42,067 nt of DNA from Nitrospinota bacterium (GTDB lineage: Bacteria > Nitrospinota > Nitrospinia > JACRGO01): contig JACRGO010000186.1 of assembly GCA_016212295.1 (NCBI GenBank), positions 1 through 42,067 on the forward strand. The letters are read 5' to 3'. How positions within the stretch are numbered: the stretch's first letter is position 1; each line of letters opens with the position of its first letter. The position numbers were made by a program, and so were the translations under genes. The notes below the pieces were generated by a model that was given only the letters and a program-made list of their open reading frames with translations, searched no databases and was not told where the DNA came from. Of the stretch, positions 1 through 42,067 are shown in pieces.

Positions 1-42
1 CATGAGATTGCGTTCTTCTTTGGTCACGCGTGTGTAAGCCAT
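1..42 (-). CDS. IS30-like transposase, N-terminal fragment cut by window edge
   Basis: Reading the minus strand from 42 to the window edge gives MAYTRVTKEERNLM, which resembles the N-terminus of IS30-family DDE transposases (typically M-S/A-Y-T-x-L-T-x-E-E-R). A good ribosome binding site (AAGGAG) lies 5-6 bases upstream of the ATG. Only 14 residues are visible, so the family is a suggestion and the rest of the element lies outside the window. The transposase reads away from the window, so the bases from about 45 to 120 would be the upstream end of the element. Confidence 0.45.
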   Translation of the reverse strand, partial: MAYTRVTKEERNLM

Positions 43-116
43 GTCGTTCTCCTTGTGTTGTGGCACAATACGAAGAACGTAGCTTACCTCGCGTGGCTTT
101 TTCTATCTACAAGTGT

Positions 117-192
117 TGCAATAGCCGGTAGCGCGCGGGGAGCAATAAGTTCCGCTGGGATGCTGCGGGTTAGAACCCCGTCTCCCGCTCCA
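117..192 (+). pseudogene. tRNA-Gly-like remnant, 5' acceptor strand missing
   Basis: Bases 165-181 form a tRNA T-arm with a 5-bp stem and the loop TTAGAAC. They are followed by CTCCCGC (182-188), a discriminator T and CCA (190-192). This 3' end matches tRNA-Gly genes with a GCGGGAG acceptor. A D-arm-like GGTAGCGC sits at 127-134, but the expected GCGGGAG is absent near 117-123 and the anticodon arm does not fold canonically. It looks like a tRNA gene damaged at its 5' side, possibly by the neighbouring insertion element. It is not expected to be functional. Confidence 0.4.
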
Positions 193-272
193 AATATCTT
201 CTATATACTTAATACTTATTCGCCTATTCCTATTAATTTATCTCGCACATTTCATTTTGGGCTAGATTTTCA

Positions 273-1100
273 TTGAAATTCGCCGACCTTCATCTCCATA
301 CAACATACTCCGATGGGTTTTCCAGCCCTGAAGAAGTGCTAAGGGAGGCCAGTGCGCGCAAATTTTCAATTATTGCCATAACGGACCACGACACTGTGCA
401 AGGCTTCTTGGAAGCAGACCGTATCGCTGAAAAATACGGTATTGAGGTGATTCCCGGCGTTGAAATCACCTCTTCCTCCGGCGCCAGGGAGTTCCATGTC
501 CTTGGGTATTTTTTCGACAGCAAGAATGAGGCGCTTTTGCAAGGGCTTGAATTTAACAGAAACCAAAGGTTCAACAGGATGAAGCGGATGGTGGAAAAAT
601 TGAATGGCCTGGGACTTGAATTTCATTTTGACGAGCTTTGGAAATTCGCTGGTAACGGAGAGGTGTTAGGCCGTTTGCATGTCGCCCACTTTCTGGTTGG
701 AAAAAAAATGGCGCAATCTCCAAAAGATGCCTTTGAAAGGTATATAGGAAAAAATAAACCAGGATATGAAAAAGGAGAATACATCAACACCGAGGAGGCC
801 ATCAAGTTGATAAAGGACGCCGGAGGAGTGGCGGTTTGGGCCCATCCAGGCAAGGATAGCCTGGGGGAAGGGTTTTCACATATGCTAAGATGGGGTATTC
901 AAGGCCTGGAGGTTTACCATCCCAACCACTCAGAGGCGGAGATATCGAATTTAAATTATCTGTCCCAAAAATATGGACTTTATGTCACCGGAGGCTCCGA
1001 TTGCCATGGGAAAGGCAAGGACAGGATTCTCATTGGAGAAATAAAATTTCCTATCGATAAACTTGAGTTGTTAAGAGAGGCAGTGGAAAGATGCGTTTAA
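273..1100 (+). CDS. PHP-domain phosphoesterase (TrpH/YciV-like)
   Basis: This is a 275-residue metal-dependent phosphoesterase of the PHP family. Characterised relatives are 5'-3' exoribonucleases or 3',5'-nucleotide bisphosphate phosphatases (RNase AM, YciV). The metal-binding motifs appear in order: DLHLHT (H7, H9), AITDHD (38-40), PGVEIT (E64), H75 in HVLGY, WAHPGK near 190, and GGSDCHG near 243. Length and motif order match the single-domain family. The TTG at 273 is chosen because MKFADLHLHT is the canonical start of the family and no upstream ATG fits. The gene overlaps the following DUF507 gene by 10 bases, so the three genes are probably one transcript. Exact substrate is unknown. Confidence 0.88.
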   Translation: MKFADLHLHTTYSDGFSSPEEVLREASARKFSIIAITDHDTVQGFLEADRIAEKYGIEVIPGVEITSSSGAREFHVLGYFFDSKNEALLQGLEFNRNQRFNRMKRMVEKLNGLGLEFHFDELWKFAGNGEVLGRLHVAHFLVGKKMAQSPKDAFERYIGKNKPGYEKGEYINTEEAIKLIKDAGGVAVWAHPGKDSLGEGFSHMLRWGIQGLEVYHPNHSEAEISNLNYLSQKYGLYVTGGSDCHGKGKDRILIGEIKFPIDKLELLREAVERCV

Positions 1101-1372
1101 AAAAAGAGATGATCGAACATATTTCCAAAAAACTGGCCAATTCGCTTCTGGACGAGGAATTCATTATATTCGACGGCAAACGCGATGAACTGGTCCAGAT
1201 AATCAAATTGATTATTACCGAGGACCTTGGCGCCGAGGACAGATTGAATGAAGAGGTCAAGGAAATCATACATACCCATCATGATCTGCTGGACAAGGCG
1301 GACACGGACTACGGAAAGGTCTTTCAAATGGTGAAAACAAAACTGGCCAGGGAAAGGGGCTTGGTCCTATGA
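1091..1372 (+). CDS. DUF507 family protein (first of tandem pair)
   Basis: This is a 93-residue, highly charged, helical protein of the DUF507 family. It begins MRLKKEMIEHISKKL, a typical start for this family, and has no signal peptide or membrane segment. Function is not established. It overlaps the PHP gene upstream by 10 bases and the second DUF507 gene downstream by 4 bases (ATGA), so it is translationally coupled on both sides. The two DUF507 proteins are related to each other but clearly diverged, which suggests an old duplication and perhaps a heteromer. Confidence 0.82.
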   Translation: MRLKKEMIEHISKKLANSLLDEEFIIFDGKRDELVQIIKLIITEDLGAEDRLNEEVKEIIHTHHDLLDKADTDYGKVFQMVKTKLARERGLVL

Positions 1373-1650
1373 TGCGTTTAAGCAGGGAAAGAATAAACCA
1401 ATTGTCCAAGATAATCATGGATGACTTCGACAAGCGGGACGAGCTTGATTACCTCCAGGAGCCTAACGACGTTCGCTTGCATGTCGTGAAGGTCATTACC
1501 GACGAACTGAAAGTGGACGATGATATTGACGCTCAAGTCCGCAAGACCGTTGAGTCTTATTCCAGGAATATAAAGGAAGGGTCAAGTGAGTGGGAAGTCC
1601 TGTACGAGAAGCATTACAAGCTGGAGATGGCGAAAAAGGGCTTTTATTAG
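1369..1650 (+). CDS. DUF507 family protein (second of tandem pair)
   Basis: This is a second 93-residue DUF507 protein (start MRLSRERINQLSKIIMDDF), the same length as its neighbour and sharing the pattern of an N-terminal helix and an acidic centre. Its ATG overlaps the stop of the first copy (ATGA). It appears to be the last gene of the PHP-DUF507-DUF507 operon; an imperfect intergenic hairpin follows at 1694-1755. No catalytic motif is visible, and a structural or regulatory role is only a guess. Confidence 0.82.
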   Translation: MMRLSRERINQLSKIIMDDFDKRDELDYLQEPNDVRLHVVKVITDELKVDDDIDAQVRKTVESYSRNIKEGSSEWEVLYEKHYKLEMAKKGFY

Positions 1651-1693
1651 GGGCTTGACTCTGGTTTTGGGCGGACAAAAAAGAAGCCGGGAT

Positions 1694-1755
1694 CAGGAGC
1701 CGGAAGATAAAAAAATTTTCTCTATTCTGAATTCAGGTTCCTGGCCCCTGAACCC
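1694..1755. repeat. Intergenic hairpin repeat, copy 1
   Basis: An AGGAGCCGGAA block is followed by an A/T-rich core and then by TTCAGGTTCCT, so the ends form an imperfect inverted repeat. A second copy with the same plan (AGGAGCC, an A/T core with TATTCTGAATTC, then GGCTCCTGA) is at 12986-13051. It may act as a terminator for the DUF507 operon, but no clean U-tract is present. Confidence 0.5.
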
Positions 1756-1792
1756 ACATCCTAATAAAGCATAGCGCGGCATGGCCGTGATT

Positions 1793-1969
1793 CTACGCGG
1801 CTTTATAATGCTTTTTGGGGTGTGACATGGTCTTTTCCCCGAAAAGGCATTTATCACAGATATGGGCCTCGCTCCTTGAACACATTAAGCAGCTCACGTC
1901 CCCGATATCATGCCTGAGCGGCCCGCCGCAATGCTTGCAGATTTTGTTTTTTTCCTTGTCCTTTTTCAT
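1793..1969 (-). CDS. Small zinc-ribbon protein, last gene of the sigma-E operon
   Basis: This is a 58-residue protein with three CxxC pairs: CKHC (11-14), CLMC (27-30) and CDKC (38-41). It also has several histidines, so one or two zinc sites are likely. There is no signal peptide, so it should be cytoplasmic. The start ATG overlaps the stop of the RseB-like gene (ATGA), and GGAGG lies 9 bases upstream. This makes it the fourth gene of the sigma/anti-sigma/RseB operon. It sits where rseC lies in E. coli but is unrelated to it. The ribbon resembles generic RNA- or protein-binding zinc ribbons; its role is unknown. The reading frame, RBS and coupling strongly support a real gene. Confidence 0.75.
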   Translation of the reverse strand: MKKDKEKNKICKHCGGPLRHDIGDVSCLMCSRSEAHICDKCLFGEKTMSHPKKHYKAA

Positions 1970-3060
1970 TTTTTCACGCCTCCTTTGATTGTTTGGAAAG
2001 ATTCCGCTATTTTCAGTATTTCGTTTTTATCTATCTCGCCGATAATTGTTTGCTTGGTATTTCCCGCCGCGAAACGCAGTATTTTCATCAGCCCCTGCTG
2101 CTTGAAATAACCTTGCCCTTCCTTGCCAATGGTGACTGCCTCAAGGTCCTGGATATCTTCCGGCCTGGCCGCGCCTTCCATTGCTTCCTGGAAGATGGAA
2201 AGAGGGGCTATGCCGTCCGAATATATAATCTGATATCGCTCGCCATTCTTCATTTTTTGGGCAAAAACGTTTTTCAAATCGTATCCCTTGGGCACGTAAC
2301 CGGGAAACATGACCTTATCCTTCAAGGTTTCCTGGAGCTTTTTTAAAGGCACCAGTATAACGTCCAATACATCGTGCGGACTTTTCTGCGCCGCCTGGTC
2401 CATTAAATTCAATTGGGAAATATCCTGCGGAAATTCCGGATTGAAATCAATGGCCTCGAAGGAGGCGATATTAAGCAGCCTTCCGTCGGAATTATAAGTG
2501 TCTATCCTCAAAGGGAGTCCGCTTTGAGTGTCAACCCAGAATTCCCGGACCAATCTTCCCTTTTCCTTGGGGCGGAAGGAGTAAACGGAGCAAGTCCGCC
2601 CCGCTATATTGGCGTCCTTTAAAAATTTTATTTCATAGTTGTCCTGGATCTTCTTCAGTTTTTCATCATCCCAGACCGGCAGGCCAGCGTCCGCTTCATC
2701 GGCCGCTTCCTTCTTGATCAGTTTTTCCTGCTTGGGATAATACACCCAAGTGCCATGCTGGTTCTTGATGTATATTTCATCGGGTTGCGGACTTCCCTCC
2801 ACCTGGGTCCTGGCGAATTCCCTGCCTTTCTGCTCCACGGAAAATTTCTTTACCACTGGAACGCCGTCTTTCCCGATAAGGATTTGAATCTCCGTGCCTT
2901 TAAAATTCAGGTTTCCCGGAGGACTCATTATCCTTTTCAGCGTTTCCATTTCAATTTGGCCGCCGGTATCCCCGGCCATGGCCGGGAAAGAACTGAAAAG
3001 GACCAATGAAACAGCCCAAAATATTAATTTCAAATTCCTGTAAACCTCAATAACTGGCAT
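1966..3060 (-). CDS. RseB/MucB-like periplasmic sigma-E regulator
   Basis: This is a 364-residue protein with an N-terminal signal peptide (hydrophobic about residues 9-25, then AMA/GD). It is followed by a LolA/RseB-type half-barrel with the pattern GTWVYYP, GRTCSVYSFRP and EFWVDTQSGLPLRIDTY. The C-terminal part (MFPGYVPKGYDL onward) resembles the second RseB domain. RseB proteins bind the periplasmic part of the anti-sigma factor and sense mislocalised lipoprotein or LPS; that role is inferred here from family and operon position. Its start overlaps the end of the anti-sigma gene by 14 bases. A generic outer-membrane lipoprotein-sorting-like protein is the main alternative. Confidence 0.75.
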   Translation of the reverse strand: MPVIEVYRNLKLIFWAVSLVLFSSFPAMAGDTGGQIEMETLKRIMSPPGNLNFKGTEIQILIGKDGVPVVKKFSVEQKGREFARTQVEGSPQPDEIYIKNQHGTWVYYPKQEKLIKKEAADEADAGLPVWDDEKLKKIQDNYEIKFLKDANIAGRTCSVYSFRPKEKGRLVREFWVDTQSGLPLRIDTYNSDGRLLNIASFEAIDFNPEFPQDISQLNLMDQAAQKSPHDVLDVILVPLKKLQETLKDKVMFPGYVPKGYDLKNVFAQKMKNGERYQIIYSDGIAPLSIFQEAMEGAARPEDIQDLEAVTIGKEGQGYFKQQGLMKILRFAAGNTKQTIIGEIDKNEILKIAESFQTIKGGVKK

Positions 3061-3619
3061 AAATCACCGGATAGCCAATATGCGATTGCGAGGCGTTTTG
3101 CGCGTGAAACATAAGGTATTCATCCAATTCTGATTGCTTCTTCAACTTCTGCTGGACAGCGACTGGCTGTACAGGTATGGGGTTTGTTTGTTTTGCGATA
3201 TTCACCACCGAAGGGACCCTGACCTCTCCCTGGTTGGAACCATTTTTTTCGAACAGAGAAAGCGGGAGAAGTAGGAAAATCATAATGGCGAAGGCAGGGG
3301 CCAGCCACCGGACCCGATAGGGGGTAAAGGCGGAATGGATTTTTTCGATCCATCCGGCCACTGCGGGTTGCGGCGCGAAAGCCCCTTGCTTGGACAAACG
3401 ATCCAAAACGGAGAACGTGAAACTTTCATCGGCAACGGGCGATGGCTCCATCGCCTTATGAAACTTTATGGACGCGCGAAACCTTAAAAGGTCCTCCATT
3501 TTCATTTGGCAATCGCGGCACTGTCTGAGATGAACGGAAAGCATCTCGCCGTCTCTCCTTCCCAAGCTTTGGTCTATAAATTCAAATATGAAATTTTCCA
3601 TTTTCCCGCAATCCATCAT
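3047..3619 (-). CDS. Anti-sigma factor (zf-HC2/RseA-like, membrane-bound)
   Basis: This 190-residue protein has a zinc-binding anti-sigma domain with H30-x3-C34-x2-C37, and one membrane segment at about 105-122 (WLAPAFAIMIFLLLPLSLF). The periplasmic tail ends in LDEYLMFHAQNASQ, which recalls the YLxxHxxxA motif near the RseA C-terminus. It should hold the sigma factor encoded just upstream at the inner membrane and release it after regulated proteolysis. The gap to the sigma gene is 24 bases with the RBS AGAGGA. Two adjacent ATGs (3619 and 3616) are possible starts. Confidence 0.85.
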   Translation of the reverse strand: MMDCGKMENFIFEFIDQSLGRRDGEMLSVHLRQCRDCQMKMEDLLRFRASIKFHKAMEPSPVADESFTFSVLDRLSKQGAFAPQPAVAGWIEKIHSAFTPYRVRWLAPAFAIMIFLLLPLSLFEKNGSNQGEVRVPSVVNIAKQTNPIPVQPVAVQQKLKKQSELDEYLMFHAQNASQSHIGYPVIYASY

Positions 3620-3643
3620 TTTGTCCTCTTTTATATTATGTGT

Positions 3644-4240
3644 TTAAACCAAGGGCTTTAAATTCCTTCGCAATTCCTTCCGCGCCCTGTTAAGCCTGGA
3701 ACGGACCGTTCCAATGGGAATATTCAATACCTCCGCTATCTCCTCATAACTCATGTCCTCGTATTCCTTCAAGATAACAACCTTTTTATATTCATCCGGC
3801 AACTCCTCAATTGCCGCGACAGCGGCCTGGGCGGTTTCGTGCAGCATATATCCTTCCTCAAGCCAATTGCCGCTGCCCCCAGGGGTGTCCATCAATTTCT
3901 TTTCAAGGTCCCCGTTTTCATATACCGTGGTGGTTCGTACCCTGGCCAAGCTCAGGTAATTAAAGCCCGTATGCATGGCGATTTGATACAACCAGGTATA
4001 GAAAGACGATTTTCCCTGAAAGCCTTGTATGGATTTAAATGCATTGATAAAAACATCCTGGGCCAGGTCCCTGACCACGTCACGGTCCTTGACCACGCGA
4101 TAAAGGACGCTGAAAATTTTGTCCTGGTAGCGCATAACCAGATGTTCAAAGGCATTTTTATCTCCTTTCTGGCATAACCGGACAAGAACATCATCCGCTA
4201 CATTCTCTCCTCCACCCTCATCCATTTTAAACATTCGCAT
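3644..4240 (-). CDS. rpoE: ECF sigma factor, RpoE-like
   Basis: This is a 198-residue group 4 sigma factor. Region 2 contains DLAQDVFINAFKSIQGF and the -10 recognition segment FYTWLYQIA. Region 4 contains the helix-turn-helix YEEIAEVLNIPIGTVRSRL followed by NRARKELR. With the anti-sigma and RseB-like genes downstream it forms a classical envelope-stress operon. A near-consensus sigma-E promoter upstream indicates autoregulation. The start could be ATG 4240, 4234 or 4225. None has a strong RBS, and 4225 (MDEGGGENVADD) would give a more usual length. Confidence 0.92.
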   Translation of the reverse strand: MRMFKMDEGGGENVADDVLVRLCQKGDKNAFEHLVMRYQDKIFSVLYRVVKDRDVVRDLAQDVFINAFKSIQGFQGKSSFYTWLYQIAMHTGFNYLSLARVRTTTVYENGDLEKKLMDTPGGSGNWLEEGYMLHETAQAAVAAIEELPDEYKKVVILKEYEDMSYEEIAEVLNIPIGTVRSRLNRARKELRRNLKPLV

Positions 4241-4260
4241 ATATTATATAGCTTGCCTTC

Positions 4261-4288
4261 TTTGACAAAGCCTGATTAAAAAAGTTCC
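4261..4288 (-). promoter_or_regulatory. Sigma-E type promoter of the rpoE operon
   Basis: On the minus strand GGAACTT (4288-4282) is followed by exactly 16 bases and then TCAAA (4265-4261). This matches the established sigma-E consensus (GGAACTT, 15-16 bases, TCAAA/TCTRA). It points at the sigma gene and lies 20 bases upstream of the first possible start codon, giving a short leader. Confidence 0.8.
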
Positions 4289-4317
4289 CGGAAAAAAAAT
4301 TTTTCCTTATATCCTTC

Positions 4318-5094
4318 CTACTTCCATTTATATTCCATAAAGCTGATTTTTATTTTTTTGCCGGATTCGCGGGCTTTCCTGTAAGCTTTGTTGTCGTAAA
4401 AACGGTCAAACCATTCCAAAAGAGAAGGACTCTTAAAATCCTCGTTGTACCATTCAAATATCCTGGAAACATTCAGTTCGTTTGTTTCAGGATGGAATTC
4501 ACTTTGTAAAATAATATTGGATATCGCCGTATCCAGTTGTTTTTCAAGGCCCTTAGGGTCGTAATAGCTAATCGGCGGACATGAAACAGCCCCACAATTC
4601 AAGGCGCCGTGAATTCTTGGATCGGCCTTTTTAAATACAAAACCGAGCTTGGGACTGTCTGCTAGTATTTGAGACATATTTAAGCCCCCTCGATTCGCAT
4701 TGCCCCTTAAAACCCCATGTTCTATATCATCCAGGGACCATTCTCCAACAGCAAGCTTCACCACAGGTTGCGTGAAAAAATACTTTCTGCTTGACTCCGT
4801 TTGGAGGCCGTTCGGGTCCAGTAATTTCCGCCAAGTGACTATTCCATTATATAGATTCACCCAGAACGCAGTGGCCTCCTGGGTATTGCCGGGCAATGGA
4901 GGTGTCACTTTTTCAAGTCGGCCAAGCGCCTCTTTAATCTCTTCCTGGTTTTCTCCACGCGCGGCGTTCAGCAGGTCCACCGCGTATTCAAAATGTTCTT
5001 TTTTCTTCAGCGGGACTTCCTCGCCCATCGCCGGTTCATAGGGTGAAATGAGCAAAATGGATGCCAAAACAAAAAATCTTCCCCAAAAAAACAC
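4318..5094 (-). CDS. DUF547 domain protein, exported
   Basis: This 258-residue protein has a signal peptide (residues 1-24) and a DUF547 domain. Family motifs are visible: FWVNLYNGIVTW, WSLDDIEHGVLR, DPRIHGALNCGAVSCPPI (with conserved H, C and C), and the terminal ISFMEYKWK. DUF547 proteins are widespread periplasmic or extracytoplasmic proteins of unknown activity; a cysteine-based enzyme has been suggested from the conserved residues. It lies directly upstream of the sigma-E operon in the same direction, so it may be part of the envelope-stress region, but it has its own upstream space. Confidence 0.85.
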   Translation of the reverse strand: MFFWGRFFVLASILLISPYEPAMGEEVPLKKKEHFEYAVDLLNAARGENQEEIKEALGRLEKVTPPLPGNTQEATAFWVNLYNGIVTWRKLLDPNGLQTESSRKYFFTQPVVKLAVGEWSLDDIEHGVLRGNANRGGLNMSQILADSPKLGFVFKKADPRIHGALNCGAVSCPPISYYDPKGLEKQLDTAISNIILQSEFHPETNELNVSRIFEWYNEDFKSPSLLEWFDRFYDNKAYRKARESGKKIKISFMEYKWK

Positions 5095-5140
5095 TATTTT
5101 TCCCCTCGATTTGAACTTCTCTCCCTTCGGGCGCGGCCAT

Positions 5141-5274
5141 TAGTCACTGGTAATTGGTCATTAGAAAATTTTCCTGTTTATCAATGTCTATTGGCTAATG
5201 ACTATTGCTTTATGTCGCTAGCTGACATGCAACTGTTTGATTCATAAGCTAAAAATGGAATTCCTATACTATTA
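5141..5274. repeat. Dispersed intergenic repeat, copy A
   Basis: This block (TAGTCACTGGT, then TTATCAATG, ACATGCAACTGTTTGATT and ATTCCTATACTATTA) matches the reverse complement of 18841-18965 across most of its length with small indels. The core ACATGCAACTGTTTGATT is identical in both. It has no coding potential and lies between the GlmU-like and DUF547 genes. Confidence 0.75.
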
Positions 5275-5276
5275 AA

Positions 5277-6041
5277 TTAGCTAAAACTGGCTTTGCCGTC
5301 CAAGGCGTTTTCCGCCTTTTTTAATTCCTCCAGCGTATTTATGCCCAAAACCTCCAGCGGATTTTCAGCCATGAAGGCATGCACCGGCAATGGACCCTTG
5401 ACAGCGATTTCCACCAAGTCGGTTAAATAGTACTCCCCTTGCTTATTGGAACAATCTATTTTCCCGATATTTTTTAAAAAAAATTCCTTCCCCATGCAAT
5501 AGATGCCGGAATTGATTTCCCGGATTTCTTTTTCTTCCGTAGAAGCATCTTTTTCCTCCCGGATAGCGCAAACCTTTCCCTCCGGCGAATTTTTTTCTCC
5601 TGCGCGTATAACCCGTCCGTATCCAGACGGGTCTTTCAGCATTGTGGTTATGAAGGATATGGCGGCCAGATTTCCGCGATGGATTTCCAGAAGGCGAAGG
5701 AGACTTTGTGGCCGGATGAGCGGGACGTCACCGCAGAGAATTAAAATATCACCCTTGAAATCGTTGAGCTCCGGTCCCGCCTGCATTGCGGCATGGGCCG
5801 TTCCCAATTGTTCCCGTTGAATAGCGAAGGAACACCCCTTTCCCTCCAACGCCCTTTTCACCTCATCAGCCCCCCATCCCACCACCACTACTATTTTCGC
5901 GGGATGCAGTGACTTGGACGCCTCCACTACATAATCCACCATTGGCCTTCCGTGGAGAGAATGCAGCACCTTGGGCAAGCTGGATTTCATCCGCTTGCCC
6001 TTCCCAGCCGCAAGTATTACCACCGCCAGATTTTTATCCAT
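5277..6041 (-). CDS. GlmU-like NTP transferase, uridylyltransferase domain only
   Basis: This 254-residue protein matches the N-terminal half of GlmU, which makes UDP-GlcNAc from UTP and GlcNAc-1-phosphate. The signature VILAAGKGKRMKSSLPKVLH is intact. Also visible are QLGTAHA (uracil contact), LCGDVPLI (metal-binding D), SGYGRVIR, EINSGIY, GEYYLTDLV and LGINTLEEL. The left-handed beta-helix acetyltransferase half is absent: the frame ends at a normal TAA right after the linker helix, with no hexapeptide-repeat remnant beyond it. It could be a stand-alone uridylyltransferase or act on another sugar-1-phosphate. Confidence 0.85.
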   Translation of the reverse strand: MDKNLAVVILAAGKGKRMKSSLPKVLHSLHGRPMVDYVVEASKSLHPAKIVVVVGWGADEVKRALEGKGCSFAIQREQLGTAHAAMQAGPELNDFKGDILILCGDVPLIRPQSLLRLLEIHRGNLAAISFITTMLKDPSGYGRVIRAGEKNSPEGKVCAIREEKDASTEEKEIREINSGIYCMGKEFFLKNIGKIDCSNKQGEYYLTDLVEIAVKGPLPVHAFMAENPLEVLGINTLEELKKAENALDGKASFS

Positions 6042-6076
6042 GTACTAACGACTATTGGTTGAACTGTTACTATTAT

Positions 6077-6265
6077 GTATCGGAATTTCAAAGTTTTTCT
6101 TTAAAAATCAACGGGATAGCAGTGCGAGTGACTAAAGTGAGCTAAAGTTTAAAGTGACTAAAGTTGTGGAAGTTATTTTTCTACTATATAAAGAAGCCTA
6201 CCACTTCATTCGCGTCCATTCGTGGTTCCATCTTTTTGAATGGCAAGACTTTGAAATTCCGATAC
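6077..6265. repeat. 18-bp perfect inverted repeat flanking about 150 bp
   Basis: GTATCGGAATTTCAAAGT at 6077-6094 is repeated exactly in inverted orientation at 6248-6265, just upstream of the radical SAM gene. Between them are short direct repeats (GTGACTAAAGT twice near 6127-6165). It could be a small non-autonomous element or a long hairpin in the radical SAM mRNA leader. Confidence 0.7.
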
Positions 6266-6281
6266 AGTAAAATAAAAGGCA

Positions 6282-7181
6282 ATGGAACCAGGCTATCTCA
6301 CACTATTCAATACAGGCGAACTGGCAAGCCGGATCAAGTCCATGCTGGAAATTCTCATGGAATGCAGGCTTTGCCCCCGCCAGTGCAAAGTGGACAGGAC
6401 CAGGGGAAAAACAGGGGTTTGCAAGGCCCCTGGCCAATTATTCGTCTCTTCCGCTACGCCTCATTTCGGAGAGGAGGCGCCATTGGTCGGTTTACACGGT
6501 TCCGGCACGATCTTCCTCACCCATTGCAACCTGCGTTGCGTCTTCTGCCAGAATTACGATATCAGCCACCAAGGGCTTGGCTCGCCCGTTTCCTCGAATG
6601 AACTGGCCGGAATCATGATCAATTTGCAGCGGTTAGGCTGCCACAATATCAACTTTGTCACCCCCACCCACTACGCTCCCCAAATCCTGGAATCCCTCCC
6701 GGAGGCTGTCCGGCTTGGACTGCGCGTTCCCCTCGTCTGGAACTGCGGGGGATACGAATCGGTGGAGGTCCTCCGGCTCTTGGATGGAATAGTGGACATA
6801 TATATGCCCGACATCAAATTCGGCGCCCCCGGTCCTGGCAAAAAATATTGCTCCGTGCAGGACTATCCGGAGGCCGCCTTTAGCGCCGTAAAGGAAATGC
6901 ACCGCCAAGTTGGAGACTTGCAAATTGATGAACAGGGGATCGCTGCCAGGGGATTACTGGTGAGACACCTCGTCATACCCGGCGGCCTGGCCTATACCGG
7001 GGAGGTGGTCCGTTTTCTCGCCGATGAAATATCTCCGCATACCTATATAAATATCATGAACCAATATCGTCCTTGCTACAGGGCCTCGAAATTTCCAGAG
7101 ATATCCAAGCCCGTCAACTCAAGCGAATTTTCCTCCGCCATTAAAATCGCCAGGGATTCCGGTTTGTACAGGGGGTTTTAA
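6282..7181 (+). CDS. Radical SAM protein, PflX/PflA-like (COG1313 type)
   Basis: This 299-residue protein carries the radical SAM cluster motif CNLRCVFC (C82, C86, C89). A preceding cysteine region (C28, C31, C35, C47: ECRLCPRQC and GVCKAP) is typical of the uncharacterised PflX-like branch of pyruvate-formate-lyase-activating enzyme relatives. Further family features are FVTPTHYAPQI, WNCGGYESVE, DIYMPDIKFG and the late segment MNQYRPCYRA. The reaction is unknown; a glycyl-radical-enzyme activator is one possibility, but no partner is nearby. It starts inside the downstream flank of an inverted repeat and ends one base before the convergent methyltransferase gene. Confidence 0.85.
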   Translation: MEPGYLTLFNTGELASRIKSMLEILMECRLCPRQCKVDRTRGKTGVCKAPGQLFVSSATPHFGEEAPLVGLHGSGTIFLTHCNLRCVFCQNYDISHQGLGSPVSSNELAGIMINLQRLGCHNINFVTPTHYAPQILESLPEAVRLGLRVPLVWNCGGYESVEVLRLLDGIVDIYMPDIKFGAPGPGKKYCSVQDYPEAAFSAVKEMHRQVGDLQIDEQGIAARGLLVRHLVIPGGLAYTGEVVRFLADEISPHTYINIMNQYRPCYRASKFPEISKPVNSSEFSSAIKIARDSGLYRGF

Positions 7182-7182
7182 A

Positions 7183-7833
7183 TTACCTTCTCACTCCCAT
7201 GAAAAACACCTGGCAATCCGGGTCATTGGGGTCTTCCTCGTATTTAATGGCCCTGAAAAAAATTTTGAAATGGTCCAACACCTCGTTGGTTTCCCATAGA
7301 TAATCAGTATTGAATTTATTTCCCTGCTTTCGGACAAAATCAAGGGTCCTTGCCGCGTATAGCATGGTCCCGCCAGGCTTCAAGGCCCTGGCCAATTTCC
7401 CGTCCAGCTTCCGGTCCGTGAAATTCACCATTATTATTGTGTCATACACGCCCTCTGGAAATTTGTATGAGTCCAGATCGGCCTGCATGGAATGGACCTT
7501 TTCCGCCACCCCATTTTCCCTGGCAAGGGCCATGGCCTTTTCAAGTCCGGCCCTGGAGATATCCAAGGCGTCCACCTCAAACCCCTCCTTGGCCAAAAAA
7601 ACCGAGTTTCTGCCTTCTCCGGCAGCCACGTCCAAGGCCCTTCCTTTTTTTAGCAGGCCTACGTTTTCCTTAAGGAAAGGAGTTGGTTCCTTGCCGTATA
7701 TGTAGTCCTTGACGGAAAATTTTTTGTCCCACTTTTCCCTGTCCCCTTCGGCGCATATCCCGGTCCCCATGACGACAAAATTTCCCAAAAGAAGGAAAAG
7801 TAAAAAGGAAGCAAATAGTAAGGTTAGCCTCAT
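7183..7833 (-). CDS. Class I SAM methyltransferase-like protein with signal peptide
   Basis: This 216-residue protein has a Rossmann methyltransferase core: ALDVAAGEGRNSVFLA (motif I), VDALDIS (motif II), YDTIIMVNF (motif IV) and LKPGGTMLY (motif V). It resembles TehB-like tellurite/thiopurine methyltransferases. Residues 1-28 form a strongly hydrophobic leader ending in GICAEG, which looks like a signal peptide. This is odd because SAM is cytoplasmic. Either the leader is an uncleaved membrane anchor with the enzyme facing the cytoplasm, or the protein is exported with another ligand. It is convergent with the radical SAM gene, with a one-base gap. Confidence 0.75.
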   Translation of the reverse strand: MRLTLLFASFLLFLLLGNFVVMGTGICAEGDREKWDKKFSVKDYIYGKEPTPFLKENVGLLKKGRALDVAAGEGRNSVFLAKEGFEVDALDISRAGLEKAMALARENGVAEKVHSMQADLDSYKFPEGVYDTIIMVNFTDRKLDGKLARALKPGGTMLYAARTLDFVRKQGNKFNTDYLWETNEVLDHFKIFFRAIKYEEDPNDPDCQVFFMGVRR

Positions 7834-8038
7834 GTATGGTTTTTAAGAACCGTCTTAAAATCCAAAATAGCCTTGGCTGTTTAAAAGGGCAAGAGTTTCT
7901 CATTTTTTTACCCCTTTTGTCAAGTGAGGACGGCGGTGGCGGCCGGGAAAATATTTTTTTACATGGAAATTTCTTAATTTTTCATTTCTTTGAACGCCAT
8001 TAATGGAACCAAAAACGCGAATTGTCACAAAAAAGCGC

Positions 8039-8067
8039 TTGATTCCCTCAGAGACGTGGCATAGACT
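8039..8067 (+). promoter_or_regulatory. Sigma-70 type promoter of the aspartic protease gene
   Basis: TTGATT (8039-8044), a 17-base spacer and TAGACT (8062-8067) lie 75 bases upstream of the protease start. The rest of the 7834-8142 gap is A/T-rich with no gene or repeat that I can recognise. Confidence 0.45.
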
Positions 8068-8142
8068 ATATCGGGATATGGAATAAAGATAAAAGTAACT
8101 GTTCGTGTATATCGAAGATAAATAAAAAACAAAGAAGGAAAA

Positions 8143-8523
8143 ATGGGAATAGTAAGAGCCAAAATCAAATTAAGCAATCCAATGAAATCAGAACTCCAAG
8201 CTTTGGAAGTTGATGCTGTGGTAGATACAGGTTGTACTTACCTGGCAATAACCGAGGAGCAGCGGTTGCAGCTTAAACTTGAAGTAATTTCCGAACGAGA
8301 GGTTACCGTAGCGACCGGACAACCGGTAGTTGTTCCTTATGCCGGCCCGATCAAGGTGGAATTCAAGGGAAGAGTCACCATGCTCTGTGCTATCGTAACG
8401 GGAAATGAAGCTCTTTTAGGAGCAATGGTGATGGAAGATTTGGATCTGGTAATCAGACCCGCGGCACTGTCAATTGACGTCAACCCAGCCAGTCCTAACA
8501 TTCCTTCAGGGCTAGCTAAGTAA
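8143..8523 (+). CDS. Retroviral-type (clan AA) aspartic protease-like protein
   Basis: This 126-residue protein has the catalytic motif VVDTGCTYLAI (Asp-Thr-Gly near residue 31) and a flap-like second half ending in LLGAMVMEDLDLVI. This is the single-domain layout expected of a homodimeric retropepsin-like protease. The terminal NPASPNIPSGLAK is characteristic of a bacterial clan AA family often found in mobile or accessory regions. RBS AGAAGG lies 6 bases upstream of the ATG. Substrate is unknown. No partner gene is adjacent. Confidence 0.8.
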   Translation: MGIVRAKIKLSNPMKSELQALEVDAVVDTGCTYLAITEEQRLQLKLEVISEREVTVATGQPVVVPYAGPIKVEFKGRVTMLCAIVTGNEALLGAMVMEDLDLVIRPAALSIDVNPASPNIPSGLAK

Positions 8524-8533
8524 AAAATGAAGC

Positions 8534-8555
8534 TCCCCGCAGCAAGCCACGGGGA
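8534..8555. repeat. REP-like GC hairpin after the protease gene
   Basis: TCCCCG and CGGGGA form a 6-bp stem around a 10-base loop (CAGCAAGCCA), 10 bases after the protease stop codon. It could act as a weak terminator or be a REP-type palindrome. A 12-bp palindrome (CATATGCATATG, 8593-8604) follows. Confidence 0.45.
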
Positions 8556-8631
8556 ATTGTCTGATTAAATAATGGATACGGATGAACTGGCGCATATGCA
8601 TATGGCAGCATCTGGTTGGCGAACGATGCAA

Positions 8632-8649
8632 TCGATTTCATGAAATCGA
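8632..8649. promoter_or_regulatory. 18-bp perfect palindrome upstream of acs
   Basis: TCGATTTCATGAAATCGA is a perfect 18-base palindrome 70 bases upstream of the acetyl-CoA synthetase start. Its size and position suit an operator for a dimeric regulator, but I recognise no known factor. I could not identify a convincing promoter in the same gap. Confidence 0.5.
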
Positions 8650-8719
8650 AACTTGGCGCGGCGTGCGGCGGTTTTCGGAAAGAAGATGATTATCTCAAAG
8701 GAAATAATTAAATCCCAAA

Positions 8720-10702
<1,983 letters not shown>

Positions 10703-10704
10703 AC

Positions 10705-10895
10705 GATAGTCAACGCCTTTTAAAAAGCGCCATGATTTTTCAGGCAAAGAAGCGGATAGTAAACGCAAAAAATAAGTATACATGCTGAAACGCCCCTATT
10801 TTATTGAGGAAACCAGAGGCACTTTTTTAAAAAGCGTTGACTATCCGGCTGGATGCGAGAGCGGCCCATGTCTACTTATTTTTTGCGTTTACTAT
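10705..10895. repeat. Element with two interleaved inverted repeats (A-B-A'-B')
   Basis: Arm A (10705-10729, GATAGTCAACGC followed by CTTTTAAAAAG) is matched in inverse by A' at 10822-10845. Arm B (10756-10784, ATAGTAAACGC followed by AAAAAATAAG) is matched in inverse by B' at 10867-10895, with one mismatch in 29. The order A-B-A'-B' cannot form two nested hairpins; as RNA it would give a pseudoknot or two alternative folds. It begins 2 bases after the acs stop codon. A and B share GATAGTMAACGC, suggesting one ancestral arm. Confidence 0.75.
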
Positions 10896-10989
10896 AGAAG
10901 ACGGGTTGCCGGTTTTCAGTTCACGGTTCATGGTTTTGATTTTGGTTTTTCCGCTAAAGCATATGGAACGCGGCTTACATGGCTTGGCC

Positions 10990-11195
10990 TTTTGCCGCAA
11001 CCAAAAGGAAAACAAAATCCCAAATGACAAATAGCAAATTACAAATAAATTACAAACTACAATTACCGAATGTCCAAAGCAATTCCATTTCCTTGTTTGT
11101 TCTTTGTAATTTTGGTTATTGAGATTTATTTGTTATTTGACAATTGAGGTTTGGAGCTCCATAACACTTTGTTTTTTTAGCAAAATTTTATGAAT
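10990..11195 (+). repeat. Dispersed AT-rich repeat, copy 1 (inverse copy at 30593-30812)
   Basis: The block starts with GCCGCAACCAAAAGG, runs through AATGACAAATAGCAAATTAC and TTGTAATTTTGGTTATTGAG, and ends in AACACTTTGTTTTTTT. The reverse complement of 30593-30812 follows the same sequence almost base for base. No coding potential is present. It fills most of the 573-base gap between acs and the HEAT/receiver gene. Confidence 0.8.
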
Positions 11196-11276
11196 TTGTA
11201 GTACGGAGTACGGAGAAAAACCTTTGCGGCTTTGCGTGAGACATTTTTTTTGCAATGGTTCGCAGGGGGGCCTGGT

Positions 11277-12878
11277 TCAGGGCTTGGTAAGCAAGGCCTG
11301 GACTTTTTTCTGTAACGCTTCTTCCGTGAAGGGTTTTTGGATAAAATCGCTGACCCCGACTTTTTTGGCCAGGTCCACTTGTGATTGCTTGGATTCGGTT
11401 GTTGCCATGATTATCGGGATTTTCCCCAAGGTGGCGTGGCCCCTGACCTTTCGCGTGAATTCCACGCCGTCCATCACCGGCATGTTAAGGTCTGTAACGA
11501 TAAGATCATACTCTTCGCCCTTTTCCAGGATGTCCCACGCCTCATGGCCGTTGATGGCGGTTGTGATGTCGTACCCGATCTTTGAAGCGGCGGTGCGGTA
11601 GAAAAAAAGCATCAACCTGGAATCGTCCACCGCCAAAATCCTCTTTCCAGCCTTCCTTGAAAGAACGGTTGGAATTTTCTCCCCGACTGCATCCGACATC
11701 TCCACCCCGGTTTTCATGCTCTTCAGCTTCGCGCGGAAGGCGGTGATGATCATGGGGTCCTTTATCCTCGGTATTGCCACCAGCAGCTTTTCAGAGACGG
11801 CCTTGTTTTCATACAGCGCCTCGAAGATGTTCAACGCCTTGGAAACAACGATGGCGTTTATGATTTTTTCGCCGCGTTCGTCTCCGGCGGTGATGAGCTC
11901 CGCCAGTTTTTCCGTGGCCCTGGAACTGACCCGGTTATTTATGGCGGCAACCACGGCAAGGAGGACCAGACCGTCTTCCTTGGAAAGGGCGTCCAATAAG
12001 TAGTCGATCCCTTTTACAATAGGGAGCTTGCCCAGGGACTCATAGAGATTGTATTTGATGTTCGGGTGGTCGGCGGCCCCGCTTTCCAGGGCCCCTATCA
12101 ATACCTCCCCGGCCTTTCTGTCCTTGATCATGCCCAGCAATTGGGCCGCGTGTATCCTGGCGTCCACGTCCTCTTCCAGAAAAACGGAGGACAGAAAGGG
12201 AATCGCCTCGCGGCCCTTTTCTACTAGTTCCTGGTGTATGATGCGCCTTGCGCCAGGGCCGGGGTGGGTTATCTTTGATGTCAGCAAGGCAAGGCCCGCG
12301 TCGCTCCTGAGCGCCGCCACGGCCTTGATGGCGTTCCACGTTAAAAGGTCGCATTCCTCATACTTCCCTTCCCTTCCCCCTTCCTCGATTATTTCCGTGA
12401 ACAGGCCCAGTGACGACATGTCTTCCCAAAGTCCGAGGGTTTCCACGCACAACGCGGCTATCACCTGATCTGGATGTCGGGCGTTTTTTCTAAAGACATC
12501 CAATGACTCCGGCACACGGATTTTTGACAGGGAAGAGAGAATTTCAAAGATTGCGTCCTGGTCCTTTTCCCTCTGCATCAAATTCATCAGGACAGGGCCG
12601 GCCGAGGCAAACCGGTTTTCTCCAGCCATGTGTATACAAAGCTTTCTTACGTGGCTTTTTTCCGAACTGATTCCCCTTACTGTTGCCTCCTCGTTCTTGG
12701 ATAGAAGGCTCCGCAGGGTATGGATGACCATGCTGTCCACCGCGCGGTCGTTTAACGGATTTTCATGCAGATCAAACAATCCTGGTATTTCCTCGGATTT
12801 GTTGCCCTTTTCGATTTCGTTCAGGGTCCTGGTCTGCTCGATAAAATCGCGGGATCTGAAATTTTGCAAGAGGCCCAT
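11277..12878 (-). CDS. HEAT-repeat protein with C-terminal response-regulator receiver domain
   Basis: This 533-residue cytoplasmic protein has about 380 N-terminal residues of HEAT-like helical repeats (for example VDARIHAAQLLGMIKDRKAG). A CheY-type receiver domain occupies roughly 413-533. The receiver has the acidic pair in ILAVDDSRLM, the phospho-acceptor D463 in VTDLNMPVMDG, T at ATTES and K515 in IQKPF, so it should be phosphorylatable. There is no output DNA-binding domain, so signalling probably works through protein contacts of the HEAT array. No histidine kinase is encoded nearby. RBS AAAAGGA lies close upstream of the start. Confidence 0.85.
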   Translation of the reverse strand: MGLLQNFRSRDFIEQTRTLNEIEKGNKSEEIPGLFDLHENPLNDRAVDSMVIHTLRSLLSKNEEATVRGISSEKSHVRKLCIHMAGENRFASAGPVLMNLMQREKDQDAIFEILSSLSKIRVPESLDVFRKNARHPDQVIAALCVETLGLWEDMSSLGLFTEIIEEGGREGKYEECDLLTWNAIKAVAALRSDAGLALLTSKITHPGPGARRIIHQELVEKGREAIPFLSSVFLEEDVDARIHAAQLLGMIKDRKAGEVLIGALESGAADHPNIKYNLYESLGKLPIVKGIDYLLDALSKEDGLVLLAVVAAINNRVSSRATEKLAELITAGDERGEKIINAIVVSKALNIFEALYENKAVSEKLLVAIPRIKDPMIITAFRAKLKSMKTGVEMSDAVGEKIPTVLSRKAGKRILAVDDSRLMLFFYRTAASKIGYDITTAINGHEAWDILEKGEEYDLIVTDLNMPVMDGVEFTRKVRGHATLGKIPIIMATTESKQSQVDLAKKVGVSDFIQKPFTEEALQKKVQALLTKP

Positions 12879-12985
12879 GGCTTTTTCCTTTTAAATGGAT
12901 TTACCGGATATTTTAAAATTGATATTGAGATTATACCTTTCCTTTGGGTTTATATTCAAAGGGGTGGAATTTTATAACCGTTATA

Positions 12986-13051
12986 AGGAGCCAGCAGATG
13001 TGAAAAAAATCTTGTTTTATTCTGAATTCCGGCTCCTGACTTCTGAATTCC
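12986..13051. repeat. Intergenic hairpin repeat, copy 2
   Basis: This has the same plan as 1694-1755: AAGGAGCC, an A/T core with TATTCTGAATTC, then GGCTCCTGAC. The terminal arms can pair. It lies between the HEAT/receiver gene and vapB and could influence expression of either. Confidence 0.5.
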
Positions 13052-13092
13052 ATACCCTTGAATTAGAATCCGATTTACTTTAAAGTGGAAGC

Positions 13093-13326
13093 ATGAAAAC
13101 TACTATTGATATTCCTGAAAATGAACTAAAAGAGGCTATCAAGCACACCGGCGCAAAGACTAAACGAGATGCCGTGGTGTACGCCCTCATCGACTTCAAT
13201 AAAAGGCGGAGGATGGCAAAGCTGACAAGAATTCTGGGGACCTTCCAGGATTTCATGGACCAGAACGATCTTAAAATCATGCGGGAAGACGAGAGATGGG
13301 AAAAGAGGTGCGCGAAAGGGTGCTGA
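13093..13326 (+). CDS. vapB: VapB-like antitoxin, orphan
   Basis: This 77-residue protein matches type II VapB antitoxins: the ribbon-helix-helix N-terminus MKTTIDIPENELKEAIKHTG, then AKTKRDAVVYALIDFNKRRR and a C-terminal toxin-binding tail with GTFQDFM. VapB normally represses its own operon and neutralises a PIN-domain VapC RNase encoded directly downstream. Here no VapC frame follows in the next 390 bases, so the antitoxin is an orphan. A deleted duplicate of the gene and its 3' flank is at 15083-15227. Confidence 0.82.
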   Translation: MKTTIDIPENELKEAIKHTGAKTKRDAVVYALIDFNKRRRMAKLTRILGTFQDFMDQNDLKIMREDERWEKRCAKGC

Positions 13327-13670
13327 ATCTTATGGCTGATGGAATCGAGCATTGCGACTCTCACATGGATTTCATTTTAAAATCGAATATATAACAAAGA
13401 ACCGCAGAATTTTGAAGGTTTTCTTTCGACATTCGTTATTCCTTATTCGATATTCCGCGGTTTTATATGACTGAATGGCCAATAGTCCCAAATAAGCAAG
13501 CCTAGCTTGGCGGCTATGGGTTAAAGCCCCGGCTATATGCTGTAGACCCTACCGACATGAACAACGCTCGTGAACGGTTACAAAAATTTTTCGAGGGAAA
13601 ATCTCACCAGTTTATGATGTTTTTTTCGGTTAATTAGTTTCATTTTTTTCTGCTGAGCTACATTTAAAAC
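13327..13670. other. Gene-free stretch with one inverted repeat and an unidentified block
   Basis: No gene is visible. ACCGCAGAAT (about 13400) and ATTCCGCGGT (about 13452) can pair with one mismatch around a 40-base A/T loop. The block 13480-13570 is less A/T-rich than its flanks and contains short complementary runs. I compared it by eye with common riboswitch signatures (c-di-GMP-I, fluoride, cobalamin, SAM) and found no match. Confidence 0.35.
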
Positions 13671-13699
13671 TTGACAAAAAAATATTGCCTGACTACAAT
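13671..13699 (+). promoter_or_regulatory. Sigma-70 promoter of the tetR-like gene
   Basis: TTGACA (13671-13676), a 17-base spacer and TACAAT (13694-13699) form an almost perfect housekeeping promoter. The predicted start of transcription falls inside the operator at 13702-13719, so the regulator should repress itself. Confidence 0.8.
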
Positions 13700-13701
13700 A
13701 T

Positions 13702-13719
13702 ATACCAACTGGTAGGTAT
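13702..13719. promoter_or_regulatory. TetR operator-like palindrome 1
   Basis: ATACCAACTGGTAGGTAT is a near-palindrome that overlaps the predicted transcription start and the start codon of the tetR-like gene. It belongs to a set of four with the consensus ATRCCRACYGGTYGGTAW, found only around this gene pair. Confidence 0.75.
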
Positions 13720-14320
13720 GAAAATAGCCAATATAGAAACACCCACAAAGAAAGCATTACTGGATGCCGCTAACGGCTTAATGCTTGAGAAGGGATTTGT
13801 TGCCACCTCCGTGGATGAAATCTGCCGGGCGGCTAAAGTCACCAAAGGCAGTTTTTTCCATTACTTTAAAAGCAAGGAAGAACTGGGCAAGGAACTTGTG
13901 GTGCGATTTTCCAAGGCGGCGTCTGACTTCATGAAGGCCGCATGCAAGGATGCGGGAGAAGACCCCCTGGATCGGATTTACGCTTTTATTGATGTCGTGA
14001 TAATGAAGTCGGAAAGTCCGGAAGCCAAAGGATGTTTGGTGGGGACTTTTTCTCAGGAATTATCAGAAACACATCCGGAAATCAGATGCCTTTGCGCAAA
14101 AAGCTTAGAGCGCATGGCCGAAACGTTTAAAGAGCATTTGGCGCAAGCAAAAGCCAAATACGCTCCGAAGGCTTCCTTTGATGTAAAAAGCCTGGCGGAT
14201 TGCTTTATTGCCCTGGCGCAAGGCTCCATGCTCATGATGAAGGCCCATCAGGACAAGGCTATCATGAAAAAGAACCTGTTTCATTTCAAAGAGTACTTAA
14301 AACATCTTTTCGGGAGATAG
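13718..14320 (+). CDS. TetR/AcrR family transcriptional repressor
   Basis: This 200-residue regulator has a typical TetR N-terminal helix-turn-helix: TKKALLDAANGLMLEKGF, ATSVDEICRAAKVTKGSFFHYF and KSKEEL. It has a C-terminal ligand/dimer domain (GCLVGTFSQELSETHPEI) of the TetR_C family seen in AcrR/NemR-like proteins. The start ATG at 13718 is preferred over an upstream TTG because the promoter and operator run up to it. It should bind the four palindromes and control itself and the cysteine-rich gene at 14678. The ligand is unknown; three cysteines in the ligand domain could sense metals or electrophiles. Confidence 0.88.
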   Translation: MKIANIETPTKKALLDAANGLMLEKGFVATSVDEICRAAKVTKGSFFHYFKSKEELGKELVVRFSKAASDFMKAACKDAGEDPLDRIYAFIDVVIMKSESPEAKGCLVGTFSQELSETHPEIRCLCAKSLERMAETFKEHLAQAKAKYAPKASFDVKSLADCFIALAQGSMLMMKAHQDKAIMKKNLFHFKEYLKHLFGR

Positions 14321-14352
14321 GTTAACCGGGATATATTTTTTGGATGGCTGGC

Positions 14353-14370
14353 ATACCAACCGGTTGGACA
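14353..14370. promoter_or_regulatory. TetR operator-like palindrome 2
   Basis: ATACCAACCGGTTGGACA contains the perfect 12-base palindrome CCAACCGGTTGG. It lies 33 bases after the tetR stop codon and about 310 bases upstream of the cysteine-rich gene. Confidence 0.75.
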
Positions 14371-14508
14371 TCTGTGCATGTCCGGGAGCACAATAAAATT
14401 CAGGGGCCGATTTAAAGAGGAAAAAAGATCAAACCACTCTGTCTAAAAATCTTGTTGGAAATATTCTTTCGATAGATAACATCGGGGCCATTTTTTTGCT
14501 CCAGGCGC

Positions 14509-14526
14509 ATACCGACTGGTTGGTTA
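14509..14526. promoter_or_regulatory. TetR operator-like palindrome 3
   Basis: ATACCGACTGGTTGGTTA is the third member of the operator set. It is 44 bases (about four helical turns) upstream of the fourth, so cooperative binding on one DNA face is possible. Confidence 0.75.
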
Positions 14527-14552
14527 ATTCTGAGAGTGTCTCTTGCCAATAA

Positions 14553-14570
14553 ATGCCGACCGGCCGGTAA
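14553..14570. promoter_or_regulatory. TetR operator-like palindrome 4
   Basis: ATGCCGACCGGCCGGTAA is the operator nearest the cysteine-rich gene (108 bases upstream of its start). A weak TTGCCA at 14543-14548 overlaps its upstream side and could be a -35 element. No clear -10 hexamer could be fixed. The rest of 14321-14677 holds no gene. Confidence 0.7.
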
Positions 14571-14677
14571 ATCATAAGAAAAGGGGGTGATAAAAACGAA
14601 AATATGAATGGTAATACTTATCATCAACTAATGGGCCTCCCGGAGGCTCGAAACTGCAAACTAAAGGAGAGATCGTA

Positions 14678-15016
14678 ATGTCTATTAACTGTGATACCCG
14701 AACCAACATCTGTCAAACCCAGGCTTCAGCAAACCAGGATTGCTGCCCGGTAGAAAAATCCATAAACCAGGACTGCTGCTGCCCGGTGGAGGCTGCGGCG
14801 GCTATGTGGAAGAAAGCCTTTTTTTGTGCCATGAAAGAAACACAGGTGGATATACTTAAGGAAAAAATCCGAAAAACTTGGGGGCCCATGATGGATAAAG
14901 TGGCTGACGCTACAGTGAAAGCAATGGGCATTCACTGGGAATCCATGCTGGCCCAAGCAAACGCGAAAAAGGGGCTGCACGAGAACATTGCGAATATCTA
15001 TCAGTCCGCCCCATAA
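14678..15016 (+). CDS. Cysteine-rich small protein under TetR-type control, unknown
   Basis: This 112-residue protein has no family that I recognise. The N-terminal 40 residues carry a cysteine-rich duplicated motif (NQDCCPVEKS then NQDCCCPVEA), with eight cysteines in the first 50 residues. The remaining 60-70 residues look like a compact helical domain (AAMWKKAFFCAMKETQVDIL, then MMDKVADATVKAMG) without signal peptide or membrane span. A strong RBS (AAAGGAGA) lies 8 bases upstream. The four operators upstream imply that it is the regulated output of the adjacent TetR protein. A metal- or thiol-binding role is plausible from composition only. The gene is clearly real by RBS and context. Confidence 0.7.
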   Translation: MSINCDTRTNICQTQASANQDCCPVEKSINQDCCCPVEAAAAMWKKAFFCAMKETQVDILKEKIRKTWGPMMDKVADATVKAMGIHWESMLAQANAKKGLHENIANIYQSAP

Positions 15017-15082
15017 ATAGGGCCGGAACAATTCGTTTTTCCGGAGGCAATTGCCGGGGCCGTAAATGGTCCCGGCAATTGC

Positions 15083-15227
15083 CAAAGGAAGCCATTCAGC
15101 ACACCAGCGCAAAGACCAGGAAAGGAAGAGGTACGCGAGAGGGTGCTGAATCTTATGGCTGAATCGCGGCCTGCGCCTTGACGCATAAGGCCGGAATCGA
15201 ACATTGCGGCTCCCGCATGGATTTTAT
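15083..15227 (+). pseudogene. Deleted duplicate of the vapB region
   Basis: Bases 15083-15113 match 13126-13157 inside vapB (GCACACCRGCGCAAAGAC). The match then jumps to about 13297 and continues through the vapB stop codon into its 3' flank (GAGGGTGCTGAATCTTATGG, then CATGGATTTYATTTTA). About 140 bases of the gene are missing, and no start codon remains. The shared 3' flank shows that a segment larger than vapB was duplicated. Confidence 0.75.
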
Positions 15228-15231
15228 TTTA

Positions 15232-15374
15232 CAGTCCACGGCGCGGCTTCGCCGCAACCAAAATCCGAATACCGAAATACTAAACAAATCCGAATAACCA
15301 AATTCCAACATTCCAAACCACTTGGCCTGAGTTTTGAAATTTGAACCTTCAAACAAAGTGTTATAAGTTTGAAG
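15232..15374. repeat. Short relative of the AT-rich dispersed repeat at the lon 3' end
   Basis: This starts with GCGCGGCTTCGCCGCAACC and ends with AACAAAGTGTTATAAG, like the ends of the 10990 and 30593 copies, but the middle is shorter and diverged. The stop codon of lon (15361-15363) lies inside it. CTTCAAAC (15347-15354) and GTTTGAAG (15367-15374) form an 8-bp stem across that stop. Confidence 0.5.
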
Positions 15375-17787
15375 CGCGGGGTGCGGGGACCTGGGAGTTG
15401 GACAGCCTAGGAGACCGCGCAAGCACATTATTAATCACCTCATCCATGTGCTCCGCGAAAATAAAATTCATTTTTTTTCTGATTTGAGGAGGAATTTCCT
15501 CCAGGTCCTTTTTATTTCCCGCTGGAATGAGAACATTTATTATGCCTGCGCGTTTAGCGGCCAATGTTTTTTCCTTCAGGCCCCCGATGGGAAGCACACG
15601 CCCACGGAGGGTGATTTCACCAGTCATGGCAAGGTCGTGGCGGATCGGTATTCTTGTAAGGGCGGAAATGACGGCCACGGCCATGGTGATTCCCGCTGAG
15701 GGCCCGTCCTTTGGTATGGCCCCCGCCGGGACATGGATGTGAAAATCAGTTTTAAAAAAGAAATCCTCCTTCAACCCTAGTTCCTTGGCCTTGGATCTCG
15801 CGTAACTCAAGGCGGCCTTGGCCGATTCCTTCATAACGTCCCCAAGTTGGCCGGTCAGGGTCAACTTCCCCTTCCCATGCATCAGGGTCACTTCCACGTA
15901 CAATAATTCCCCGCCGGACTGGGTCCAGGCCAGACCAGTGGCTACGCCGATCTGGTCAGTGGTTTCTTCCACTTCCTTCAAAAATTTCCTGATGCCCAGG
16001 TATTTATGAAGATTTCCGGCGTTGATTTTGTGGAGGCATTTTTCGCCCTCCGCGACCTTTTTCGCCACCTTGCGGGAGATGGTGGCGATTTCCCGTTCGA
16101 TATTCCTCAGACCCGCCTCCCTGGTATATTGGGAGATGGCCTTGCGGATGCCGTCATCGGAAATTTCCAGCCATTTTTCCGAAATCCCATGCTCCTCCAA
16201 CTGCCTGGGTATTATATATTTTTTCACGATATCCAGCTTTTCCTCCTCGGTGTAACCTGGGATGCGGATGACTTCCATCCTGTCCATCAGCGCCGAGGGT
16301 ATGGTATCAACCAGATTAGCGGTGGTTATGAACATCACCCTGCCCAAATCAAAGGGGACAGCGAGATAATGGTCCACGAAGGAGACGTTCTGCTCAGGGT
16401 CCAGGACCTCAAGGAGGGCCGAGGACGGATCGCCCCTGAAATCAGAGCCAAGTTTATCTATTTCGTCAATCATGAAAACAGGATTATTCGTCCCGGCCTG
16501 CTTCAGGCCCTGAATAATTCTGCCTGGCAAGGCCCCTATATAAGTACGCCGATGGCCGCGTATCTCCGCCTCGTCCCTGACGCCGCCCAAGGCGATTCGC
16601 ACGAATTTGCGGTTCATCGCCCTGGCGATGGATTTGCCGAGGGAGGTTTTTCCCACGCCTGGAGGGCCGACGAAACAGAGGATCGGGCCTTTCATCCGGT
16701 TTTTTTTCAATTTACGGACGCCAAGATATTCCAAAATCCTTTCCTTGACCTTCTCCAGGTCGTAATGGTCCTCGTCCAATATCTCCTTCGCGGACTTGAG
16801 GTCCAGATTGTCCTTGGAGGAAACCCCCCAGGGTATTTCCGTCATCCACTCCAGATATGTCCTGACAATGGTCGCCTCCGCGGCCTCCGGGTACATCTTT
16901 TCCAGCCGCCGCATCTGCTTCTCGGTCTCCTTTTCGATCTCTTTCGGCATTTTGGCCTTCTTCACCTTTTTACGGAATTCTTCCACCTCCTCGCCGACGC
17001 TGCCGTCATCTCCCAGTTCCTTCTGAATAGCCTTCAATTGCTCACGCAGATAATAATCCCTTTGCGACTTCGTCATGCCGTCATGCGCCTCGGAATGGAT
17101 CTTTTGCTGTATTGTCAGCAGCTCCAATTCCTTGTTCAGCAATTCATCAACCCGCTTCAAGCGTTCCAGGGGATCATTGATGGTGAGGATTTCCTGTGCG
17201 TCCTTGACCTTAAGCGCCATGTTAGAGGCCACCAAGTCAGCTAACTTGCCGACGGAATCCATGTTGTCTATCAGTATCGGCAAATCCTGCGGGAGGGCTT
17301 TCCCAAGTGAAATAGCCTTCTCTACCTCGCTCTTGACATTCCTGACCAATGCCTCTGTCTCCATGGTCATTTTGGGGTCATTGGGTTCGGCTATTCTTTC
17401 TATCTGGGCATGGTAATAATTAGTTTCCTTGCGGAAGTTCACTGCCTTGGCCTTGCAAATGCCCTGGACCAGGACCTTCAGCCGGTCGTCAGGCATCCTC
17501 AACATCCGCACCACTGTCACCACCACTCCTACTGTGTAAAGGTCTTCATGCGTGGGGTTTTCCTTCTCCGGGTCTTTTTGGGTCAACAATAACAGAAAGC
17601 GGTCCCTGGTTATGGCCTCGTTCACGGCGCTGATGGAGCTTTCCCGGCCCACGAACAACGGAACTATCATATAAGGGAAAACGACTATATCCCTGACAGG
17701 CAAAAGGGGAAGGACCGAAGGGATTGTGAGTTCAGTGGCCTCTCCGGACTGGACAACGCCCGGATCATCGGAATCTGCTTTACCCAT
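15361..17787 (-). CDS. lon: ATP-dependent protease Lon
   Basis: This 808-residue LonA protease degrades misfolded and regulatory proteins in the cytoplasm as a hexamer. The N-terminal substrate-binding domain starts at [14 protein letters not shown]. The AAA+ module has Walker [13 protein letters not shown], Walker [13 protein letters not shown] and sensor ITTANL. The protease domain has the catalytic serine in KDGPSAGI (about S697) and lysine in GGLKEK (about K740). Length is normal. The extreme C-terminus ([13 protein letters not shown]) looks non-conserved, and its last codons and stop lie in repeat sequence. RBS TTAGGAGA lies upstream of the ATG. The gene is monocistronic. Confidence 0.97.
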
Positions 17788-17922
17788 TAATGAATCTCCT
17801 AATCAAGGTTGCGCTGATGAAGTTTTTTTGGAAAAGAAAAAATCCAGGGGAAAAACCGTTTTTCCCAAAGGAATGAAGGCGGATTTAAAGGAGGGAACGA
17901 AACCCGATACGCTTTCAATGGT

Positions 17923-17952
17923 ATCTTACTGATAGTAGGCCGTCTAAGTCAA
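17923..17952 (-). promoter_or_regulatory. Sigma-70 type promoter of lon
   Basis: On the minus strand TTGACT (17952-17947), an 18-base spacer and TAAGAT (17928-17923) precede lon by about 135 bases. I did not find a convincing sigma-32 or CIRCE element in 17788-18098. A small hairpin (GGTATTTT/AAAATACT, about 18013-18032) near the other end is the only other structure. Confidence 0.45.
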
Positions 17953-18098
17953 GCCCAAACCCGAATCCTGATTTAAAAAATATGCGAGGCATGTAGAGGA
18001 GCAATTTGAAGGTATTTTTTCAAAATACTGCCTTAGCATCATATTTCTGAACCTGCTTTAGGGCCGGCGATTTTCAGGAAAGCCATCTGGAGGCCGGC

Positions 18099-18833
18099 TC
18101 AGTGCGGTTCCACGAATTTTTCCATGAAAATGACGAAAATCCCGAAAAAAAGGGCCGCCATGTTCCTGGCCTTTTCATTCCAATCGCCGCCATGCACCTG
18201 GGGCAGAAGGTCGGAAATCGCGATTGAAAGAAAGGTCCCCATGGAAAAACCCAAGGCCGTGTATAGAACGCTGTCTGGTAAATTTTTAAAAAGCATGGTG
18301 GAGAGTATCGCCCCCAGAGGGGTGGTCATGGAAAACATCAAGGCCAATTTCCATATTTTTTTCCTTGGGTAAGCCCCGTCATAAATCAGAATTGCGCTCA
18401 GCGACGTCGCCTCAGGGACCTTGTGGACAACGATGGCCAAAAACACTGGCAGGGTCAAGGGAGGCAAGGACATGCTGGCGCCCAAGGCTATTCCATCCAG
18501 GAAGGAATGAAACGATATCCCCAAAAACGCCGCTGGGCCTATCTTATGGGAGTCGCAATCACCCTCCTCGCAGGGGTGGACCATCACGAATTTTTCCAGT
18601 ATATAGAGGATCAAAAATCCAGCGAGGACCGGCGCTCCGACCCCTTCCCCCAACGGCCCTGATATTTCCGGAAGAATTTTGGTGAAGGCCGTGGCCAGCA
18701 TTACCCCGGCGCCGAAACTGATCCCCATCCGAAGCAGCCACTTCTCCGGTTTCCTGAAAAGCGGCAGAAGGCTCCCGAAAATTGACAAAAAGGCAACCAG
18801 CAACAGGTATAAGTAAAATTTAGTGGAAGTCAT
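18099..18833 (-). CDS. ZIP family divalent metal transporter
   Basis: This 244-residue inner-membrane protein has about eight transmembrane segments. It has the ZIP metal-site motifs HSFLDGIALGAS (segment IV) and HKVPEATSLSA (segment V). Between segments III and IV is a short cysteine/histidine/aspartate loop (HPCEEGDCDSHK), a likely metal-sensing or delivery site. It should import zinc, iron or manganese into the cytoplasm; the metal cannot be read from sequence. It stands alone, about 310 bases from lon. Confidence 0.88.
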   Translation of the reverse strand: MTSTKFYLYLLLVAFLSIFGSLLPLFRKPEKWLLRMGISFGAGVMLATAFTKILPEISGPLGEGVGAPVLAGFLILYILEKFVMVHPCEEGDCDSHKIGPAAFLGISFHSFLDGIALGASMSLPPLTLPVFLAIVVHKVPEATSLSAILIYDGAYPRKKIWKLALMFSMTTPLGAILSTMLFKNLPDSVLYTALGFSMGTFLSIAISDLLPQVHGGDWNEKARNMAALFFGIFVIFMEKFVEPH

Positions 18834-18840
18834 TTATAGT

Positions 18841-18965
18841 TTAATAATAGGAATTTCCATTTTCCCCGCTTATAAAATCAAACAGTTGCATGTTAGCGAT
18901 ATTAGGCAATAGTCATTGATAAGCAGGAAGGCGCCCTAATGACCAGTGACTATTGACCAATGATC
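18841..18965. repeat. Dispersed intergenic repeat, copy B (inverse of 5141-5274)
   Basis: The reverse complement follows the 5141-5274 copy: TTGGTCAATAGTCACTGG, TTATCAATGACTATTG, ACATGCAACTGTTTGATT and GGAAATTCCTATTATTAA. It lies immediately upstream of the ZIP transporter start, where it could carry promoter signals. Confidence 0.75.
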
Positions 18966-19086
18966 CTTTAAAGTCCGCCCTAAGGGCGTTAAGTTCTTTA
19001 AATATTATTCCGTAATTATAAGGTTTGTCAAAAACAAATCCCCAAAATAAGGTCCATACGTTATAAGATCAATCCTCTATAAGTCC

Positions 19087-19614
19087 ATGTTCACAGCCGG
19101 CAGGGAAGGAATATTCGCCAAGGGGACCGCAACCAGGCCTTCACCGATTGAGCAGGTGGCAGAGGCTGTGATGTATCTCCTGAACCCTTTCAGCGTCTTG
19201 CTGACAGATATCTGGCGAAAGAGAAGCGACTTGGGGATCGATCTCGATCAACTCGACAGAAGCGCAAGTCACATACTCTATCAACTGTCCAAACCTACAG
19301 TCCGAGCGGAGTTCGCGTCTATCGATCTGCGAGCGGAGCCGAATGTCACTCCTCCGATTCGCTGGTGGGAGTACTTCGCCAAGTCTGCATCGGAAGCCCG
19401 CGCGTTGCTGAATCAAGATGCGGCGAAATACAGCGGCTACCTCGACCCCGACACTATCGTCGCGATCGGGCAGGTTCGAGCTGACGAACTGGTCTATTTC
19501 CGGTTGCCTGGGCTAGGAGAGCTTGAGTCCAGTAACCGTCACATTGTTCCTCTGCCTCTGTCCTACGCCTTCGGAATGCGTGAAGGATACGGGTCTATCG
19601 GGCTGTCATTCTGA
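19087..19614 (+). CDS. Hypothetical protein, possibly a fragment
   Basis: This is an open frame of 175 residues with no family that I recognise. It has no signal peptide or membrane segment. Tryptophan-rich RWWEYF and a proline-rich start (RPSPIEQ) are the only notable features. Codon choice (many CGA, TCG and GATC-rich stretches) differs from the neighbours, and no RBS is visible before the ATG at 19087. It may be the 3' part of a transferred gene, or its true start may lie elsewhere. A direct match to homologues would settle its extent. Confidence 0.4.
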   Translation: MFTAGREGIFAKGTATRPSPIEQVAEAVMYLLNPFSVLLTDIWRKRSDLGIDLDQLDRSASHILYQLSKPTVRAEFASIDLRAEPNVTPPIRWWEYFAKSASEARALLNQDAAKYSGYLDPDTIVAIGQVRADELVYFRLPGLGELESSNRHIVPLPLSYAFGMREGYGSIGLSF

Positions 19615-19710
19615 CATTCAAAATTTGCTTCCTGCAATTTTGTCGTCGGCTCGCATTTTGATCTTGGCCGTCCTGGGCCTCGACCCTTCTGGTGGCCTTA
19701 ATCAGCCGTC

Positions 19711-19735
19711 CAATTTGACCACCCTGGTCAAATTG
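19711..19735. repeat. 11-bp perfect inverted repeat downstream of the 19087 gene
   Basis: CAATTTGACCA and TGGTCAAATTG pair perfectly around a CCC loop. A second pair, TTGTGCGC (19732-19739) and GCGCACAA (19784-19791), encloses the next stretch. There is no U-tract, so a terminator is unlikely; the pair may be the trace of a small mobile element. Confidence 0.5.
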
Positions 19736-19794
19736 TGCGCTAGAGCTTCCTTCAAACATCGCCTCGCGGCTTTGCCATGTCGGGCGCACAAATT

Positions 19795-19826
19795 AAAAAA
19801 GCGGGGCACATAGGCCCCGCTTTTTT
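19795..19826 (-). terminator. Strong bidirectional intrinsic terminator
   Basis: AAAAAAGCGGGGC, a CACATA loop and GCCCCGCTTTTTT form a GC-rich stem with U-tracts in both directions. It lies 25 bases after the stop codon of the ice-binding protein gene on the minus strand. Confidence 0.88.
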
Positions 19827-19850
19827 CTTTCGCATCGAATACCTGATTTT

Positions 19851-22800
19851 TTAATCAGGTTTCGTAATTGCATTAGCGTCCAATGTTACCGCTGTCTGCG
19901 CTAACGCTCTACCATTCCATGATGCGCCGGTTCTCACATTTATCGCTTTTGCAGCTAGTATAGTTCCTTCCATATGCGCGGTCGTTCCAATTTCCACGCC
20001 AACGCCTCCGGCAACCTGCCAGAAGATGTTCCTGGCTTGCGCGCCGCCGCTTAGAATGACGCTCTTACCGTTGGCCACGGTGAGATTTCCCGCTATCTGG
20101 AAAATCCAGATATCATCCGGATTGCCATTTAGAGTAACATCCGTGGTTATGAGAACACCGGTGCCCCATTTGTAGAGGCCGGGAGTAATAGTCATTCCTC
20201 CTATTTCTCCGGCGCCCAACTCGGTGGCATTCGGTAATGTTCTTCCCGCGGCGTCCGTGTATGCGGTTTCCATGTTGCTGACTGTCGTGGTCAGATTAGC
20301 GGGAGTTGGCGGCGCATAGTCGGCTGCGTATGCCTTTCCAACCACCAGGGATGATGTCGCAAATTGGTTTGAAGCATCAAGTATTAATCCAAATCCAGTC
20401 ATGGCGGTCGAGTCGATCGGGCTGACTCCAATATCTCCTGTAATCAGAGTGGCTCCAGTGGTTGAGATTCCTGTTTTTGTCAGAATCGCATAATTACCAG
20501 CCAATCCAAGGTTTACTGTCAATTGGCCTGTCACCGCGCCGGTGGTAAAGCTCCATACTTTGTCAACCGCCAGCGCATTGCCTGCAAGGTCCTTGGCCAC
20601 GGTGGTGATCCTGGCAGTATATATGGTGCTCGCCGTGAGATTGCTTGCCGGTGTAAATGTCGCGGTTACGCCAGCGTAGGCCACGGCGCCAGCAACAGGA
20701 GTTGCCCCTTGCGTTAAGGTAAAGGTTGCCGTGGTGATCGTTACAGGGTCCATCGCCTCACTGAAGGTTGCCGCGACTTGCTGGTTGAGAACCACCATTG
20801 TGGCGCCATCCACAGGAACTGTGGAACTTACGGTGGGCGCTGTGGTGTCTGTTGCCGCGCCGGTGGTAAAGCTCCATACCTTGTCAACCGCCAGCGCATT
20901 GCCTGCAAGGTCCTTGGCCACGGTGGTGATCGTGGCAGTATACGCGGTGCTCGCTGTGAGATTGCTTGCCGGTGTAAATGTCGCGGTTACGCCAACGTAG
21001 GTCACGGCGCCAGCAACAGGAGTTGCCCCTTGCATTAAGGTAAAGTTTGCCGTAGTGATCGTTACAGGGTCCATCGCCTCACTGAAGGTTGCCGCGACTT
21101 GCTGGTTGAGAGCCACGCCTGTGGCGCCATTCGCGGGGTTTGTGAAACTTACGGTGGGCGCTGTGGTGTCTTTTGCCGCACCGGTGGTAAAGCTCCATAC
21201 CTTGTCAACCGCCAGCGCATTGCCTGCAAGGTCCTTGGCCCCGGTGGTGATCGTGGCAGTATACAGGGTGCTGGCGGCGAGGGGGCTTAACTGGCTAAAG
21301 GACGCCGTGGCGCCAACGTAGGCCACCGTGCCAGAAACAGGCGTTGTCCCTTGCGTTAAGGTAAAGTTTGCCGTAGTGATCGTTAAAGGGTCCATCGTCT
21401 CAGTGAAGACTGCCGCGACTTGCTGGTTGAGGGCCACACCTGTGGCGCCATTCGCGGGGTTTGTGGAACTTACTGTGGGCGCTGTGGTGTCTGCTGCCGC
21501 ACCGGTCGTAAAGGTCCAGACGAAGTTGCTCGCCAGGGCATTGCCGGCCAGGTCCTTGGCCCCGGTGGTGATCGTGGCCGTATACAGGGTTTCGGCGGCG
21601 AGGGGGCTTAACGGGCTAAAGGCCGCAGTTACGCCAACGTAGGCCACCGTGCCAGAAACAGGCGTTGTCCCTTGCGTTAAGGTAAAGTTTGCCGTAGTGA
21701 TCGTTAAAGGGTCCATCATCTCACTGAAGGCTGCCGCGACTTGCTCGTTGGTAGCCACGCCTGTGGCGCCATTCGCAGGGACTGTGGAACTCACGGTGGG
21801 CGCTGTGGTGTCTGTGGACGAACCTGTTGTCCAGCTCCACACATAGTCGCTTGCCAGCGCATTGCCAGCCAGGTCCTTGGCTCCGGTCGTAACCGTGCAG
21901 GTATATTCGGTGTTGTTTTTGAGATTGCTTGCCGGCGTAAATGTCGCGGTTACGCCAGCGTAGGTCACCTTGCCAGAAACACGCTTTGTTCCTTTCTTTA
22001 AGGTAAAGGTGCGTTTGGTGATCGTTAAAGGGTCCATCGCCTCACTGAAAATCACGGTGGCTTTTCTGTCGATGGGCAGACCCGTGGCGCCATTCGCGGC
22101 GCCTGTGGAACTCACGGTGGGCGCTGTGGCGTCCGCTTCGGCGCCGGTGGTAAAGCTCCATTCAAACTTACTGGCCAGCTTATTGCCTGCGGGGTCCTTG
22201 GCCCCGGTGGTGATCGTGGCAGTATATTTGGTATTAGCCGCTAGGCTCTTTGCCGGTGTAAATGCCGCGGTTACGCCAGCGTAGGTCACCTTGCCAGAAA
22301 CACGCTTTGCCCCCTTCTTTAAGGTAAAGGTGAGTTTGGTGATTGTTGAAGGGTCCATCGCCTCACTGAAGGCCACGGCGATTTTCTTGTCAAGAGCCGC
22401 GCCTTTGTTGCCATTCGCAGGGTGTGTAAAACTCACGATGGGCGCTGTGGTGTCTCCTGTAGCGCTGGCGGTGGTAAAGCTCCATACAAACTTATTGGCC
22501 AGCTTATTGCCTGCGCGGTCCTTGGCCCCGGTCGTAATCGTGGCGGTATATTCGGTATTATCTGCGAGGCTTTTTGCCGGTGTAAATGTCGCGGTTACGC
22601 CAGCGTAGGCCACCGTGCCAGAAATCTGCTTTGTCCCTTTCTTTAAGGTAAAGGTGCGTTTGGTGATCGTTGAAGGTTTCATCGACTCACTGAAGGTTAC
22701 GACGATTTTATTGTCAAGAGCCGCGCTTGTGTCGCCATTAGCAGGGCGTGTAAACCTCACGGTGGGCGCTTTTGCGTCCGGGAGCGCTCCATTCGCATTT

Positions 22801-22868
22801 ACTGTATGTCCGGCCATAAAGACGGCTATCAGGAATGTTATAATCCACATCTTATTAAATATCTTCAT
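19851..22868 (-). CDS. Ice-binding protein (DUF3494) with seven Ig-like (Big_5) repeats
   Basis: This 1005-residue secreted protein has a signal peptide (about residues 1-26). It is followed by seven tandem Ig-like domains of about 107 residues, each starting APxVSxTxPANGATG, containing FSEAMDPxTIT and ending WSFTTG. The C-terminal 230 residues (from LTVNLGLAGNYAILTKTGIS) are a DUF3494 ice-binding beta-solenoid, with TGDIGVSP, PGLYKWG, DIWIFQIAGNLTVANG and GTILAAKAINVRTGA. In characterised relatives DUF3494 binds ice or acts as a cell-surface adhesin module; the Ig array would extend it from the cell. The later repeats are nearly identical at DNA level with a 321-base period. RBS AAAGGAGA lies upstream. 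Confidence 0.92.
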   Translation of the reverse strand: MKIFNKMWIITFLIAVFMAGHTVNANGALPDAKAPTVRFTRPANGDTSAALDNKIVVTFSESMKPSTITKRTFTLKKGTKQISGTVAYAGVTATFTPAKSLADNTEYTATITTGAKDRAGNKLANKFVWSFTTASATGDTTAPIVSFTHPANGNKGAALDKKIAVAFSEAMDPSTITKLTFTLKKGAKRVSGKVTYAGVTAAFTPAKSLAANTKYTATITTGAKDPAGNKLASKFEWSFTTGAEADATAPTVSSTGAANGATGLPIDRKATVIFSEAMDPLTITKRTFTLKKGTKRVSGKVTYAGVTATFTPASNLKNNTEYTCTVTTGAKDLAGNALASDYVWSWTTGSSTDTTAPTVSSTVPANGATGVATNEQVAAAFSEMMDPLTITTANFTLTQGTTPVSGTVAYVGVTAAFSPLSPLAAETLYTATITTGAKDLAGNALASNFVWTFTTGAAADTTAPTVSSTNPANGATGVALNQQVAAVFTETMDPLTITTANFTLTQGTTPVSGTVAYVGATASFSQLSPLAASTLYTATITTGAKDLAGNALAVDKVWSFTTGAAKDTTAPTVSFTNPANGATGVALNQQVAATFSEAMDPVTITTANFTLMQGATPVAGAVTYVGVTATFTPASNLTASTAYTATITTVAKDLAGNALAVDKVWSFTTGAATDTTAPTVSSTVPVDGATMVVLNQQVAATFSEAMDPVTITTATFTLTQGATPVAGAVAYAGVTATFTPASNLTASTIYTARITTVAKDLAGNALAVDKVWSFTTGAVTGQLTVNLGLAGNYAILTKTGISTTGATLITGDIGVSPIDSTAMTGFGLILDASNQFATSSLVVGKAYAADYAPPTPANLTTTVSNMETAYTDAAGRTLPNATELGAGEIGGMTITPGLYKWGTGVLITTDVTLNGNPDDIWIFQIAGNLTVANGKSVILSGGAQARNIFWQVAGGVGVEIGTTAHMEGTILAAKAINVRTGASWNGRALAQTAVTLDANAITKPD

Positions 22869-22938
22869 AACAAACTCTCTCCTTTTTCGCCATTAAATTT
22901 ATCAATCCTTCTTCGTATGCTTTTCGTTTTCCCGTCAT
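22855..22938 (-). CDS. Possible 27-residue leader peptide before the ice-binding gene
   Basis: The ATG at 22938 follows an excellent RBS (GAGGAGG, 5 bases spacing). The frame reads MTGKRKAYEEGLINLMAKKE and seven more residues, then stops 14 bases inside the ice-binding gene. It could be a translated leader that couples or regulates translation of the downstream gene. No family is recognisable, and chance is possible at this length. Confidence 0.35.
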   Translation of the reverse strand: MTGKRKAYEEGLINLMAKKERVCYEDI

Positions 22939-22974
22939 AGCAGCCTCCTCGTGGTTGAAACGTTTTGCCTTCGA

Positions 22975-23196
22975 TCAGCCCTTCTTGCTTCCCATGGCCA
23001 GCAACACGATACCGCCCACGAGCGCAATGCCACCCACGAGCGGCGGCAGCGGAAGTGTTTTTGTCTTATCGGCAGTAACCTGAAGGGGGCCTAGATCAAC
23101 GACTTTTTCCCTGGTCGTGTAAGTGATGCCTTGATACGCAAAGGCCACGGTCCCTACAACAATGAGTATGACGCCTACAAGCGTATTTGTTTTCAT
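22975..23196 (-). CDS. DUF3185 family small membrane protein
   Basis: This 73-residue protein has two membrane helices (about 5-24 and 53-69) joined by a soluble loop with YTTREKVVDLGPLQVTADK. This is the standard DUF3185 layout. Function is unknown. It starts 7 bases after the stop codon of the lmo0937-type gene, whose end provides the RBS (GGAG), so the two are translated from one message. Such small membrane proteins commonly sit in envelope or stress clusters with BON and OmpA genes, as here. Confidence 0.85.
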   Translation of the reverse strand: MKTNTLVGVILIVVGTVAFAYQGITYTTREKVVDLGPLQVTADKTKTLPLPPLVGGIALVGGIVLLAMGSKKG

Positions 23197-23203
23197 TTTT
23201 CTC

Positions 23204-23356
23204 CTATCCCAAAGGTTTTCGTCCCTGAATGATGTTGACCAGCACCACGATTAAGGCAATTACAAGCAGGATGTGAATAAACCCTCCCATCGAGTAACTG
23301 CTCACCAATCCAAGCAGCCACAGAATTATCAGTACCACTGCAATTGTCCACAGCAT
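23204..23356 (-). CDS. lmo0937 family small membrane protein
   Basis: This 50-residue protein begins MLWTIAVVLIILWLLGLVSS, continues SYSMGGFIHILLVIALI and ends RKPLG. It consists of two hydrophobic helices with a glycine-rich turn, the signature of the lmo0937/DUF5670 family. The RBS AAGGGGG lies upstream of the ATG at 23356. Function is not known; expression with stress genes is typical. It forms an operon with DUF3185. Confidence 0.85.
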   Translation of the reverse strand: MLWTIAVVLIILWLLGLVSSYSMGGFIHILLVIALIVVLVNIIQGRKPLG

Positions 23357-23448
23357 ATTGTCCCCCTTTAGCATATATTTTCCTTTCAGTTTGCTTTAGG
23401 TCCACTGCCGGCTTGCGCGCCTTGCGCTATCAGACAACAATCCAGGGT

Positions 23449-23545
23449 CTATCTGGACCCCTCGATGGCCATCTGGTTTTTCACGCTTTTCACGCCCTTT
23501 ACGTCGGTTGCGAGTTTGGTGACCAGGTCCTTTTCGGCCGCATCA
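23449..23545 (-). pseudogene. Remnant of a second BON-domain coding segment
   Basis: In a different frame just after the BON gene stop, the sequence encodes DAAEKDLVTKLATDVKG followed by VKSVKNQMAIEGSR and a stop. This is the second half of a BON domain, similar in pattern to the end of the intact gene (IRQIKGVKSVQSNLKVEE). It has no start, so it is a leftover of a duplicated or recombined BON gene. Confidence 0.65.
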
Positions 23546-23857
23546 TTTTTTCTCTTCCACCTTCAAGTTGCTCTGAACGGATTTCACGCCCTTGATTTGC
23601 CTTATCTTTGCTACGATCCGCTCTTCAGCCGCTCTGTCATGTATGAAACCAACGAGAACAACGTTTCCATCCGTAGAGGAAACATCGATCTTCAGATACT
23701 TGGCGTCCTGGTCCTTGACAATTACAGAATTAGCTTGCGTGGTAAGCGTTGCGTCATCTATAATTTCGCCTGCCGTTTTGCCCGTCATGCTGGCGCATCC
23801 GGAAAGCAAGGCCGATCCAAAAAACATCAATGCTGATAACAAAATAAACTTTTTCAT
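23543..23857 (-). CDS. BON-domain lipoprotein (OsmY-like)
   Basis: This 104-residue protein has a lipoprotein signal (LLSGC, lipidated cysteine near residue 21). It is followed by one BON domain with the features DATLTTQANSVI, IDVSSTDGNVVLVGFIHD and GVKSVQSNLKV. BON domains bind membranes or phospholipid, and OsmY-type proteins act in the periplasm during osmotic and envelope stress. It lies downstream of the OmpA-like gene in the same direction but with its own 95-base upstream region, which contains the palindrome GCAATCATACGATTGC (23881-23896). RBS AAAGGAG precedes the start. Confidence 0.88.
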   Translation of the reverse strand: MKKFILLSALMFFGSALLSGCASMTGKTAGEIIDDATLTTQANSVIVKDQDAKYLKIDVSSTDGNVVLVGFIHDRAAEERIVAKIRQIKGVKSVQSNLKVEEKK

Positions 23858-23880
23858 TTGGCTACTCCTTTTTTATATGC

Positions 23881-23896
23881 GCAATCATACGATTGC
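23881..23896. promoter_or_regulatory. Palindrome upstream of the BON gene
   Basis: GCAATCATACGATTGC has perfect 6-base arms and lies 24 bases upstream of the BON gene start on the minus strand. Further TTGCAA-containing copies follow up to 23933, so this may be an operator or a hairpin in the mRNA leader. Confidence 0.4.
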
Positions 23897-23952
23897 AATG
23901 TTGATAAACGGTACCTACTGGCGTATTGCAACATCGTCCATTCCTCGTGCTC

Positions 23953-24954
23953 CTATTTTAAGATTATCTCAAAAAGAACCCTCATGTTGGCCTTTGCCTC
24001 TTCTGAGTAAAGGTCTCTCGGCGCTGCTTCATACTCCTCAGGATTTTCTTCACCATATCCGATTTCGCTAAACCTGTCAGGTTTAGCGACTCCTTCTTGT
24101 ATCAGATAGTCTTTGACGGCATTGGCCCTTCTTTCGCTCAACTTTTGGTTGTAGTCTTTAGTGCCGGACGCAGAGGTGTACCCGGCAATACGGACGTCAG
24201 CTTTAGGGTTTTTTTTCAAAACCAGGATATTCCTTTTCAGTATCACCTGAGCTTCTTTTGTAAGGGTCGACTTATCGAAATCGAAATGCACGTCCTCAAG
24301 GGCAAAGATAATTATCTTCTTCTTCGGTTCAGCCACATGGATTATTACCTTCTCCTCAACCTTCGGTTCAGCCACATGGGTAATTACCTTCTCCTCAGTC
24401 TTATCAGTCTTAGGCCCGGATTTCCTCTCTGGCTTCATCTCAGGCACGGCGGTCTCCGCATATTTCGGCGTCTTGCCTCCAAACGCAAAAACCAGCCCTG
24501 CTGTAGTTGCCACGTTGTTGTATTTCTCCTGAATATCCCTTACATCTACTCTTATGGCTATATTATCTGAAAGGGAATACTTAAACCCGGCGCCAATCTC
24601 GCCCAATATGTGGTTGTATGAGCCATCGCCCGGCTTGATATGGGCGTTTCCGGCGCCTGCAAAGATAAATGGAGTGAACGCTTTCTCCGGAGTCAAATGA
24701 TACAGCAGGTCTGCATGGAGAAAGGCAGCCCGGCTCCCGGCATAATCGTAGGCTCCTTCAAGGCCCCAATTCTTCGTAAAATTGTATCCGCCTCTCAGGC
24801 CAAAGCCGGCCCTGTCCCTTTCATGCAAAAAATAGTACCCGGCAAAGGGTGAAATTTCGATGCTCCCCTCTTTAATTTCGGATACCGAAAGTTGAGGGAA
24901 AGATAACAAATAAACTGCCGCGAGAACTGCTGATAAAAATTTTTTCATATACAC
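23953..24954 (-). CDS. OmpA-like outer membrane protein
   Basis: This 333-residue protein has a signal peptide (about 1-25) and an eight-strand-type beta-barrel region (SIEISPFAGYYF to AGLVFAFGG, about 30-160). A charged proline/lysine linker with a duplicated EEKVIxHVAEPK motif follows. The C-terminal OmpA peptidoglycan-binding domain contains VHFDFDKSTLT, VRIAGYTSASGTKDYNQKLS and ERRANAVKDYL. It should anchor the outer membrane to the cell wall. RBS CAGGAGG precedes the start. It lies about 85 bases downstream of the ABM gene in the same direction, so both may share the sigma-54 promoter at 25466. Confidence 0.92.
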   Translation of the reverse strand: MYMKKFLSAVLAAVYLLSFPQLSVSEIKEGSIEISPFAGYYFLHERDRAGFGLRGGYNFTKNWGLEGAYDYAGSRAAFLHADLLYHLTPEKAFTPFIFAGAGNAHIKPGDGSYNHILGEIGAGFKYSLSDNIAIRVDVRDIQEKYNNVATTAGLVFAFGGKTPKYAETAVPEMKPERKSGPKTDKTEEKVITHVAEPKVEEKVIIHVAEPKKKIIIFALEDVHFDFDKSTLTKEAQVILKRNILVLKKNPKADVRIAGYTSASGTKDYNQKLSERRANAVKDYLIQEGVAKPDRFSEIGYGEENPEEYEAAPRDLYSEEAKANMRVLFEIILK

Positions 24955-25038
24955 CTCCTGAGTTTAAGTTAATGCTTGTGTTTCTGGTTCAAAGTAGCCA
25001 CTAATTGAATCAGCGGCATACTTCATCACCTCCTTCTC

Positions 25039-25392
25039 TTATGATATCGTCCTCTCACCTCGATCCGTATGTGTGAGTACGTCTTCTATGAGGTCCAGTC
25101 CCGACGTGTGTGACACAGTGTTAAACCGCAATTCAGGCTGCTCGCTCAGGATATCCATTAGCGCCATCAGCCGGCGATGATTGTCCGTACGGATGTGGAC
25201 CTCAAGATCATTCTGTGTCTTCCATTCCTCCAACAGGATAAAGGTATTTCTGTCTTCCACGTCTTCATAGAGATGATAACTCAGGCAACCCCTTTCGACC
25301 CGCGCGGGTTCGAGCATCCCCCGCATCGTTTCCAAAAGAGCGCTCCGGCTTTCAGGCCGGACAATCATTCTTGATGTCGCAAGTATCATCAA
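25039..25392 (-). CDS. ABM-domain (antibiotic biosynthesis/quinol) monooxygenase
   Basis: This 117-residue protein of the dimeric ferredoxin-like ABM family contains IVRPESRSALLETMRGML, ERGCLSYHLYEDVEDRNTF, LLEEWKTQNDLEVH and a late RRLMALMD helix. YgiN-like members oxidise quinols without a cofactor; the substrate here is unknown. The preceding region holds a sigma-54-type promoter with upstream palindromes next to a sigma-54 activator gene, so it is probably activated on demand. Confidence 0.85.
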   Translation of the reverse strand: MMILATSRMIVRPESRSALLETMRGMLEPARVERGCLSYHLYEDVEDRNTFILLEEWKTQNDLEVHIRTDNHRRLMALMDILSEQPELRFNTVSHTSGLDLIEDVLTHTDRGERTIS

Positions 25393-25465
25393 CCATACTC
25401 CTAAGATTCAGACATCGGACGCCGCGTTCACTGCTTTAAAAGATACCCTATTTACGGTCTTCTAC

Positions 25466-25481
25466 AGCAGAATTTATACCA
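25466..25481 (-). promoter_or_regulatory. Sigma-54 (-24/-12) promoter upstream of the ABM gene
   Basis: On the minus strand TGGTATAAATTCTGCT has the invariant GG and GC separated by exactly 10 bases, as required for sigma-54. Agreement with the full consensus (TGGCAC, 5 bases, TTGCA) is partial. The predicted start site is about 60 bases upstream of the ABM gene. Confidence 0.55.
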
Positions 25482-25582
25482 GGACTGTTGTTGACATGAC
25501 AGGCGCCTCTATCATGTTGAAAATATTGATGTTTAAGAGAAGACTGCGATGGGGGGATAATAGCGTGAAAAGATGCAGGCTT

Positions 25583-25613
25583 CTGATATATCAGGAGTCT
25601 GCTGACATGTCAG
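25583..25613. promoter_or_regulatory. Tandem palindromes, candidate activator binding sites
   Basis: CTGATATATCAG (25583-25594) and CTGACATGTCAG (25602-25613) are perfect 12-base palindromes with centres 19 bases apart. The second overlaps the stop codon of the sigma-54 activator gene. They lie about 130-155 bases upstream of the predicted sigma-54 start site, where enhancer sites are expected. A degenerate third copy (TTGACATGACAG) is at about 25491-25502. Confidence 0.6.
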
Positions 25614-26857
25614 GAATTTTTTCTTCTTTGGATGCCCAGTCTTTGCAGCCTTGATTCGAGCGTCTTTGGATTGAGGCCTAAAACCTTTGCCGCGCCGTTC
25701 TTGCCGCTTACCCGCCAACCTGTCGTGTTCAGCGCCTCGATAATATGCCGTTTCTCTACCTCTTCGAGGGTCCTGAACTGGACTGTTTTTGACTCCGCAA
25801 TCTTAGGTACATCCACAAACAGCGCCGTTCCGGTGGTTATGATCATCGCGCGCTCAACAACGTTTCTCAGTTCCCTTACGTTGCCCGGCCAGGGATAGGC
25901 TTGCAGGGCTTCGGCGCTCATTTGTGGTATTGATTCGATCCGTTTGCCCATCCTCTCGCTGAAGTCCTGCACAAAAGACCATACGAGCGGCAGTATGTCT
26001 TCCTTGCGCTCACGAAGAGGCGGCACGGCAATCTGAAAAACGTTCAGGCGGTAGTAAAGGTCTTCCCGGAACCGGCCCTCGCTGACCAACCCGGCAAGAT
26101 TGCGGTTCGTCGCTGAAATGATTCTGGCGTCGACCTTCACGGTCCGGGGGCTGCCCAGGCGCTCAAACTCGCCGCTCTCCAATACCCGAAGCAGCTTGGC
26201 CTGGAGTTCCAGCGGCAAGGCGTCTATCTCATCCAGGAAAATCGTTGAGGCATCCGCAAGCTCAAAGCGGCCTAATTGCTTCGACAGTGCGCCGGTAAAA
26301 GCGCCCTTCTCGCGGCCGAACAGTTCACTTTCGATGAGGGTCGGCGGCAGGGCGGCACAGTTGACTTTAACCATGAGACGGCCTTTGCGGGCGCTCAGGT
26401 TATGGATCGCATTTGCGACCAATTCCTTTCCGGTGCCCGTATCCCCCTGGATCAAGACCGTCGACTCTGTTCCTGCAACTTGTTCTATCTGCATCAACAC
26501 AGTCCTGATCGCTTCACTGTTGCCCACGATATCCTTATATGAGTGTATCAGATTAATTTCTTCCCGAAGGTAGAGATTCTCCACACTCAATTGGTTTTTT
26601 AACTGCTTGACTTCTTCTAGCGCTTCCCGCAGTGACTCCTCTGCCTTCTTGCGTTCCTCCATTGCCCGCAAGAGCTGCTGGTTTGTGTCGGCCAAATCTT
26701 TAGTCCGTTCCTTCACGCGCAGGTCCATCTCATCATATGCCTTCAGGAGCGCCCCCTCCGCCTTCTTGCGTTTGGTTGCTTCTGATTCCAAATCCTCAAG
26801 ACGCTGATGCAGCTCTGCTAATATAAGTTGCTCTTTTGCTTTGTCTTTATATTTCAC
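25610..26857 (-). CDS. Sigma-54-dependent transcriptional activator, no receiver domain
   Basis: This 415-residue bacterial enhancer-binding protein opens with about 95 residues of coiled coil (ELHQRLEDLESEATKRKKAE and onward) instead of a sensory domain. The AAA+ domain has Walker A QGDTGTGKELVA, the sigma-54-contacting loop GAFTGA, Walker B STIFLDEIDALP and the arginine finger region RFREDLYYRL. A Fis-type helix-turn-helix ends the protein (AAKVLGLNPKTLESRLQRLG). With no receiver or GAF domain, it may be controlled by a protein partner through the coiled coil. It is the first gene of the surface/stress block and probably acts on the promoter at 25466. Confidence 0.92.
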   Translation of the reverse strand: MKYKDKAKEQLILAELHQRLEDLESEATKRKKAEGALLKAYDEMDLRVKERTKDLADTNQQLLRAMEERKKAEESLREALEEVKQLKNQLSVENLYLREEINLIHSYKDIVGNSEAIRTVLMQIEQVAGTESTVLIQGDTGTGKELVANAIHNLSARKGRLMVKVNCAALPPTLIESELFGREKGAFTGALSKQLGRFELADASTIFLDEIDALPLELQAKLLRVLESGEFERLGSPRTVKVDARIISATNRNLAGLVSEGRFREDLYYRLNVFQIAVPPLRERKEDILPLVWSFVQDFSERMGKRIESIPQMSAEALQAYPWPGNVRELRNVVERAMIITTGTALFVDVPKIAESKTVQFRTLEEVEKRHIIEALNTTGWRVSGKNGAAKVLGLNPKTLESRLQRLGIQRRKNS

Positions 26858-27158
26858 ATTTATTTTAAATTCTTCAAAAGTTTCATGGCACTGGTTGAGA
26901 CATTGAACATCCTCATTGAATCCATTAAACTATCTCCATCATGAAAATAAGGATGCCCTTTAAACAAGTTTGGTCTCTGCGGGCAGGACGAAAATGCATG
27001 TTCTTCCTGCCGATTGAAAGGGCCAAGGATATCCTGACTAAATCCTTCAACTGAAGCTCCCCCTCCGGCGCCTACGGACATGCCGGAGGACCGCTGTACG
27101 CTGTGGTTTCTGCTATGTTTCTAAATCCGAAATCCAAAATCCGCAATCCAAAATCGGA
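26858..27158. other. Gene-free stretch between the activator and the phage-type region
   Basis: No convincing gene or RNA is present. An open frame on the minus strand (26860-27081) lacks an RBS and has unusual composition. A short A/T repeat (AAATCCGAAATCCAAAATCC) at about 27123-27142 is similar in style to other intergenic spacers here. Confidence 0.35.
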
Positions 27159-27344
27159 TCACGCCTCCCTCAAGGCCCGCTTCACCTCATCCAGGACGCG
27201 CTTGCTCTTGCCCTTGCCGTTCAGGATTATGGAAACGCACTCTGCCGTAACTCTTAGTCTCTTGGCTATATCGGCCTGCTTGATCCCCGCGGCCACCAGG
27301 TCGCCCTTGAGGCGCCGTAATTTTATGATCTCTTGTTTTTCCAT
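27159..27344 (-). CDS. Small helix-turn-helix protein (Cro-like)
   Basis: This 61-residue protein has a helix-turn-helix, AGIKQADIAKRLRVTAECVS then IILNGKGKSKRV, similar to phage Cro-type and small XRE regulators. The RBS GGAACGGAG directly precedes the ATG. It is divergent from the XRE repressor at 27425 with an 80-base shared regulatory region. This is the arrangement of a prophage immunity switch, although no structural phage genes remain apart from one dead fragment. Confidence 0.7.
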   Translation of the reverse strand: MEKQEIIKLRRLKGDLVAAGIKQADIAKRLRVTAECVSIILNGKGKSKRVLDEVKRALREA

Positions 27345-27396
27345 CTCCGTTCCTATAAAAAAATTTACCTGCCAAGTTTAAGAAAATAAACAGACA

Positions 27397-27414
27397 AGTG
27401 ATAATATAATCGCT
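27397..27414. promoter_or_regulatory. Operator-like palindrome over the repressor -10 element
   Basis: AGTGATAATATAATCGCT has inverted half-sites AGYGAT around a 6-base A/T core. It covers the TATAAT (27405-27410) that is the best -10 candidate for the repressor gene. It would allow repressor and Cro-like protein to compete. Confidence 0.5.
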
Positions 27415-27424
27415 AAAAGATAAA

Positions 27425-27877
27425 ATGTCAAGAGAAAAATTGCTGAGAGATGAAAATAATTTAGGGGGCAGGTTTGGGGAGATAAGGAAGAAGAAAAACC
27501 TCACACAGCAAGCATTTGCTCAATCAATTGGGATAGGGCAAGGATATTTAAGCGAGATAGAGAAAGGATTAAAAGAACCATCAACTACTATAATAATAGC
27601 TGTTGTCTATCGCTGGAAGATAAATGAAGGTTGGCTGAAGACCGGCGCCGGCCCCATGTTCCTGGAGGACATAGAGGACATAAAGGAAGGAAATAAGAAG
27701 GCAATAAACCTCAAGGACCTGCCGAAAGAAGAGATTAAAACCTGGCTGGATGAGTTTTGGGAAAAGGCGGATGACAAGGAGAAAGCCTGGCTGGAGGTGG
27801 AAATGAGAAAAAAATTCCCGGAATTCGCCGAATGGCTAACAATAAAACGAGTAAGTGAAAATGGGGCCGCGTCTTGA
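27425..27877 (+). CDS. XRE-family repressor (phage-type)
   Basis: This 150-residue protein has an N-terminal XRE helix-turn-helix at about 16-70 (FGEIRKKKNLTQQAFAQSIG, IGQGYLSEIEKGLKEPS), followed by the widespread WKINEGWLKTGAGPMF segment. The C-terminal part is acidic and helical and has no S24 peptidase domain, so it would not be cleaved in an SOS response. It likely binds the palindrome at 27397 and controls the divergent Cro-like gene. It resembles domesticated prophage regulators. Confidence 0.82.
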   Translation: MSREKLLRDENNLGGRFGEIRKKKNLTQQAFAQSIGIGQGYLSEIEKGLKEPSTTIIIAVVYRWKINEGWLKTGAGPMFLEDIEDIKEGNKKAINLKDLPKEEIKTWLDEFWEKADDKEKAWLEVEMRKKFPEFAEWLTIKRVSENGAAS

Positions 27878-27913
27878 ATTGCGAATTATTTCTTCTTTTG
27901 GAAGAGAGGGCAA

Positions 27914-28117
27914 ATGGGAGCGATTACCCAGGAAGTCAAAAAAGTCTTCCCTGAACCGGTCTCCATCGAGGCCAATGGGCACAAATCCGTGGCTTACGCC
28001 AACCCCGGCGCCGCGCTGATCTAAACCGTGAAGGAACAGTAGAAAACCATTTCCGAACAAGGGAAAATGATTGAAAGTTTAAACAAGAAGCCGGAGGTTT
28101 TGAAGGTGAGAGGGTAG
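27914..28117 (+). pseudogene. Dead fragment of a phage tail-fibre S74 chaperone domain
   Basis: The frame reads MGAITQEVKKVFPEPVSIEA, then NGHKSVAYANPGAALI, stop, TVKEQ, stop, KTISEQGKMIESLNKKPEVL. This matches the C-terminal intramolecular chaperone (Peptidase_S74) of tail fibres, in which IAQEVxxVFPE, a YxSVNYxxxxPxLIEAxKEQ segment and a final coiled coil are typical. Two in-frame stops and the missing N-terminus show that it is a relic. Confidence 0.75.
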
Positions 28118-28272
28118 ATGGAGTTTTTATTGCCAATTAACAATTGACGATTTTCAATTGGTAAATAAATCCCGAACTTTCACATCCGCAATCAAAATCC
28201 CCCTACTTGATATCAATTTATGCCTTTTTCCTGTTAAAATAGAAAAAACGTGATAATAACTTAGCGCAGGAG

Positions 28273-28542
28273 GTGTCTGGATATAAGGCTATTGCAAGGA
28301 GATTTATCGGCAAGGTGTTGCAGGATGGGCATCTTTCACTGCCAGAGGATGCGGCAAAAGAGGTTGGCAGCGTCTTTGAAGTGGTGTTAATTCCGATTGA
28401 AGAGCCTGATATATATGGCTATGCTGAGTCCATAGCAAAGGAAAAAGGATTTTCTGATCTAACGGAGCAGGATATTGACAGGATTATTCACGAATCAACG
28501 TTACCATATCAGCCTTTTTCTGGAAAGGGTATCCCCGGCTAG
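28273..28542 (+). CDS. Antitoxin-like protein of a broken PIN toxin-antitoxin pair
   Basis: This 89-residue protein includes RRFIGKVLQDGHLSLPED, then EVGSVFEVVLIPIEE. It resembles small antitoxins found directly upstream of PIN-domain toxins. The only possible start in frame is GTG at 28273, which sits unusually close to AGGAG, so expression may be poor. The C-terminus after IIHES (TLPYQPFSGKGIPG) is read out of frame from toxin-coding DNA. This shows that a deletion removed the normal antitoxin end and the toxin start. Confidence 0.6.
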   Translation: MSGYKAIARRFIGKVLQDGHLSLPEDAAKEVGSVFEVVLIPIEEPDIYGYAESIAKEKGFSDLTEQDIDRIIHESTLPYQPFSGKGIPG

Positions 28543-29209
28543 TTTATGACCAGATAAGGGACGGAAGGCTTGCCATGCTCCTCAGTAATGGGATGGAGAA
28601 AGAACTCATCAGGGTTTTAGGTTATGAAAAATTTGGTCTTGCCCCAAAAGAGATACCACCATTTATCAGAAATCTGAGAGCCCATGCCGGGTTTGTGGAA
28701 ACAAGCGCCAGGATACATGTGATTGTATCTGGCCCGGCAGACAATATATTTTTTGAGTGCGCGATAGACGGCAGGGCAGATTAAGAAGCTGTCTTGGAAA
28801 AAATGTTTATCCTGAAGGGCAATATGCGGTTGGTATAAAAAATACGCTAACACACCCCGGCCTTCGGCCACCCCTCTCAAGAGGGAAATTTTAAAGGAAT
28901 AAATTTTTCAGCCACCGCCGGCGTGATTTCCAGCGGTTTGCCGCGACGCCTTATTCATTAATGCCCGATTGAAAGGGCGCCGTCACTTATAAATTCCCCT
29001 CTTGAGAGGGGCGGCCGAAGGCCGGGGTGTGTTAAGAATTTCTTCGGCTATTTGCATGCAAGCCTTAATGTTTTTTTCAAGACAGCTTCTAAATTATTTC
29101 AGGAGACAGGCGCCTGCTTGATGTGGGAGAATATGCCGGAATCCAGATATTAAAAGCAAAAGAGTTGCTCATAAAAGAAGGGTTGATAATGGAAAATCAG
29201 ACCCCATGA
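28497..29209 (+). pseudogene. PIN-domain toxin gene, 5'-deleted and split by a MITE
   Basis: From 28497 the frame reads NVTISAFFWKGYPRLVYDQI, then ends ...FFECAIDGRAD at 28781. It resumes after about 300 bases at 29093 with IISGDRRLLDVGEYAGIQIL and KAKELLIKEG, ending at 29209. Joined, the two parts give the usual PIN-toxin order ECAxxGxADxIISGDxxLL. The first conserved acidic motif (DTN) is cut off by the deletion that fuses the toxin to the antitoxin, so the toxin cannot be active. Confidence 0.8.
28785..29089. mobile_element. MITE-like element of about 305 bp inside the PIN toxin gene
   Basis: Terminal inverted repeats GAAGCTGTCTTG (28785) and CAAGACAGCTTC (ending 29089) are perfect over 12 bases, with weaker extension. 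TAA lies next to both ends, consistent with a TA or TAA target duplication. Inside is a second long inverted repeat, 28848-28892 against 28991-29034, based on CACACCCCGGCCTTCGGCC and CCCTCTCAAGAGGG. There is no transposase gene, so it must have been moved in trans. Confidence 0.82.
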
Positions 29210-29218
29210 AGGAAAATC

Positions 29219-30313
29219 CTACACATTAAAACGGAAATGAATCACGTCTCCATCCTCAACCACATAATCCTTGCCCTCTATCCTGAGCAGCCCTTTCTCC
29301 TTCGCCCCCTGCTCCCCTCTTGAGGCAATAAAATCGTTGTAGGAGATGACCTCGGCCTTGATGAAGCCGCGCTGGAAATCGGAATGGATCACACCGGCCG
29401 CCTCAGGGGCCTTGGCCCCCTTCCTGATGGTCCAGGCCCTGACCTCCTTCTCCCCGGCGGTAAAGTAGCTGTATAGGGAAAGCAGCTTGTGCCCGGCGCG
29501 GACCATGCTGTCGAGTCCCGACTCCTCCAAGCCAAGTTCCTTAAGAAATTCTCCTTTTTCACCTTCATCCAGTTCGGATATCTCCGCCTCGATTTTTCCG
29601 CACATGATGACGCATTCCGAGCCTTCCGATTCCGCTATCTTTTTTACGGCGTCAACATGGGCGTTTCCCTTGTGGATATCGGCTTCCGACACGTTGGCGA
29701 TGTAAAGGAGCGGCTTTGCGGTCAAGAGAAAAAGGTCCCGGATGATTTCCTTTTCATCTTCGCCCATCGGGAGGATCCTGGCGGGCCCGCCGTTATTCAG
29801 GTGGCTTGCCACCCTTTCCAGGACTTCCACTAGTTTTCTTGCGTCCTTGTCGCCGGACTTCGCGAGCTTGGCCGACTTATAGAGCCTTTTTTCTATGCTG
29901 TCCATATCCGCTAGGATAAGCTCCGTATTGATGATCCCTATGTCCCTTTCGGCGTCAACTTCTCCCGCCACATGGACGACGTCCGGGTCCTCGAAGCAAC
30001 GGACAATATGTGCAATGGCGTCCACCTGGCGGATGTTGCCGAGGAACTTGTTACCGAGTCCCTCCCCCTTGCTTGCCCCTTTAACCAGTCCCGCGATGTC
30101 CACGAACTCCATCATGGTGGGAATGGTCCGCTGCGGCTTGACGATCCCGGTGAGCGCGTCCAGTCTTTTATCCGGGACAGCCACCATGCCCACGTTCGGC
30201 TCTATGGTGCAGAATGGAAAATTGGCGGCCTGCGCCCCGGCGGAGGTGATAGCGTTGAATATAGTGGATTTTCCCACGTTGGGAAGTCCCACGATGCCAC
30301 AATTAAATCCCAT
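29219..30313 (-). CDS. ychF: Redox-regulated ATPase YchF (Obg family)
   Basis: This 364-residue protein has the nucleotide-binding motifs [14 protein letters not shown] (G1), [20 protein letters not shown] (G3) and ANVSEAD in the G4 position, which lacks the guanine-specific NKxD, as in ATP-using YchF. A C-terminal TGS domain ends the protein ([12 protein letters not shown] to DVIHFRFNV). YchF binds the ribosome and affects stress responses. Length and motifs are normal. RBS AAGGAG precedes the ATG. Confidence 0.96.
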
Positions 30314-30519
30314 TGGTTCTCCTTACGGCTTATGAGGGTTTCTTATTGGTTTTATTGGATTTTCTAAAACTTTAATGGAAGGCCGCTGCGAAGCAGATAC
30401 CCATTATAATGGTTATAAGACTTCCCTTCAAGCGGTCAGCGGTTTACGATAAGCCTGCAAGCTTGTAACGTCCGTGCCGCCGTGATATCTTTTGAAATGG
30501 CAAGGCTTCACAGGGTGCA

Positions 30520-30574
30520 GTTGTCAGGGGACAGGATAAAGACAAATATTTCCTGATGACCGTACCCTGACAAC
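30520..30574. repeat. 10-bp perfect inverted repeat in the ychF upstream region
   Basis: GTTGTCAGGG (30520-30529) and CCCTGACAAC (30565-30574) enclose 35 bases. The rest of 30314-30590 holds no gene that I can support. Confidence 0.5.
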
Positions 30575-30592
30575 CGCCCACTGTACTACAAG

Positions 30593-30812
30593 CTTATAAA
30601 ACTTTGTTTTTTTAACAAAGTTTTATGAAACTCCAAATAACAATCGTCAAATAACAAAAAAATCTCAATAACCAAAATTACAAAGAAAAAACAAGGGAAA
30701 GGAATTGTTTTGTACATTCGGTAATTGTAATTTGTAATTTATTTGTAATTTGCTATTTGTCATTTGGGATTTTGCTTTCCCTTTGGTTGCGGCGAAGCCG
30801 CGCCGTGAACTA
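30593..30812 (-). repeat. Dispersed AT-rich repeat, copy 2 (inverse of 10990-11195)
   Basis: Read on the minus strand it runs GCGGCTTCGCCGCAACCAAA, AAATGACAAATAGCAAATTA, TTGTAATTTTGGTTATTGAG and AACTTTGTTAAAAAAAC, matching 10990-11195 closely. One end is a hairpin (ACTTTGTTTTTTTAACAAAGT). It ends 11 bases before the start codon of the permease gene. Confidence 0.8.
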
Positions 30813-30823
30813 TCGTAAACTAT

Positions 30824-32059
30824 ATGGATCCCGCCTTCGCCTCTCTCCTCATATTCGCGGCAACCTATTTCGGCATCGCCCTTGGGACCTTTCCAGGCCT
30901 GGCGCTGGACCGGACCGGGGTGGCCTTGCTTGGCGCCATCGCCATGGTGGTGGCCGGGGCTCTTTCAACGGACGAGGCGGTCCGGGCCATAGATACATCC
31001 ACCATCCTCCTCCTTTACGGTCTGATGGTGCTGTCGGCCCAATTCCGGCTGTGGGGATTTTACACTCATGTGGCCCTGGGGATACTGCGGTTCATGGAAA
31101 AGCCCAGGAAATTCCTCGCCATCCTCATGGGGGTTTCAGCCCTTTTCTCAGCGGTGCTTGCAAACGACATCGTGTGCCTGGCCTTCACTCCTGTGCTCGC
31201 GGTCTCCCTTGTGCGCGCAAGACTCAATCCCTTGCCGTTTCTGATTGGACTCACCTGCGCGAGCAACATCGGGTCCGCCGCCACTATAATAGGAAACCCT
31301 CAAAACATGCTCATAGGGCAAATAGGGGGGCTTGATTTCGGGAAATTCACCCTCTGGTGCGCGCCCCCTTCCCTTCTATCCCTGGCCGCGGCTTACGGGA
31401 TCATCCTCGCCATGTACAGTGGAAACTGGGATGCTCCCTACACCACATATAGCGAAGTCCACGCGGAATGGCCTCCCTACAATCGATACCAGTCGGCCAA
31501 GGGACTGGTCCTCACCATGCTCCTCATGGCCTTGTTCCTTACCTCTGTCCCAAGGGAGTTCACGGCCCTTTGCGTGGCCGCGATCCTCATGTGCAGCAGG
31601 AAGACCGCCACGCGGTCCATCCTGGGGCTTGTTGACTGGCACCTGATCTCCTTTTTCTGCGCCCTTTTTATAGTGATGGAAGGGGTGATAAAATACGGAT
31701 TGCCACAGCAGGGAATCCTTTGGATGGCGTCCAACGGACTCGACATCAACGCCCCGCTCGCGCTTTCAGGCGTTTCCCTCGTGCTCAGCAATATCGTAAG
31801 CAACGTCCCGGCGGTCCTCCTCCTGCTTAAAAACATGGACCTCACCGCCACCGACAACCTGTATCTCCTCTCCCTCGTGAGCACCTTCGCCGGAAATCTG
31901 ATCACCATAGGGAGCATCGCCAACCTTATCACAATAGAGCAGGCCAAGGCCCATGGGATAAACATCGGGTTCATGGAGCACGCAAGGACCGGGGTCCCGG
32001 TGGCCGCCGCGTCCTGCCTGATAGCGATAGGATGGTTTTTCGTTGTCCATGTAAGATAG
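30824..32059 (+). CDS. Ion transporter superfamily permease (ArsB/NhaD/SLC13-like)
   Basis: This 411-residue inner-membrane protein has about 11 transmembrane helices. The two re-entrant ligand-site regions are visible: SNIGSAATIIGNPQNMLIG in the first half and STFAGNLITIGSIANL in the second half. This is the duplicated fold of arsenite/citrate/sodium-proton-type permeases. The ion cannot be read from sequence, and no arsenic genes are near. No RBS is visible before the ATG at 30824, and the upstream DNA is a repeat, so it may have acquired its promoter from the repeat or be leaderless. Confidence 0.85.
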   Translation: MDPAFASLLIFAATYFGIALGTFPGLALDRTGVALLGAIAMVVAGALSTDEAVRAIDTSTILLLYGLMVLSAQFRLWGFYTHVALGILRFMEKPRKFLAILMGVSALFSAVLANDIVCLAFTPVLAVSLVRARLNPLPFLIGLTCASNIGSAATIIGNPQNMLIGQIGGLDFGKFTLWCAPPSLLSLAAAYGIILAMYSGNWDAPYTTYSEVHAEWPPYNRYQSAKGLVLTMLLMALFLTSVPREFTALCVAAILMCSRKTATRSILGLVDWHLISFFCALFIVMEGVIKYGLPQQGILWMASNGLDINAPLALSGVSLVLSNIVSNVPAVLLLLKNMDLTATDNLYLLSLVSTFAGNLITIGSIANLITIEQAKAHGINIGFMEHARTGVPVAAASCLIAIGWFFVVHVR

Positions 32060-32060
32060 A

Positions 32061-32196
32061 CGTCAGGTTTCAGGGGTCAGGCGTCAGGGCGCGGTTATCC
32101 GGAAATACCCGGCTTTACCCCAGGGGTACTGGCGATCGGACGGTCGCCCCTGCTACTGATTGTGCTATCCTGACGCCTGACCCCTGAAACCTGACC
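32061..32196. repeat. 28-bp inverted repeat between two transporter genes
   Basis: CGTCAGGTTTCAGGGGTCAG onward (32061-32088) is matched in inverse at 32169-32196 with a terminal mismatch. The right arm is followed by a further tandem CTGAAACCTGACGCC. It could form a long hairpin that ends the permease transcript. Similar repeated-word hairpins (GGTTCAGGGTTCAGGGTTC) occur between the hsp20 genes near 35519-35578. Confidence 0.7.
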
Positions 32197-32226
32197 CCTG
32201 AAACCTGACGCCCCTTAACGCTTAAC

Positions 32227-33342
32227 ATGCAAACTCAATTCGTATATTTTCTTTCCAGCGCCTCCACCATGATGGCCGCCTTGTTCATTCCCAACTATAC
32301 CCGCGCAATAGGGGGAAGCCTGAGCGAAGTCGGGCTGGTTGGGGCAGTCTATGGTTTCGCCCTGTTTTTCTCTTCCTGGTTGTCCGGAAAGGCGGCTGAC
32401 TCAAAGGGAAAAAGGCAATTCATTGTTTGGGGACTCTTCCTCGCCTTCGTGTTTTTTCTGCTGCAAGCGGCCGCCTCCACCCCGTCATCCCTCCTGATTA
32501 TCAGGTGCCTGGCCGGGTTTTCCCTGGGATTATACACAGCGCCCCTCATCGCCCACGCAAGCGATTGCGACGAAAGAATGGGAACCTTCGCATCATTCGG
32601 CTCTCTTGGATGGTCCACAGGAGTTTTGCTGGCCGGCGTGATCGCCCAGGCAGGGGAAAGCTGGTTGGAACTCCCCCCTCTCGCGCCATTCAGAATAGTC
32701 TTTGTCATCAGTTCCCTCTTCTTCCTGGCCGCCTTCTTCCTGGTCCTGGGGTCCAATGATACAACCCTGCCGCCTCGTGAGTTGCCTATTTTTCCCACTG
32801 GACTTTTCGCGAGGAACTTCAGGGTCTATTACTCCTTCTTTCTCAGGAATTTGGGGGCGGTGATCATCTGGACCATTTTCCCGCTATATCTGGCTGACCT
32901 GGGAGCGAACAAATTCTGGATAGGCGCGCTTTACTTCATCAATACCATTACCCAGACGCTGGTCATGAGACAGCTCAACTTCAAGGATGAAGTAAAACTC
33001 ATAAAGGCGGGTTTGATTCTTTCCTTCCTGGTCTTTTTTTCCTATTCCCTGGCCCAGAATTTCTGGTGGATCTTTCCCTCGCAAATCATCGTGGCCTTCT
33101 CCTTTTCCTTTTTGCAGGTCGGAAACCTGCTTTATCTGACGAAAAGAAACGAGGAGAAATCCACTTCCATCGGCATTTTAAACTCGATATCCGGAATATG
33201 TCTGGGCATAGGGCCCTTTATCGGAGGGTTTATATCGGACGCCTTCGGGTTTTCCGGGGTGATATATTTGGGGGCTGGTCTCGCTTTCGCCGGATATCTG
33301 GCAATTGGCTCCAGGCTCGATCAACGCGCGGCCTTGCCGTAA
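32227..33342 (+). CDS. MFS transporter
   Basis: This 371-residue membrane protein has about 11-12 hydrophobic helices in two halves. The loop motif between helices 2 and 3 is GKAADSKGKRQF, and helix 4 contains RCLAGFSLGLYTAP. It resembles drug- or metabolite-exporting major facilitator proteins, but the substrate is not predictable. It is slightly shorter than the usual 400. No clear RBS precedes the ATG; the upstream DNA is the inverted repeat of 32061-32196. Confidence 0.82.
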   Translation: MQTQFVYFLSSASTMMAALFIPNYTRAIGGSLSEVGLVGAVYGFALFFSSWLSGKAADSKGKRQFIVWGLFLAFVFFLLQAAASTPSSLLIIRCLAGFSLGLYTAPLIAHASDCDERMGTFASFGSLGWSTGVLLAGVIAQAGESWLELPPLAPFRIVFVISSLFFLAAFFLVLGSNDTTLPPRELPIFPTGLFARNFRVYYSFFLRNLGAVIIWTIFPLYLADLGANKFWIGALYFINTITQTLVMRQLNFKDEVKLIKAGLILSFLVFFSYSLAQNFWWIFPSQIIVAFSFSFLQVGNLLYLTKRNEEKSTSIGILNSISGICLGIGPFIGGFISDAFGFSGVIYLGAGLAFAGYLAIGSRLDQRAALP

Positions 33343-33591
33343 CTATCGGCTGAACGCAAACCCTGATTTTTCAGTCAGAAAATTCGAAATCCGAAGCACG
33401 AAACAAGGACCAAAACACTAATTTCCAAATGACAAAAACATAGTATTGGCAAGGCTTTGCTTTAGGTGCTTTCGCATGGAGAAAGAAAATCTTGATGGTT
33501 TTAGAAAACTGATTTTTTGCCTTGACGAATTATCATATAAAAATAAAAATGGAAGAACGGGTTGTCAAGGGAACGCATGGCATGAAGCAAG

Positions 33592-33620
33592 TTGTGCCCT
33601 CGCTTTACCGGGACTATAAT
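33592..33620 (+). promoter_or_regulatory. Sigma-70 promoter of the DUF5674 operon
   Basis: TTGTGC (33592-33597), a 17-base spacer and a perfect TATAAT (33615-33620) lie 38 bases upstream of the DUF5674 start. The rest of 33343-33591 is A/T-rich spacer with no gene. Confidence 0.65.
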
Positions 33621-33658
33621 ACATACGTAAACAAAATCGCGTACGAATAGGATTGGCC

Positions 33659-34000
33659 ATGAAAATTCATATAATCCGAAAACAAGCAGAAAAAAGGCAA
33701 ATTTCTGAGATGCTTGAAGAGTTAGAGACTTATATCAAACTTGCGGTGGATGTGGAACGGGAAATTCTCGCGGGAGGAGGAGAATACCATGCGGACTGCG
33801 AAGAACTCCTTCTTTCCGATGGAAGCCTGCAACAAAATATTTGGGGGGCTGATTGGTATCCCGATTCCCGCACAGTGGGATTTGGAGCGTTGATAAACAT
33901 ACGGCCCCGCCAGGGGAACCGGGGGATGGAAATTGAAGACCCATCGCTTTGCAGCCGTATTGAAAAAATCGTGAAACGATTGCTTGAGGAAAACGATTAA
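33659..34000 (+). CDS. DUF5674 family protein
   Basis: This 113-residue soluble protein belongs to DUF5674. Typical features are DVEREILAGGGEYHADCEEL, LLSDGSLQQNIWGADWYP and a final FGALINIRPRQGNRGMEIED. Function is unknown. The ATG at 33659 is preferred over TTG 33653 because AGGA (33649-33652) is then well spaced. Its stop overlaps the next start (TAATG), so it is coupled to the following unknown gene. The family often appears in small accessory operons. Confidence 0.82.
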   Translation: MKIHIIRKQAEKRQISEMLEELETYIKLAVDVEREILAGGGEYHADCEELLLSDGSLQQNIWGADWYPDSRTVGFGALINIRPRQGNRGMEIEDPSLCSRIEKIVKRLLEEND

Positions 34001-34335
34001 TGAAAAATCTGATGGCCATGCGGGAACGTTTTATTAGAGACGCCCTACCGGTCAGGATGGGGAATTTGGCTTCGGAGCTGTCCAGGTTGAGCCAGTGGGT
34101 GGCGATTGGCCGGCCGGATGCCGCTGTCATTGATCTTATGCGAAAAATCGCATGGCTTTTGGAATGGAGCGGGGATGCCGCGCTGCCGGAACTGCCTGAC
34201 ATGCAAAGGGAGATTTGCCGCTGGCGGCGCTCATGGCCCGCGGAGTCCGCCCGCTCCGTCCTGTCATTACGCGCTCGAATCATGTCCGAACGAATTTTAG
34301 AAGACTCCGGCTTAATCCAAGCAAATGTCCCTTAG
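34000..34335 (+). CDS. Hypothetical partner of DUF5674
   Basis: This 111-residue protein has no family that I recognise. It is helical and rich in arginine, tryptophan and leucine (RLSQWVAIGRPDAAVIDLMR, then KIAWLLEWSG). The C-terminal half has ARSVLSLRARIMSERIL. No membrane span or signal peptide is seen. Its ATG shares one base with the DUF5674 stop, strong evidence for a real, coupled gene and for joint function. A two-component small module (possibly toxin-antitoxin-like) is conceivable but not shown. Confidence 0.65.
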   Translation: MKNLMAMRERFIRDALPVRMGNLASELSRLSQWVAIGRPDAAVIDLMRKIAWLLEWSGDAALPELPDMQREICRWRRSWPAESARSVLSLRARIMSERILEDSGLIQANVP

Positions 34336-34376
34336 GACCGGGAAAATGAAGAATTTATGCGTCCATTGTTGAAGTT

Positions 34377-34407
34377 GAGCGAAGGGCGGAGACAACGCCC
34401 TTCGCTC
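34377..34407. terminator. Hairpin terminator between convergent genes
   Basis: GAGCGAAGGGCG and CGCCCTTCGCTC form a perfect 12-bp stem with a 7-base loop, between the DUF5674 operon and the convergent hsp20 gene. A T-rich stretch (GGTTTTTATT) follows 10 bases later on the plus side. Confidence 0.65.
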
Positions 34408-34424
34408 ATTCTGATAGGTTTTTA

Positions 34425-34931
34425 TTATCCCGTTGTAATAGATATCTTTTTGACGGCTTTTTGAGCTTCCTTGGTCTTGGGCAGGGTGATGGTCAATACC
34501 CCTTTCCTGAATTCGGCGTTTGCCTTGGCTTCGTCCATGCCGGCGGGCAAGGGGATGGTCCTTTGGAAGGAGCCGTATGAGCGTTCCATGCGGTAATAAC
34601 CACGCTTTTTTTCTTCCTTCTCCTCCTTTTTCTCCCCCTTAATTGTAAGGGTTTCATTGCTTATGGCAACGTCTATGTCTTTTTCATCCATGCCTGGAAG
34701 CTCAACTGAAATCTCCACCTCTTTTTCCTTTTCCGCCACGTTGATCCTTGGACTGAAGGCGCCCAGCCTGCTTTCTCCAAATCCGAAGGGCTCCAGGTTG
34801 AAACCGGGATCGAAAAAGCTGTCAAACATGCGGTTCATTTCCCGTTGCAGAGAGGCAAAGGGGTGCTCGTCTTCCAATCTTAGTGGAACTTCTTTTTTTC
34901 TTTTCCAGGGTATAAGGTCCTTGATGGCCAT
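34425..34931 (-). CDS. Small heat shock protein Hsp20 (third of tandem trio)
   Basis: This 168-residue alpha-crystallin-type chaperone has an N-terminal arm (DEHPFASLQREMNRMFDSFF) and an alpha-crystallin domain at about 58-158, with VEISVELPGMDEKDIDVAIS and FQRTIPLPAGMDEAKANAEF. The family signature FRKGVLTITLPK is present. The C-terminal tail is short and ends ISITTG. It holds unfolding proteins in oligomers without ATP. RBS AAAGGAGG precedes the start. It lies 157 bases downstream of the second hsp20 gene in the same direction. Confidence 0.93.
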   Translation of the reverse strand: MAIKDLIPWKRKKEVPLRLEDEHPFASLQREMNRMFDSFFDPGFNLEPFGFGESRLGAFSPRINVAEKEKEVEISVELPGMDEKDIDVAISNETLTIKGEKKEEKEEKKRGYYRMERSYGSFQRTIPLPAGMDEAKANAEFRKGVLTITLPKTKEAQKAVKKISITTG

Positions 34932-35088
34932 GGTTTATTCCTCCTTTCTGATTATTTTTACCGCAGGGTCCGCTGAGGACGCTGAGAAAAGATTTGCTGA
35001 CGCCGGTTCCTGTCTTCTGTCTTTTTCCGTCCTTCGTCCCAGCATAGCGTTCGTCCCTCGGTTTCCACTCTCCGTCTTCTCAGCCTTC

Positions 35089-35487
35089 TTATGCCGCTTT
35101 CACGGCTATCTTTTTGGCTGCCGGTTTTGCCTTGGGCAAGACCAGGCGAAGGACGCCGTTCTTGACCGTTGCCTTGATATTGTCCTTGTCGATTTCGTCC
35201 GCCAGGGTAAAAGACCTGGCATAATCACCGGTGCGGTATTCGGAGTAAGCAAGGCTGTGTCCCTCATAAGCCTTTTCCTCAACGCCGCCGTTTATTGCAA
35301 GGACGTTTTTTTCCAGTGTTATATCAACGGAGTTTTCGTCCACGCCAGGCATATCCGCCATAAGGACGATCTCTTTTTCGGTTTCAATGATGTCAACCAC
35401 CGGGGCAAAGGTCCTTTTCGCCTTGGTCCTTTCAACGCCCTCCGGGGTCTTGGTTTCCTGTTTTTGAATGGCTTCTTTTGAACTCAT
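35089..35487 (-). CDS. Small heat shock protein Hsp20 (second of tandem trio)
   Basis: This 132-residue Hsp20 lacks the aromatic N-terminal arm of its neighbours; the first 25 residues are charged and polar (SSKEAIQKQETKTPEGVERT). The core contains IVLMADMPGVDENSVDITLE, YSEYRTGDYARSFTLADEID and VKNGVLRLVLPKAK. The short arm suggests altered oligomer size. RBS CAGGAG precedes the ATG. Confidence 0.92.
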   Translation of the reverse strand: MSSKEAIQKQETKTPEGVERTKAKRTFAPVVDIIETEKEIVLMADMPGVDENSVDITLEKNVLAINGGVEEKAYEGHSLAYSEYRTGDYARSFTLADEIDKDNIKATVKNGVLRLVLPKAKPAAKKIAVKAA

Positions 35488-35518
35488 GGTTATAACTCCT
35501 GTAAGGTTATTAGGTTTA

Positions 35519-35578
35519 AGGTTCAGGGTTCAGGGTTCTCTATCCAGCTTTGAACGTTGAACCGGGAACCTTGAACCA
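35519..35578. repeat. Imperfect inverted repeat between hsp20 genes
   Basis: GGTTCAGGGTTCAGGGTTC is followed by an inverted GAACCGGGAACCTTGAACC. It lies in the leader between the first and second hsp20 genes and could act as a processing or partial-termination hairpin. Confidence 0.5.
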
Positions 35579-35585
35579 TGCTTTT

Positions 35586-36029
35586 TTAAACCGCCTTGAC
35601 TGCTATCTTCCTTGGCTTGTCCTCTTCTGCCCTGGGCAGGGTGATTTCCAGGACGCCGTTTTTATAGTTGGCGTTCACCTTGCTTTCATCCACCTTGAAG
35701 GGAAGCCGCACGATCCTGGAAAATTGTCCTGAATTCCGCTCTTGCCTGTGATAGGTTTCCCCTTCTTTCAGTTCCTCCGCCTTTCTGGAGCCGTTCAAAG
35801 TCAGCGAGTTGTCGTGGACGGAGATGTCGATGTCCTCGGAATTAATTCCCGGCAGCTCCGCTGTGAGTACCGCGTCATTCTCTCCGGCCCACAAATTAAC
35901 TGAAGGAAAATCGGCCTCTGTTCTCTCCCCGTATGAGGAAAACAGGCGGTTCATGTCCCTTTGGAGGGTGTCCAGTTCCCGCCACAGGGACCTGCCAAAA
36001 TCGTATCTTTCAAGTTCTGGCCACAACAT
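35586..36029 (-). CDS. Small heat shock protein Hsp20 (first of tandem trio)
   Basis: This 147-residue Hsp20 has a typical aromatic arm (MLWPELERYDFGRSLWRELD) and a core with AVLTAELPGINSEDIDISVH, GQFSRIVRLPFKVDESKVNA and YKNGVLEITLPRAEE. The start at 36029 is chosen over an upstream in-frame ATG at 36122 because an excellent RBS (AAAAGGAGG) lies 8 bases upstream and the protein then has normal length. The promoter at 36094-36122 supports this: it overlaps the longer reading. It is the promoter-proximal gene of the trio. Confidence 0.93.
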   Translation of the reverse strand: MLWPELERYDFGRSLWRELDTLQRDMNRLFSSYGERTEADFPSVNLWAGENDAVLTAELPGINSEDIDISVHDNSLTLNGSRKAEELKEGETYHRQERNSGQFSRIVRLPFKVDESKVNANYKNGVLEITLPRAEEDKPRKIAVKAV

Positions 36030-36093
36030 AAGTAGTCCTCCTTTTAAATTGGTTTTAGCTGTTGAATTGGATGGCGCCAGCCTTTCTGATTTT

Positions 36094-36122
36094 TTTATAA
36101 AATTGGAATTTTTTTTTGTCAA
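36094..36122 (-). promoter_or_regulatory. Sigma-70 type promoter of the hsp20 cluster
   Basis: On the minus strand TTGACA (36122-36117), a 17-base spacer and TATAAA (36099-36094) lie 65 bases upstream of the first hsp20 start. The -35 region reads CTTGACA, close to the sigma-32 CTTGAAA, but no CCCAT-type -10 is correctly spaced. The long leader could contain a thermosensing structure. Confidence 0.6.
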
Positions 36123-36172
36123 GCGGAAAAAATCAGGGAACTGCCTGTGGCAACCTGCGGGGTATCAATAAA

Positions 36173-36422
36173 GAATTTTTGTAACTATTCAGCGAAATAT
36201 TATATAACCCCGATAGTCGCCGTTAAATGCATCTTTACATCCCCCTTAATCCCCCTTTGTTAAGGGGGAATGGGTTGCGCCGTCCATCGCCCGGACATCG
36301 CCTGATTCCCCCTTGGAAAAGGGGGCCAGGGGGATGTAAAAAGACCGCAGGCTCCCTTTAACTATAAAAATTCAGTTTTAAGGAGAACAAAAATAAAAAC
36401 ACACTGAATAGTTACGAATTTT
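36173..36422. mobile_element. MITE-like nested inverted-repeat element
   Basis: The outer arms GTAACTATTCAG (36181-36192) and CTGAATAGTTAC (36404-36415) pair perfectly and extend into A/T tracts. An inner pair, CATCCCCCTTAATCCCCC (36239 onward) against GGGGGCCAGGGGGATG (to 36336), is built of CCCCCTT/AAGGGGG units that also pair among themselves. No coding sequence is present. The nested-palindrome plan is like the element at 28785-29089. Confidence 0.65.
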
Positions 36423-36478
36423 TTTGATTAATAGACTGTCTTGAAAATATCCTTGCCGGCTCAATAGTCCCATCAGGT

Positions 36479-37726
36479 CTATGGATCCATATTGTGCTTG
36501 GTTAGCATTTCCTTTTCCTCCCACGGCGCGAATTTCACCAACAGAAGCATACCCGGAACGGCTATGAGGGCGCAAGCGACAAAGAACTCCCACCAGCCCA
36601 GGTACTTGGCGAGAAATCCAGTCGGGGCCGATGCCATCACCCTTGGGACGCCCATCAGACTGCTCAGAAGCGCGTACTGGGTGGCGGTGAATTTCTTGTT
36701 GGTTAGGCTGGCCATGAACGCGGTATACGCTGCGGTCCCCATCCCCCCGCTCAGGTTTTCAAAGACAATCACTGTGGCCAGGGCAACGACGTTGTGCCCG
36801 ATCCACGCCAGGACGGCGAATCCAAGCGTGGATATTCCCTGCAGGACGCCGAAGATCCAAAGGGAGCGGTTGATGTTTAATCTAAGCATTATGACCCCGC
36901 CGGCTATGCCGCCTATGATGGTGGCCCAGAAGCCGAATAGCTTCACCACCGCGCCGATCTCCGTCTTGGTGAACCCGATGTCGAGATAAAAAGGGGTTGT
37001 CATGGAGCTTGCCATGGTGTCGCCTATCTTATATAGAAGTATGAAGGCAAGTATCCACAGGGCTTCCTTCCGCTGGAAATAATCAAGGAAGGGGTCGATG
37101 ACCGCCTCTCTCCAGTTTCCCGGCTTGCCCATCGCGGCTTCCGGCTCCGTGGTGAGCAGAGTGGTGGCGGCCCCCACGGCCATGCACCCGGCCATGAGGA
37201 GATAAACCATTGAAAAGGGAATATGGTCAGACATGATGAGTCCGCCCCCGGAGGCGAGCAGCATCCCCAGCCGGTAACCGTTCACGTAGAAAGAGGAGCC
37301 GAGGCCAAGCTCCTCGTCCCGGAGGTCCTCCCTGCGGTAGGCGTCCACCACTATATCCTGGCTGGCGCTGAAAAAGGCCGTCATAAAGGCCGCGAAGGCC
37401 ATCATCCAGGGGGCCTTGGCTGGATTGGAAAGCCCCAGCCACGCTATGGAAACGGCCAGAAAAATTTGGGCAACTATCAGCCATCCCCTCCTGCGTCCTA
37501 AAAAAGGGAGCGTGAAACGGTCCAGGGCCGGGGCCCAAAGGAACTTCACGGTATAAGGAAGGCCTACAAGGGACATCATCCCTATTACCGTGAGGTCCAC
37601 CCCTTCATCCTTCATCCACGCCTGCAGGAGGGATATGGTCAAAAGCAGGGGAAGCCCGCAGGAAAATCCCATGAGTAAGGACACCAGCATCCTGCGGCTT
37701 AGAATTTGTCTTAAGATGGAAGGCAT
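36479..37726 (-). CDS. ampG: AmpG-like muropeptide permease (MFS)
   Basis: This 415-residue inner-membrane protein has 12 hydrophobic helices and AmpG-type motifs. These include FSCGLPLLLTISLLQAWM, GLPYTVKFLWAPALDR, RRRGWLIVAQ and FFSASQDIVVDAYRREDL. AmpG imports anhydro-muropeptides released from peptidoglycan for recycling. The length is shorter than the two-extra-helix enterobacterial form, as in many other bacteria. It is not linked here to other recycling genes. Confidence 0.88.
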   Translation of the reverse strand: MPSILRQILSRRMLVSLLMGFSCGLPLLLTISLLQAWMKDEGVDLTVIGMMSLVGLPYTVKFLWAPALDRFTLPFLGRRRGWLIVAQIFLAVSIAWLGLSNPAKAPWMMAFAAFMTAFFSASQDIVVDAYRREDLRDEELGLGSSFYVNGYRLGMLLASGGGLIMSDHIPFSMVYLLMAGCMAVGAATTLLTTEPEAAMGKPGNWREAVIDPFLDYFQRKEALWILAFILLYKIGDTMASSMTTPFYLDIGFTKTEIGAVVKLFGFWATIIGGIAGGVIMLRLNINRSLWIFGVLQGISTLGFAVLAWIGHNVVALATVIVFENLSGGMGTAAYTAFMASLTNKKFTATQYALLSSLMGVPRVMASAPTGFLAKYLGWWEFFVACALIAVPGMLLLVKFAPWEEKEMLTKHNMDP

Positions 37727-37817
37727 TAATTATTAATTTCAGATTTTAGATTTCAGATTAAAGAACCGCGTAGACACAGGCGTGGAGATTTTTTTGTAAA
37801 ATGTTCATGGTTGTAGT

Positions 37818-37841
37818 AAGGGCACGATGCATCGTGCCCTT
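37818..37841. terminator. Perfect 24-bp palindrome after the M32 peptidase gene
   Basis: Two 12-base arms (AAGGGCACGATG and CATCGTGCCCTT) join without a spacer. It lies 27 bases after the stop codon of the carboxypeptidase gene on the minus strand. It may end its transcript, although there is no U-tract; it may equally be a dispersed palindromic repeat. Confidence 0.45.
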
Positions 37842-37867
37842 CAATCCAAAATCAATAATCTAAAATT

Positions 37868-39385
37868 TCAAAAATCATTTGCAAGGTATTTCTTTCTAAG
37901 ATATTTCAACATCGGTTCAGTGGAAAAATCCTTCCCTATGGACCTTTTCACCAGGTCCTTCAACGTATAAGCGGCCCCGTGGCGGTGGACCTTTTCCCTG
38001 AGCCATTTCTGGATCCGCTCGACCGCCTCCTCCCGGAGCAAAAATTCGTCCAGGTCCCCGAACTCCTCTTCCATTGCCTCCCGCCACATGGCCGAGAGGA
38101 AGGTCCCTATGGAATAAGTCGGGAAATATCCCATTGCCCCCATGCTCCAGTGGATGTCTTGCAGTACCCCTTCGGCGTCGTTTTTGGGCGCGACGCCCAG
38201 AAACCTTTCCATGCTCTGGTTCCAAATCTCCGGCAGGTCCCTCACCTTGGCCGTTCCCTCAAGCAGACTCTTCTCCAGGTAGAACCGGAGGATGACATGA
38301 AAATGGTATGTCACCTCGTCCGCCTCCACGCGGATGAGGCCGGGCTTTACCAGATTGAAATACCTGTGGACCCCTTCAACGCCCTCTTTCTCCAGATATT
38401 CGTCTATCTCAGTGGAAAGCCCCTGGAATGATTTCATGAATTTTTCGGCGAAGGCCCTGCTCCTCCCCACCATGTTCTCCCAGAACCTGGACTGCGACTC
38501 GTGCAGCCCCAGCGACCTTCCCCCTCCGATGGGCGTGAATTGCAAGGCGTCGCCCACCTGCGCCTCGTAAAGGGCATGGCCGAATTCGTGGATGGTGCTG
38601 GACACGCTGGCGCCGAAGTCCTTCGCGGCGTACCAGGTGGTGATCCGGACGTCACGGTTGGTGAGGCCCTGGGTGAAGGGGTGCGGGGACGCGTCCAGCC
38701 TCAACCTCCTGGGATCAACGCGGAGGTAATCAAGTATCTCCCTGTTGACCCTCTCCATTGCGGCGCGGTTGTATGGCATTTCAGCCAACGGGGCGCTTGG
38801 AGAGTAACCTGGCCTGGACAGGACCTGGTCCAATATTTCCTTTAATCCGGAGCGGAACCCTGAGAAGAAATCGTCCAGGTCCTTGGTGGTCCACCCCTCC
38901 TCGAACTCGTTTATCAGCGCGTCGTAAGGATGGCCTTCATACCCCAGGTAATCCGCCTTCCTCCGGTTGAGATCAACTATCCTTTCCAGGAAAGGCGCGA
39001 ACCGGGAGAAGTCGCTTGACTGCTTGGATTCCCGCCACGCCACGTGGGCCTCACTGGTAACCCTCTCAAATTCCTCAAGGAATTCCGGGGGGAGTTTTTG
39101 ATAATTGCGCAGGTCTTTTTTAAGGGTCCTCGCGACCCCTTTTTCCGCGTCGCTCAGTTTTTTTTCCTCCCCGGCCTTTTCAATCAACGCCATGAACTTC
39201 CTGTCCAGGAACAGCTTCTGGCACAGGGTGGAGAGCTTCGCCATGGCCTCTCCCCTGGCAGGGGCGCCGTCCGGCGGCATGTAGGTGTTGAGGTCCCACT
39301 GGGCAAGCCCCGCCGCGTAATTTAGCGCCCATATCGTTTTGTAATGTTCAAGGATTTTTATAATCTTTTTGTTGGTGAAGGACAT
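37868..39385 (-). CDS. M32 family metallo-carboxypeptidase (Taq type)
   Basis: This 505-residue cytoplasmic zinc carboxypeptidase releases C-terminal amino acids from peptides. The zinc motif HEFGH is at 266-270, followed by GLHESQSRFWENMVG with the third ligand near 296. Other family motifs are WDLNTYMPP, HPFTQGLTNRDVRITTWY and EADEVTYHFHVILRF. The start at 39385 (MSFTNKKIIK) follows RBS AAAGGAAA and matches the family N-terminus. An in-frame upstream extension (to 39496) is not supported. Confidence 0.94.
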   Translation of the reverse strand: MSFTNKKIIKILEHYKTIWALNYAAGLAQWDLNTYMPPDGAPARGEAMAKLSTLCQKLFLDRKFMALIEKAGEEKKLSDAEKGVARTLKKDLRNYQKLPPEFLEEFERVTSEAHVAWRESKQSSDFSRFAPFLERIVDLNRRKADYLGYEGHPYDALINEFEEGWTTKDLDDFFSGFRSGLKEILDQVLSRPGYSPSAPLAEMPYNRAAMERVNREILDYLRVDPRRLRLDASPHPFTQGLTNRDVRITTWYAAKDFGASVSSTIHEFGHALYEAQVGDALQFTPIGGGRSLGLHESQSRFWENMVGRSRAFAEKFMKSFQGLSTEIDEYLEKEGVEGVHRYFNLVKPGLIRVEADEVTYHFHVILRFYLEKSLLEGTAKVRDLPEIWNQSMERFLGVAPKNDAEGVLQDIHWSMGAMGYFPTYSIGTFLSAMWREAMEEEFGDLDEFLLREEAVERIQKWLREKVHRHGAAYTLKDLVKRSIGKDFSTEPMLKYLRKKYLANDF

Positions 39386-39591
39386 GATTTTTCCTTTGAA
39401 AAAAATGGTTATTATATATAGCAAAAGGGATTGACGGCCATGTCGCGCTATGGTAACTTTAAATATGACCAGGCAGACGGCAGATATACTTGTCATGAAG
39501 GGGAAAAATTAACGCCGTGTAGGAGGGTAAAAGGGAATATTTAAAACGGCAGTGCACAATTGAGCCGGTTTCCGGGCATTTTAGCCGCTTA

Positions 39592-39945
39592 TCAAGGCCC
39601 CTCTTTCCTCCCGGAGCAGGCTTCCCGCAAGGCCGGGAACAGGATGGCGCTTATTTTTTCGTCCCCGCTGTTGTGATGCTCGTTTATGTATTCAGTAAGC
39701 GCGTTATCCAGCTTTGCGCCTGGACATAGCAGATAAGGAAACTCAAGGTACTCGCCTTTTTTCAGATCCAATTCCTTGGCGAACGTGGCCGAGCCCACGA
39801 AGAATCCATAGAGCATGCCCAAAATAAATGCCTCCCTTTCCTTGTCCGTCCATCCTTGATATTCCTTCACCGTGAACGCGCCGGCCGGGACGGAGCCTGA
39901 TATCAGCGCAATGGCAACCAACAGGGCCAAGACCTTTTTTTTCAT
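39592..39945 (-). CDS. Small secreted protein, Rap1a/Tai-like pattern
   Basis: This 117-residue protein has a signal peptide (MKKKVLALLVAIALISGSVP then AGA). The mature part has FILGMLYGFFVGSATF, then a conserved-looking cysteine in LLCPGAKLDNALTEYINEHH and a final ILFPALREAC. This spacing of Cys-Pro, Tyr-x5-His and Leu-x-x-Ala-Cys recalls Rap1a/Tai immunity-like periplasmic proteins, but similarity is only by pattern. The ATG at 39945 has a good RBS (AAAAGGAGAG), so a longer reading to 40029 is rejected. It lies just downstream of the glycosyltransferase gene and may share its message. Confidence 0.7.
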   Translation of the reverse strand: MKKKVLALLVAIALISGSVPAGAFTVKEYQGWTDKEREAFILGMLYGFFVGSATFAKELDLKKGEYLEFPYLLCPGAKLDNALTEYINEHHNSGDEKISAILFPALREACSGRKEGP

Positions 39946-40025
39946 CCCCCTCTCTCCTTTTAAAAAAACATGGCATCTAATATAGTCCATTTTTAAAAAG
40001 AAAAACAAACCTGCCTTATTCCTCG

Positions 40026-41720
40026 TCACTTGTCACTCGTTACTTCTCGATCCTTCACATAAATCTCCAGCCTGTCGGACTCGTTTTTGGCAAGGGGAGT
40101 ATGAAACAGATGCCTGATGCCGTGATGCAGGTCCGGCATGTTGTTGACCGGATAATCGAGCACAGGGAATAAGATTTTCCGGTATCCGGCTTTCCCGAGG
40201 AAAGTTCGGAGTTCCCTGGGGTCGCGTTCCCAATATTTCCGGAAGATCATGACGTCCGGCGTCTCCTTCAGGTCTTCCTCCAGATTGTTTTTCACGAACC
40301 CTATAATGACCTTAGCGCCCAGATAATACATCAGGCTGTTTTCCTCGTAATTCGCGGCGATCACCAGTTTCCCTGTGTCCTTATGGTTTTCCAGGATGTA
40401 AGGTATCGCGAAGTCAAGCGGTCCCTTATAAGGATAAAGAAGCTCGTGGACATGGCCTGCCAGTGGTTCCAGCTTGTGCCGCGAATTCAAGCCGAAGCCG
40501 AGGACAAGAAGCAGGACAAGGCCCTTTTTAAACTTCGCGATGGAATCAGGGGAAACCAAGTGGTTCAGAAAATAAAAAATCAAGAAAACGTCCAGCAGCA
40601 AGATGGCCGTTAAAACTGGCTGCAAGACTATAACGTAGCGTGTGAACACCCACGGGGTCCTGGCCGCAGCCAGCAGATGGACAATAAAAAACAAGGACAT
40701 AAAATCGGACATCCGTAACTTTTGCCGGGCGTCCTCTGCCGGTTCCCCGGCTTCACTGGAATGAATATATCTCAGTAAAACTTGCGCGGCCTTGACGAAC
40801 AAGGCCAAATACAGAAATTCATGCTTCGCGAAAAAACCGGCCAGGAAGACAAGGTTCTCCCAATATCTCCCCCATCCGAATCCGCAACGCTCGGAAAGGA
40901 TCAGGGAGATTTCCCGTATCCTGAAAAAATAGATGAATGGAAGCGCCGTGACTAAGGAGCCTAAAAGGACAAGGGCATGCTTCCAAAAAACTGATTTTTT
41001 AAAGGAAGAAAAGCGCTCGAAAATAGCCATGGAGGCCAGGAATATAAAATACAGGGGGTAAAAGGCATGGAAGGCAAGAAACAGCAGGGCCACTAATAAA
41101 ACCGCGTATTTCGTGAAACTGGTCCGCTTGAAAACATGGAAATCCATATAAACCCGGATAACGCAAGCGGACAGAAACACCATGAGCGGGTAGTGGCGGA
41201 CTTCTCTCAGATGCAGGACAAGGGAAACGGAAATCAACCCGAAAAAAACAAAGGCGGCGATAAACAGCGCCCTGGACACTGACCCTGACTGGAACAATCC
41301 GGCAAGGGACCAAGCCAACAGCGCCAAACCCAGAAAACCGGCGCAGGCGAAGAAAAATCTTATGATCGCCGTCTTCCAGTAAACATCCTCCACCAATTCC
41401 GCGAAAAACACCCCTACAGCGGCGAAGTAGTAGGTGAGCCAGGACCCGGCGAGAAAGGCGTCCCACTTTTTGTATACTCCTGTTTTCATGCTGACCGAGG
41501 ATTCATATACGATGTTTTTTCCGTCATGGACCTTGGGAAAGCCGTATTCAAGGACGCGGACGCCGAACATGGCCGTGTTCCCCTCGTCGTTCCAAAACAG
41601 TGGATAGGATATATGTTTGAACAGGCTTACGCAGAAGAGACAGACCAACAATATTGACAATAGATTCAATATCCCGCGCACCCTTGTTTTCTTGCGGTCA
41701 ATATCACAGGCCAAAGGCAT
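40026..41720 (-). CDS. GT39/ArnT-like membrane glycosyltransferase
   Basis: This 564-residue inner-membrane protein has about 11-12 hydrophobic helices followed by a soluble C-terminal domain of about 130 residues. The first periplasmic loop has FWNDEGNTAMFGVRVLEYG, matching the acidic catalytic motif (D/E-E-G/A) of polyprenyl-phosphate-sugar-dependent GT-C glycosyltransferases. YGFPKVHDGKN is also typical of this group. It would transfer a lipid-linked sugar to lipid or protein on the periplasmic side; donor and acceptor are unknown. No glycan gene cluster is visible in the window. Confidence 0.8.
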   Translation of the reverse strand: MPLACDIDRKKTRVRGILNLLSILLVCLFCVSLFKHISYPLFWNDEGNTAMFGVRVLEYGFPKVHDGKNIVYESSVSMKTGVYKKWDAFLAGSWLTYYFAAVGVFFAELVEDVYWKTAIIRFFFACAGFLGLALLAWSLAGLFQSGSVSRALFIAAFVFFGLISVSLVLHLREVRHYPLMVFLSACVIRVYMDFHVFKRTSFTKYAVLLVALLFLAFHAFYPLYFIFLASMAIFERFSSFKKSVFWKHALVLLGSLVTALPFIYFFRIREISLILSERCGFGWGRYWENLVFLAGFFAKHEFLYLALFVKAAQVLLRYIHSSEAGEPAEDARQKLRMSDFMSLFFIVHLLAAARTPWVFTRYVIVLQPVLTAILLLDVFLIFYFLNHLVSPDSIAKFKKGLVLLLVLGFGLNSRHKLEPLAGHVHELLYPYKGPLDFAIPYILENHKDTGKLVIAANYEENSLMYYLGAKVIIGFVKNNLEEDLKETPDVMIFRKYWERDPRELRTFLGKAGYRKILFPVLDYPVNNMPDLHHGIRHLFHTPLAKNESDRLEIYVKDREVTSDK

Positions 41721-42067
41721 ATCTCCCTGGAATCTTTTTGTGAGCTCTCAGCTATCAGCTTGCCGCCCGCTGGCCGCTGGCTGCCGATAAAGACTCTATT
41801 TTCATCCGGTTCCCTGTTTTTTTCAAGGCAAGGCCTTTTTTACCGTCCGGACTCCAACTCATTTTTTGATTATATAGGAATTTCAGCTATTAGAGGGGCT
41901 GCTTGATCCTCTCGTTCCCAGGCTCCCGTCCCACTGCCATTAAGTTAAGGAATTTTTATGAGGCGTTTTTTGGGGTTAAGCTCTAAAATACGTTAGGTTT
42001 CCCGTTAATATTGAAGCTCAACCGTTTTAAAATTAAATTTTGTTATGTAAGGCCGATTTTTCGCAAA
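41721..42067. other. Gene-free right end of the window
   Basis: No gene, RNA or strong promoter is recognisable. Small repeated words (CAGCTATCAGCT and GCTGGCCGCTGGCTGCC near 41748-41785) are of the intergenic repeat style seen elsewhere. Confidence 0.4.

Follow-up and report, generated by a model that had tools for sequence, protein, structure and literature searches.

The closest described counterparts of the locus analysed here are the rpoE-rseA-rseB-rseC operon of Escherichia coli and the comparable algU-mucABCD operon of Pseudomonas. The E. coli operon encodes a sigma factor, a membrane anti-sigma factor and RseB in that order, and the RpoE promoter elements are given as GGAACTT and TCAAA in one report (PMC12153292). 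Recognition of GGAACTT by RpoE and positive autoregulation of most ECF sigma operons are likewise stated in another (PMC8103513). The cysteine-bearing gene after rseB in E. coli encodes RseC, which is described as having a cytoplasmic cysteine motif and acting in the SoxR reducing system (PMC11729352). A second relevant group consists of ECF sigma factors paired with class I anti-sigma factors (ASDIs), among which roughly 48% of the membrane-bound proteins carry the zinc motif Hx3Cx2C (PMC7406223).

The window, by which we mean the whole analysed stretch of 42,067 nucleotides from a bacterium of the class Nitrospinia, is one contig (C137) of a 3.74-Mb genome in 237 contigs that is 90.5% complete (G000). 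The sequence and domain searches place five features one after another on its minus strand: a sigma-E-like promoter, the genes for an ECF sigma factor, an anti-sigma factor and an RseB-like protein, and a 58-codon gene containing three CxxC motifs (Table 1). The sole genome of the same genus in our searches (G001, the sister genome) has the matching order of NTP-transferase, DUF547, sigma, anti-sigma, rseB and small gene, with identities to the window of 62% for sigma, 46% for anti-sigma, 47% for rseB, 59% for the small gene and 57% for DUF547. The DUF547 gene occupies the same position in both genomes; synteny and strand are what connect it with the operon, and we do not claim it as a member. 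A search of the literature on Nitrospina sigma factors in combination with zinc ribbons, and on Nitrospinota sigma factors, returned nothing on such an operon among the papers listed, the Nitrospinota ones being judged by title, and an Rfam scan of the window gave no match.

Table 1. Features of the sigma operon and its surroundings, in window coordinates
Feature	Positions	Strand	Evidence and remarks
DUF547 gene	4318..5094	-	DUF547 E 1.1e-25; upstream of sigma gene, same strand; synteny
Sigma-E-like promoter GGAACTT-N16-TCAAA	4261..4288	-	Ahead of sigma gene; kept in sister genome
ECF sigma factor, 198 codons as listed	3644..4240	-	Sigma70_r2 E 2.1e-13; Sigma70_r4_2 E 5.6e-20
Predicted single-pass membrane anti-sigma factor, HxxxCxxC zinc motif	3047..3619	-	Sequence; zf-HC2; one hydrophobic stretch
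RseB-like periplasmic protein	1966..3060	-	MucB_RseB N domain E 4.4e-17; listed frame overlaps anti-sigma; exact start uncertain
Shine-Dalgarno-like AAAGGAGG of small gene	1979..1986	-	Inside rseB end; kept in sister genome
58-residue three-CxxC zinc-ribbon gene	1793..1969	-	Family motif C-x-H-C-x-G ... C-x-M-C-x-R-x3-H-x-C-x2-C

Sigma factor, anti-sigma factor and RseB-like protein

The sigma factor has sigma2 and sigma4 domains that both exceed their Pfam cut-offs, and it also passes the cut-off of the NCBIfam sigma70-ECF model (TIGR02937). Its best NCBIfam model is RpoE (TIGR02939), matched with 161.9 bits and thus below the cut-off of 236.15. Alignment with the sister genome makes a start at 4225 (193 codons) more plausible than the listed start at 4240, and the promoter-to-start distance would then be 35 bases in the window and 33 in the sister genome. 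Pfam confirms the sigma and RseB domains in the sister counterparts.

The anti-sigma protein carries a single hydrophobic stretch, at residues 105–123, and an N-terminal HxxxCxxC motif (HLRQCRDC in the window, HISGCQDC in the sister genome), and its gene adjoins that of the ECF sigma factor, which are the attributes of a zinc-motif ASDI. Given the share of membrane-bound ASDIs reported to carry this motif (PMC7406223), its occurrence here is ordinary. The zf-HC2 model matches the window protein with an E-value of 0.025, under the cut-off, and its sister counterpart with 2.8e-6, above the cut-off. Models of the RseA family do not match the window protein at E ≤1 in Pfam or NCBIfam, and the sister protein has no RseA match in Pfam at E ≤0.01. 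The tail, predicted to be periplasmic, ends in a block conserved between the two genomes (LDEYLMxHxQNAS...YP...SY), which is consistent with a putative site for RseB or a protease. The sequence-only reading had called the arrangement of sigma, anti-sigma and RseB classical; this holds for the gene order, whereas the anti-sigma factor differs from that of E. coli in being of the HxxxCxxC type and in lacking a match to an RseA model.

The third protein is identified by its MucB_RseB N-terminal domain, which scores 62.7 bits against a cut-off of 22.3 (60.5 bits in the sister genome). The MucB_RseB_C domain reaches 24.2 bits against a cut-off of 30.1 (20.6 in the sister genome), DUF4367 scores above its cut-off across the same C-terminal part, and the NCBIfam RseB equivalog gives 36.5 against a cut-off of 368.

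RseB-type genes were sought in 387 genomes, comprising 76 of the class and 311 others. At E 1e-8, MucB_RseB is found in 27 of the 387; the window genome and the sister genome are the only two of these that belong to the class. Relaxing the threshold to 0.001 raises the class count to 20 of 76, where the other 18 matches are short or weak and none reaches 1e-8. We therefore rejected the idea that the operon occurs throughout the class: outside the genus, sigma matches (E 1e-20) are at most 39% identical, and the MucB_RseB matches are short or weak. A scan of named genomes with the window RseB protein detected no relative. Beyond the class there are 26 RseB-like loci in 25 genomes, and 12 of the 26 have an HxxxCxxC protein encoded upstream of the RseB-like gene, as counted by eye from these two genes. 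Thus, the combination of a zinc-motif anti-sigma factor with RseB appears to be common, and it is the small gene that makes the window operon a variant. The window anti-sigma factor resembles those of other ECF–ASDI pairs in its motif and membrane helix, whereas the additional small gene behind rseB sets the window apart from them.

The predicted promoter of the sigma operon

The pattern GGAACTT-N16-TCAAA has its sole perfect match in the window at 4288-4261, which confirms the earlier identification of a sigma-E-like promoter pointing at the sigma gene. The sigma gene of the sister genome is preceded by GGAACTTTTTTA...GTCCAA, with the same −35 element and equal spacing. When up to two mismatches are allowed, the window contains 3 matches compared with 6.1 in shuffled sequences, and a search of the 3.74-Mb genome with spacers of 15–17 yields 2 matches compared with 3 for a reversed control, the second match falling inside a 681-codon frame. 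Because the pattern occurs at background frequency genome-wide, the case for this promoter lies in its position before the sigma gene and its conservation in the sister genome. A weak sigma-70-like match (9 of 12) overlaps the promoter at 4268-4241; the scan that found it gave 6 matches in total compared with 5.6 by chance.

Sequence match and conservation together argue for autoregulation of the operon, and conservation of the promoter in the sister genome lends support to the self-activating loop that had been proposed. As judged from the promoter, transcription would start near 4254, and the four genes are presumably co-transcribed.

Searches for a wider regulon gave counts for the pattern against the reversed control of 2 versus 3 and 4 versus 8 in the window genome, and of 7 versus 4 and 5 versus 9 in the sister genome. 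Besides the two sigma promoters, 13 sites (3 in the window genome and 10 in the sister genome) were checked for frames. In the window genome, two of the three fall within frames of 681 codons and 668 codons, and the third, on contig C144, within a doubtful 113-codon frame; the search of this genome revealed no convincing further target.

The small gene and its family

Within the window, the rseB stop and the small-gene start share the sequence ATGA, whereas in the sister genome they are one base apart and AAAAGGAGG is kept. Coupling by ATGA, as described in the sequence-only reading, is accordingly a feature of the window; what is conserved between the two genomes is the tight coupling. Comparison of the two small genes reveals 14, 15 and 35 differences at first, second and third codon positions, so that 35 of the 64 base differences fall at third positions, with a dN of 0.32 and a dS that is not computable and that we read as saturated.

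An 18-row alignment of the small protein had no stretch conserved enough for scanning; a 7-row alignment did. A profile search finds the family in 46 of the 76 class genomes, the window genome included, with one match per class genome and E-values down to 2.5e-31. Forty-four of the 76 are class genomes outside the window genus, and among the 31 class genomes with at least 90% completeness and at most 5% contamination, 28 have the gene. It was not found in the single genome of family f3, the three genomes of family f4 or the six of family f6. A search with a single sequence gave 46 of 100 genomes, and another profile count gave 47 of 76, one of them (G055) by a 22-residue fragment at a contig end that is left out of the 46 and of the loci described below. 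Also not counted are a 24-bit partial match in G268 and two matches that lie inside longer frames, one of 17 residues (L076) and one of 11 (L077). The small frame is therefore conserved in relatives, with 59% identity to its sister counterpart, so that the absence from relatives that had been named as evidence against it did not come true, and its linkage to the sigma operon is narrow.

The frame is short and matches no family model above cut-off, as a spurious frame might, yet its presence in 46 class genomes, its profile E-values, its codon-position bias and its retained Shine-Dalgarno sequence make it almost certainly wrong to regard it as anything other than a gene. From these comparisons, we conclude that the small gene is real and under purifying selection.

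Outside the class, the family occurs in 2 of the 311 genomes, G138 and G279, with three copies each (L209, L210, L211, L212, L213 and L214), and as single copies in two records with the labels Nitrospirae HyVt-426 and Proteobacteria C1.bin.17. These labels may be mistaken, since one genome of the class also bears a Nitrospirae label. All eight copies share C-x-H-C-G-G ... C-x-[MN]-C-x-R-x3-H-x-C-x2-C, and the C1.bin.17 copy and the window protein share 55% identity across 42 residues.

Eleven residues are invariant in 27 family sequences (C11, H13, C14, G16, C27, M29, C30, R32, H36, C38 and C41). They include six cysteines and two histidines, which we guess from their invariant positions could hold two metals; the predicted metal is zinc. 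The window protein matches nothing above cut-off in Pfam and NCBIfam, and none of the 27 aligned members does so in Pfam (best E 9e-4). With respect to these model collections the gene is novel, as the sequence-only reading had it, and it is conserved. The AlphaFold model, made with 27 sequences, is of moderate confidence (mean pLDDT 71.1, pTM 0.48); it reaches pLDDT 83–86 at residues 11–40 and has strands at 17–21 and 24–27, between the knuckle cysteines. The CxxC knuckles around this predicted hairpin resemble those of DZR (PF12773) and of TFIIB/TFS-type zinc ribbons. Unlike DZR proteins, however, the small protein scores only 16.7 bits with that model (E 0.0083) against a cut-off of 27.3, and Foldseek against the PDB gave 84 matches at E ≤10 with none at 0.001, the top two, which are not significant, being TFS4 (E 0.84) and the TFIIB zinc ribbon (E 1.3).

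Genomic context and role of the small gene

We read 46 loci, comprising those of the sister genome and of G002, the G055 fragment (whose stretch is without a small-gene match and does contain DJ-1 and UbiE), and 43 others of the class. At 39 of the 43, a DJ-1/PfpI gene lies upstream of the small gene on the same strand, with divergent UbiE at 34 and convergent PhzF at 27, where the three families were confirmed on one example each. DJ-1 is absent from the stretches of G025, G036, G058 and G063, and the G002 small gene has other neighbours. Searched by tblastn at E 1e-4, a threshold that very diverged anti-sigma or rseB genes could escape, and in stretches of mostly about 1.5 kb on each side (less at contig ends), none of 44 loci (the 43 and G002) has sigma, anti-sigma or rseB beside the small gene. 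The survey of relatives thus bore out the linkage in the sister genome and not at these 44 loci, and only two genomes, both of one genus, show the small gene linked to the sigma operon. A DJ-1 gene is also present in the window genome, on contig C153, and the 5.5 kb around it contain no such small zinc-ribbon gene. Outside the class, the neighbours are peptide deformylase (G138 and G279), glutaredoxin (G279 and HyVt-426), and ribosomal L28 and a class II tRNA synthetase (C1.bin.17). The glutaredoxin gene directly adjoins the small gene in two records that lie outside the class by label or kinship (L074 3965-4222 and L213 2472-2723).

This labile context, in which DJ-1 predominates within the class and different genes flank the small gene in G002 and beyond the class, together with the single match per class genome, would suit a housekeeping zinc-ribbon gene that came to lie behind rseB by chance and is functionally unconnected with the sigma response. 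We consider this unlikely, given the strong Shine-Dalgarno sequence, the close spacing to rseB (an overlap in the window, a gap of one base in the sister genome), and a scan that detected no sigma-70-like site immediately upstream of the small gene.

The sequence-only reading had proposed a modulator or redox sensor of the pathway. In its fullest form, the proposal would have the small protein modulate the sigma response of this genus from the cytoplasm, sensing zinc or thiol oxidation in the place of RseC. Its gene is the last of the operon and tightly coupled in both genomes, its invariant cysteines and histidines would suit such a sensor, RseC offers a precedent for a cytoplasmic cysteine motif (PMC11729352), and the DJ-1 neighbours in the class and glutaredoxin in the two outside records fit thiol or carbonyl stress loosely. 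However, the family is present in 46 class genomes whereas MucB_RseB at E 1e-8 is present in two, so that 44 class genomes outside the genus carry the protein without it; the usual neighbour is DJ-1; and none of the 44 loci has the operon genes nearby. RseC is a two-helix membrane protein with another cysteine motif, whereas the small protein has no membrane segment (highest 19-residue hydropathy 0.62) and no match to the RseC_MucC model, which does match a gene at one RseB-like locus outside the class (G358, E 9.7e-29). Furthermore, none of the 26 outside-class RseB-like loci has a small three-CxxC gene within 250 bases downstream on the same strand, among frames of at least 30 codons. The modulator claim was not upheld, and we regard it as rather improbable.

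The explanation we favour, and hold to be reasonably probable, is that this is an autoregulated sigma, zinc-motif anti-sigma and RseB operon of a known kind, to which the genus attached a pre-existing small gene as an output rather than a modulator. Because in most related bacteria the gene lies elsewhere, we take it to be a probable later addition, as an output or passenger, and not a new core part of the pathway. By analogy with E. coli, the anti-sigma factor would hold the sigma factor at the membrane until periplasmic stress, gated by RseB, led to its cleavage by an HtrA-type protease and then by RseP, and the freed sigma factor would activate transcription from its own promoter and so of all four genes. 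The window genome encodes an RseP-type protease (frame score 307 bits) and HtrA-type proteases (DegP/HtrA match above cut-off), so this known proteolytic route is possible. The small cytoplasmic zinc-ribbon protein, from a family that existed before, should then rise with the sigma response, since its gene lies behind rseB in this genus. The stress signal, the protease steps, zinc binding and the role of the small protein are inferred.

What counts against this favoured explanation is that the small gene is tightly coupled to rseB in both genomes though rseB itself is only 47% identical, which could mean a functional tie. Further points against it are the background frequency of the promoter pattern across the genome, the lack of a convincing second target in the window genome, and the chance that very diverged anti-sigma or rseB genes escaped the locus survey at its threshold and stretch length. 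A bolder version, which we think quite doubtful, is that the genus recruited a soluble zinc or thiol protein as a true fourth component that couples the cytoplasmic redox or zinc state to the RseB-gated sigma factor, as an independent counterpart of RseC, with the wider family being a general stress-linked zinc protein. If the sigma link is functional, two unrelated cysteine proteins, RseC and the small protein, would be known from the same operon position. Under the favoured explanation, the operon is a familiar envelope-stress circuit, and the useful yield of the analysis is a small zinc-ribbon family, as yet uncharacterised, in which eight possible metal ligands are invariant and which exceeds the cut-off of none of the Pfam and NCBIfam models scanned (Pfam only for the 27 members).

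Several minor observations concern the region behind the small gene. A pattern search found no terminator 3′ of the gene, and the minus strand at 1655-1830 folds better than shuffled sequences (z −2.33, with 2 of 200 as good). The sister genome has a PAPS-reductase-domain gene between the small gene and DUF507 (L108 7695-8396), which is absent at that place in the window. The DUF507 region at 1091-1650 consists of two tandem 93-codon genes with a 4-base overlap, which match the first and second half of the Pfam model, respectively, and two DUF507 genes are also present in the same place in the sister genome.
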